A DNA stretch of 43,924 nt from Bacillota bacterium (GTDB lineage: Bacteria > Bacillota > JADQBR01), in assembly GCA_016278515.1 (NCBI GenBank), contig JADQBR010000096.1, forward strand, positions 1-43,924, in the 5' to 3' direction. A model generated the notes under the pieces. The model had not been told where the DNA came from, searched no databases, and saw nothing but the letters and a program-made list of their open reading frames with translations. Shown here one piece after another: positions 1 through 43,924 of this stretch; positions within the stretch are counted from its first letter, which is position 1, and each line of letters begins with the position of its first letter. A program made the translations under genes and the position numbers.

Positions 1-69
1 TTTTTCTATCAAGTAAAGAAAAAAATCATGAAGTCCTTTCGTCGTTAAATTTTATAAGAGCAGCATAAA

Positions 70-115
70 AAAGCCAGTGCAGTTACCGCAAGTAATCGGT
101 TCTGCTGCTGGCTTT
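70..115 (+). terminator. stem-loop, possible terminator of an upstream gene
   Basis: AAAGCCAG at 70-77 is repeated inverted as CTGGCTTT at 108-115, with further partial pairing inside. Only a short T run follows, so it may be a weak terminator for a gene lying left of the window. Confidence 0.45.
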
Positions 116-200
116 ACTTACTGGAATAGTATAAAGATTACTGCGACGGAAATGATACAATAATTAACTACCGTCGAGTTTATCCCAATTGTTATTAAGA

Positions 201-247
201 AAAAGCTCACCATGGGCCTAGATCCGTCACCTGGTGAGCTTTTTATT
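201..247 (+). terminator. intrinsic terminator
   Basis: A 12-bp perfect inverted repeat (AAAAGCTCACCA at 201-212 and TGGTGAGCTTTT at 233-244) ends in a T-rich tract. With the stem-loop at 70-115 it isolates the first gene from upstream transcription. The rest of 1-399 holds no gene that I can recognise. Confidence 0.8.
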
Positions 248-399
248 TGCGTAACTCCAAGAGAAAAATGTTACATTAGATAAAATATCTTAGAACCTTG
301 GTATTAGTGGTTTTAGGGTATTTTATGTCACATGGTAAAATAATTACTTAACTATGTAACGTTTAGTAAAAATGACTTATAAAACCTTTGTCTTTTTTG

Positions 400-428
400 T
401 TGTATTTGGTGTTTTTGGGGTTTATAAT
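400..428 (+). promoter_or_regulatory. sigma-A promoter for the HTH-PIN gene pair
   Basis: TTGTAT at 400-405 and TATAAT at 423-428 are separated by exactly 17 bp. The predicted start near 435 leaves only about 15 nt of leader before the ATG at 450, just enough for the GAGGAGGG ribosome binding site at 437-444. Confidence 0.75.
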
Positions 429-449
429 AGTAATTGAGGAGGGCGTATT

Positions 450-935
450 ATGGAGATTAGTATTGATACTAAACTGTCTAGGCAGGAACTTAAAAAAATT
501 ATATTATTAACAACCGAGTTTAAAATGGAAGGTAAATTAGATCTGACGCACATTCTGACTAAAATGGTAAAGCATTATTTAGAAACCACAGAAGAAGATT
601 TAGAGTTTGAAGATATATTTGATAGTTCAGATTCCCCGTCGAGCTCTTGGATGATTACTCAAAAAATCGATACGGATGAAACAGAAACAGAAAGCATGCT
701 TTCAACTGGTCAGGCAGCGAAGAAAGTTGGTGTTTCTAGTCAAACGGTTTTAAATTGGATAGAGAGCGGGAAGATCGAGGCAATACAAACCCCTGGAGGC
801 CATTGGAGAATACCTGCACATCAATTCAGAACTACAGAAAAACAGGATGAAAAGTTTGATAAATTCTTGAAACGCATGTGGGATAAGCATAAAGATCTAC
901 CGCCAATAACAGACGATGATTTAGAAGGTACTTAG
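450..935 (+). CDS. excisionase/MerR-type HTH protein, putative antitoxin
   Basis: A 161-residue protein. Residues about 84-127 form an excisionase/MerR-like DNA-binding domain (LSTGQAAKKVGVSSQTVLNW, then GKIEAIQTPGGHWRIP, the usual wing). Residues 1-55 are a charged helical region, perhaps for dimerisation, that I do not recognise. Residues 56-82 are an acidic serine-rich linker and the C-terminal 30 residues are highly charged. It is followed after 2 nt by a PIN-domain gene, so the two are almost certainly co-transcribed and translationally coupled. An HTH gene immediately before a PIN gene is the usual type II toxin-antitoxin layout, in which the first product binds its own promoter and the toxin. 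That role is inferred from context; a plain transcription factor is the alternative. Confidence 0.75.
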   Translation: MEISIDTKLSRQELKKIILLTTEFKMEGKLDLTHILTKMVKHYLETTEEDLEFEDIFDSSDSPSSSWMITQKIDTDETETESMLSTGQAAKKVGVSSQTVLNWIESGKIEAIQTPGGHWRIPAHQFRTTEKQDEKFDKFLKRMWDKHKDLPPITDDDLEGT

Positions 936-937
936 GT

Positions 938-1372
938 ATGAAAGTCTTACTAGATACTACTTTATTGGCTTCGGCAATTTTATCTCCCATTGGGCTTGGT
1001 TCTAAAATTATTAAACTTGCTAGAGCAGAAACTTTTTTTATTCCTGTTATATCAGAAGTTATTGTTGCAGAATTTATTGCGATTTGTAGAAGAGGGTTTA
1101 AGGACAGAAGTTTTACTGAAGATGAAATTGATGAATTTTTTGAGGGGTTAAGTCCCCTTTTGGACTACGATTCTGTTGAGAGGGTTAGCATTGGCAAAAA
1201 ATTCATGGCCAATCCAGTTAATCAAAAATGCCCAATCAACGAAGTGCTTTATGTACTTACGCATAAGAAGTACGAACATCTTATATATAGCTCGCCGGTT
1301 AGCAATAAGCTGCAGGAAAATACTGATAAATTTGGGCTTGATTGGGCAGATTTTTTATTGTATGCTCAATAA
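938..1372 (+). CDS. PIN-domain protein, putative toxin with degenerate active site
   Basis: A 144-residue protein starting with a PIN-like first strand (MKVLLDTTLLASAIL). Asp6 and Glu45 (SEVIVAEF) fit the first two acidic metal ligands of PIN ribonucleases. The C-terminal half, where COG1569-type PIN proteins normally carry an Asp before the fourth helix and a TGD motif, reads CPINEVLYVL and IYSSP instead. Those catalytic acids therefore seem lost or displaced, although Glu102 or Asp135/Asp138 might substitute. The gene sits 2 nt after the HTH gene, as a VapC-like toxin would. It may be an inactivated toxin, an RNA-binding relative, or a family with moved ligands. The PIN fold is moderately sure; nuclease activity is doubtful. 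Confidence 0.65.
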   Translation: MKVLLDTTLLASAILSPIGLGSKIIKLARAETFFIPVISEVIVAEFIAICRRGFKDRSFTEDEIDEFFEGLSPLLDYDSVERVSIGKKFMANPVNQKCPINEVLYVLTHKKYEHLIYSSPVSNKLQENTDKFGLDWADFLLYAQ

Positions 1373-1402
1373 AGCCTAATGAAAATTGTTGATTGAGGCT
1401 TT
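1371..1402 (+). terminator. stem-loop after the HTH-PIN pair
   Basis: AAAGCCT at 1371-1377 pairs with AGGCTTT at 1396-1402, overlapping the PIN stop codon. The downstream T run is short, so termination may be partial. Confidence 0.5.
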
Positions 1403-1490
1403 ATCTGGGATGAAATTTGCGTATTTTGAGGAATATTACGTACGTCATTGAAATGTCTATAAGTAAGATTCGTTTTGCGTTTTACCTAAA

Positions 1491-2423
1491 TTATCCTTTG
1501 GTAGCCGTAATTATTTGGCGATCAGCTACTTTATCTAATTTAATATTTTGAAAACCAGCATTAACCAGCCACTCGGTATACTGGTTCAAGGTCCAGGTGC
1601 CACCGTTATGAGTGTTGACCAACATATTTACTGCAAAAACTGCTGCAAAGGGATTTGTGCCTCGGACCATGTCAACAATAGCGATGCGCCCGCCGGAAAC
1701 CAGTACTTGGTTCACTTTGTTGAATAAGTCCTGGTTTTCCTTTTCGCCAAAAATGTGGCAAACATTCCCCAGAAAAGCCAGGTCATAAGGTCCACTGGGC
1801 AATCCAAGATTAAAGTCTCCAGGAACCAATCTAATACCAATTTTTTTCGCTTTCTCTTGCATCAATTGTTGTACTGGTGGAAGATCCAGAACTGTTACTT
1901 CGGCCCCTAAGGTAGTAAAAACACTTCCGTAAATAAGTGGACCGCCACCGATGTCGAGCACTCGTGCACCAGTGGAAATGTCGGCAAGGAGAAAATCCGC
2001 AATTTCGGGAGCACTTTTTTCTGCCCCGTGTCGCATGGCCTCCATAAAATAGAAGGTATTTTCCGGGTCAGGTTCTTTTGGTGCAGGCTGGCCACTAGCC
2101 AGGACGTCAGGCAAATGAGTCCAGGAGCGGATCATATTATATCGATGCATGAAGGAAAAGCCTACATAATTTGGTGCTGCCGGGTTGTAGAGCATTTCCT
2201 GTGCTTCTTTAGTTAGAGTTATCGTTTCTCCCTGCTCTATCACGTAGCCCAAACTAGCTAAAGCCTCAATCACAACCCAAATAGCCCGCGGGTTAAGGTT
2301 CAATTTATTGGCTAGATCAGTATAAGTTGTGTTTCCAGTTAAAGCCTCGATAATCCCGGTTTTTACGGCTGCTCCGAGGATTAAGAGTTCCTGTGGTATC
2401 GTCATCATTTTTTCATCTTGCAT
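1491..2423 (-). CDS. class I SAM-dependent methyltransferase with N-terminal dimerisation winged helix
   Basis: A 310-residue protein with the layout of O-methyltransferase family 2. A winged-helix dimerisation domain covers about residues 8-75 (TYTDLANKLNLNPRAIWVVI). A Rossmann methyltransferase domain follows, with SAM motif I VLDIGGG at about 155-161, an acidic residue after the second strand (VTVLDLPPV) and LAFLGNVCHIF as the catalytic-core strand. The substrate cannot be read from the sequence; relatives act on hydroxylated aromatics, polyketides or other small molecules. An AAGGGGGC site lies about 9 nt before the ATG. The gene follows the DUF1285-like gene on the same strand after about 70 bp and could share its promoter. 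It is isolated from any recognisable biosynthetic cluster. Confidence 0.8.
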   Translation of the reverse strand: MQDEKMMTIPQELLILGAAVKTGIIEALTGNTTYTDLANKLNLNPRAIWVVIEALASLGYVIEQGETITLTKEAQEMLYNPAAPNYVGFSFMHRYNMIRSWTHLPDVLASGQPAPKEPDPENTFYFMEAMRHGAEKSAPEIADFLLADISTGARVLDIGGGPLIYGSVFTTLGAEVTVLDLPPVQQLMQEKAKKIGIRLVPGDFNLGLPSGPYDLAFLGNVCHIFGEKENQDLFNKVNQVLVSGGRIAIVDMVRGTNPFAAVFAVNMLVNTHNGGTWTLNQYTEWLVNAGFQNIKLDKVADRQIITATKG

Positions 2424-2492
2424 AAATAACTGCCCCCTTGTTCATATTGGTTTTTCCGGGCTTACCTTATGATATAATATTAATATACATAA

Positions 2493-2924
2493 CTAATTTG
2501 TTTCCAAGGGATAAGTTTTGCCATCCAGGAGAAGAAAGAATTTCCCAGTCTTTTCTTGTAGGTAGTCCCCTAAGTCCCAAAGGGCCTGACGACTTAACCG
2601 AGTGTCATGCTTCCATCTAAATGTTGCATAAGGCACATTATTTTGGAAAAATAGGGTCTGTGGACTAACTCCGACAATTCTGCTATCAGTAAGTTGCAGT
2701 AATAGTTCCCTGGAATCAATGTTTTTAATGCTCTTTGCTACGTAAGGCGTATGTTCTACTGCTACCGGGTGAATTTGGTCTTTATAATTTATAAAATAAT
2801 TTCCTTGGCTGTCCTTCTCAAGGTGCTTGGCTAATAGTGCTAATATGTCTTGGCGAAACATTTCGGATGAACCATAGTACCAAGTACCATCTCTGCTGAT
2901 AGTTATGGGAATAATAGAATCCAT
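2493..2924 (-). CDS. DUF1285-like protein of unknown function
   Basis: A 143-residue protein when begun at the ATG at 2924, preceded by AAAGGG about 8 nt upstream; an in-frame extension to 3035 runs through the promoter and is unlikely. The N-terminal part (PITISRDGTWYYGSSEMFR, then a helix and GNYFINY...VAVEHTPYVA) resembles the DUF1285 pattern of a PI.I..DGTWFH opening followed by VEDAP. The function of DUF1285 is unknown. It has its own good promoter at 2950-2978 and is transcribed away from the DUF3343-UroD-DUF1858 cluster, so the two transcription units share a short divergent control region. Family assignment is by eye. Confidence 0.65.
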   Translation of the reverse strand: MDSIIPITISRDGTWYYGSSEMFRQDILALLAKHLEKDSQGNYFINYKDQIHPVAVEHTPYVAKSIKNIDSRELLLQLTDSRIVGVSPQTLFFQNNVPYATFRWKHDTRLSRQALWDLGDYLQEKTGKFFLLLDGKTYPLETN

Positions 2925-2949
2925 AGGGAAAACCCTTTCGTTTTGGATA

Positions 2950-2978
2950 ATTATACTATTTTTTTTCTGTTTCTTCAA
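2950..2978 (-). promoter_or_regulatory. sigma-A promoter for the DUF1285-like gene
   Basis: On the minus strand TTGAAG (2978-2973) and TATAAT (2955-2950) are 17 bp apart. On the plus strand a TATACT at 2953-2958 overlaps the same -10, so a divergent plus-strand promoter could lie back to back with it, though no matching -35 is evident. Confidence 0.7.
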
Positions 2979-2994
2979 TTCAGCAACAATGGGG

Positions 2995-3267
2995 ATGAAA
3001 ACGTTGACTAGTACCATTTTAGATTTATTTAACATTTCTAATTACGGAGTTATCACTTTTAATACGACTCACCAGGCATTAAGAAGCGAAAATGTACTAA
3101 AAGAAGCAGGAACCAACTTCCTTTTGATTCCCACACCCAGGCAGATATCTGCCAGCTGTGGCATGGCCGTTAAATTTGTCTGGGGTGATAGTGATTTAAT
3201 AATAGATACTTTGAGGGAAAATAATATTCAATGGAAAGATATCCATCACATTCGCAAGGAGAAATAA
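2995..3267 (+). CDS. DUF3343 putative Se/S carrier-like protein
   Basis: A protein of about 90 residues matching the DUF3343 pattern: YGVITFNTTHQALRSENVLK, then LIPTPRQISASCGMAVKF. The conserved cysteine follows the PTPR segment, as in family members described as sulfur/selenium carrier-like. No biochemical role is established. The start is uncertain: ATG at 2995 lacks a good ribosome binding site, while a TTG at 3004 is preceded by GGGG at a suitable distance. It ends 2 nt before the UroD-like gene, so the two are translationally coupled. Because this genome also encodes SelD and YedF, handling of persulfide or selenium is possible, but that is inference. Confidence 0.75.
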   Translation: MKTLTSTILDLFNISNYGVITFNTTHQALRSENVLKEAGTNFLLIPTPRQISASCGMAVKFVWGDSDLIIDTLRENNIQWKDIHHIRKEK

Positions 3268-3269
3268 AA

Positions 3270-4292
3270 ATGAGCGGTAAGGAAAGGGTTAAGGCGGTTA
3301 TTGCTGGAAAGACACTTACTAGGGTGCCAAGAGGCGAGATTTTTTTGAACAGCTCGCTCTGCGAAAAAATGGCCAGAAAAAAAGGTAGCAAGGAAGATAA
3401 CTTGCGAGAAGTTGTGGATAAACTAGGTTTGGACTTTTATGGCTTGGTGCCCCAATATCCGGCTAAACGGTTTATCAAATTTGACGAAAAAGGACGTGAA
3501 GAATCTCGAGATTATTGGGGGAGAACCTTTTGGACAACTTCGGGTGTTAATGAACAGCTAATTACATACCCTATAGAACATAGAGAACATTTAAAATCTT
3601 ACAAGTTCCCTCAGGTTGATAAATTATCATATTATCCTGACATAAAAGTTTTACAAGAAAAGGGTTTATATGTTTTTGGTGTAGTTGATGGGGTGTTTCA
3701 AGCATCAGCCCGTACTATGGATCTTTTGGATTTCCTGGACCTGTTAGAGGACGAGCCTGAATGGTTAGAAAATATTTTTAGCCAGGCAGTTGAATTTAAC
3801 TATGCTGCAGCTAAATCTTTAAATGATTTAGGTGTGGATGCTGTGATGGTAGCTGATGACATCTCCCATTACCAAGGTTTATTTTGTTCAAACCAGGCAT
3901 TTTTCAAATGGGTAGCTCCCTATCAAGAGACTCTTTTCAATAAGATATCTCAATTGGGTAAGCCGATATTTTTTCATTCTGACGGGAACATTATGCCTAT
4001 AATGGATTGGCTGGTATCTACTAAAGTAATCGGTATCCATTCCTTAGAACCGGTGCCTGCAATGAATTTGATGTATCTTAAGCAACAATTCGGTGAAAAA
4101 CTTGTTTTTATGGGTGGTATAGGCTTAACGGAGCTGTCTAACAATAGCGTTGAAGGAATTAAGACTTTGGTATCTCAGCGGGTTGAATTAATGAACCAAG
4201 GGGGGCGGTACTTACTTTCAACTGCCAGTGGTTTCCTGGGTAAAGAAATTGCAGTAAACTCCATTCAAGCAATGTATCTTTTTGACGAGTAG
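3270..4292 (+). CDS. uroporphyrinogen decarboxylase-family (MtaA-like) methyltransferase
   Basis: A 340-residue UroD-superfamily TIM barrel. The ATG at 3270 has AAGGAG 7-13 nt upstream. Family signs include KERVKAVIAGKTLTRVPRG at the start, DYWGRTFW with a P..HREHLKSYKFP segment, ADDISHYQG in the middle and MGGIG near the end. True HemE motifs are absent. The His-X-Cys zinc motif of corrinoid:thiol methyltransferases such as MtaA reads FFHSDG around His236, with Asp in place of Cys, so ordinary zinc-dependent thiol methylation is not supported. It lies between a DUF3343 gene and a DUF1858 gene. It may be a methyltransferase of another kind or act on a corrinoid or sulfur carrier. Superfamily sure, reaction unknown. 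Confidence 0.8.
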   Translation: MSGKERVKAVIAGKTLTRVPRGEIFLNSSLCEKMARKKGSKEDNLREVVDKLGLDFYGLVPQYPAKRFIKFDEKGREESRDYWGRTFWTTSGVNEQLITYPIEHREHLKSYKFPQVDKLSYYPDIKVLQEKGLYVFGVVDGVFQASARTMDLLDFLDLLEDEPEWLENIFSQAVEFNYAAAKSLNDLGVDAVMVADDISHYQGLFCSNQAFFKWVAPYQETLFNKISQLGKPIFFHSDGNIMPIMDWLVSTKVIGIHSLEPVPAMNLMYLKQQFGEKLVFMGGIGLTELSNNSVEGIKTLVSQRVELMNQGGRYLLSTASGFLGKEIAVNSIQAMYLFDE

Positions 4293-4359
4293 TACTATTA
4301 GGTGGTTTACATTATCCGGAAGTTTTATTACAATAAAGATAACTTTGGGAGGTGACGTT

Positions 4360-4554
4360 ATGGTAACGAAAGAAATGGGTATTACGGAAGTTGTAACAAA
4401 GTATCCTAACTCAGCAAAAATCTTTATGGAGTATGGAATGGGCTGTTTAGGATGCGCAGCTGCTCAGTTTGAGAATATCGAGCAAGGTGCCAAGGCCCAT
4501 GGAGTGGATGCTGAGGCTTTAGTTAAGGCGATAAACGAATCAATTAAACAGTAA
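4360..4554 (+). CDS. DUF1858 redox-disulfide domain protein
   Basis: A 64-residue protein that is a single DUF1858 domain: an EMGITEVVTKYPNSAKIFMEYG helical start and then the signature GMGCLGCAAAQFENIEQGA. The CxxC pair is the conserved redox disulfide seen in hybrid-cluster-protein-associated domains. The ATG at 4360 is preceded by GGGAGGTG at good spacing. It lies 67 bp after the UroD-like gene and probably belongs to the same operon. It is likely a small cytosolic redox or cluster partner; its target is unknown. Confidence 0.85.
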   Translation: MVTKEMGITEVVTKYPNSAKIFMEYGMGCLGCAAAQFENIEQGAKAHGVDAEALVKAINESIKQ

Positions 4555-4576
4555 GAAATTTCCCTGGGGGTTTGGT

Positions 4577-5203
4577 GTGCTGAAGTATTATTGGACAGTA
4601 GGACAGGCTGCAAACGTTGAAATAGTAGTGAAGAAGTCGCGGTTTATTGCCTTTCTGTGCCCCGTGAAAGATGAAGACGAAGCAGTTAGTTTTATAGACC
4701 AAGTTAAAAGCCGGCATAAAGACGCTACTCATAATGTACCTGCTTTTATAGTTGGTATTGAACAAAGAAAACAACGATGCAGCGACGACGGGGAGCCCAG
4801 TGGAACTGCAGGGCTCCCTGTTTTAGATGTGCTGAAGCGAAATGAGTTAACCAACGTGGCAGTTGTTGTTACTCGATATTTTGGCGGTATTAAGCTTGGA
4901 AAAGGTGGCTTAATAAGGGCTTACAGCCAAGCCGCTCAACAGGGAATAGCCGCAGCACGCAAACAATTAATGAGGCTTTATGTAGAATTGGCGGTTAAGA
5001 CAGATTATAGTTGGATAGGGATCATAGAAAGAGAGACAGGGCAGCTTAATTGTTTAAAGGGAAAAGATGAATTCCTGGAATTGGTAACTTTAAATTATTA
5101 CGTGCCAATTGAACAGAGGGAAATGTTGCATAAAAGAATTATCAATGCAACTAATGATGGCGTCGACCTATATTGGGGTGACCTAAAATATTTTAATAAA
5201 TAA
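4577..5203 (+). CDS. yigZ: YigZ/IMPACT family protein
   Basis: A 208-residue IMPACT-family (UPF0029) protein. The N-terminal domain carries the signature KKSRFIAFLCPV, HKDATHNVPAFI, CSDDGEPSGTAGLPVL and VTRYFGGIKLGKGGLIRAY. The C-terminal domain of about 70 residues fits the second ferredoxin-like domain (DUF1949). Eukaryotic IMPACT regulates Gcn2; bacterial members are linked to ribosome or translation factors but lack a firm biochemical function. It starts at GTG 4577, 22 nt after the DUF1858 gene, with a run of G as ribosome binding site, and a strong terminator follows, so it probably closes this operon. Confidence 0.9.
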   Translation: MLKYYWTVGQAANVEIVVKKSRFIAFLCPVKDEDEAVSFIDQVKSRHKDATHNVPAFIVGIEQRKQRCSDDGEPSGTAGLPVLDVLKRNELTNVAVVVTRYFGGIKLGKGGLIRAYSQAAQQGIAAARKQLMRLYVELAVKTDYSWIGIIERETGQLNCLKGKDEFLELVTLNYYVPIEQREMLHKRIINATNDGVDLYWGDLKYFNK

Positions 5204-5212
5204 CTGAGTTTC

Positions 5213-5252
5213 AAAAGACCCTTCTGCCTAGGCAAAAGGGTCTTTTATCTTT
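5213..5252. terminator. bidirectional intrinsic terminator
   Basis: AAAAGACCCTT at 5213-5223 and AAGGGTCTTTT at 5236-5246 form an 11-bp stem with T-rich flanks in both directions. It ends the IMPACT gene on the plus strand and can serve the convergent small membrane gene. Confidence 0.85.
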
Positions 5253-5253
5253 T

Positions 5254-5397
5254 TTAAAATGTATAAGTTAGAAATATTGAAACTGCAGCAAAACCTATTA
5301 GCATAAGGAAAGCCATAAAAGTGGATGCGTGTTTTTGTTCTTCCGTTTCTGGTTTATAATAGGTCTGCATCAATGGTACGGTTTTATCGTTGGCCAA
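5254..5397 (-). CDS. small single-span membrane protein
   Basis: A 47-residue protein begun at the TTG at 5397, which has AAAGGAGG about 9 nt upstream; the longer in-frame extension crosses this site and is unlikely. The N-terminal 25 residues are polar (KPETEEQKH) and residues about 26-46 form one transmembrane helix ending at the C terminus. The shape is like small accessory subunits of membrane complexes, such as cytochrome oxidase subunit IIa, but no oxidase gene is nearby and I do not recognise it. The strong ribosome binding site supports real translation. Confidence 0.6.
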   Translation of the reverse strand: MANDKTVPLMQTYYKPETEEQKHASTFMAFLMLIGFAAVSIFLTYTF

Positions 5398-5554
5398 TTT
5401 ACATTCCCTCCTTTGAAAAAGTGTGCAGTTAAATTTTATTTCGCCAATAAAGACAATATTCCTGCCAATGACAAAGCTTACAACTAAAAAGGCATTAAGC
5501 AAATCAAAACTGCATATTCATTAATTAGTTTCCAAATTATTGGGGGGACGCTAA

Positions 5555-5833
5555 GTGTGGTTTTTATTAAAAGATAAATACGTTTTTGGTATGGCATTAA
5601 TAAGGGTGATATCAGGATGCATCGAAATAACTGCAGCATTGCTGATGCTTTACTTCAACCGTGTCGAAACAGCCCTTAAAATAAATGGAGTACTGGCCTT
5701 CCTTGGCCCAACGTTTTTGTTTATTGTCATGGGGTTAGGATTATTGGGGTTAGCCGGTAAAGTACCCATAAGCAAAATGCTGATAATAATGGCTGGTGTC
5801 GGGTTAATATTTTATGGTTTAAGTAAAGGTTAA
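5555..5833 (+). CDS. yqhV: YqhV-like (DUF2619) membrane protein
   Basis: A 92-residue protein resembling Bacillus YqhV: ALIRVISGCIEITAALLML for helix one, then a short loop with NRVETALKINGVLAFLGP, a second helix (FLFIVMGLGLLGLAG) and a third near the C terminus. YqhV belongs to DUF2619; in Bacillus its gene lies upstream of the spoIIIA sporulation operon, which is not present here. A GGGGGG run precedes the GTG start. It overlaps the convergent MFS gene by 4 bp. Family match good, function unknown. Confidence 0.75.
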   Translation: MWFLLKDKYVFGMALIRVISGCIEITAALLMLYFNRVETALKINGVLAFLGPTFLFIVMGLGLLGLAGKVPISKMLIIMAGVGLIFYGLSKG

Positions 5834-7239
5834 TGATGTTTTCGTCTAAGCCAAAAGAATAATAGTGTTAGACCAGAGGCAGCACCTGTTAATGGCTTCC
5901 ATAAGTTAATTAGCCCTTTTCTTGTGCTTGGCGTTGTTACCTTTGTCGCATCTTTTGGAGGAGAGCTGTTATGTTCTTCCCCTTCATCTTTAATATCGGG
6001 AGAACCATTTGGGTCTTCTGAGCTTGTTTCAGGTTGGTTATTGGCGCTGAGTTCTTTCTTGCTTACCAAAAAGAAGCTTATTAATAGAGAGGCCAAGGCT
6101 ATGCCGCTTCCGCCCCAGAACATTGTTCCTTTGCCCAGCTCCAATAATTTGCTGTAAGTTGGGGGACCTGCGGCCACACCAAAAAAACGGACGGTGCCGT
6201 AGAGGGCAGTTATACCGCCGCGCTCTGCTAAGGGTGCGGCGCTGGTTACGGTGGTATTTACTGCCGGAAGGACAAGCCCTGTACCTGTCCCCATAATTAA
6301 AATTGCAATAAAGAATATAATATTAATTTTAAAGACAGATAAAATAATTAGTGCCAAAGACAGTACCGCCAACCCGCCGACGATAAAGGGTTTCATTAGG
6401 CCTGGGCTGTTTTTTAGCATTCTGCCAGAAACGAAGGAAGTTATGGACATGGCAAGTACCGGTCCGGCTAACGCAAAGCCTTTAATTACACCCTTCAAAC
6501 CGTATTCAACTTCAAGAATGTCTGACAGATATGAAAGAATGCCAAACAAGGTAAAGAGGACAATGCTGGCAGCTAAATAAGAGCCAATAAGAGACTTGCC
6601 GCTCTGGGAAAATACTTTTTTAATTCCTTGGAAATAATTTGCGAAAGAGTTATTTTTTTGTTTAGGCTTGGGTTCTTTTATTAGAAACCAGACTGCTAAG
6701 GCAATGGGGATGGCCAGTGCAGCATAAACGAAAAAAATGGCATACCAAAATAGTAATGCGATCAGGGAGCCCAAAATAGGGCTAATGACCTTACCCAGCC
6801 CGTTGGCTGCCTCTACCGAGCCTTGGGCCTGGCTTCTTTGATTACCGGTGAAGATGTCACTGACTAAAGCCATGGCGATTGGGCCGGTGCCAGCTGCGCC
6901 AATACCTTGTACAACTCTGCCGGCAAGGAGTAAAGGATAGGCTTGCTGTTGGTAAATGATTGGAGCAATTCCCGAAATAACTCCGCCAAATGCATATAAT
7001 ATCAAAGATGGAACTATAATTAGTTTTCTGCCGATTTTATCTGATAAAAATCCTAGAATAGGAATACATATTCCGGCTGGGATGGAAAACAGGGTGATGG
7101 TTAAGCCGACTTGAAATTGCGATATGTTCAAGGTTTTCTGCATTTCTGGAAATACGGGGATTAACATGGAGTTTCCTAAAACCATCAGTAAAGGAACTCC
7201 ACCTAAGGCAATTAATTGAATAATTGAATCTTTTTTCAT
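5830..7239 (-). CDS. MFS drug/metabolite exporter with C-terminal tail
   Basis: A 469-residue major facilitator superfamily transporter. It has about 12 helices in residues 8-400, with the DHA-type motif A (GFLSDKIGRKLIIVP) after helix two and the motif C-like segment GIGAAGTGPIAMAL. Such proteins are proton antiporters for drugs or small metabolites. Unusually, helix 12 is followed by a charged, Ser/Pro/Thr-rich linker of about 45 residues and one further hydrophobic segment ending FFWLRRKHH, giving a likely 13th helix. AAAGGAGG precedes the ATG. It is monocistronic and convergent with the YqhV-like gene. The substrate is not evident. Confidence 0.88.
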   Translation of the reverse strand: MKKDSIIQLIALGGVPLLMVLGNSMLIPVFPEMQKTLNISQFQVGLTITLFSIPAGICIPILGFLSDKIGRKLIIVPSLILYAFGGVISGIAPIIYQQQAYPLLLAGRVVQGIGAAGTGPIAMALVSDIFTGNQRSQAQGSVEAANGLGKVISPILGSLIALLFWYAIFFVYAALAIPIALAVWFLIKEPKPKQKNNSFANYFQGIKKVFSQSGKSLIGSYLAASIVLFTLFGILSYLSDILEVEYGLKGVIKGFALAGPVLAMSITSFVSGRMLKNSPGLMKPFIVGGLAVLSLALIILSVFKINIIFFIAILIMGTGTGLVLPAVNTTVTSAAPLAERGGITALYGTVRFFGVAAGPPTYSKLLELGKGTMFWGGSGIALASLLISFFLVSKKELSANNQPETSSEDPNGSPDIKDEGEEHNSSPPKDATKVTTPSTRKGLINLWKPLTGAASGLTLLFFWLRRKHH

Positions 7240-7397
7240 TGTTTGCCTCCTTTATTCAGTCAGAGCATAGTTTCCCCAAGATGAGATAAAAAAATTAAGG
7301 TAAATTTTAAGTGTATCTGTCCTGTTCTGTTGTCACCGGACAAAAAAATAATGAATAGTGTAATAGCAAAGTGTTTCTAAAAGGGGATGAATTATTG

Positions 7398-8249
7398 ATG
7401 ACAAAAATAAAGGGATCAAAGGCTTGGCAAGAGATATTCGACTTTCCGCTGCTGGGTAGGTTTGACAAACCGCGAAGCAATGGCATGACTATGATAATCG
7501 ATAAAGGTCTGGGGTTGACGGAAACACGGGAGATGTTAGATTTGGCTGCAGATTATATCGACTTTATTAAACTAGGTTTTGGCACATCGGCATTTTACTC
7601 GCAGGAATTATTAGAAGAAAAAATACGGATGGTCAGATCTTATAACGTTGATATTTTCCCGGGCGGTACTTTTTTAGAAGTCGCAATTCTTCAAACAAAG
7701 ATGCATGTATTTATTAAAAAAGCCAGAGCCTTGGGGTTCACCGCTTTAGAAGTTTCAGACGGTACAATTAATATCTCCCAACCTATCCGTACCTTAGCGA
7801 TTAAGGAAGGTTTAAATCAAGGCTTGAAAGTGTTAGGGGAAGTTGGTAAAAAGGACCCACGGGATATGGTGGAGACAGAGCGGATTTGTGAACAGATAGA
7901 GAAGGATTTGCTAGATGGTGCTTATAAAGTGATTGTTGAAGGAAGGGAATCAGGAAAAGGTGTTGTGATATATGACAGAAAAGGAGCAATAAAAGAGGAG
8001 GAACTAAACCGATTATTGAATAACATTCAAGATAAAAATAAGATTTTGTGGGAAGCTCCCATGAAAGACCAACAGCAAACGCTTATTAAGAGGTTTGGGC
8101 CTAATGTTAACTTGGGTAACGTTCAACCTAACGAGATATTGGCGTTAGAGGCGCTGAGGGTCGGCTTAAGGGGAGATACCTTGAGGGATTGCCTGAAAGC
8201 CAATGCGGTGTTAAACCCGCTGTATAAAGATACTGGCCAGATCGGATAA
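7398..8249 (+). CDS. comA: phosphosulfolactate synthase
   Basis: A 283-residue ComA-family enzyme (EC 4.4.1.19), which adds sulfite to phosphoenolpyruvate to make (R)-2-phospho-3-sulfolactate. Family segments are RSNGMTMIIDKGLG at the start, DYIDFIKLGFGTSA, FPGGTFLEVA, LGFTALEVSDGTINI and GEVGKKDP on the TIM-barrel strands. The ATG at 7398 with GGGG 11 nt upstream is preferred over a farther in-frame start at 7371; a TTG at 7395 is possible. It is followed by comB, so the first two steps toward coenzyme M or sulfolactate are present. No comC dehydrogenase or comDE is in the window. In Bacillus the same pair supplies sulfolactate to spores, which is the more likely role here. Confidence 0.93.
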   Translation: MTKIKGSKAWQEIFDFPLLGRFDKPRSNGMTMIIDKGLGLTETREMLDLAADYIDFIKLGFGTSAFYSQELLEEKIRMVRSYNVDIFPGGTFLEVAILQTKMHVFIKKARALGFTALEVSDGTINISQPIRTLAIKEGLNQGLKVLGEVGKKDPRDMVETERICEQIEKDLLDGAYKVIVEGRESGKGVVIYDRKGAIKEEELNRLLNNIQDKNKILWEAPMKDQQQTLIKRFGPNVNLGNVQPNEILALEALRVGLRGDTLRDCLKANAVLNPLYKDTGQIG

Positions 8250-8286
8250 TTAATTGAGAAACTCTATTAACAAGAGGTGAGCACGT

Positions 8287-8979
8287 TTGCGTGTAACTGT
8301 GATACCCCGGACTGAAGAAATAAACGAGATAAAAGAAAAGACCGTAGTGATAATTGATGTCTTACGGGCAACTACTTCCATGGTAGCAGCTCTTGCTAAC
8401 GGTGCTAAGCAGATAATTCCTTTCCTAACACCCCAAGAGGCAAAAGGCTATGCTACCCATTCTGGTGATTTTTTACTGTGTGGGGAAAGGAAGGGAGTAA
8501 AACTTTCTGGGTTTGATTTAGGAAACTCTCCCAGGGAATTTACTAGGGAAAGAGTAGAAAACAAGACATTATTAATGACTACTACCAACGGCACAAGGGC
8601 AATTAACCAAAGCCTTTCGGCAAAACATATTTTTATTGCTTCTGCACTGAATGTTCAAGCTTTGGTGGAAAGACTTAAATCTGAAAGAGAGGTAGTAATA
8701 GTTTGTGCAGGAACCAAAGGAAAGTTTTCTCTAGATGATTTTGCAATGGCGGGATTAGTTATAAGTTTCTTAGAAAAAAATAATGATATCGATTTGGATG
8801 ATTTGGGGGTGGCCGCCAAACTGCTGTTAAAAGATAGGACCCTTTATAGTTTATTGGCAGCGTCCCACCATGGAGAGCGGCTTGAGAATTTAGGCTTCAA
8901 CGAAGATTTAGTTTATTGCTCCCAGGTGGGTGTTATTAATTTGGTTCCTTATTATGACGCCGGGGTTATTAAAATTTAA
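8287..8979 (+). CDS. comB: 2-phosphosulfolactate phosphatase
   Basis: A 230-residue ComB-family, magnesium-dependent acid phosphatase (EC 3.1.3.71) that converts 2-phosphosulfolactate to 3-sulfolactate. Matching segments are VIIDVLRATTSMVAALANGA, LCGERKGVKLSGFDLGNSP, TTTNGTRAI and VCAGTKGKFSLDDFAMAG. The TTG at 8287 is preceded by AGAGGTGA at good distance. It lies 37 bp after comA on the same strand and makes the pathway continuous. Confidence 0.93.
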   Translation: MRVTVIPRTEEINEIKEKTVVIIDVLRATTSMVAALANGAKQIIPFLTPQEAKGYATHSGDFLLCGERKGVKLSGFDLGNSPREFTRERVENKTLLMTTTNGTRAINQSLSAKHIFIASALNVQALVERLKSEREVVIVCAGTKGKFSLDDFAMAGLVISFLEKNNDIDLDDLGVAAKLLLKDRTLYSLLAASHHGERLENLGFNEDLVYCSQVGVINLVPYYDAGVIKI

Positions 8980-9044
8980 TACAAAAAACATATATTTATA
9001 ATAGGCATGACCTTCCTTGAATAGAATGTATCGGAGGGGTAGCC

Positions 9045-9500
9045 ATGCCGCAAGTAAATTGGATAATAATGGTAATACTTATTCTCGGCATCATTGGTAA
9101 GTCTGATATTATTGCCGCTGCTGCAGCGATCTTACTGGTAATAGATTATGTGAATTTAGAGCGTCTGCTGCCGATTTTAGAGCGTAGAGGGTTAGAAATT
9201 GGTCTTTTGTTTTTGGTAATATCGGTGTTGGTTCCGTTTGCGGCTAACAAAGTGGCAGGGCGTGAAATAATAGCCTCTATTTTTTCAATACCAGGAGTAG
9301 TAGCTTTGGTCAGTGGTGCTATCGCGACAAGTTTAAATGGTAAAGGTCTGCAGATGTTGCAGAGCCGTCCTGAAATAATAATTGGATTGGTGTTTGGCTC
9401 CATAATAGGAATTGTCTTTTTTAAAGGGATACCTGTAGGTCCACTGATGGCAGGCGGTATAGCTGCATTGTTGTTACGTATCCTCGGACAATGGCCTTGA
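9045..9500 (+). CDS. UPF0756 (DUF441) membrane protein
   Basis: A 151-residue protein with four to five hydrophobic segments and the glycine-rich motifs of the UPF0756/DUF441 family (GKSDIIAAAAAILL, RRGLEIGLLFLVISVLVPFA, GSIIGIVFFKGIPVGPL, AGGIAALLL). These are inner-membrane proteins of unknown function. A CGGAGGGG ribosome binding site precedes the ATG. It stands 65 bp after comB and could be part of that transcript, but no functional link to sulfolactate is known. Confidence 0.85.
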   Translation: MPQVNWIIMVILILGIIGKSDIIAAAAAILLVIDYVNLERLLPILERRGLEIGLLFLVISVLVPFAANKVAGREIIASIFSIPGVVALVSGAIATSLNGKGLQMLQSRPEIIIGLVFGSIIGIVFFKGIPVGPLMAGGIAALLLRILGQWP

Positions 9501-9657
9501 AATTTAAAATTCTTTAGCTTGGGTTAGTAATTATCATTTGTTTTTTAAAATAAGGAGGTTTTTCCTTTTTAAAAATAGTATAAAGACTAAATAATGATTG
9601 TTTAGAATTACCTAAGGTAGCAGCAATAGGGTAGGTAAGAAGCTAAGGGTGGTCTCT

Positions 9658-9849
9658 ATGTATAAGTATCAGGCTATTATTGTCTTTTTCGATAAACATA
9701 GCGCCGAAAGAACGGTGCGGAAAATTATAATGGCAAAAAACAAAAAAGAAGCCGAAAAAGAATTAAATAAATTAGGCAAAATTAAAGACATTATCTGGGA
9801 GAGTGTCCCTGTAGATAACATGGACGATAATCAATTGGAGTTGTTTTGA
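9658..9849 (+). CDS. small cytosolic protein of unknown function
   Basis: A 63-residue protein, basic in the middle and acidic at the end (DNMDDNQLELF). The pattern YKYQAIIVFFDKHSAERTVRKIIM, then AKNKKEAEKEL, suggests a beta strand and amphipathic helices, but I do not recognise a family. The ATG at 9658 has AAGGGTGG upstream and is preferred over a GTG at 9649. A strong terminator follows at once. The 150 bp before it hold a short AAGGA/TCCTT stem near 9553-9569 and no other gene. Confidence 0.6.
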   Translation: MYKYQAIIVFFDKHSAERTVRKIIMAKNKKEAEKELNKLGKIKDIIWESVPVDNMDDNQLELF

Positions 9850-9858
9850 CAAAATGTT

Positions 9859-9897
9859 GGCCGGCAAAGGAAAAGCAATTCCTCAGCCGGCCTTTTT
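9859..9897. terminator. intrinsic terminator
   Basis: GGCCGGC at 9859-9865 pairs with GCCGGCC at 9886-9892, with AGGAA/TTCCT extending the stem inside and five T following. It separates the small plus-strand gene from the convergent cyclophilin gene. Confidence 0.85.
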
Positions 9898-9903
9898 CTG
9901 TGA

Positions 9904-10335
9904 TTATTCTTCTGTTATGGTTACCTTATTCATTATATCGCCTTGTTGAGTTTGGTCCACTACTTCCATGCCTTTTATCACTTTACCAAAAACCGTATGT
10001 ACACCGTCCAGATGCGGTTGAGGTTCATATGCGATAAAGAACTGACTGCCGCCAGTATTGGGGCCTCGATGGGCCATAGACAAGGAACCTCGCCCATGTT
10101 TGTGAGGATTGTCTTTGGTTTCGCATGGAATGGTATAACCTGGGCCACCAGAACCATTGCCGTTAGGGCATCCGCCTTGAGCCACAAAGCCTTCAATTAT
10201 CCTATGAAAGGTTAGTCCATCATAAAATCCTTCTTTGATTAGTTTTTCGAAATTATCGACTGTAATAGGTGCTTCTTTGTCAAACAGTTCGATTTCCACA
10301 GTTCCTTTGTCCATTTCAATGACTGCTTTTTTCAA
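9904..10335 (-). CDS. cyclophilin-type peptidyl-prolyl cis-trans isomerase
   Basis: A 143-residue single-domain cyclophilin (EC 5.2.1.8). It begins directly with [18 protein letters not shown] without a signal peptide, so it acts in the cytosol. Active-site segments are [14 protein letters not shown] (catalytic Arg in FHR), [25 protein letters not shown] and [22 protein letters not shown] lies before the ATG and a good promoter lies at 10366-10394. It is monocistronic. Confidence 0.95.
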
Positions 10336-10365
10336 TATATACTCCTCCTTTGAGTCTTTCCTAAG

Positions 10366-10394
10366 ATTGTATCATAAGGAAACTATTTTACCAA
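10366..10394 (-). promoter_or_regulatory. sigma-A promoter for the cyclophilin gene
   Basis: On the minus strand TTGGTA (10394-10389) and TACAAT (10371-10366) are separated by 17 bp, and the start would lie about 25 nt before the ATG. Confidence 0.65.
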
Positions 10395-10457
10395 AAGAAT
10401 TACATAGGTCTTTTAGAAGGTGGAAATAATATTACTATAAAAAAAGGAGGTGGCTTA

Positions 10458-10577
10458 ATGCGGGTGGACCAGCCAACTATGCCGGAAATTCTCCAACCTG
10501 ATCAAGTAACTCACCCCGAAGAGCCTGTGGAAGTACCTGATGAGCCTTTCCCATCTGAAATAAACGACCCTAAATAA
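10458..10577 (+). CDS. 39-residue acidic proline-rich small protein
   Basis: An ATG at 10458 follows an excellent AAAAAGGAGG site (10441-10450). The product has 39 residues, nine of them proline, with about ten Glu/Asp and a PEEPVEVPDEPFPSE core. It has no hydrophobic segment and no cysteine and is probably unstructured. I recognise no family. The strong ribosome binding site and a stem-loop right after the stop argue that it is a real small gene. Confidence 0.55.
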   Translation: MRVDQPTMPEILQPDQVTHPEEPVEVPDEPFPSEINDPK

Positions 10578-10589
10578 AGATGCATAAGC

Positions 10590-10629
10590 AACAGGCCGCC
10601 GTTAATTTAAGAGCGGTTTGTTTGCTTTT
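10590..10629 (+). terminator. probable terminator of the 39-codon gene
   Basis: AACAGGCCGC at 10590-10599 can pair fully with GCGGTTTGTT at 10613-10622 using two G-U pairs, followed by a T-rich stretch. The remainder of 10630-10737 holds no recognisable feature. Confidence 0.5.
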
Positions 10630-10737
10630 GCTTAAATATTACGCCATCACTTAAAAGAACGGATAATCATTATGGCAGAAATGGAGTAAACTTACTAAAA
10701 ATGGAATAAGAGCAAGATATTATTATGCTAGATTTTC

Positions 10738-10766
10738 TTGTTAAAAGGAGGAATTAGCTCTATAAT
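10738..10766 (+). promoter_or_regulatory. sigma-A promoter for the membrane protein-CvpA operon
   Basis: TTGTTA at 10738-10743 and TATAAT at 10761-10766 are 17 bp apart. The start near 10773 implies an untranslated leader of about 144 nt before the ATG at 10917. Confidence 0.65.
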
Positions 10767-10787
10767 TTAAATATAGATAAATAAGCA

Positions 10788-10898
10788 CTTCCCGGCGGGA
10801 GAGTATACTTTAAGTAGGGGTTTGCTTAAAAACCGTAATTTTGAGCCATTTATTAGTCTAACCCTCTTAGTTAGGACATATATTTTAGCAAGTCCTAA
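10788..10898 (+). promoter_or_regulatory. structured 5' leader with competing stems
   Basis: Several small inverted repeats occur: CTTCCCGGCGGGAG near 10788-10802, GGTTT/AAACC near 10818-10833, and GTTAGGAC (10870-10877) with GTCCTAA (10892-10898). The last arm copy resembles GTCTAAC at 10856-10862, which could pair with the same middle segment, so two mutually exclusive hairpins are possible just before the AAGGAGG site. No known riboswitch was recognised. Confidence 0.35.
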
Positions 10899-10916
10899 AA
10901 TCTAAGGAGGTAAGTA

Positions 10917-11204
10917 ATGGAAGCATTGCAAGGATTAATTTTTATGGCTCTGGTGGTTGAGTTTTTGACTGCGGTTTTTAAAAACCTGATTAGTGACCGT
11001 TATACCCAGATTGTCTCAGTGTCGATTGGCATACTTTTGTGCACTGTGTACCAGTTAGGCATATTTTCTGCCATGGGACTTGAAACCAACTTTCTCATAG
11101 TGGATTACGTTTTATCAGGGGTAATCGTATCTAGAGGGTCTAACGCGGTTTATGAACTAGTCGGGAAAAGAGCCAGGGAAGCACGTGCTCAAAGAAAGCG
11201 ATGA
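10917..11204 (+). CDS. small integral membrane protein
   Basis: A 95-residue protein with three hydrophobic segments (about 5-22, 32-52 and 58-74) and a strongly basic tail (GKRAREARAQRKR), which by the positive-inside rule should be cytosolic. The size and layout resemble small holin-like proteins, but no phage genes are near and I do not assign a family. An AAGGAGG site lies 7 nt before the ATG. The gene is 7 nt upstream of cvpA and clearly co-transcribed with it. Confidence 0.65.
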   Translation: MEALQGLIFMALVVEFLTAVFKNLISDRYTQIVSVSIGILLCTVYQLGIFSAMGLETNFLIVDYVLSGVIVSRGSNAVYELVGKRAREARAQRKR

Positions 11205-11211
11205 TTAAATA

Positions 11212-11877
11212 ATGAACTACTTGGATATTGGTATCCTTATATTACTAATTCTTGGAGCTGTTCGTGGTTACCGGCGGGGGCTATTGAATGCTTTAACCGG
11301 CTTAGTAGGTATTATCTTTGGAGCTGCAATAGCCTCTAGCTGGGCGCGGCCAACGGCAGAGTATGTAGATGCCCAATACAGAATAACCAATAAAATTTCT
11401 GTTTGGTTGTTGGACAAGCTACCGGATATTGTCAGCATTGAAAGCTCTAATGATAATGGCCTGTTAGCAGGTCTGTTTCAAGCGCTGACTGATAAAATAA
11501 TGGCTGAATCCGCTGTCGTATCCAACGTGGGAGTTTTATATAATATTAGTTTTACGTTGTTGGTGATACTGGTATTTTTAGTTTTGATGTTTATTGCAGC
11601 TTTACTGTTAAGGCTAGTTGCCGTCTTAATAACAAGGACTATTAAGCATACGGTATTTGGCGGGGTTAACCGATTGGGCGGATTAATAGTAGGTGTTGGT
11701 ACGACGACGATTGTGATAGGCCTGATCTTAATGGTTATTGCCCCATTTGTAACGGTTGGGGCTTCTGCTGGTGCTGACGGTATTTTTGGTAGTGTTGGTT
11801 TGTTAGTAAACACTTCGGTGCTTGCCCCAGAGATAGCTGGAGTGTTCCAACTGCTTCTTGATAAGTTCTTCTTTTAA
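11212..11877 (+). CDS. CvpA family membrane protein
   Basis: A 221-residue CvpA-family protein with four to five transmembrane segments. The N-terminal signature is YLDIGILILLILGAVRGYRR, with RGLLNALTGLVG and the later NRLGGLIVGVG. CvpA is linked to colicin V production and envelope integrity in proteobacteria; in Firmicutes the role is unclear. The start has no strong ribosome binding site and lies just after the preceding stop, suggesting translational coupling. Confidence 0.85.
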   Translation: MNYLDIGILILLILGAVRGYRRGLLNALTGLVGIIFGAAIASSWARPTAEYVDAQYRITNKISVWLLDKLPDIVSIESSNDNGLLAGLFQALTDKIMAESAVVSNVGVLYNISFTLLVILVFLVLMFIAALLLRLVAVLITRTIKHTVFGGVNRLGGLIVGVGTTTIVIGLILMVIAPFVTVGASAGADGIFGSVGLLVNTSVLAPEIAGVFQLLLDKFFF

Positions 11878-11896
11878 ATATATTTAACGCTAAGTG

Positions 11897-11920
11897 AAGG
11901 CCTCGGTAGAGGTCTTTATT
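11897..11920 (+). terminator. intrinsic terminator after cvpA
   Basis: AAGGCCTC at 11897-11904 pairs with GAGGTCTT at 11909-11916 (one G-U) around a four-base loop, followed by T-rich sequence. Confidence 0.7.
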
Positions 11921-11945
11921 GTTTTGCAAAACTATAACATAAACT

Positions 11946-11974
11946 TTGTCTTTAAGGAAAGCCTAAAATATAAT
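11946..11974 (+). promoter_or_regulatory. sigma-A promoter for the M18 aminopeptidase gene
   Basis: TTGTCT at 11946-11951 and TATAAT at 11969-11974 are 17 bp apart, about 40 bp before the ATG at 12015. Confidence 0.7.
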
Positions 11975-12014
11975 AGAATTATTGGTAACATAACCCAAGA
12001 GTGGAGGTTCTGGA

Positions 12015-13427
12015 ATGAAAGAGAACAAGTTTCAAGAGTTGTCAAAGAAATTACTTATGGATAGAAAAAGCGCATGGACAAAGTTGGAGCCAGACAAAAA
12101 AGAAGAAGTATTTTCCTTGGCTCAAGATTATATCAACTTTTTAAACAAAGCCAAGACGGAGCGAGAAGCGGTTTTGGAGATTGTATCATGGTGCCGCAAA
12201 AACGGATTTGTGGATATAAATGCGGTTGAAAATACACAGCCCCAGCCGGGGACGCGTTTTTATTTTGTCTGGAAGGAGAGAGCTGCCGTCATCGGGACTT
12301 GGGGGACCAATTCTTTAAAAAGTGGTTTTCGTTTAGTAGGTAGTCACTTGGATGCTCCTCGTTTGGATTTGAAACCGCAGCCGGTTTATGAGCAAGAAGG
12401 GCTGGGTCTATGCAAAACCCATTATTACGGCGGTATTAAAAAATACCAATGGACGGCAGTACCCCTGGCACTGCATGGGGTTATCTGTACAGCTCAGGGG
12501 AACAAAGTATCTATAGTTATTGGCGAAGATGTGAATGATCCTGTTTTTATCATTACCGACTTACTGCCGCATCTAGCCAAAGACCAGATGAGGAAAAAGA
12601 CTACGGCTGCTGTTGCCGGCGAATCATTAAATATTGTTATTGGAAGTATTCCGGTGGACGATGAGGATGTGAAGGAACCGATAAAGCTTGCCTTGCTGGA
12701 ACAGCTAAATAAGAAGTATGGTATGGTAGAAGAAGACTTTATTAGTGCAGATCTTGAGTTAGTCCCTGCAATACCGGCTAGGGATTTGGGATTGGACAGG
12801 AGTTTAATCGCTGCTTATGGGCAAGATGATCGAATATGCGCTTATGCAACGCTTAAAGCAATGGAAAATATGGGGCAGCCTGCGCAGCTGGCCTTGGGAT
12901 TGTTTGCGGATAAGGAAGAGATAGGCAGTGTTGGCAATACTGGAATGCAGTCTAATATGCTGGAAATTTTACTGGAAAAGCTTATTCGCTGGTCTGGCGA
13001 AGATGCTGGGCTGTATGAAATACTAGGGGCTTCGCAAGCGATTTCTGCAGATGTGAACGCCGGCCTTGACCCCACATATCCTGAGGTAATGGATAAGCAT
13101 AATGCTGCAAGATTGGGATATGGACTCGTTATAACTAAGTATACCGGCTCCGGTGGCAAGTACAATGCAAACGATGCCGACGCCGAATATGTTTCGCGCA
13201 TTAGGAAGCTATATAACGATAATCAAGTTTTATGGCAGACAGGTGAACTGGGTAAAGTGGATCAAGGCGGCGGCGGGACCATTGCACAATTCCTTGCTAA
13301 CAAAGGTATTGAAACCATTGACTCCGGCCCTGCTATATTAAGTATGCACTCTCCACTGGAGGTGTCTAGTAAAATAGATTTCTATCATATGGTCAATGGG
13401 TATAAGGTCTTTCTAGCGTCTAAATAG
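12015..13427 (+). CDS. M18 family zinc aminopeptidase
   Basis: A 470-residue M18 (aspartyl aminopeptidase-type) metallopeptidase that removes N-terminal residues, typically acidic, from peptides in the cytosol. Metal-site and fold motifs are LVGSHLDAPRLDLKP (first His and Asp), YGQDDRICAYATLKA, FADKEEIGSVGNTGMQS (catalytic Glu pair), SADVNAGLDPTYPE, GSGGKYNANDADAEY and SMHSPLEVSSKID (last His). The length matches the family and all expected ligand segments are present. It has its own promoter and a GTGGAGG site. It is placed just upstream of the selenium genes, with no evident functional link. Confidence 0.93.
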   Translation: MKENKFQELSKKLLMDRKSAWTKLEPDKKEEVFSLAQDYINFLNKAKTEREAVLEIVSWCRKNGFVDINAVENTQPQPGTRFYFVWKERAAVIGTWGTNSLKSGFRLVGSHLDAPRLDLKPQPVYEQEGLGLCKTHYYGGIKKYQWTAVPLALHGVICTAQGNKVSIVIGEDVNDPVFIITDLLPHLAKDQMRKKTTAAVAGESLNIVIGSIPVDDEDVKEPIKLALLEQLNKKYGMVEEDFISADLELVPAIPARDLGLDRSLIAAYGQDDRICAYATLKAMENMGQPAQLALGLFADKEEIGSVGNTGMQSNMLEILLEKLIRWSGEDAGLYEILGASQAISADVNAGLDPTYPEVMDKHNAARLGYGLVITKYTGSGGKYNANDADAEYVSRIRKLYNDNQVLWQTGELGKVDQGGGGTIAQFLANKGIETIDSGPAILSMHSPLEVSSKIDFYHMVNGYKVFLASK

Positions 13428-13447
13428 TAGCAGGAGACCTAAAGCTT

Positions 13448-13492
13448 ATGGCGAACATAGAATGCAGAAGTGAGGTGTGCGATGATGACTAA
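13448..13492 (+). CDS. possible 14-codon upstream ORF overlapping the selD start
   Basis: ATG at 13448 has AGGAGA 10 nt upstream and encodes MANIECRSEVCDDD, with two cysteines, ending in TAA after running across both selD start codons in another frame. It could couple or tune selD translation. It may also be chance, since only 14 codons are involved. Confidence 0.25.
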   Translation: MANIECRSEVCDDD

Positions 13493-14516
13493 ATTTAAAC
13501 TGACGCGATGTGCTTCGGCTGCCGGTTGAGCAGCAAAAATTGGTCCAGGAACCTTGCAGGATATATTAAAGAACTTGCCACAGGTTCAGGATCCCAAGCT
13601 GCTGGTCAGCGGCTCAACGATGGACGATGCGGGTGTATATCAAATAAACGAAGAACAGGCTCTGGTACAAACTGTTGATTTTTTAACTCCTATGGTAGAC
13701 GATCCATATGTATTCGGGCAGGTGGCTGCCGCAAACGCACTAAGTGATGTTTATGCAATGGGGGGTAAGCCCTTAACTGCACTTAATATTAGTGCATTTG
13801 ACTTAGATATGGATACGGTTATTTTGCAAAAAATACTTGCCGGAGGGGCAGCGACACTGCAAGAGGCAGGGTGTCTACTTGTTGGGGGCCATACGATCCA
13901 AGATAAAGAGCCCAAATATGGATTGGCTGTTACAGGCATAGTGCATCCCAAGGAGATAATTACCAATGCCGGGGCGGCTCCCAATGCTGCATTGCTGCTT
14001 ACTAAGCCTCTGGGCAGCGGCATTTTAAGCACTGCGTTAAAAGGGGACTTGCTGCAGGAAAATGCTTTAGAGGAGCTTACTCAGGTTATGACGACTCTAA
14101 ACCACCAAGCCTCGGAAGTGATGCAGCGAATAGGAGTGCTCGCTGCTACGGATGTAACCGGTTTTGGACTGCTGGGCCATGCTTGGGAAATATGCGCCAG
14201 CAGTGACGTAGGAATGGAATTGTACTTTAATAAAATACCATTAATGTCAGGGGTGGTAGATTTTGCAAATATGGGTGTTATTCCTGGTGGAGCGTATACG
14301 AACAGGCGCTATCTGGAAGACAAGGTGATATTTAATGGCATTTCTGAAGCAGGTCAGATAATTATGACAGACCCTCAGACATCAGGCGGATTGCTGATAG
14401 TAGTGGAAGAAAAGAAGTTAAATAGTCTCGTAAATGAATTGCGGTTGAAAGGTGTTGAAGGCGCGGTTATTGGGAAAACCACTGATAAACCAGGCGTTAT
14501 TAATGTAATAAGTTAG
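13482..14516 (+). CDS. selD: selenide, water dikinase (selenophosphate synthetase), selenocysteine-containing
   Basis: SelD (EC 2.7.9.3) makes selenophosphate from selenide and ATP, the selenium donor for Sec-tRNA and selenouridine. The gene opens at ATG 13482 (or the adjacent ATG 13485) with GAGGTG upstream and is interrupted by TGA at 13527-13529. The context CASAAG-TGA-AAKIGPG is the SelD active-site motif, in which that position is Cys or Sec, followed by the essential Lys. The TGA is therefore read as selenocysteine 16 in a 344-residue protein. Downstream segments DDAGVY, TVDFLTPMVDDPY, ANALSDVYAMGG, LVGGHTI, TDVTGFGLLGHAWE and TDPQTSGGLL are all intact. A hairpin directly after the TGA can act as SECIS. 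It is 10 nt upstream of yedF. Confidence 0.95.
13533..13557 (+). promoter_or_regulatory. candidate bacterial SECIS hairpin in selD
   Basis: Just after the TGA codon, GCAA (13533-13536) pairs with TTGC (13554-13557) and GGT (13542-13544) with ACC (13551-13553), leaving loop CCAGGA and an asymmetric bulge. Position inside the coding region 3-30 nt past the UGA fits bacterial SelB-recognised elements. The fold is by eye only. Confidence 0.5.
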
Positions 14517-14526
14517 GGGGATTACA

Positions 14527-15114
14527 ATGAGAGATACTGTTGATGCAAGAGGGATGGACTGCCCACAGCCTGTTATCATAACGAAGAATGCATTGGAGAA
14601 AATTTCTGATGGGGAGTTGGTAACTATAGTTGACAATGAGGTTGCCCGTGATAATGTCATAAAACTTGCTAAAAGCATGAGCATGAAGGTAACTGTCGAC
14701 CAACAACAGGATGAATATTATATCCGCATTAATAAAGATGAGTCTTTGCCTCTCAGTTCTGGCTTGGACGTGGATGACAAAGTGGCTGTAGTTTTATTTG
14801 GGAATAATGTTTTAGGTACAGGCAACGAGGAACTGGGTGAAACACTGATAAAGAGTTTCTTCTATACCATGGTGGAAAGTGACCGGAAACCAAAGATATT
14901 GATGTTTATCAATAAAGGAGTTTATCTCACATGTGAGGAATCGCCGGTATTGGCTCAGTTAATGGCATTAAAAGAGGCCGGAGTTGATATTCTTTCTTGC
15001 GGAACTTGTCTGGATTACTATCATTTAAAAGATAAGTTATGCGTAGGGGATATAACTAACATGTATACTATTCTTGAAAACTTAATGAATGGAGAGCGTG
15101 TTTTGACACTGTAG
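14527..15114 (+). CDS. yedF: selenium metabolism protein YedF
   Basis: A 195-residue two-domain protein. Residues 1-75 are a TusA/SirA-like sulfur carrier domain with the active Cys12 in DARGMDCPQPVI. Residues about 90-190 are a DsrE/F-like domain (KVAVVLFGNNVLGTG, then SCGTCLDYY with a CxxC). This fusion is typical of selenium-using bacteria and accompanies selD, so it probably handles selenium or sulfane sulfur for selenophosphate synthesis; the exact step is unproven. It follows selD after 10 nt with a GGGGG site, and the two form an operon. Confidence 0.93.
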   Translation: MRDTVDARGMDCPQPVIITKNALEKISDGELVTIVDNEVARDNVIKLAKSMSMKVTVDQQQDEYYIRINKDESLPLSSGLDVDDKVAVVLFGNNVLGTGNEELGETLIKSFFYTMVESDRKPKILMFINKGVYLTCEESPVLAQLMALKEAGVDILSCGTCLDYYHLKDKLCVGDITNMYTILENLMNGERVLTL

Positions 15115-15206
15115 ATATCACTAGCGGACGTAGATTAACTACGGTGACTTGTCTCTTATGATACTCCTTAGATGTTATAAGGTCTTGTTTTGGAGGAGGG
15201 ATTATT

Positions 15207-16061
15207 TTGCTAACAGAACAACCGGCCTTTTTAATCGTCGGGCTTATAGTGATACTAACAATAGTGATGATGCTATATCTTCGGATGAGAACCAGCGGAG
15301 ACTTCAGCAGTAAGCTTCAGTCATTGGGAGCGGGTGAAGCGGCTCGATGGCTGTTAGAGCATAAGAATAAGTTGTCCGAAAGAACATTGGATATTGAAGA
15401 GGCTTTGGCCGATAAGGAACTGCAAAAACGTTGGGATCAGCGTTTGCTTAGAGCGGATCCGGATATGCAAACAGATATAGTAACTGCAGTGTCAGAATTT
15501 GGCGGGTTGCCGGGGCGCCGCTGGTTGATACGCATGTTAAATCAAAATAACCCGGGAGTGCAGTTTGCTGCAGCAGCAAGGTTGACCAAGTATGCCGATC
15601 ACCAATTGTTAGCTGAAATAATTCCTCTTTTAGCTAGTAAAAACCCCGGTGTCCCTGCTCGTGTTGCTGAAATCATTATGGCTATGGGCAAAGAGTCTGT
15701 TGAGCCATTATTAGAACACATGCAGAATATGGATGAAGAGAAAGAGTTGGTAATTCATATTTTGGGGGAATTAGGGGCAGTCGAGTCTTTAGATCAAATT
15801 ATTGCCAACCTGCATCATCCGCGAGACAGTGTTAGAAAAGAAGCTGTAATTGCATTAGGTAAGCTGGCAACTGATCAAGAAGGGACCGAAGGATTGATTG
15901 CGGTTTTGCGGGATGAAAACTGGCAGGTGAGGGCTCAGGCGGCGCGCGTTTCAGGATTATTGGGCGTAAAAGAGGCGGTAAGTATATTAAAGGAACTAAT
16001 CAACGACAGCCGTTGGGAAGTGAGTACTCAAGCCGAAAAAGCACTAAAGGCTTTAAGTTAG
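15207..16061 (+). CDS. membrane-anchored HEAT-repeat protein
   Basis: A 284-residue protein with an N-terminal transmembrane helix (about 7-26) followed by a cytosolic HEAT/PBS-lyase-type repeat array. Repeats are visible from about residue 90 onward, for example NPGVQFAAAARLTKYAD, NPGVPARVAEIIMAMG, RDSVRKEAVIALGKLA, NWQVRAQAARVSGLLG and RWEVSTQAEKALKAL. Such arrays are protein-binding scaffolds. It starts at TTG 15207 behind GGAGGAGGG and ends 12 nt before the mscS gene, so the two are co-transcribed and may interact; that is inference. Confidence 0.82.
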   Translation: MLTEQPAFLIVGLIVILTIVMMLYLRMRTSGDFSSKLQSLGAGEAARWLLEHKNKLSERTLDIEEALADKELQKRWDQRLLRADPDMQTDIVTAVSEFGGLPGRRWLIRMLNQNNPGVQFAAAARLTKYADHQLLAEIIPLLASKNPGVPARVAEIIMAMGKESVEPLLEHMQNMDEEKELVIHILGELGAVESLDQIIANLHHPRDSVRKEAVIALGKLATDQEGTEGLIAVLRDENWQVRAQAARVSGLLGVKEAVSILKELINDSRWEVSTQAEKALKALS

Positions 16062-16073
16062 GGGGGATTGTTT

Positions 16074-17210
16074 TTGCAAGAAATCTTAAATCAGATTAGT
16101 AGGTTTGTCGGGCCGTACATAACATATCCAGTATTAATCTATTGGATTTTGGGAATTGGTAAAGTAATTCTACTATTATTAGCGGCACGTTTAGCTATTT
16201 CCTTGGGAAAAAAAGCTATAGCAAATTTATTTGACCGAATGGAAACCGGTCGTTTTGCTATGGATGAGAAACTGGCCCAGACTGTTGAAGTGGTTGTGCG
16301 CACATTATTTGTCTATAGTATTTATTTTTTGGTAGCATTGTTAACTTTGGAGATTTTCAAAGTGTCCGTTTTAAAGGCTGAGGATTTAAAGAACATGGGC
16401 GGCCAGGTACTTAAGTCTGTAGTCATTATTATTGCAGCTCGTATGGCTATCCGGTTCGGCGGTGTAGCAATAGAGAATATTTTTAATCCCGAAGACAGTA
16501 ACGGGACATTTATCGAGGGGCGCCGAACTCAGACACTGACTGTTTTGTTGCGCAGTGTTTTAATGTATACTACATATTTCATAGCCGGACTAATGATATT
16601 GGATACTTTTAACGTTCCAACAGGTTCTATTCTAGCATCAGCAGGGATAGTCGGTTTAGCCGTGGGCTTTGGGGCGCAAAACCTTGTAAAGGATATTATC
16701 ACCGGTTTTTTCATTATTTTTGAAGATCAGTTTTCAGTAGGTGAATTTGTAACCATTGCAGGCGTTACCGGTGTAGTAGACGAAGTTGGCTTGAGAACCT
16801 CTAAAGTGAGAGAATGGACAGGGCAGCTGCACACCATCCCCAACGGTGAAATTGGTAAGGTGACTAATTTTAACAGAGGCATGATGATGGCATTGGTGAC
16901 TATTGGAATTGCTTATGAAGAAGACATTGATAAGGCCATTGAAGTAATGCGAAAAGCGTCGGAAAAAGCAAAACAGGAGTTGGAATCTTTGGCTGAGGTT
17001 CCCATAGTGCAAGGGGTAGTTGAGCTGGCTGATTCTTCCGTGGTAATTCGTGCGGTGGCTAATACTGTGCCTGGTGAGCAGTGGGAAATGGAACGGGAGC
17101 TACGAAAAAGATATAAACAAGCATTGGATGCGAATGATATCGAGATTCCTTATCCCCGTCGTGTCATTATTGCGGCAAATGAACAACCGGACAAGGTTGA
17201 GGGGGTATAG
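16074..17210 (+). CDS. MscS-family mechanosensitive channel
   Basis: A protein of about 378 residues. The MscS core comprises the pore helix and upper beta domain: SAGIVGLAVGFGAQNLVKDIITGFFIIFEDQFSVGEFV, split here only by description, followed by VGLRTSKVREWTGQLHTIPNGEI. Two or three extra transmembrane helices precede the core, so it is larger than E. coli MscS. It should open under membrane tension to release osmolytes. The TTG at 16074 is preferred because GGGGGG lies 7 nt upstream. It is 4 nt from the DUF951 gene, a neighbourhood conserved in Firmicutes. Confidence 0.92.
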   Translation: MQEILNQISRFVGPYITYPVLIYWILGIGKVILLLLAARLAISLGKKAIANLFDRMETGRFAMDEKLAQTVEVVVRTLFVYSIYFLVALLTLEIFKVSVLKAEDLKNMGGQVLKSVVIIIAARMAIRFGGVAIENIFNPEDSNGTFIEGRRTQTLTVLLRSVLMYTTYFIAGLMILDTFNVPTGSILASAGIVGLAVGFGAQNLVKDIITGFFIIFEDQFSVGEFVTIAGVTGVVDEVGLRTSKVREWTGQLHTIPNGEIGKVTNFNRGMMMALVTIGIAYEEDIDKAIEVMRKASEKAKQELESLAEVPIVQGVVELADSSVVIRAVANTVPGEQWEMERELRKRYKQALDANDIEIPYPRRVIIAANEQPDKVEGV

Positions 17211-17213
17211 AGC

Positions 17214-17408
17214 ATGGCCCAATTTTCAGTGGGGGACGTTGTGCGTTTAAAAAAAGGGCATCCATGTGGCAATGACCAGTGGCAGGTCCTGCGTACGGGT
17301 ATGGACTTTAGAATAAAATGTATCAAATGTGGGAGACAAGTGATGTTACCAAGGAAAAAATTTGAGAAAAATGTAAAAGAAGTAATACTAATGGCAGACA
17401 AAGAATAA
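17214..17408 (+). CDS. DUF951 family small protein (YyzM-like)
   Basis: A 64-residue DUF951 protein: FSVGDVVRLKKGHPCGNDQW, RTGMDFRIKCIKCGRQVML and PRKKFEKNVK. One Cys in HPCG and the CxxC in IKCIKCG suggest metal or redox binding, and the basic surface suggests nucleic acid binding; no function is known. Co-occurrence with mscS upstream and ychF downstream matches the conserved Firmicutes arrangement and supports the assignment. Confidence 0.92.
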   Translation: MAQFSVGDVVRLKKGHPCGNDQWQVLRTGMDFRIKCIKCGRQVMLPRKKFEKNVKEVILMADKE

Positions 17409-17436
17409 GTATTGAATCTGTCTTGGGGGTTTTTGT

Positions 17437-18528
17437 ATGGCATTATCTGTAGGAATTATCGGACTTCCTAATGTGGGGAAGTCTACTTTGTTTAACGCGT
17501 TGACAGCTCAACAAGCGGAAACGGCCAATTTCCCTTTTTGCACTATAGAACCTAATGTAGGCATCGTACCGGTACCTGATAACCGGTTAGCGAAAATTGC
17601 TGATTTGCTTGAACGTTCGCAGAGAATACCTTCTATGGTCAGGTTTGTTGATATTGCAGGGTTAGTTAAGGGCGCCAGCACGGGGGAGGGTTTGGGAAAT
17701 AAGTTTCTCTCACATGTGCGGGAAGTGGATGCTTTGGTACATGTGGTACGGTGCTTTGAAGAAACTGACATTGCTCATGTTAATGGAAAGGTACAGCCCT
17801 TGGATGATATCCTTACCATTGAAACTGAATTAGTGCTGGCAGACCTAGAAACGGTGCAAAGACGGAAGGAAAAAGTGCTGAAGCAGTTAAAAGCTAAGGA
17901 TAAAGAAGTGATAAAAGAAAAAGAAATTCTGGATAAATTGGAAGAGAGTTTAAATGAGGGTAAAATGGCCAAAGACATTCTTTCGTCAGAGGAAGCGGCT
18001 GAACTAAAAGAGGTGCACTTGTTGACTTCTAAACCCACCTTATATGCGGCCAATATTTCAGAGGAGCAGATAGCTGAACCATCTGAACTGTTTAAAGAAG
18101 TTAAGGACTATGCTTGGAAACAAGGTGCTGCAGTTGTACCGCTGGCCGCTCATTTAGAAGCGGAAGTGGCTGAACTGGACAAGGAAGAACAACTAGCGTT
18201 TTTAGCAGACTTTGGCTTGGAGCAGTCGGGACTAGGCCGTTTAGTAAAAAATGCTTACCAATTGCTATCTCTTATTACTTATTTTACATTTAATGATAAG
18301 GAAGTTAGGGCTTGGGAAATACTTCAAGGGACAACAGCTCCTAAGGCTGCGGGTAAGATACATACTGATATGGAAAAAGGTTTTATTAAAGCTGAAGTAA
18401 TACAATGGAAAGAGTTATTGGCGTGCGGCAGCACTACTGCTGCTAAAAAACAAGGGCTGGTTAGATTAGAAGGGAAAGAGTATCCTATTGAAGATGGAGA
18501 TGTAGTTTACTTTCATTTTAGCAGGTAA
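17437..18528 (+). CDS. ychF: redox-regulated ATPase/GTPase YchF
   Basis: A 363-residue YchF/OLA1-type Obg-family P-loop protein that binds ATP in preference to GTP and associates with ribosomes. The P-loop is GLPNVGKST (residues about 8-16), switch I is NFPFCTIEPNVG, and the G3 motif is FVDIAGLVKGASTGEGLGN. A coiled-coil insertion occupies about 130-200, and the C-terminal TGS-like domain contains LITYFTFNDKEVRAW and ends with EDGDVVYFHFS. ATG start behind a TTGGGGG stretch, 28 nt after the DUF951 gene. Confidence 0.95.
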   Translation: MALSVGIIGLPNVGKSTLFNALTAQQAETANFPFCTIEPNVGIVPVPDNRLAKIADLLERSQRIPSMVRFVDIAGLVKGASTGEGLGNKFLSHVREVDALVHVVRCFEETDIAHVNGKVQPLDDILTIETELVLADLETVQRRKEKVLKQLKAKDKEVIKEKEILDKLEESLNEGKMAKDILSSEEAAELKEVHLLTSKPTLYAANISEEQIAEPSELFKEVKDYAWKQGAAVVPLAAHLEAEVAELDKEEQLAFLADFGLEQSGLGRLVKNAYQLLSLITYFTFNDKEVRAWEILQGTTAPKAAGKIHTDMEKGFIKAEVIQWKELLACGSTTAAKKQGLVRLEGKEYPIEDGDVVYFHFSR

Positions 18529-18531
18529 TAC

Positions 18532-18560
18532 TTGTATAATATATTAGGCTATGCTATAAT
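18532..18560 (+). promoter_or_regulatory. sigma-A promoter for rpsF-ssb-rpsR
   Basis: TTGTAT at 18532-18537 and TATAAT at 18555-18560 have a 17-bp spacer. The start near 18567 gives a leader of about 63 nt before rpsF, matching the structured region described next. Confidence 0.75.
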
Positions 18561-18573
18561 ATTGGAGCGTTTA

Positions 18574-18608
18574 GGTCCCTGTTCCGCGTAGAGCGGAGCC
18601 ATCAGACC
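18574..18608 (+). promoter_or_regulatory. candidate S6:S18 autoregulatory leader
   Basis: GGTC (18574-18577) pairs with GACC (18605-18608), and TTCCGC (18582-18587) with GCGGAG (18593-18598), leaving an asymmetric internal loop. A structured element right after the start site of rpsF is where the known S6:S18 leader motif lies in many bacteria, but I could not confirm its conserved bulge bases. Confidence 0.4.
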
Positions 18609-18629
18609 AAAGGGAGGAGGTGACAGTCA

Positions 18630-18923
18630 ATGCGTGCTTATGAATGTGTATATTTCGTACGTCCAGATATGGAAGAAGAAGCATTAAAAGCGTTAATAGC
18701 AAGATTTAATTCTATTATAACTGATGCTAACGGAGAAATCGAAAAAATTAGCGAATGGGGAAAGCGTCGCTTGGCTTATGAGGTTCAAGATTACCGTGAA
18801 GGGTACTATGTTTTAGTACAGTTCAAGAGTGAACCTGATGTAGCCAAAGAATTAGAACGTCTTTTCAAGATTAGTGATGATGTTATGAGATATTTAGTTA
18901 CCCGCATGGAAGAAGTTAGTTAA
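18630..18923 (+). CDS. rpsF: 30S ribosomal protein S6
   Basis: A 97-residue S6, typical length. It begins MRAYECVYFVRPDMEEEAL and contains EKISEWGKRRLAYEVQDYREGYYVLVQF, split over its two central strands, and ends with RYLVTRMEE. It binds the central domain of 16S rRNA as a heterodimer with S18, encoded two genes downstream. AGGAGGTGA precedes the ATG. Confidence 0.98.
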   Translation: MRAYECVYFVRPDMEEEALKALIARFNSIITDANGEIEKISEWGKRRLAYEVQDYREGYYVLVQFKSEPDVAKELERLFKISDDVMRYLVTRMEEVS

Positions 18924-18946
18924 TTTGACGTTGGGTGGTGTTTCGT

Positions 18947-19348
18947 TTGCTAAATAAGGCAATTCTTATCGGCCGATTAACTCATGATCCGGAATTAAGG
19001 TATACTGGAAATGGGGTTGCCGTTGTGAATTTTTCGCTTGCAGTAGAGCGCCCTTTTACCAATGCGCAGGGTGAGCGAGAAGCCGATTTTATTCGTATAG
19101 TTGTTTGGCGTAAATTGGCTGAGATATGTGCTAATAACCTTGGTAAAGGCCGCCTGGTTGCAGTAGACGGCCGAATTCAAGTGCGCTCCTATGAAAATCA
19201 AGAGGGACAACGTAGGCATATGACCGAAGTTGTTGCAGACGACGTACGCTTCCTGGATTGGCCAAAAGATCAACAAAAATCCGCAGGGACAGGCACGAGC
19301 GGTATTGACGATTTGGGTACGGAAGTAGATGACGAAGTACCCTTCTAA
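18947..19348 (+). CDS. ssb: single-stranded DNA-binding protein
   Basis: A 133-residue SSB with one OB fold ([65 protein letters not shown]) and the acidic C-terminal tip DDEVPF that recruits replication and repair proteins. The TTG at 18947 with GGGTGG 6 nt upstream gives the usual MLNKA start; a GTG at 18935 would add four residues. It lies between rpsF and rpsR as in most Firmicutes. Confidence 0.97.
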
Positions 19349-19378
19349 ACTAATACCTGTAGCTAAGGAGGGAAATAA

Positions 19379-19609
19379 ATGGGCAGAGACAGAAAACGAG
19401 GTCGGAAAAAAGTTTGCAGCTTCTGTGTTGATAAAGTACAAACAGTGGACTATAAAGATGTTAACAAGCTGCGCAGGTACGTAACGGAGCGGGGCAAAAT
19501 TTTGCCTAGGCGGATTTCTGGAAATTGTGCGCATCATCAGCGCCAATTGACAGTCGCCATTAAACGTGCGCGGATAGTGGCTTTAATGCCATATACAGTA
19601 GCAGAATAG
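19379..19609 (+). CDS. rpsR: 30S ribosomal protein S18
   Basis: A 76-residue S18: a basic start, [20 protein letters not shown] (the C-x2-C of zinc-binding C+ paralogs, only partly present as CSFC), then [20 protein letters not shown] and [15 protein letters not shown]. It partners S6 on the platform of the small subunit. AGGAGGG precedes the ATG. Confidence 0.98.
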
Positions 19610-19623
19610 ACTAGTGCATTTAA

Positions 19624-19648
19624 ACAGGGGGGCTTTTTGCTCCCTTGT
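19624..19648 (+). terminator. stem-loop ending the rpsF operon
   Basis: ACAGGGGGGC (19624-19633) can pair over ten positions, with G-U pairs, to GCTCCCTTGT (19639-19648) around a T5 loop. The T tract after it is poor, so termination may be incomplete. Confidence 0.5.
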
Positions 19649-19690
19649 ATCTATATGCACACTTTTTCTGATTATTTTTTAAGGATTAAT

Positions 19691-19718
19691 TTGCCGGTTG
19701 CTGGTTGCAGGATATAAT
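19691..19718 (+). promoter_or_regulatory. sigma-A promoter for mazG-like-yybS-rplI
   Basis: TTGCCG at 19691-19696 and TATAAT at 19713-19718 are separated by 16 bp; the first gene begins about 80 bp downstream with a GGGGGG ribosome binding site. Confidence 0.6.
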
Positions 19719-19797
19719 AAACGAAAAGAGAAATTATAAATGATAATTATCTTGTTGCTTTGTTTTATACCCTGAGATATTAAGGGGGGAATTAATT

Positions 19798-20106
19798 ATG
19801 GATTATAAAGAAAAAGTACACATTGCTCGAAACATCCGAATCATAGAAGAAATTAAGGCTGAGCTGGTACAAAGCGCTGCGAGTGCGCTGAAAGCGCTTG
19901 CCAAAGATAACCAGCAAGATGCTGCGGATGCGTTGACGGGTACTATTATCAGTACATATTTATTAAGCAGAAGACTAGGTATTGACTATCAGGTACTTGA
20001 CAATATGGTGACCGACAAATTGGAACGTACGGCACAATGCACAACCGCCCGCGAAGGAATTAAGGATGATTTAGTAACGTTGCTGGAACATCTGTCGCAG
20101 GCCTAG
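19798..20106 (+). CDS. MazG-like family protein
   Basis: A 102-residue all-helical protein. The sequence IRIIEEIKAELVQSAASAL followed by DAADALTGTIISTYLLSRRLG fits the short MazG-like family found in Clostridia beside yybS. Full MazG nucleotide pyrophosphatases have an EExxE...ExxD metal motif; here only scattered acids (EEIKAE, QQDAAD) remain, so pyrophosphatase activity is unproven. It is 13 nt upstream of the YybS-like gene. Confidence 0.7.
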   Translation: MDYKEKVHIARNIRIIEEIKAELVQSAASALKALAKDNQQDAADALTGTIISTYLLSRRLGIDYQVLDNMVTDKLERTAQCTTAREGIKDDLVTLLEHLSQA

Positions 20107-20119
20107 GAGGGAATTTAGT

Positions 20120-21097
20120 TTGAGACAACCGATGGATAGTAAAGCTCTTACCGAGGGTGCTTTATTTGCTGCTTTGACGGCTATTTTTGCCCTATTAGGG
20201 CTTTGGATACCGCCGCTTAAAATAGTAACAAACCTTATTTGGACCGTTCCGATTGTAGTTGTTATTATTAGGCATGACTTAAAGATTGGAGTAATTACCA
20301 CAGTTGTTGCATCCGCTCTTGTTCTGATGATGTCTGATCCGGTTAGAGCATTTTTTTTAATACTCCAATTTGGCGGTGTCGGTATTATTTATGGTTGGTT
20401 ATTCAAGAAACAAGCTTCCCCTGGCAAGATGATAATATTAGGTAGTTTGGTTGCCGGGTTATCAATGGTTTTAATGCTAATCTTTTCTTCCTGGATGATG
20501 GGCTTTGATATAACTACTATTGATCAACAGTTGAAAGAAACGGTAGAACCCAGCCTGGAGATGTATCGACAGATGGGCCTGCTTGAACGCATGGCTGACC
20601 AAGGTGTAACAGAACAGCAGTTGAAGCAGTCAATGGAAAACCTGGTAGCGATGTTTATCACCCTTATTCCCGGTGTGCTTATTATGAGTTCCATATTTGC
20701 TGCTGTACTTAATTTTCTAGTAGCGCGTATTATTATTAAACGGTTAGGATATTCTGTGCCGTATTTACCACCTTTTAGGAAATGGCAACTCCCTTGGTAT
20801 TCGATCTGGGGCTTTATTGCCGGATTGGCCATTTCGCTATTAGGAGATGTCTTTAGTTCCACTGCGGTGGCTAGGATAGGTCATAATATACTTTATATAT
20901 ACGTACCCTTTTTATTGATAAGCGGTATCAGTGTGCTCGTTTACTTTTTTAAAGAAAAGATCAAAGCATCATGGACACGCGTCATTTTGGTTTTCTTTGT
21001 TGTTCTGTATTGGCCGGTGGCGATGCTGATGATTAGCTTAATAGGTTTATTCGACCCATTCTTTAATTGGAGAAAATTAGGAAAGGAGACAGTCTAA
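20120..21097 (+). CDS. YybS-like DUF2232 membrane protein
   Basis: A 325-residue protein with about eight transmembrane helices and the DUF2232 start SKALTEGALFAALTAIFALLG, similar to substrate-binding subunits of ECF transporters. Central FGGVGIIYGWLFK and late LLISGISVLVYFF agree with YybS. TTG 20120 follows AGGAGGG. It is immediately before rplI, as in other Firmicutes, but the gdpP gene usually found between them is absent. A transport role is suspected, not shown. Confidence 0.82.
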   Translation: MRQPMDSKALTEGALFAALTAIFALLGLWIPPLKIVTNLIWTVPIVVVIIRHDLKIGVITTVVASALVLMMSDPVRAFFLILQFGGVGIIYGWLFKKQASPGKMIILGSLVAGLSMVLMLIFSSWMMGFDITTIDQQLKETVEPSLEMYRQMGLLERMADQGVTEQQLKQSMENLVAMFITLIPGVLIMSSIFAAVLNFLVARIIIKRLGYSVPYLPPFRKWQLPWYSIWGFIAGLAISLLGDVFSSTAVARIGHNILYIYVPFLLISGISVLVYFFKEKIKASWTRVILVFFVVLYWPVAMLMISLIGLFDPFFNWRKLGKETV

Positions 21098-21544
21098 ATG
21101 AAGGTTATCCTTAAACAAGATGTGAAGAAGCTTGGCAGTAAAGGAGATGTGGCAGAGGTGTCCTCTGGGTATGCAAGGAATTTTTTGATACCGAGAGATC
21201 TTGCAGAAGAAGCCAGTAGTGGTAATGTAAAAGAATTAAAGAAGATGCAACAGTCCCAAGAAAAACGCTTCCAAAAGGAGATCGAAAGGGCTCAAAAGTT
21301 ATCGGAAAAATTAAGTTCCGGGCCGGTTGTCGTTAAGACTAAGGCAGGAGATAATGGTAAGTTGTTCGGTTCAGTTACCAGTAAGGATGTGGCGGACGCC
21401 ATAAAAGATCAGCTCAATATTAAGATAGACAAGCGAAAAATTGATTTCTCCGAGCCTATAAAAGCGCTTGGGAATTATACTTTTAAAGTAAAGGTTCATC
21501 CTGAAGTGCATGGAAAGGTAACGGTTGAGGTAATTGCTGAGTAA
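21098..21544 (+). CDS. rplI: 50S ribosomal protein L9
   Basis: A 148-residue L9 with the N-terminal signature MKVILKQDVKKLGSKGDVAE and VSSGYARNFLIPRDLA, a long connecting helix, and a C-terminal domain (KLFGSVTSKDVADAI, HPEVHGKVTVEV). It binds 23S rRNA near the L1 stalk. The ATG follows the upstream stop directly, and AAAGGAGA lies within the end of the previous gene. Confidence 0.98.
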   Translation: MKVILKQDVKKLGSKGDVAEVSSGYARNFLIPRDLAEEASSGNVKELKKMQQSQEKRFQKEIERAQKLSEKLSSGPVVVKTKAGDNGKLFGSVTSKDVADAIKDQLNIKIDKRKIDFSEPIKALGNYTFKVKVHPEVHGKVTVEVIAE

Positions 21545-21575
21545 CTGCATGTCTGAGAGGAGTTAAGAAGATTTC

Positions 21576-23486
21576 ATGGGCAAACGGAAGATAAATGATC
21601 AAGATATTGGTCTGACATTCGAGGCTAACAGTGAACAAAGGACATCCGCATTGTATACTTTATTGGGCGAGCTTTGGGGTGTTGATCAGTTAGTATTAAA
21701 AGCTAGCAAATTGGAAACTTTGCAGGAAATGCGCTCGGAAGATTTATCCCTGCGCATTTTAGCATTAATGCGGCTGATAGAAGGGGATCCGACAATTGAT
21801 ACCGTACCATTGGAGGAAGAATATGCTGATGTCTTAGATGAGCTTGAGGATGCTATAGCTAACGAATTGGCTCACAAAGGCTTAGAAGATAAATTGGAAC
21901 AAAAGATAGCCCAGCGTATGCAGGAAAGACACGACGAGTTCGTTAACGAAGTTAAGATGCAGATATTGAAAGAAAGAAGCGGCCCGGAAAATGCACAGAC
22001 ATTGAAAAAGTTAGCAGTACTGGAAAAAAAGAGCCACAGTCAGCTGGCGCGTTCCGCCATGGAAATACTGCGTCCTAACAAATTAGAAGATATTGTGGGG
22101 CAGGAATCCGCTGTCCAGGCCCTTATCTCCAAAATAACTTCGCCCTTTCCCCAACATATTATTGTTTATGGGCCGCCGGGAGTCGGTAAAACTACGGCTG
22201 CTCGTTTGGCATTAGAGCGGGCAAGGAAATATGATGAGACACCCTTTGGTGCAGGTGCGCCTTTTATAGAAGTTGATGGCACTACCCTACGATGGGACCC
22301 TAGGGATGTAACGAATCCGTTACTGGGTTCGGTACATGACCCCATTTATCAGGGCGCCAAACGGGATCTGGCGGATACGGGAATCCCGGAGCCAAAACTA
22401 GGTTTAGTTACGGATGCCCATGGCGGTATATTGTTCATTGATGAAATTGGAGAAATGGATCCCCTATTATTAAACAAGCTGTTAAAGGTTTTGGAGGACA
22501 AAAAGGTCGAGTATGATTCTTCTTATTATGACCCCGACGATGAAAATGTACCTCAGTACATCAAGAAAATCTTTGCTGAGGGAGCGCCGGCAGATTTTAT
22601 TCTTATTGGTGCAACCACCCGCAGTCCTCAAAACTTAAGTCCAGCCTTGCGTTCCCGTTGCGCGGAAGTATTTTTTGAACCGCTGACTCCCATTGATATT
22701 AGGATAATAGTGGTAAATGCGGCAGAAAAATTAGGGGTAGAGATGGATGCGGCAGTACCGGAAATTATTGGCGAGTATACTATTGAAGGAAGAAAGGCAA
22801 ATAGTTTGCTGGCCGACGCTTACGGGCTATGCCTATACGAACTGCAGCAAACCAAAACCAAAGAAAAAGGCAAAGTAAAAATTGAGTCCGGGCACATATA
22901 TCAAGTGATTCAAAACGCTAGGTTGACCCCTTACGTCAATATTAAAGTGGGCGGTGCTCCGGAGACTGGGAGGGTTTTTGGTTTGGGGGTCCACGGGTAT
23001 GTCGGATCTGTCTTGGAAATAGAAAGCGTGGCTTTTGGTGCAGCTAAGCCAGGCAAGGGCCAGGTTCGGTTCAACGAAACAGCTGGATCTATGGCTAAGG
23101 ATTCAGTATTTAACGCTGCTTCAGTTATTCGAAAGTTAACTGGAAAGACCATCTCCGATTATGATATTCACATAAATGTTATTGGCGGCGGTAATATTGA
23201 CGGACCATCTGCCGGTGCAGCCATTTTCTTAGCTATGTTGAGTGCTATTGAAGAAAGACCGATACTGCAAGATGTCGCCTTAACAGGGGAACTTTCCATT
23301 CAGGGGATGATTAAACCGGTAGGCGGTATTGTGGAGAAGATTTATGGTGCTAAACAGGCGGGAATAAGAACTGTTTATGTTCCTGACAAAAATAAAACGG
23401 ACATTCCTGCCAATGTGAAAGGCATTACCGTAGTACCAATAAAACACGTTAGTGAACTAATAGATAAAGTTTTTGCGGATAAATAA
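21576..23486 (+). CDS. lonC: Lon-family ATP-dependent protease LonC
   Basis: A 636-residue Lon-type protease of the LonC group. A helical N-terminal segment (1-160) lacks the classical Lon substrate domain. It is followed by an AAA+ domain with Walker A GPPGVGKT (199-206), Walker B GGILFIDE (283-290), sensor IGATTRS and arginine-finger region RSRCAE. The peptidase domain ends the protein with the catalytic dyad Ser545 in DGPSAGAA and Lys588 in GGIVEKIYGA. No transmembrane helix is present, unlike LonB. It should degrade selected cytosolic proteins. It follows rplI by 31 bp, as in many Clostridia. Confidence 0.93.
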   Translation: MGKRKINDQDIGLTFEANSEQRTSALYTLLGELWGVDQLVLKASKLETLQEMRSEDLSLRILALMRLIEGDPTIDTVPLEEEYADVLDELEDAIANELAHKGLEDKLEQKIAQRMQERHDEFVNEVKMQILKERSGPENAQTLKKLAVLEKKSHSQLARSAMEILRPNKLEDIVGQESAVQALISKITSPFPQHIIVYGPPGVGKTTAARLALERARKYDETPFGAGAPFIEVDGTTLRWDPRDVTNPLLGSVHDPIYQGAKRDLADTGIPEPKLGLVTDAHGGILFIDEIGEMDPLLLNKLLKVLEDKKVEYDSSYYDPDDENVPQYIKKIFAEGAPADFILIGATTRSPQNLSPALRSRCAEVFFEPLTPIDIRIIVVNAAEKLGVEMDAAVPEIIGEYTIEGRKANSLLADAYGLCLYELQQTKTKEKGKVKIESGHIYQVIQNARLTPYVNIKVGGAPETGRVFGLGVHGYVGSVLEIESVAFGAAKPGKGQVRFNETAGSMAKDSVFNAASVIRKLTGKTISDYDIHINVIGGGNIDGPSAGAAIFLAMLSAIEERPILQDVALTGELSIQGMIKPVGGIVEKIYGAKQAGIRTVYVPDKNKTDIPANVKGITVVPIKHVSELIDKVFADK

Positions 23487-23499
23487 AAGGAGCAAAAAA

Positions 23500-23566
23500 C
23501 CCTAGTCGATAATCGACAAGGGCATACTATAACACATAAAGCCTCAATCATATGATTGGGGCTTTA
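23500..23566 (+). terminator. two consecutive stem-loops after lonC
   Basis: CCCT-GTCGAT at 23500-23510 with ATCGAC-AGGG to 23522 forms the first stem. AAAGCCTCAATC (23538-23549) with GATTGGGGCTTT (23554-23565) forms a 12-bp second stem with one G-U pair, followed by a short T-poor tail. Confidence 0.65.
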
Positions 23567-23667
23567 AACATATAATTTCTGTTCTATTTAAGTATAGCAC
23601 TATTATTATGGAATTGTTTTTGATTTAGCCTACAAAATAGACATGCTTTTCTTAGCCATTCGCATAA

Positions 23668-24003
23668 AAGCTTTATATTCTAGCATTTGTGTTGGCTTTT
23701 ATGGTAATTGGTGCTACTATGGCAATAGCTGCGGCTAATGATGTTAGTGGCTCAAAAGGCCCTGTACTTACACCCGAGAAACAACAAGCAATGCCAAAGA
23801 GATTTCAAAAACCTGGCCCAAAAACGACGCAGGAAGTTTTACAAAAGGGTGGCAAGAAATTAGACCCGTCAAATATTACATTACGCATCCATGACGAAAA
23901 TGGTAACTTGGTCATGACCACTACCTTAGAAAATTTCAAACAGCATAGAAAAGAGATTAAGCAAAATATTAAAGAAGGCAAATTCTCTGGTTTTAAGCAA
24001 TAA
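23668..24003 (+). pseudogene. small secreted protein gene lacking a clear start
   Basis: The frame open from 23668 reads KLYILAFVLAFMVIGATMAI then AAAND, a good signal peptide, followed by about 80 basic, Lys/Gln-rich residues with the core ITLRIHDENGNLVMTTTLENF. The open frame begins right after an in-frame TAA with no ATG, GTG or TTG before the hydrophobic stretch and no ribosome binding site. The first usable start, GTG at 23689, would cut off the positive residue and half of the signal peptide. The gene therefore seems 5'-damaged, or uses a weak GTG. The family is not recognised. A decayed neighbourhood supports pseudogene status. Confidence 0.5.
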
Positions 24004-24052
24004 AATATTAAGAGGGGTACTTGACGGTATCCCTCTTTTTACTTATTTAACT

Positions 24053-24346
24053 TTATTGAGTTAGAAATTTATATGCTTTATTTAGATCTTTTTTAAACAC
24101 CTGCAACTCCAAATATACCACTGCTCCGGAGAACCCTCCGCGAGCTACTGATGTTTGCCTACGGGATTTTAGCCTGCATCTTATTCCTTTGGATTTTAAG
24201 TAAAAAAATTTACTTTGCAATCTTCCGGCTCCCGCATTGGTAGCTTCATCAATGGTTGCCCATTGGAGATTTTCTGAAATATATAACCATAGACCAACAC
24301 CTATAAAACTAACAGATAAAATAAATATTAATGTTTCATTGTGCAT
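24053..24346 (-). CDS. small membrane-anchored protein, DUF2007-like tail possible
   Basis: A 97-residue protein with an N-terminal transmembrane helix (about 5-23) and a soluble basic part. The segment GIRCRLKSRR...GGFSGAVVYLELQVFKKDLNKAYKFL has the spacing of DUF2007-type putative signal-transducing domains (a short hypervariable loop, then a hydrophobic strand and an EDLEEA-like helix). The match is weak. AGAGGGGG precedes the ATG at good distance, so it is probably expressed. It is convergent to the secreted-protein remnant and has no obvious partner. Confidence 0.55.
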   Translation of the reverse strand: MHNETLIFILSVSFIGVGLWLYISENLQWATIDEATNAGAGRLQSKFFYLKSKGIRCRLKSRRQTSVARGGFSGAVVYLELQVFKKDLNKAYKFLTQ

Positions 24347-24496
24347 TTCTTAGCCCCCTCTGCACTTAACCCACTACTAATATATATCTAACTAGCATTT
24401 TATACATTAACAATTGAAGTATGATTTTATTTTATCAAAAAGCAAAAAAATTAACACCCTTTTAAAAAGGCTGTTAATATTACTGGAGAGTGAGTT

Positions 24497-24701
24497 ATGT
24501 CTTTCATTCATAAATTACTAATTCTAATATCCGTTAGTATACTTATTTTTACTGGATGCACCTGTAATAACGGAAAGGCAAATAAGGTTCCCTTCATTTA
24601 TATGGGTCATACCTACTTTTTCAATAGTTTTAGGACTGTATTATCTTTTCTTAGGGGTTTTTAAATATTCCGCACTAAATTTATGGACTAGATCATGTTA
24701 A
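24497..24701 (+). pseudogene. frameshifted lipoprotein-like membrane protein remnant
   Basis: ATG 24497 with GGAGAG upstream opens a lipoprotein signal (lipobox IFTGC, cysteine 21) and runs 55 codons to a TAA at 24662-24664, the last part being unconvincing. In the +2 frame, from about 24590, the DNA encodes FPSFIWVIPTFSIVLGLYYL then FLGVFKYSALNLW, a proper hydrophobic segment ending at TAA 24699-24701. The two frames together look like one small membrane or lipoprotein gene broken by a frameshift. The family is unknown. Confidence 0.45.
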
Positions 24702-24746
24702 TGTAAAATCAAATTAGGAAGCCTTATTCTGAGGAGGTCTAATTCC

Positions 24747-24992
24747 ATGAATAATCAAAACGCAAAGCAATTTATTGGATATTTTCTCTATAATTAAATC
24801 AAAATAATAAGGGATTCCAAGTATTAAGCCTAATAAATATTCTCACAAGATGTTGTTTACTAGAAGCGGTTTTGTGATAGATCTAAGCTTGATTATCTTT
24901 GGATTTATTTTAATAGATGTTCTTTATAAAGAAAACACGGATATGCTAGTTGAAAATTCCCATCTTAATTCAAAAAAAAGAACCACTTTATA
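24747..24992 (+). other. short ORF fragments, no intact gene
   Basis: A GAGGAGG site at 24731-24737 leads to ATG 24747 but the frame stops after 16 codons (MNNQNAKQFIGYFLYN). A further open stretch from ATG 24849 (47 codons) holds one hydrophobic segment (LSLIIFGFILIDVLY) but no ribosome binding site. Both probably belong to a degraded small membrane gene. Confidence 0.3.
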
Positions 24993-25000
24993 AAAAGTGG
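24983..25000. terminator. small stem-loop
   Basis: CCACTTT (24983-24989) and AAAGTGG (24994-25000) form a 7-bp stem between the fragment region and the chemotaxis-receptor remnant; A-rich and T-rich flanks allow either direction. Confidence 0.5.
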
Positions 25001-25034
25001 CTTTAAGAGTATATATTATACGAAGGTTAAACAA

Positions 25035-25597
25035 CTACTTGCTACCAAGACTAAATTGGCCGATTACCTTATAAAGGTCCTCTGCTAGTTCGGTTAACGC
25101 CTGGGCCGAACTGGCTATTTCTTGGGTAGAGCTTACCTGTTGGTGACTATAGGCTGAAACTTCTTCTGAGGTAGCAGCAAACTACTGACTGTCGCTTGCT
25201 ACTTCTTTCATGGACTCATTCGCTTCATTACTACTCACATTCATTTGATGTGTGTTATCTGTAACTTCCTTTATGTAGTTCCAAGTTTATTGTTCTGCTG
25301 TTCAATCTCTTTAAAGACTTCTCCAGTTGCTATAGTGTCTTCTAGTCCCATCTGAACCGCTTTATCGTTTTCCTCAATGGTCACAACGGTGTCTTCTACC
25401 CGCTCCTGTATTTCCTTAATAAGGCCTTCAATCTGACCGGTAGCTTCTTGTGACCTTTCAGCAAGACTTCTAATCTCACCTGCAACAACCGCAAAGCCTT
25501 TGCCGGCATCCCTCGCCCTAGCTGCCTCGATAGCAGCATTTAACGCTAAGAGGTTTGTCTGGTCGGATATTTCATTTATCATTTCATTTGACTTCCC
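25035..25597 (-). pseudogene. methyl-accepting chemotaxis protein remnant
   Basis: On the minus strand the highly conserved signalling tip is clear: [39 protein letters not shown], then the return helix. Reading stops at a TAA near 25271; shifting frame restores KEVTDNTHQMNVSS through to SQ, where a TAG at 25194-25192 replaces the usual Gln, then FAATSEEVSAYSHQQVSSTQ and on to the end at 25035. The sensor domain, membrane helices and HAMP region are missing, since homology begins only at about [10 protein letters not shown]. With truncation, a frameshift and a nonsense codon this is a dead gene. A short expressed fragment is unlikely. Confidence 0.9.
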
Positions 25598-25818
25598 TCC
25601 GAGTAGGTATTATTTTTGGTTATCAATTCCTTTTCGTCAAAATAATACCAGTAGCCTCTAAAAAATTTATATAGCTCTTATGGGCGGCTATACGATACCT
25701 TGATTAAATTGGTAATATCTCTGGTAACATATCAAGTAAGTTTCATGAAACGGCCCAGCAAAATGAACGCCTGAAGGGAAAATCGAGTAAAATATTCAAT
25801 GCAAATTGCAATATATAG

Positions 25819-25847
25819 TTGACAGTTAGTCATATATATTTTATAGT
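25819..25847 (+). promoter_or_regulatory. sigma-A promoter for the XRE regulator gene
   Basis: TTGACA (25819-25824) and TATAGT (25842-25847) with a 17-bp spacer. The rest of 25598-25818 is AT-rich and holds no gene I can support. Confidence 0.75.
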
Positions 25848-25907
25848 ATTAAAAGAGCAAACGATACGCATCTGGACGGATAGGTTGTATTAGGGGGCGT
25901 GGCTGAG

Positions 25908-26102
25908 TTGAAGAACATAAAAATGAAAATGGCTAGGGTAGAAAAAGACTTGTCACAAGAAGAACTGGCTAAGACAGTTGGCGTAACAAGACAGACAATA
26001 GGGTTAATCGAGTCGGGGAAATATAATCCGTCCTTAAATCTATGTATCGCTATATGCAAGGCTTTGTCCAAAACATTGAATGACCTATTTTGGGAGGAGT
26101 AA
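25908..26102 (+). CDS. XRE-family HTH regulator
   Basis: A 64-residue Cro/CI-type regulator that is just the DNA-binding domain: KMARVEKDLSQEELAKTVGV, RQTIGLIESGKYNPSL and a final KALSKTLNDLFW. Small regulators of this type often sit before a membrane protein gene that they control. The TTG at 25908, 10 nt after GGGGG, is preferred over GTG 25899, which lies too close to it. The next gene starts 46 bp later and probably shares the transcript. Confidence 0.88.
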   Translation: MKNIKMKMARVEKDLSQEELAKTVGVTRQTIGLIESGKYNPSLNLCIAICKALSKTLNDLFWEE

Positions 26103-26148
26103 AAAAGATTTTAAGTCATTGAATAGATAATATGGGAGGGAGCAAAAA

Positions 26149-26556
26149 TTGAAAAGGGACTTTGACGAACGCATTATTGAAACCAAAAGGAAAATCAGTG
26201 CTAGGGCTTGTCACATTATGCTATGGGGAATTTTAGTGGTTACTCTTTACCGACAGTTCCATTTAAAACAGGAATTTAGTGATTATGGTGATTACTTTGT
26301 TATCTGGTTAATTGCCTCGTTTTATATAGCATTTGGTGGGGTGCTGCAAGGGGTTGATCCTTTTGGCAGTAACCGGTATAAATATTTATGGGTACCATTA
26401 ATTATGGCAGGGTCTGTTTTAGCAGTACAGATTTATATGGGAACTATAGTATCACTTAGCAGCGGGCTTGTCTCATTTGTAATAGCGTTTATTGCCAGCA
26501 GTGCAACTCCTATACCTTCTTTATCGTTGGTGGGAGAAGAAAAATATAGGCAATGA
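26149..26556 (+). CDS. four-helix membrane protein paired with the XRE regulator
   Basis: A 135-residue protein with four transmembrane helices (about 22-38, 48-66, 78-95, 99-117). The start DERIIETKRKISARACHIML resembles DUF6773-type proteins, which also follow small XRE regulators, but that match is tentative. TTG 26149 has GGGAGGGAG upstream. It probably forms a two-gene module with the regulator; the function is unknown. The 170 bp after it show no further gene. Confidence 0.65.
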   Translation: MKRDFDERIIETKRKISARACHIMLWGILVVTLYRQFHLKQEFSDYGDYFVIWLIASFYIAFGGVLQGVDPFGSNRYKYLWVPLIMAGSVLAVQIYMGTIVSLSSGLVSFVIAFIASSATPIPSLSLVGEEKYRQ

Positions 26557-26730
26557 GTAATTATTTTTAAAGGAAAGTGACATATACATGAAGGAGTGAG
26601 CTCAATTCCAGTACGCAATAATTGATATGCTTAAATATAGTGGTACTTGGTGGTGAGTCCAAGAATAGAGTTTAAGTAAATTGAGTTGGTCGAGCCTGCT
26701 TTTGGGTAATCTAAATATGGGGTGATCAAC

Positions 26731-27744
26731 TTGAAAAAAATTTTACTGCTTACCACTGGCGGTACAATAGCTTCGACAGGGAGAAAAGAAGGGTTAATTC
26801 CCACTTACTCAGCCTATGATTTATTAGAATGTGTTCCTGAATTGCTGTTTATGGCTTCAATACACGGTATAGATATTATGAAGGTGGACAGCAGCAATAT
26901 GCAGCCGGAATATTGGCGTGACATAGCTATAGCGGTTCACAGGCATTATGATGCTTATGATGGGTTCGTTATTACTCATGGAACCGATACCATAGGATAT
27001 ACCTCAGCCGCCCTATCATATATGCTGCAAGGTTTATCCAAACCAATAGTTGTCACAGGTGCCCAAAAGCCTATAAGTTATTTTGATACTGATGCAAAGA
27101 AAAACCTGCGCCTGGCCGTGCAATTCGCATTAAAAGGTTTGAGCGGGGTGTTTGTTGCGTTCGGGGGCAAGATAATATTAGGGACAAGGGCCATGAAGTT
27201 GAGAACCAGAAGTTATGATGCGTTTGTCAGCGTCAACTATCCATATATCGCGTATTTAGAACGGGATTTCTTAAGGGTTTTTACGGAACATGTTCCTAAT
27301 AATACTGGACAATTCAAATTGGATATCAGCTTGAATACCAATGTGCTGTTGGTAAAACTGTTTCCAGGCTTTCAACCGGAGATATTTGATTATGCGGCAT
27401 TAAACTGCCAAGGAGTTATAGTAGAGAGCTTTGGCGTCGGGGGGATACCTTTTGAAAAGAGAGACGTGGCCGCCAAAATTATGGACTTGGCTTTGTCAGG
27501 TGTTTCAGTGGTTATTACAACCCAATGCTTGGAGGACGGGGTAAATTTAGATATTTATCACGTAGGTAAGCGGTTGGCGGGACATCCTATTATTTCTGCC
27601 CGGGATATGAATACGGAAGCCATATTGGCTAAATTAATGTGGGCCTTAGGCAAAACCTCCAACCAAAGGAAGATAAAAAGCATTATGGAACAACCCATTG
27701 CAGGAGACCAGAACCGTCAAGCGGAGCTGTCTTTTAAAAATTAA
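26731..27744 (+). CDS. type I-like L-asparaginase
   Basis: A protein of about 337 residues of the asparaginase family (EC 3.5.1.1), hydrolysing asparagine to aspartate and ammonia. The first catalytic motif is LLLTTGGTIAST near residues 5-16, with the nucleophilic Thr in TGGT, and the second is VITHGTDTIGYTSAAL with the Thr-Asp pair, followed by the conserved QKPISYFDTDAKKNL. There is no signal peptide, so the enzyme is cytosolic, as in type I. TTG 26731 behind GGGGTGAT is preferred over GTG 26722. It is monocistronic, followed by a terminator. Confidence 0.93.
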   Translation: MKKILLLTTGGTIASTGRKEGLIPTYSAYDLLECVPELLFMASIHGIDIMKVDSSNMQPEYWRDIAIAVHRHYDAYDGFVITHGTDTIGYTSAALSYMLQGLSKPIVVTGAQKPISYFDTDAKKNLRLAVQFALKGLSGVFVAFGGKIILGTRAMKLRTRSYDAFVSVNYPYIAYLERDFLRVFTEHVPNNTGQFKLDISLNTNVLLVKLFPGFQPEIFDYAALNCQGVIVESFGVGGIPFEKRDVAAKIMDLALSGVSVVITTQCLEDGVNLDIYHVGKRLAGHPIISARDMNTEAILAKLMWALGKTSNQRKIKSIMEQPIAGDQNRQAELSFKN

Positions 27745-27832
27745 GGAAAGATTAACAAATAATTAAAAGTAAGCTAGAAATATTGTGCTGGAGATATTAT
27801 GGGACTATAATATATTCCGGGGAAAGAAATAT

Positions 27833-27857
27833 TGCCCATATAGGGCATTTTTTATTT
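27833..27857 (+). terminator. intrinsic terminator after the asparaginase gene
   Basis: TGCCC (27833-27837) and GGGCA (27843-27847), with A-T pairs extending the stem, are followed by T6 and more T. It is a typical short terminator, but it lies about 90 bp after the stop. Confidence 0.75.
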
Positions 27858-27958
27858 TCTATTGAAATAGAGGACCTTTATTATTAGCTTATCCTTGCAT
27901 TTTATAGAAATAAGTGGTAGATATATAATTACATGGTATGTTAGAGGAGTGATGGATT

Positions 27959-28987
27959 TTGGCTAAAAGATTATTGATAATGCTATTATTGGCCCTGTTC
28001 CTAGTTTCGGGGTGCAGCAGTAAAGAAGAAGAGGGCTTGGTAGTATCCGGTACAGTAGAAGCTCAGGAAATTAACGTAAGCAGCCAAATTTCCGGCCAGG
28101 TTATTTCGGTTAAAGTAGAAGAAGGGCAGGACATATCTAAAGGGGATATTTTATTTGAAATAGATGACCAAGCATTGGCTTTAAAATATCAGCAGGCAGA
28201 AGCGGCTCTTGCTTCATTAAAGGCCCAGTATCAAGATCTCAAATCAGGCAGCAGGCAGCAGCAGCTAAGTCAAGCCGCCGCCAACGTTACCAAGGCTGCC
28301 GCTTCAGTAACGGGAGCAGAAAAGGCTTTAAATAACGCGAGGGATGAAATGGAAAGAATAAAGGCACTTTATGAAAAAGGTGCAGTATCCGAACAGGTTT
28401 ACCAACAGAAACAATTAATGTTGGAACAGGCTGAAAGCAGTTATTCATCAGCCCGGTCAAGTTTGGATGGTGTCGGGGCACAATATAGTTTAATTCAGGA
28501 AGGAGCAACCAAGGAGACACTAAATGCAATGGAGTCACAGGTTAATCAAGCGACAGCAGCACTCCAGGCAGCACAACTAGAGTGGGATAAGGCGAGCGTT
28601 AAAGCCCCTAAAGACGGATTGGTACTTACATTAAATGTGAAGGAGGGGGAACTGGCCAGGCCGGGGGCACCGGCAATTACTTTAGCGCAGTTGGATACGC
28701 TACACATAGAGACGTATATTCCGGAACCATGGCTAGCCAAGGTCTCTTATGGCCAAGCGGTTTCTATAGCAGTTGACGGCTATGATAAAAGATTAGACGG
28801 CTCTCTGAACTACATTGCGACTGAGGCGGAATTTACACCACAAAACCTGCAAACTAAAGAAACCCGCGTGGATACGGTCTATGCGGCACGAGTTAAAGTT
28901 ACTCAAGAAGGACAAATATTAAAGCCCGGCATGCCTGTAGATGTCTATTTTGAAACTATACCGAAAGACGACGGGTCTGCCATATGA
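27959..28987 (+). CDS. HlyD-family membrane fusion lipoprotein
   Basis: A 342-residue periplasmic-adaptor-type protein. A lipoprotein signal ends at Cys19 (LFLVSGC). The first biotinyl-lipoyl half is ISGQVISVKVEEGQDISKGD, followed by a long alpha-helical coiled coil at about 62-205 rich in Ala and Gln, the second lipoyl half (KAPKDGLVLTLNVKEGELA) and a beta-barrel domain ending KPGMPVDVYFE. It overlaps the ABC ATPase gene by 4 bp. It links the inner-membrane transporter to export across the envelope; in a Gram-positive it would act at the outer face of the membrane. TTG 27959 follows AGGAGTG. Confidence 0.92.
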   Translation: MAKRLLIMLLLALFLVSGCSSKEEEGLVVSGTVEAQEINVSSQISGQVISVKVEEGQDISKGDILFEIDDQALALKYQQAEAALASLKAQYQDLKSGSRQQQLSQAAANVTKAAASVTGAEKALNNARDEMERIKALYEKGAVSEQVYQQKQLMLEQAESSYSSARSSLDGVGAQYSLIQEGATKETLNAMESQVNQATAALQAAQLEWDKASVKAPKDGLVLTLNVKEGELARPGAPAITLAQLDTLHIETYIPEPWLAKVSYGQAVSIAVDGYDKRLDGSLNYIATEAEFTPQNLQTKETRVDTVYAARVKVTQEGQILKPGMPVDVYFETIPKDDGSAI

Positions 28988-29718
28988 GCGTAGTTGAAGT
29001 AAATAATCTCAGCAAACAATTTGGCCAGCTTAGGGCTGTCAACGAAGTATCATTTACAGTCGCAAAGGGTGAAGTGTTTGGTTTCTTAGGGCCTAACGGA
29101 TCAGGCAAATCTACTACTATAAGGGTTCTCTGCGGATTGCTGACACCTTCCGCCGGTGAAGCAAGTGTGTTAGGCTTTGACGTTTATAAGCAGGCAGAGG
29201 ATATCAGGCGCAGCATAGGTTACATGTCCCAACATTTCAGTTTGTATGAAGAATTAACCGTTTGGGAAAACATGAACTTCTATGCCGGCATATATGGAGT
29301 GCCAGGGAAAGCGATGAAAGGGAGACTGCAGGAATTACTTGATTGGCTGGAGTTAACCGACAAAATTCGCATGCAGGCTCGTACTTTGTCGGGAGGATGG
29401 AAACAGCGCTTGGCACTGGCCTGTTCATTAACTCACAAGCCACCTCTACTATTCTTAGATGAACCTACGGCGGGAGTAGACCCTGCTTCGCGGCGGCAGT
29501 TTTGGACAATAATTAAAGAGTTAGCCAAGGCGGGGACTACCGTCTTTGTCACCACCCACTATATGGACGAAGCGGAACAATGTGATCGGTTAGCTTTTAT
29601 GTACCAGGGGGATTTGATAGCTTTGGATACACCGGATAAACTCAAATCACGCCAGAGCTTTTCTAGTTTGGAAGAAGTGTTTATTGCTTTTGCCCAGGGA
29701 GAGGGTGTAAAGAATTGA
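28984..29718 (+). CDS. ABC transporter ATP-binding protein
   Basis: A 244-residue ATPase with Walker A GPNGSGKST, the Q-loop YMSQHFSLYEELTV, signature LSGGWKQRLALAC (Trp in place of the usual Gln/Met), Walker B LLFLDEPTAGVDP and the H-loop VTTHYMDEAEQ. It belongs to the drug/antibiotic export type (CcmA/YbhF-like single domain). Genes for an adaptor before it and a permease after it overlap by 4 bp each, so all three form one operon. Confidence 0.95.
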   Translation: MSVVEVNNLSKQFGQLRAVNEVSFTVAKGEVFGFLGPNGSGKSTTIRVLCGLLTPSAGEASVLGFDVYKQAEDIRRSIGYMSQHFSLYEELTVWENMNFYAGIYGVPGKAMKGRLQELLDWLELTDKIRMQARTLSGGWKQRLALACSLTHKPPLLFLDEPTAGVDPASRRQFWTIIKELAKAGTTVFVTTHYMDEAEQCDRLAFMYQGDLIALDTPDKLKSRQSFSSLEEVFIAFAQGEGVKN

Positions 29719-30845
29719 ATAGACAAAGGCTGTTTTATATTATCCGAAAGGAAATTGTGCAGATTAGACGAGACCCTGCTAGTTTAGGGATTATCATCAT
29801 GATGCCGCTACTTATGTTGTTTTTGTTCGGTTATGCTGTCAGCACTGACGTGGATCATATAAACACGGCCGTTATTGACCTGGATAATAGTCCCGACAGC
29901 CGCCGATTTGTTAGCAAGCTAAGCCAATCAGGATATTTTGATGTGGAGGTTTCCTCCGTTAACCGTCGCGAAACCGATAGCTTGTTAGACAGCGGCAGGG
30001 TAAAAATGGTGCTAACCATTCCTTCCGGGTATATGCGCCAATTGCGGCGGGGGGAAAACGTAGAAGTTCAGGCATTGATTGACGGTTCTGACCCTACTAT
30101 TGCAAGAACGGCTTTGAATACCGTGAGAATTTTGGCCCAGCAGGAAACTCTAAAACTAAAGAAGGCTAGTGCGGTACTTGCCGGCCAGCCAATTCCTGAA
30201 ATTGCTATTGATTTACGGCCACGTGTTAGGTATAACCCGGAGCTAGATAGTGTAATGTTTAATATTCCGGGTTTAATAGGATTGATAATGCAGAACATCA
30301 CCGTAATGCTTACTGCCTTCGCTTTAGTACGAGAGCGTGAGCGGGGGACTCTAGAACAATTAATAGTCACTCCGGTAAAATCCGGAGAATTAATTCTAGG
30401 GAAGCTCATTCCATATATTTTTATTGGTTTTTTTGACACATTACTGGTACTGGGTGTTGGGGTTTACTGGTTTAATGTGCCGGTTGCAGGAAGTGTTACA
30501 CTTTTACTGGCCTTATCTACAGTATTTTTAATGACAGCGTTGGGCTTGGGATTGCTTATTTCCACAGTAGCCAAGACCCAGCTTCAGGCAATGCAGATGA
30601 CTATGTTGGTTATTTTACCAAGTGTGCTGCTAAGTGGGTTTGTTTTCCCCAGAGAAGCGATGCCGCTACCTATTAACTGGTTGGGATATGGGATACCTCT
30701 TACTTATTTTATCACCATCCTACGGGGGATTATTTTAAAAGGCGTTGGAATAGAATATTTGTGGAAACAGGTGCTAGTATTAGGTATGGTTGGAATTGCT
30801 ATCTTGAGCCTAGCAACAATACGCTTCAATAAAAGACTTGATTAG
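29715..30845 (+). CDS. ABC-2 type permease
   Basis: A 376-residue permease of the YhhJ/YbhS kind. It has an N-terminal helix (MMPLLMLFLFGYAVSTD), an extracytoplasmic domain of about 150 residues starting VDHINTAVIDLDNSPDSRRF, and five C-terminal helices with the family signature RERERGTLEQLIVTPV. Only one permease gene is present, so it should act as a homodimer, whereas YbhFSR uses two permeases. TTG 29715 overlaps the ATPase stop. Together with the adaptor this is probably a multidrug or toxic-metabolite exporter; the substrate is unknown. Confidence 0.93.
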   Translation: MNRQRLFYIIRKEIVQIRRDPASLGIIIMMPLLMLFLFGYAVSTDVDHINTAVIDLDNSPDSRRFVSKLSQSGYFDVEVSSVNRRETDSLLDSGRVKMVLTIPSGYMRQLRRGENVEVQALIDGSDPTIARTALNTVRILAQQETLKLKKASAVLAGQPIPEIAIDLRPRVRYNPELDSVMFNIPGLIGLIMQNITVMLTAFALVRERERGTLEQLIVTPVKSGELILGKLIPYIFIGFFDTLLVLGVGVYWFNVPVAGSVTLLLALSTVFLMTALGLGLLISTVAKTQLQAMQMTMLVILPSVLLSGFVFPREAMPLPINWLGYGIPLTYFITILRGIILKGVGIEYLWKQVLVLGMVGIAILSLATIRFNKRLD

Positions 30846-30971
30846 GAAATGGCCAAGGCCGGGAACTCCGAATGTTTGTTTAATGTATTTCATGAACGTT
30901 CAGTTTTATTGACTAAAACCATGTTAGATGGTACAATTATTTGGGTTTGACCCGAGTAATATCTGTCTACT

Positions 30972-31079
30972 CAAAAGAAATGTTTTCTTTTGCACATGTC
31001 AGAAAGTATATGACTTTCTGACTGCATAAGTGTAGCTAAGGCTTCTGCCTGCGCTAAAGCTTGGCATAAGCCAAGCTTT
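30972..31079. repeat. three consecutive perfect hairpins
   Basis: Three separate inverted repeats stand in a row: CAAAAGAAA/TTTCTTTTG (30972-30992, loop TGT), GTCAGAAAGT/ACTTTCTGAC (30998-31022, loop ATATG) and AAAGCTTGGC/GCCAAGCTTT (31056-31079, loop ATAA). The last one precedes CTTTAAG and could terminate transcription just before the FAD-enzyme gene, which makes an attenuating leader possible. The arms differ in sequence, so they are not copies of one element. Confidence 0.7.
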
Positions 31080-31114
31080 CTTTAAGTAATTTTGTGTCTG
31101 GAGGAATGATATCT

Positions 31115-32515
31115 ATGGCTAAGTATGATGTTGTTATTGTGGGTGCTGGGCCAGCGGGGATTTTTGCCGCACTGGAGTTGACGAAGCGAAACCCGGAGCT
31201 AAAGGTGTTGATGGTTGATAAAGGAAGGACCATCGAAAAAAGGGCTTGTCCTGCACGGACAACCGGGGAATGCAAGAACTGTGATCCCTGTGGAATTACC
31301 TTCGGATGGAGCGGTGCTGGGGCATTTTCCGACGGAAAACTGAGTCATTCTCCTCACGTAGGTGGGCGTATTACCGAGTATATGGGTCTTGAACAAGCCC
31401 AAGAATTGATAAATTACGCCGATCAGTTGTATCTTAAGTTTGGTGCACAGGATGTGGTTTATGGACTCGACAATCAAGTGATTGAAGATATTGCTTATGA
31501 ATCGTCTAAATATGCTATTCAGCTAATACCCTGCCCGGTTAGACATTTGGGTACGGAAAAGGCTTACTATGTCTTAAAGGCAATGTATGAATATTTGATA
31601 GATAAAACTAATACGGAATTTTGGGAGTTAACAAAAGTATCGGAAGTTTTAGTTGAGGATGGAAAAGTTAAAGGGGTTCGTATAACAAAGAGAGGGCAGG
31701 ATACTCAAGATGTCTTGTCAGACAAAGTAATTGTTGCCCCAGGCAGGGGCGGCGCAGAGTGGTTCTCTCAGCAGATTAAAGAGTTGGGCTTGGAGAGCGA
31801 AAACAATGAAGTAGATATTGGCGTGAGGGTGGAAGTACCCAACTCAATTATGGATCATTTAACGCAGCATCTCTATGAAGCCAAATTAGTATATTATTCG
31901 GATACCTTTGATAACCGGGTGCGTTCTTTCTGTATGAACCCTGGTGGTATTGTGTCAGGAGAACACTACGATGGGCAGGTTGCAGTAGTAAATGGCCACA
32001 GTTATGCCGACCCAGAACTAAAGACCCAAAATACCAATTTTGCGTTATTAGTGTCTACAAAATTTACAGAACCATTTAACCAGCCAATTGAATATGGAAA
32101 ATACATTGCCGGGTTGGCAAATATGTTAACCGGTGGTGGAATTATGGTTCAACGTTTAGGGGATTTAGAAAGAGGGCGGAGAACGGACGATGACAGGCTG
32201 AAAAAATCTACTACCATTCCGACTATGAGAAGCGCCGTGCCGGGAGATTTATCTTACGTACTGCCTGAACGTTATCTTACTTCTATTGTAGAAACCTTAA
32301 AGGCCCTTGATAATATTGCGCCGGGGATTTATGCCCGCAACACTCTTTTATACGGAGTCGAGGTAAAGTTCTATTCATCCAAAGTAAAGGTTAAGCAAAA
32401 CTTTGAAACATCCATTAGGGGACTGTACGCCATTGGCGACGGTGCTGGTTTAACCAGAGGCTTAATGCAGGCTTCGGTGACAGGCATTGTAGTAGCCAGG
32501 GATTTAACAAAATAA
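31115..32515 (+). CDS. FAD-dependent dehydrogenase (COG2509-type)
   Basis: A 466-residue flavoprotein with an N-terminal dinucleotide-binding motif VIVGAGPAGIFAALEL and a family-typical cysteine segment (CPARTTGECKNCDPCGITFG, four cysteines), followed by GWSGAGAFSDGKL. A second FAD-contacting motif ends the protein (LYAIGDGAGLTRGLMQAS). The family is an uncharacterised group of FAD dehydrogenases found widely in anaerobes. The substrate is not known. ATG 31115 is preferred since GGAGG at 31100-31104 lies too close to ATG 31106. Confidence 0.88.
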   Translation: MAKYDVVIVGAGPAGIFAALELTKRNPELKVLMVDKGRTIEKRACPARTTGECKNCDPCGITFGWSGAGAFSDGKLSHSPHVGGRITEYMGLEQAQELINYADQLYLKFGAQDVVYGLDNQVIEDIAYESSKYAIQLIPCPVRHLGTEKAYYVLKAMYEYLIDKTNTEFWELTKVSEVLVEDGKVKGVRITKRGQDTQDVLSDKVIVAPGRGGAEWFSQQIKELGLESENNEVDIGVRVEVPNSIMDHLTQHLYEAKLVYYSDTFDNRVRSFCMNPGGIVSGEHYDGQVAVVNGHSYADPELKTQNTNFALLVSTKFTEPFNQPIEYGKYIAGLANMLTGGGIMVQRLGDLERGRRTDDDRLKKSTTIPTMRSAVPGDLSYVLPERYLTSIVETLKALDNIAPGIYARNTLLYGVEVKFYSSKVKVKQNFETSIRGLYAIGDGAGLTRGLMQASVTGIVVARDLTK

Positions 32516-32529
32516 AAGCAACTTATTTG

Positions 32530-32554
32530 GAACCCATTTAATGGGTTCTTCTTT
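32530..32554 (+). terminator. intrinsic terminator
   Basis: GAACCCAT (32530-32537) and ATGGGTTC (32541-32548) form an 8-bp stem with a TTA loop followed by T-rich TTCTTTG. The 32555-32803 interval holds no gene beyond very short frames and only an AGGGGGTG site near 32738 without an ORF worth naming. Confidence 0.75.
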
Positions 32555-32803
32555 GTTATGTAAAAAATAGTAAAAAAATAATAGGAAAAAGAAGGAAATA
32601 GAGGAACTAATGATAAATTATATTATAATGAGTTTTTTCAATTTTTAGAATAGGTAGATAAAACCGGTTCTTTTTATGTCATATGCATCATAAAAGGACT
32701 ATAAGCAGGAATTTTTTGAAGATTTTCTTCTCAAATTAGGGGGTGATGGGTTATGACCTGAGGTTGTGTTTTGCCTAATTAACATTAAAGGGGGGCGTTA
32801 AAA

Positions 32804-34483
32804 ATTAATTCCTTAGTAGTTGCCTTGTTGGCTTATGTAGGTTTTATTATTGCTTATCGTTTATATGGTACTTTTCTGAGTGAGCGCATTTTTAAACTTG
32901 ACCCCAATTATAAAACTCCTGCCCACGAATTTCAAGACGGCATGGACTTTGTTCCTACTAAGAAAGAAGTTCTTTTTGGACATCATTTTACCTCCATTGC
33001 TGGGGCAGCACCGATAGTTGGGCCAGCCATTGCAGTAATTTGGGGTTGGGTTCCAGCATTGTTATGGGTCGTATTCGGGTCGATTTTTATGGGCGCGGTA
33101 CATGACTTCGGTTCCTTGGTATTATCTGCACGCCATCAGGGCCGTTCAGTTAGCGACATTACCGGCGATTTAATCGGAACCAGAGCCAGAACCCTATTTC
33201 TTCTATTAACTATGTTCGCGCTCTTAATAGTTATCGCGGTATTCGGTCTGGTTATTGCAATACTGTTTACGACGTACCCGCAAAGCGTTTTGCCTATCTG
33301 GATTGAAATTCCTATTGCCATCGCTATAGGCCATTACATTTATAAAAAGTCCGGAAACCCTACCATAGCAGGTTTGGTGGCAATCGTATTGATGTACGTT
33401 TTTGTTGTCATTGGTGTATATTTTCCTATCGAAATCCCAGCATTTATTGGTGGTAACATTATATATACCTGGGTAGTTATTTTGCTTGTCTATGCTTATA
33501 TTGCATCTGTTTTGCCCGTTTGGGTACTACTGCAGCCTCGGGACTATATTAACTCTCACCAACTTTTCGTTGGCTTAGGGCTGATGCTTTTAGGATTGGT
33601 AGTGACTCATCCGCCTATTGTTGCTCCAGCAGTAAACATGAGTTTAGCGGATGCTCCTGAGTTTATGCCGTTCTTATTTATTACTATTGCCTGTGGTGCT
33701 CTGTCTGGTTTCCATAGTATGGCTGCTTCCGGGACAACGGTGAAGCAATTGGATAAGGAAACTGATGCCAAAGCTATCGGTTTCGGTGCCATGTTAATGG
33801 AGGGTGCCTTGGCGGTTATGGCCATCTTGGCCGCCACTGCAGGATTTAAATCGCTTGGTGCATGGAATGCGCATTATGGAAGCTGGGCAGCAGCATCGGG
33901 ATTAGGCGCAAAGGTCGCTGCGTTTGTAGACGGCGGTGCCAGTTTTGTATCAGGCTTAGGGATACCCATTGAGATTGCTACGGGGATTCTGGCAGTATTA
34001 GTGGTCAGTTTTGCTGCTACCACCTTGGATTCAGCAACCAGGATTCAGCGTTACATCATTGCAGAACTAGCCAAAGATTTGAATATTAAGGTGCTTACTA
34101 AGAGGCATCCCGCTACCCTTGTTGCGGTTATTAGTGCTTTTATACTGGCATCTATAAATGGAGGCAAAGGCGGGTTGATCTTATGGCCGCTATTCGGGGC
34201 AACTAATCAGTTAATGGCAGGATTAGCTCTATTGGTTGTAACTGTTTGGTTAGTTAAACTTAAAAAACCATCATATTTTACTTCTATACCAATGATCTTT
34301 ATCTTATTTATGACATCCTGGGCGATGCTTATTAACCTGAAAAACTTCTATGCCAGTGCAAGTTGGCTGCTCTTTACCCTCAGTCTTCTGATGGTACTGC
34401 TGGAAATTTGGGTAATCCTTGAGGCCATAGGTGCCTTCAATAAAGCAAAAGCAATGCCTGAAACAGAAGATATTGGCTCTTAG
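32804..34483 (+). CDS. cstA: carbon starvation protein CstA, peptide/pyruvate transporter family
   Basis: A protein of about 559 residues of the CstA family with some 16 hydrophobic helices. Signatures are YRLYGTFLSERIFKLDPN, TPAHEFQDGMDFVPT, FGHHFTSIAGAAPIVGPAIA, GSIFMGAVHDFGSLVLSARH and SFAATTLDSATRIQRYI. Members import peptides or pyruvate. The natural N terminus appears to be NSLVVALLAYVGFIIAYRLYG, whose only suitable start is ATT at 32804, 8 nt after GGGGGG; the first standard start, TTG 32825, has no ribosome binding site and trims the first helix. An AUU start is thus likely. It is convergent with the 2-oxoacid oxidoreductase operon. Confidence 0.9.
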   Translation: MNSLVVALLAYVGFIIAYRLYGTFLSERIFKLDPNYKTPAHEFQDGMDFVPTKKEVLFGHHFTSIAGAAPIVGPAIAVIWGWVPALLWVVFGSIFMGAVHDFGSLVLSARHQGRSVSDITGDLIGTRARTLFLLLTMFALLIVIAVFGLVIAILFTTYPQSVLPIWIEIPIAIAIGHYIYKKSGNPTIAGLVAIVLMYVFVVIGVYFPIEIPAFIGGNIIYTWVVILLVYAYIASVLPVWVLLQPRDYINSHQLFVGLGLMLLGLVVTHPPIVAPAVNMSLADAPEFMPFLFITIACGALSGFHSMAASGTTVKQLDKETDAKAIGFGAMLMEGALAVMAILAATAGFKSLGAWNAHYGSWAAASGLGAKVAAFVDGGASFVSGLGIPIEIATGILAVLVVSFAATTLDSATRIQRYIIAELAKDLNIKVLTKRHPATLVAVISAFILASINGGKGGLILWPLFGATNQLMAGLALLVVTVWLVKLKKPSYFTSIPMIFILFMTSWAMLINLKNFYASASWLLFTLSLLMVLLEIWVILEAIGAFNKAKAMPETEDIGS

Positions 34484-34489
34484 ATGAAT

Positions 34490-34521
34490 TTAGCGAGCGG
34501 ATTTTAAAAACCGCTCGCTAA
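34490..34521. terminator. bidirectional stem-loop between convergent genes
   Basis: An 11-bp perfect inverted repeat, TTAGCGAGCGG (34490-34500) and CCGCTCGCTAA (34511-34521), separates cstA and the minus-strand operon. T tracts lie on the wrong side for classic termination, so its efficiency is uncertain. Confidence 0.6.
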
Positions 34522-34588
34522 AAAATTATCATATAAAGTATCACTCTATTTCATAAAAGGCTTCATCTTCGCCAGGGCTATTTCTATT

Positions 34589-35131
34589 TTACGAAACTTG
34601 AACGATTTTTTCCTTTCCCATTTTTAAGGCTGTTAGGTTTAGATCCTTAAGATGGTTTTTGCGTTCAAATCGTTGATGTATGAGCATCTTAATGGTGTTT
34701 GAAGATATAGAGTTATCTAGATTTAAAAAGGCTCCTAACATTATCATATTTACTGCTTTTATAGTTCCAAGCTGTTCGGCCACTGCGTTAGCCGCTAACC
34801 GATATTGGTGGACATCAGTTCGCTGTAAAGTGTTTGGAATCAATGAAGAATTGGCGATTACAAGGCCTCCGGGTACTATCAATGGACCAAACTTCTCCTG
34901 GGAGGGCTGGTTAAACGCTATTAATATTTCTGGTTGATCTACGATAGGGGAAGAAATTTCTTTATCGGAAATGATAATGGAACAGTAAGCAGTGCCACCT
35001 CGCATTTCCGGTCCATAAGAAGGCACCCAGGACACATGTTTATTTTCAATCATCGCTGCTTCGGCAAGAAGGTGCCCGGCAAATAGTATGCCCTGACCGC
35101 CGAAACCGGAGATTAATATTTTTGTTTTCAC
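34589..35131 (-). CDS. 2-oxoacid:ferredoxin oxidoreductase gamma subunit
   Basis: A 180-residue gamma subunit (KorC/VorC-like domain): KILISGFGGQGILFAGHLLA, then WVPSYGPEMRGGTAYCSIIIS and VIANSSLIP. It forms the CoA-binding part of the complex. The gene is last in the operon, 3 bp after the beta subunit gene. The complex oxidises a 2-oxoacid to acyl-CoA with ferredoxin as acceptor; see the alpha subunit for substrate reasoning. Confidence 0.93.
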   Translation of the reverse strand: MKTKILISGFGGQGILFAGHLLAEAAMIENKHVSWVPSYGPEMRGGTAYCSIIISDKEISSPIVDQPEILIAFNQPSQEKFGPLIVPGGLVIANSSLIPNTLQRTDVHQYRLAANAVAEQLGTIKAVNMIMLGAFLNLDNSISSNTIKMLIHQRFERKNHLKDLNLTALKMGKEKIVQVS

Positions 35132-35134
35132 TTT

Positions 35135-35875
35135 TCACACCCCCACATCTTTAAATTCACCTAATGGATATTTGGGAATCATATTATTTTCTAACCATTT
35201 AACTGCTTCTAACGGTGTTAACTTCCAATTTGTAGGGCAGGTGGCCAGGATCTCCACTAAGGAAAACCCCTTGTTTTCTATTTGGTAGCGAAAAGCTTTT
35301 TGGATGCTTCTAGCTGCTTTTCTTATCTGGGCAGGCTTATGCACAGAGACTCTGCTTAGGTACACTGGCCCATCCAATGTGCTTAACATTTCTGTGACTT
35401 TAATAGGGTAGCCTGCTTCTGGCTGGGTACGCCCTTTAGGGGTTGTTGACGTAACCTGGCCGATTAATGAAGTGGGAGCCATTTGACCACCAGTCATGCC
35501 GTAGCAGGCGTTGTTGACAAATATAACAGTAATGTTTTCTCCTCTAGCTGCTGCATGAACTATTTCTGCTGTACCAATTGAGGCTAGGTCACCATCTCCT
35601 TGGTAGCTAAACACTATACTGCCGGGGAGTACTCTTTTTATGCCTGTAGCTACGGCCGGTGCCCTGCCGTGGGCAGCTTGCTGCATATCTATGTTGAAAT
35701 AGTTATAGGCTAGAACTGAACAACCCACGGAGGCAACACCAACTGTATTCTCGCGTACATTATGGAAGTCTAAGGCTTCTGCAACCAGACGGTGAATAAT
35801 ACCATGGCTGCAGCCGGGGCAATAATGAAACTGTTTATCTGTTAGCGAACTTGGTATTTTAGGAACAGCATTCAT
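35135..35875 (-). CDS. 2-oxoacid:ferredoxin oxidoreductase beta subunit (TPP-binding)
   Basis: A 246-residue beta subunit that binds thiamine diphosphate and an iron-sulfur cluster. It has [17 protein letters not shown] near the start with the cluster cysteines C19 and C22, [15 protein letters not shown], the TPP motif [12 protein letters not shown] and [17 protein letters not shown]. Its ATG lies 17 nt inside the end of the alpha gene, so translation is tightly coupled. Confidence 0.95.
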
Positions 35876-36929
35876 AGCTTCGATCCCTCATTTCTATTAT
35901 TTTGTCTAAGATTTCTTTTGACGAGGGAACCATTCCGCCGCTTCTGCCATAGAAGTAGACATCCGTTTTGCCGTTAACGGCTAACTTCACATCTTCGAGC
36001 ATCTGGCCGCAATTCATTTCTACGGTAAGAACCGCTCGTGATTTGTTTATAAGGGGAGCGATATGGCTGACTGGAAAAGGCCATAAACTAATAGGGCGGA
36101 AGAGCCCCGCTTTAATGCCTTTGCGTCTTGCAGCTTCTACAGCTTCTTTAGCAATGCGAGCTGTGGTGCCAAATGCTACTAAAAGATACTCAGCGTCTGT
36201 TGTTAGGTAACTTTCTGCCATCTGTTCTTGACTGACAATCAAAGAGTATTTTTGCTGTAGTTTCTGGTTTAGTTCTTCCAAGGTTTCAGGGTCCAGATAA
36301 AGAGTATTTATTATCCGACGCTGGCCGTTTTGACAACCCGTGGTAGCCCAGGGTTTATCCACCTGGGCCGGAGTTAGAAAGCTGTCGTTTATTTCAACCG
36401 GCTCCATCATTTGGCCTAATAAACCATCACCAATTATCATAACGGGATTGCGATAGGTCTCAGCTAGTTGGAAGGCTTTAGTGGTTAAGGAATACATTTC
36501 TTGGACACTACTAGGTGCTAAAACTATCAGGCGGTAGTCACCGTGTCCTCCTCCCTTAGTGGCTTGAAAGTAATCCGATTGAGACGGTTGAATACCACCT
36601 AGTCCGGGGCCTCCACGCATGATATTAACAATGACGCATGGTAATTCTGCTGTGGCAATGTATGAAATTGTTTCTGTTTTCAAACTAATTCCGGGACTTG
36701 AGGATGAAGTCATCACTGTGCCTCCGGCACCGGCAGCGCCATAAACCATGTTAATGGCTGCAATTTCGCTCTCTGCCTGCAGAAATACTCCACCTATTTC
36801 CGGGAGTCGAGTTGCTAAATGCTCTGATAACTCAGTTTGCGGAGTAATAGGGTAGCCGAAAAAATATCTGCACCCTGCTGCTATGGCTGCCTCTCCAATA
36901 GCAACATTTCCCTTTAAGAGCTTTTTCAT
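35859..36929 (-). CDS. vorB: 2-oxoacid:ferredoxin oxidoreductase alpha subunit, VorB-like
   Basis: A 356-residue alpha subunit. Residues 1-175 are the pyrimidine-binding domain ([54 protein letters not shown] and [15 protein letters not shown]); the remainder is the transketolase-C-like domain with [12 protein letters not shown]. The arrangement with a separate ferredoxin subunit, beta and gamma is that of 2-oxoisovalerate or 2-oxoglutarate:ferredoxin oxidoreductases. The leucine/valine dehydrogenase gene at the head of the same operon makes branched-chain 2-oxoacids the likely substrates (3-methyl-2-oxobutanoate dehydrogenase, EC 1.2.7.7). The stop and start with the ferredoxin gene share one base. 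Confidence 0.9.
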
Positions 36930-37144
36930 TAGGATACCTCCTCGTAAATAATGGCTAGATCAGGACATACTAGAATGCAGTTTCCGCAAAGGCTGCATTT
37001 TTCTGCGTTGGGAAGTGAAACGGGATGATAACCAGACGAGTTTATATTATCCTCTGTTATAAGAAGCTGTTTTGGGCAGGCATCACGACATAACCCACAT
37101 TCCTTGCATCGTTCGGGGATAATTAATAGTTGAAGGTTTTTCAT
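36929..37144 (-). CDS. two-cluster 4Fe-4S ferredoxin subunit (delta)
   Basis: A 71-residue ferredoxin with two complete CxxCxxCxxxC motifs: [14 protein letters not shown] and [14 protein letters not shown]. It likely carries electrons from the oxidoreductase core as the delta subunit. Its ATG overlaps the dehydrogenase stop (ATGA), and its own stop overlaps the alpha start (TAATG), making the three genes tightly coupled. Confidence 0.95.
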
Positions 37145-38193
37145 AGGGCCTCGCCTCCCTTGACGCTTTTTGATGATAGTCTATCCTGCACAAATTGGTC
37201 TGCGGCCGCATTGGTTGAAATATGCTGTGCCTTTGCTAGTGCCAAGATTTTTTTAATGGTTAAAGGTATATTTCTTATTCGCTGCATCACAGAGAATTCA
37301 TTATAGCCGGTTAATTCATCAGCAACATTTATCAGGCCGCCAGCATTAATAACATAGTCCGGGATATATAGAATGCCTAATTCGTTTAGAATTGTACCGT
37401 GTTTATCTTCTGCAAGGACGTTGTTTGCTGAGCCTGCGACGATCTTACAGTGCAGTTGGTTGATAGTAATGTCATTAATGACGGCACCCAAAGCACAGGG
37501 CGCAAAGACATCGCATTCTACCTCAAGGATTTCTTTAGTTGTTACTACCTGAGCTTCAAATTCGCTCTTTACTTTGCTGATTTTAGTATTATCTAAATCA
37601 GATACCACTAGCTGTGCACCTTCCTGATAAAGAAGTTTACACAATTGATAACCGACACTTCCGACGCCTTGGACTGCAATTGTTTTTCCCGATAATTCAT
37701 CTGTCCCGTATACTTCTTTCACTGCTGTTTTAATTCCCAAATAAGTTCCGTATGCGGTGAAAGGTGACGGGTCTCCACTCCCGCCGCTAATACCTACCAC
37801 ATATTCAGTCGTTTTACGTATTACATCCATGTCATTCTGTGTAGTTCCCACATCTTCTGCGGTAATGTATTGACCTTCCAATGTGTCGATGAACTTCCCG
37901 TACATGCGTAACATCTGTTCGCTCTTATCCTTCTTTGTGTCCCCAATAATAACAGCCTTGCCTCCGCCAACGTTTAAACCTGCCGCTGCCGCCTTAAAAG
38001 TCATTCCTCTAGCCAATCTTAGTACGTCTTTGAGTGCGGCTTCTTTGTTGGGGTACTGCCACATTCTGGTACCCCCTAATGAGGGGCCTAAAGTAGTATC
38101 ATGTATCGCAATGATAGCTTCTAAGCCAGTCTCGGGATCCGAACACGAAAGCACATGCTCGAAGTCTTTGTGATCGAGAATTTTTATATTCAT
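37141..38193 (-). CDS. leucine/valine dehydrogenase (Glu/Leu/Phe/Val family)
   Basis: A 350-residue amino acid dehydrogenase. The N-terminal catalytic domain has LGPSLGGTRMWQY, LARGMTFKAAAAGLNVGGGK (the catalytic and substrate lysines lie in MTFK and GGGK), and YITAEDVGTT. The NAD domain has TIAVQGVGSVGYQLCK and later VINAGGLINVADEL. The length and segments match leucine dehydrogenase (EC 1.4.1.9). It deaminates leucine, valine or isoleucine to 2-oxoacids for the ferredoxin oxidoreductase that follows. A near-consensus sigma-54 promoter lies about 40 bp before the ATG. Confidence 0.94.
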   Translation of the reverse strand: MNIKILDHKDFEHVLSCSDPETGLEAIIAIHDTTLGPSLGGTRMWQYPNKEAALKDVLRLARGMTFKAAAAGLNVGGGKAVIIGDTKKDKSEQMLRMYGKFIDTLEGQYITAEDVGTTQNDMDVIRKTTEYVVGISGGSGDPSPFTAYGTYLGIKTAVKEVYGTDELSGKTIAVQGVGSVGYQLCKLLYQEGAQLVVSDLDNTKISKVKSEFEAQVVTTKEILEVECDVFAPCALGAVINDITINQLHCKIVAGSANNVLAEDKHGTILNELGILYIPDYVINAGGLINVADELTGYNEFSVMQRIRNIPLTIKKILALAKAQHISTNAAADQFVQDRLSSKSVKGGEAL

Positions 38194-38229
38194 TATTTTG
38201 CCTCCATTTCTAACTTTGTTTAATTAGAA

Positions 38230-38246
38230 TGCAAGCATCATGCCTA
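38230..38246 (-). promoter_or_regulatory. sigma-54 (-24/-12) promoter
   Basis: On the minus strand the sequence AGGCATGATGCTTGCA carries GG and GC exactly as spaced in the TGGCACG-N4-TTGC consensus, differing only at the leading T position and one inner base. The start would be near 38219, about 26 nt before the ATG at 38193. The nearby sigma-54 activator gene makes the call strong. Confidence 0.88.
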
Positions 38247-38281
38247 ATTCTAAAGAATTCTGAAATTATTTTTCGGCAGAT

Positions 38282-38311
38282 AAAAACCGGCTTATATCAA
38301 CAAAAAGCCGG
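38282..38311 (-). terminator. intrinsic terminator of the sigma-54 activator gene
   Basis: On the minus strand CCGGCTT (38311-38305) pairs with AAGCCGG (38293-38287) and is followed by T5 (38286-38282). It lies between the regulator gene and the sigma-54 promoter. Confidence 0.8.
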
Positions 38312-38357
38312 CTAAAAAAATGAAAAATAAGTATTATGGTAAATCCGAGGACAAGAA

Positions 38358-38383
38358 ATTAATTTCAGGGTTGAAATTAATTG
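38358..38383. promoter_or_regulatory. candidate upstream activating sequence for the sigma-54 regulator
   Basis: A perfect 11-bp inverted repeat AATTAATTTCA/TGAAATTAATT with a 4-base centre (GGGT), sitting about 112-153 bp upstream of the -24/-12 element, where enhancer sites for sigma-54 activators usually are. It lies just after the regulator stop codon. Binding by the neighbouring Fis-type activator is inferred. Confidence 0.6.
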
Positions 38384-38396
38384 CATGCATTTTTTT

Positions 38397-40124
38397 TCAA
38401 TATAGGCCAAGTTTCTCAAGTTTATTATAGAAGGTTCTTATTGAAATTTGGAGTTTTTGGGCAGCCGCTGTTTTGTTGCCTTTGGTCTCCGTCAATACAA
38501 CTTTAAAGAGCTCCCTTTCCCATTGCTCCCGTAGTTGTCTATAACTTAATGCATTACTTTCGAAATTTGATAGTGGCAGGGGGCTATTTCTTTCTGATGG
38601 GTTTTGTAAAACCTCCAGCGGAGGCAAATGTTGAGGGTGAATCTCCATATCGCTGTTCTTAAGGTTAATCATAGCCCTTCCTAAAATATTTTCAAGCTCT
38701 CTTACATTTCCAGGCCATTGATATTTTTCAAGTATCTTTAAACACGACTGTGAAATATTTGATACATTTCGCCCATACTCCTGATTGAATTTGCGGATGA
38801 TATGTTGAGCTAACAGAGGAATATCCTCTTTCCGTTCTCTTAAAGTGGGGATTACGATAGGAATCACATTAAGGCGGTAATACAGTTCTTGTCGTAGTAT
38901 TCCTTGTTTTACTAAGTATTCTAGGTTGGCATTTGTAGCTGTTAGGATACGTACGTCCACCGGTATTGGTTTAGTGGCTCCTATAGGGAGGACTTCTTTC
39001 TCTTGCAATATTCGCAATAGTTTCGCTTGTATATGAGTGCTTAATTCGGCAATCTCATCTAAAAATAAGGTGCCCCCATCGGCTTCTTGAAAATAGCCCT
39101 GCTTTCCGCCGCGACTAGCGCCGGTAAATGCTCCTTCTACATAACCAAATAATTCACTCTCTAGTAAAGATTCAGGGATGGCAGCGCAGTTAACACGTAC
39201 AAATTTACCCTTAGCCCGGTTGCTTTCGTGGTGAATAGCATGGGCAAAAAGTTCCTTTCCAGTGCCGCTTTCACCCCTTAAAAGAACCGTCGCTGGCGTG
39301 GAGGCAGCGCGTTTAGCCAAGTCTATTGCCTGACGCAATGCTAAACTATTACCAATAATGTCTTCAAAAGTATATTTGGCTTCTAAATAGCGTATCAATT
39401 GTTTGGCGCGTTCTAGTTCCTCGGACAGACGGTGTATTTCCGAAACATCATGAATGACGCCAACACTGCCCTTCAGTGTTTCGTTAACTATGATGGGCGC
39501 ACAACTGACCAACACCTCCTTTTTGCTAGGCCCAACCTTCATGGGTACTGATATAATCGGCTTTCGGGTTTGCAGCACCTTAATGTGAATGCTGTCACCT
39601 TCTGCAATATCAACCGTAGCAGGTTTCCCAAGGACATCCTTTTCTGTTAAGCCTGTAAGTCGAGTATATGCAGGGTTAATCATGATACCTGCGCCCTTTT
39701 CGTTAACGACAGTGATTGCATCATGGGTTGAATTAATAATAGCTTTAAGTAAAGCTTCAGTTTCGCGTAATTCAGTGATTTGTTCAGCCAAATTGACAAT
39801 GTCACTAATATTTCTAAATACAGCAACTGCGCCTATTATTTGGTTATGATTATTAAGAATTGGTACCCTGTTGGTTAAAATAGTGGTATTGCCTATTTGC
39901 TGCTGCTTGTCTAATTCCGGTATTCCATTTGCAAGAACTAAGTGAAGGCGGGTGTTAGGAATGACCTTTATGACTTGGTGGTTGAGCACCTCCGAAGAGG
40001 ACAACCCAATAATATTCTCTGCGGCTTTATTAAAGACAGTAACAATTTCTTGGTTGTTAATGACCATAATACCCTCGTAGGTGGAATCTAAGATGCTAGA
40101 CATTTCTTCACTACAAAAGGACAT
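38397..40124 (-). CDS. sigma-54-dependent transcriptional activator with two PAS domains
   Basis: A 575-residue enhancer-binding protein. Two PAS domains (about 8-110 and 125-230) are likely ligand sensors. The AAA+ domain has Walker A GESGTGKE (284-291), the sigma-54-contacting GAFTGA (331-336) and Walker B GGTLFLDE (350-357). A C-terminal Fis-type HTH (NKTAAAQKLQISIRTFYNKL) ends the protein. It resembles BkdR-type activators of branched-chain amino acid catabolism. It is transcribed in the same direction as its presumed target operon but separated by a terminator, the putative enhancer and a -24/-12 promoter. The inducer may be a 2-oxoacid or branched-chain amino acid; this is inference. 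Confidence 0.93.
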   Translation of the reverse strand: MSFCSEEMSSILDSTYEGIMVINNQEIVTVFNKAAENIIGLSSSEVLNHQVIKVIPNTRLHLVLANGIPELDKQQQIGNTTILTNRVPILNNHNQIIGAVAVFRNISDIVNLAEQITELRETEALLKAIINSTHDAITVVNEKGAGIMINPAYTRLTGLTEKDVLGKPATVDIAEGDSIHIKVLQTRKPIISVPMKVGPSKKEVLVSCAPIIVNETLKGSVGVIHDVSEIHRLSEELERAKQLIRYLEAKYTFEDIIGNSLALRQAIDLAKRAASTPATVLLRGESGTGKELFAHAIHHESNRAKGKFVRVNCAAIPESLLESELFGYVEGAFTGASRGGKQGYFQEADGGTLFLDEIAELSTHIQAKLLRILQEKEVLPIGATKPIPVDVRILTATNANLEYLVKQGILRQELYYRLNVIPIVIPTLRERKEDIPLLAQHIIRKFNQEYGRNVSNISQSCLKILEKYQWPGNVRELENILGRAMINLKNSDMEIHPQHLPPLEVLQNPSERNSPLPLSNFESNALSYRQLREQWERELFKVVLTETKGNKTAAAQKLQISIRTFYNKLEKLGLY

Positions 40125-40198
40125 CTTGTCACCTCGTTTTATTCTTTATTCTAAGATAACTATATAGGAAAAGAAAACCGGAGTAAACACCGGCACAA

Positions 40199-40220
40199 AT
40201 CTGTGACAAATATCACAGAT
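40199..40220. promoter_or_regulatory. CRP/FNR-family operator
   Basis: ATCTGTGA-N6-TCACAGAT is a perfect palindrome whose core TGTGA-N6-TCACA is the CRP consensus (FNR sites read TTGAT-N4-ATCAA). It lies in the divergent region between the sigma-54 regulator and the ferredoxin-like gene, centred about 65 bp before the predicted start of the latter, a usual activator position. The cognate regulator is not in the window. Confidence 0.72.
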
Positions 40221-40254
40221 ATAAATCTAGGGAGTCACGGTAAATCTATGGCAA

Positions 40255-40271
40255 ACTCATTTATAATGAGT
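40255..40271 (+). promoter_or_regulatory. palindrome overlapping a -10 element
   Basis: ACTCATT-TAT-AATGAGT is a 7-bp inverted repeat containing the -10 hexamer TATAAT (40262-40267) of the likely promoter for the ferredoxin-like gene. No good -35 is seen 17 bp upstream, which agrees with activator-dependent initiation; the palindrome may be a repressor operator. Confidence 0.5.
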
Positions 40272-40305
40272 TATGAAGTAAATAGTAAGTCAGGAGGGTC
40301 AGAAA

Positions 40306-41079
40306 ATGGCTAAACGTAAAATAATAAGAATTGACGAAGAAAGATGTAATGGCTGCGGTGAATGTATCCCTAATTGTGCCGAGGGTGCTATTGAAATTGT
40401 AGATGGCAAAGCAAAACTAATTGCTGACAAGTTCTGTGACGGTTTAGGTGCTTGTCTGGGACATTGCCCTGAGGATGCCTTGGAGGTTATTGAAAGGGAT
40501 GCAGATCAATTTGATGAGGAAGCTGTGGAAGAACTATTGGCTAAGCAAAAAGTCCAGGAAAACTTTACAAAAGTAGAAAATCGTCCCCAAGCAGCTCCAC
40601 CTATGCAAGGCTGCCCCGGCAGCAGACTGCGTACCTTAGAAAGCAATAAAGAGAATAAGTCTGCTGCAAATAAGGTGAAAACCGAGACCGGAGATGTGGA
40701 AATATCTATTAAGTCACAGCTAAGCCACTGGCCGGTGCAGCTGGCGCTGGTTCCGGTATCTGGTGATTTGTGGAACGATGCAGATATACTGATAAGTGCT
40801 TCTTGTGTTTCTGTGGCGTATCCAAACTATCATTTGGGACTGCTGAAGGATAAAAAGGTGGTAATAGGCTGTCCGAAACTTGATGATATCGGAGCATACG
40901 TAAGGAAGTTGACTGAAATATTCTCCATAAATAATATCAACTCGGTCACTGTTGCTTATATGGAAGTACCCTGTTGCGGTGGTCTCGTAAGAGCAGTAGA
41001 GCAGGCTGCGGCTCAGTCTGGTAAGGATATACCTATTAGCAAAACGCAAATTGGTATCAGAGGAGATGTGTTAAGCTAA
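40306..41079 (+). CDS. two-domain ferredoxin-like iron-sulfur protein
   Basis: A 257-residue protein. The first cluster motif is standard, CNGCGECIPNC (C14, C17, C20, C24); the second, FCDGLGACLGHCPEDAL, has only three cysteines in cluster spacing (C44, C50, C54), so the second site is atypical. A linker with QGCPGSRL follows. The C-terminal domain (about 135-257) contains VPVSGDLWNDADILISASCV, VVIGCPKLDD and YMEVPCCGGLVRA, several cysteines that may bind another cofactor. Proteins of this layout occur widely in strict anaerobes and lack an assigned function. Regulation by a CRP/FNR-type factor is suggested by the upstream palindrome. AGGAGGGT precedes the ATG. Confidence 0.8.
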   Translation: MAKRKIIRIDEERCNGCGECIPNCAEGAIEIVDGKAKLIADKFCDGLGACLGHCPEDALEVIERDADQFDEEAVEELLAKQKVQENFTKVENRPQAAPPMQGCPGSRLRTLESNKENKSAANKVKTETGDVEISIKSQLSHWPVQLALVPVSGDLWNDADILISASCVSVAYPNYHLGLLKDKKVVIGCPKLDDIGAYVRKLTEIFSINNINSVTVAYMEVPCCGGLVRAVEQAAAQSGKDIPISKTQIGIRGDVLS

Positions 41080-41105
41080 GGTCTACACTAAGTAGACCTT
41101 TTTTC
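41078..41105 (+). terminator. intrinsic terminator of the ferredoxin-like gene
   Basis: AAGGTCTAC (41078-41086) and GTAGACCTT (41092-41100) form a 9-bp stem with a five-base loop followed by T5; it overlaps the stop codon. Confidence 0.92.
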
Positions 41106-41213
41106 ACGCTCCTTTTCAACATCACGTTAATGTGTTAATATAATAAAGCAAGAAAAAGTTTAAAATACCTTTCATTATAGCACAAGGCATGGTATTATAT
41201 TAGTGGTTTTATT

Positions 41214-41245
41214 GAACATTAACTGAAATAATTAATTTAATGTTC
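41214..41245 (+). promoter_or_regulatory. paired PurBox-like sites upstream of purA
   Basis: GAACATTAA (41214-41222) and TTAATGTTC (41237-41245) are perfect inverted copies. Read on the minus strand the second gives AAACCGAACATTA, one base from the Firmicutes PurR box AWWWCCGAACWWT. Two convergent GAAC cores at this spacing are how PurR sites are arranged in Bacillus. It lies about 70-100 bp before the purA start. Confidence 0.65.
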
Positions 41246-41290
41246 GGTTTAAATTTTGATTAATAAGGGCAAGAAATTAGTAAAGACTAA

Positions 41291-42601
<1,311 letters not shown>

Positions 42602-42613
42602 GATAGGTTAATC

Positions 42614-42650
42614 AACAGCAGTAACTCAGGTTACTGCTGTTATCTTTTTT
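42614..42650 (+). terminator. intrinsic terminator of purA
   Basis: A perfect 12-bp stem, AACAGCAGTAAC (42614-42625) and GTTACTGCTGTT (42630-42641), followed by ATCTTTTTT. Confidence 0.95.
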
Positions 42651-42728
42651 CTGAAAGTAAGCAGCAAAAAAATGGGCTATTAGCAGATGTTTTAGTGTTA
42701 TAATATTCATGACAAGGAGGGGGAACAT

Positions 42729-43745
42729 TTGGATTTAAAAATGGTAAGGGAAACTGCAAAAGAAAAAATGGTAGGTTATTGCCGTGCTTGTCCAGTATGT
42801 GATGGGCGGTCTTGCGCCGGACAGGTGCCGGGAATTGGAGGCGCTGGTACTGGTAGTTCTTTTAAGGCGAACTTAGATGCTTTAGCTAGCTATAAACTCA
42901 ACATGCGTACCATTCATACAGCTACAGCACCGGATTTGTCATTAACTCTATTTGGTCATCAACTGAAGACTCCTATCCTGGCAGCACCAATTACGGGTTC
43001 ATCTATAAACATGGGCGGTGCTTTAACTGAGCGGGAGATGGTTGATTCCTTTCTGCAGGGAGCACTGGCGGTTGGTTCTCTGAGTATGACCGGTGATACG
43101 GGAGTGCCAAGCATGTATGACGATGGTCTCGCCGCTATTGAGGCAGTTGAAGGACAAGGAATACCATTTATTAAACCACGTAGCCAAGAAGAAATAAAAA
43201 AACGTATAGATAAAGCGGAAAGAATCGGAGCACTAGCTGTTGGAGTAGATGTTGATGGGGCAGGGTTGGTTACGATGGCATTAAATGGGCAGCCTGTAGG
43301 ACCAAAATCCGTGGAAGATATTAAAGAGTTAGTTGCGTATACTGATCTACCCTTTATTGTTAAAGGAATCATGACGGCGGATGAAGCCAAGTTAATGGTT
43401 GAAGCAGGTGTGGCGGCTATAGTAGTTTCAAACCATGGAGGTCGGGTTCTGGACCATGCTTTAGGGTCCGCGTCGGCATTGCCTGACATTGCAAATGTCG
43501 TCAAAGGCAAAGTCACAATTTTAACAGATGGTGGCATTAGGTCTGGAACAGATGTACTGAAACTCCTATCGTTGGGAGCTGATGCGGTATTGGTGGGAAG
43601 ACCGTTGATTATCGGTGCTTTCGGAGGCGGCCCGGCAGGTGTAAAATTAACTATAGATACTTACTCAAAGCAACTGCTGCAGGCAATGATTTTAACAGGC
43701 ACTAAGAAGGTAACCGAAGTATCAAGGTCTGTGATTACAAAATAA
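42729..43745 (+). CDS. FMN-dependent alpha-hydroxy-acid-type oxidoreductase
   Basis: A 338-residue TIM-barrel flavoprotein of the L-lactate dehydrogenase/glycolate oxidase family. The FMN and active-site segments are TPILAAPITGSSINMGG, LPFIVKGIMTADEA (FMN lysine), VVSNHGGRVLDHALG (active His and Arg) and ILTDGGIRSGTDVLKLLSLG. Before the barrel stands an unusual four-cysteine stretch, YCRACPVCDGRSCAG, with C18, C21, C24 and C29, which could bind an iron-sulfur or zinc centre. TTG 42729 has AAGGAGGGGG upstream. It likely oxidises a 2-hydroxyacid in an anaerobe with an unknown acceptor; relatives in Clostridia lack an assigned substrate. Confidence 0.88.
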   Translation: MDLKMVRETAKEKMVGYCRACPVCDGRSCAGQVPGIGGAGTGSSFKANLDALASYKLNMRTIHTATAPDLSLTLFGHQLKTPILAAPITGSSINMGGALTEREMVDSFLQGALAVGSLSMTGDTGVPSMYDDGLAAIEAVEGQGIPFIKPRSQEEIKKRIDKAERIGALAVGVDVDGAGLVTMALNGQPVGPKSVEDIKELVAYTDLPFIVKGIMTADEAKLMVEAGVAAIVVSNHGGRVLDHALGSASALPDIANVVKGKVTILTDGGIRSGTDVLKLLSLGADAVLVGRPLIIGAFGGGPAGVKLTIDTYSKQLLQAMILTGTKKVTEVSRSVITK

Positions 43746-43803
43746 AGATAGTAATGTGCAAAAAAGGTAATAAAAGGCAATAAAAGGCAAGAAGAAAAAC
43801 CTA

Positions 43804-43832
43804 TTGACATCCTTTGTAGAATACTGTAATAT
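43804..43832 (+). promoter_or_regulatory. strong sigma-A promoter of a tRNA transcript
   Basis: A consensus TTGACA (43804-43809), a 17-bp spacer and TAATAT (43827-43832), directed at the tRNA-Lys gene that begins 37 bp later. Confidence 0.8.
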
Positions 43833-43869
43833 ATAGCATTGTGAGGTACACGAAATGGCGAAAAAATAA

Positions 43870-43924
43870 GAGCCATTAGCTCAGTTGGTAGAGCACCTGA
43901 CTTTTAATCAGGGTGTCGAAGGTT
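43870..43924 (+). tRNA. tRNA-Lys (UUU), 5' part, cut by the window end
   Basis: GAGCCAT starts the acceptor stem, followed by the D arm GCTC-AGTTGGTA-GAGC and the anticodon arm CCTGA-CTTTTAA-TCAGG with anticodon TTT at 43903-43905. The T arm begins (GAAGGTT) as the window ends, so the 3' half is outside. It is the first gene of a possible tRNA cluster. Confidence 0.95.

Follow-up and report, generated by a model that had tools for sequence, protein, structure and literature searches.

Gene content and reading frame of selD1

The window, the whole 43,924-nucleotide stretch of DNA analysed here, harbors selD1 (13482..14516, forward strand), a gene for selenide water dikinase (selenophosphate synthetase). 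Its frame runs from ATG 13482 to TAG 14516, and the sole internal stop is the TGA at 13527-13529, codon 16. The frame and the alignment place this codon at the catalytic residue, and with the TGA read as selenocysteine (Sec16) the gene is predicted to encode a selenoprotein of 344 aa, or 343 if translation starts at a second in-frame ATG, 13485. A Shine-Dalgarno-like GAGGTG on the same strand (13472..13477) is followed after 4 nt by ATG 13482 and after 7 nt by ATG 13485, and the second ATG may therefore be the true start.

Read in this way, SelD1 scores 384 bits against TIGR00476 (cut-off 125), covering profile positions 1-309 of 311, and 338.6 bits against NF002098. Sec16 lies in the context ...LTRCASAAG-U-AAKIGPGTLQDIL..., which contains the UxxK motif, a catalytic Cys or Sec followed by Lys (U16-A-A-K19). 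The best match with a solved structure is Aquifex SelD (chain 2yye), from a lineage distant from that of the host; residue 16 aligns with its active-site Cys, SSG-C-AAKVGPG in Aquifex corresponding to AAG-U-AAKIGPG in SelD1. The initial annotation had placed the TGA at the catalytic Cys/Sec of SelD, with both flanks intact, and was borne out on each point by this alignment, by the profile match of the whole 344 aa and by the codons of the relatives described below. It had also expected standard gene callers to begin the gene at TTG 13554. A bacterial-code listing of open reading frames gives exactly that, a truncated frame of 320 aa (13554..14516, forward strand) that has lost the active site. 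The consequence is a matter of annotation, in that the active site of SelD1 is dropped by a standard gene caller.

Directly downstream of selD1 is yedF (14527..15114, forward strand; TIGR03527, 218.8 bits), which encodes a sulfurtransferase-like selenium metabolism protein, and this order is kept in both sister genomes. A gene for an M18 aminopeptidase lies upstream. At the far end of the window, a tRNA gene (43870-43924; Rfam RF00005, 41.5 bits) is cut by the end of the contig.

Conservation of the TGA and the selenium machinery

SelD was found in 198 of the 299 genomes sampled from the phylum, and among the matches listed nearly all SelDs contain exactly one TGA. The codon aligned to the TGA of selD1 was compared across 84 SelD loci, drawn from 80 named contigs, the window's genome and its two sister genomes, where at least one genome enters twice; the codon is TGA in 65, TGC in 12, TGT in 7 and no other codon in any. 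Homologues with a different stop position would have counted against the initial annotation, but the relatives have the TGA at the equivalent codon, and so do both sister genomes, the other two members of the same family. Sec-containing SelD is the norm in this phylum, and the finding at selD1 is an ordinary one, an arrangement common and long known in clostridia-like bacteria. Among prokaryotic selenoprotein families, SelD ranks second in breadth of distribution (PMC13188914), and its Sec-containing form has long been known (PMC13188914, PMC1794560, PMC4561486). In a 2015 reference set, Sec-containing proteins made up 19% of prokaryotic SelDs and the Sec position was always the same (PMC4561486). 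SelD1 shares with the bacterial Sec-SelDs the family TIGR00476, the Sec position and the UxxK motif, and the protein shows no difference from them.

The prediction that selA, selB and selC exist elsewhere in the genome was confirmed. Genes for SelA (620 bits) and SelB (394 bits) are clustered with tRNA-Sec on another contig (C99:34330-37770), and the tRNA scores 71 bits (gathering threshold 47) and has a UCA anticodon according to ARAGORN. Both sister genomes also encode SelB. The genome of the window further encodes SelU; the organism combines the Sec trait with the selenouridine trait. Two formate dehydrogenase genes (fdhA), on contigs C131 and C155 (loci L122 and L127), have a TGA at the UHS motif. 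In both of these Sec-type genes, GGUCU is found at nt 22-26 after the UGA, a sequence that matches the loop of the E. coli fdhF SECIS. When codon usage was scanned for additional genes interrupted by TGA, position 35137 of the window was the only one flagged, the scan being strict enough to miss selD1 itself; this position was taken to be a normal stop codon separating two neighbouring genes.

The standard genetic code assigns TGA as a stop, and the assembly that contains the window is a draft in 167 contigs; both points would be compatible with selD1 being a pseudogene, or containing a sequencing error, with the TGA as a real stop. However, this stop hits the single catalytic codon among 344, it recurs at the same site in both sister genomes and most relatives, the remainder of the frame is intact and the Sec machinery is complete, which together make decay or error extremely unlikely. 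It is equally hard to credit that translation begins at TTG 13554 and yields a SelD-like protein devoid of the active-site loop. Mechanical calling of open reading frames gives this start, but the residues upstream of codon 25 are conserved with relatives, and the Shine-Dalgarno-like GAGGTG stands ahead of ATG 13482 and ATG 13485. An in-frame UGA within a conserved gene could also result from genome-wide reassignment of UGA, or from a suppressor tRNA that inserts another residue. Against this, the other examined genes lack internal TGA codons, known selenoprotein families excepted; the genome encodes SelB and a dedicated tRNA-Sec; and the relatives that lack the TGA have Cys, the usual substitute for Sec. 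The probability of such recoding is accordingly very small. SelD1 is almost certainly a bona fide Sec-containing selenophosphate synthetase, where Sec insertion and catalysis are attributed to it from what is known of the family.

SelD produces selenophosphate, and the Sec or Cys of its N-terminal loop is catalytic. Sec-tRNA is delivered by SelB at a UGA that is accompanied by a downstream hairpin. The gene, the position of its codon, its conservation and neighbourhood and the machinery of the genome are direct observations, and family knowledge adds to them a probable role for selD1 in which Sec is inserted, residue 16 is catalytic and a SECIS element functions downstream. The ribosome would read UGA 13527-13529 as selenocysteine with the SelB, tRNA-Sec and SelA of the host, directed by an adjoining downstream RNA hairpin that is probably extended in this family. 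SelD1 would turn selenide and ATP into selenophosphate, with Sec16 and Lys19, in a flexible N-terminal loop, predicted to handle the selenide. The selenophosphate would supply SelA, for Sec-tRNA and hence for SelD itself, FdhA and others, and would also supply SelU.

RNA structure downstream of the UGA

Other clostridial Sec-SelDs have a compact hairpin of 5-6 bp at approximately nt 15-29 after the U of the UGA, for example GGGUCC-GG-GGACCC, and post-UGA structure is on average stronger in Sec than in Cys selD genes (mean z -1.52 vs -0.53). In selD1 this site is occupied by a degenerate short SECIS-like hairpin, GGU-CCAGGA-ACC (13542..13553, forward strand), which has three pairs (GGU/ACC), lacks a G at loop positions 1 and 2 and is not better than synonymous shuffles. 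Essentially no short hairpin is found at the usual site in the sister genomes, and the fold of the 54 nt after the UGA of selD1 is no better than shuffles (z +1.26). A 5-bp consensus hairpin, with 21 SelDs placed in one register, showed no excess covariation, and the best register varies among species. Under the bSECIS model as given in PMC13188914, which has an energy limit of -7.5 kcal/mol, the best hairpin in selD1 reaches -2.4 kcal/mol and falls outside the model. Because a subset of bSECIS elements fail the published model (PMC13188914), this failure alone does not remove selD1 from the selenoproteins.

With the canonical short hairpin reduced to a degenerate form in selD1, the better candidate is a long hairpin from the UGA (13527..13608, forward strand), proposed as an extended SECIS on the basis of its stability relative to synonymous shuffles. 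It consists of three helices, 13527-13535/13600-13608, 13540-13552/13583-13596 and 13556-13560/13574-13578, and was compared with the equivalent segments of the two sister genomes (G001 and G002; loci L025 and L035). Folding energies for the 78 nt that start at the UGA are -27.3 kcal/mol in the window's genome (G000), -30.5 in G002 and -33.3 in G001. Against synonymous shuffles, the corresponding z values are -3.40, -3.15 and -1.78, and none of 300 shuffles was as stable as the fold of the window's genome, where it should be kept in mind that the 78 nt length was chosen after shorter windows failed and that the p-values are somewhat flattered. Among 23 windows along the gene, this fold ranks 1 in the window's genome and in G002, and 3 in G001. 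A common three-helix fold of the three sequences pairs 88% of cells, compared with at most 55% for slid versions. In the same three sequences, covariation amounted to one pair changed on both sides, which did not exceed the shuffle control. The hairpin described in the initial annotation as SECIS-like is therefore sustained in part: the short element has 3 bp and fails the bSECIS rules, whereas an extended fold of 76-84 nt is significant in the window. That the SECIS of selD1 is an extended, family-specific hairpin is likely but unproven. In this respect the three-genome family appears to differ from other bacterial Sec-SelDs, its downstream hairpin looking extended instead of short.

A second Sec-type SelD and its link to tsoY

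The genome contains a second TGA-bearing selD, selD2 (C162:15545-16591, reverse strand), whose product is 44% identical to SelD1. Its surroundings were analysed as locus L115 (C162:6001-21335), in which selD2 occupies 9542-10591 on the reverse strand. The same strand carries a DsrE-like gene (9191-9511), tsoY (from 8754) and a NifS-like cysteine desulfurase gene (6072-7220), and a LysR gene is located on the forward strand (10694-11602). The tsoY gene has a TGA of its own at 7789-7791 and scores 568 bits against NF047643 when this TGA is read through; TsoY was described by Haft and Tolstoy in 2025 (as cited in PMC13188914). The LysR protein comes near the selenium-metabolism LysR model, with 245 bits, just under the cut-off of 250. 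C162 also carries selO. Contamination was considered as the source of selD2 and rejected; the tetranucleotide profile of C162 compares with that of the window at 0.938, pieces of the window compare among themselves at 0.92-0.93, and similar selD pairs recur in ten further genomes.

Close relatives of SelD2 (61-71% identical) occur in those ten other genomes of the 299-genome sample, all with TGA, and every SelD2 genome has another selD (11 of 11). In the tree, the eleven SelD2s group in a single clade, separate from the eleven first-copy SelDs (support 100/99), and one unassigned SelD from G230 falls inside the SelD2 clade. Near selD2, LysR is found in 11 of 11 genomes, tsoY in 8, NifS in at least 4 and DsrE in 3. 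Across the sample, tsoY is present in 11 of 299 genomes, 8 of them shared with the SelD2 set vs 0.4 expected, a significance that relatedness within families inflates. The distance between selD2 and tsoY in these eight genomes ranges from 46 to 6518 bases. SelD2 and tsoY are both absent from the sister genomes; the genes may have been acquired by transfer or may have been lost in the sister genomes.

This association suggests that SelD2 serves the TsoY cassette. A fuller reading would join two elements: in the three-genome family, an extended SECIS of approximately 80 nt that begins at the UGA, and a separate SelD2 clade that travels with TsoY, LysR and, in many cases, genes of the NifS-like and DsrE-like types, the whole forming a selenium cassette that supplies its own selenophosphate. 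We consider the chances of this combination to be evenly balanced. Linkage of a Sec-SelD2 to tsoY would help to reveal the role of TsoY and why a cell keeps two self-dependent selenophosphate synthetases.

Any novelty lies beside selD1, in the second selD; it is unusual for a genome to carry a second Sec-type selD. A 2005 report described Photobacterium profundum as the sole prokaryote with a pair of selD genes, one encoding Sec and the other Cys (PMC1273633). The genome described here also has two selD genes, but both carry Sec, and the second clusters with the selenoprotein gene tsoY. Three other genomes of the sample (G090, G004 and G146) have two TGA-bearing selD genes each, which the tree places outside the tsoY-linked clade, indicating that two Sec-SelDs per genome arose more than once.
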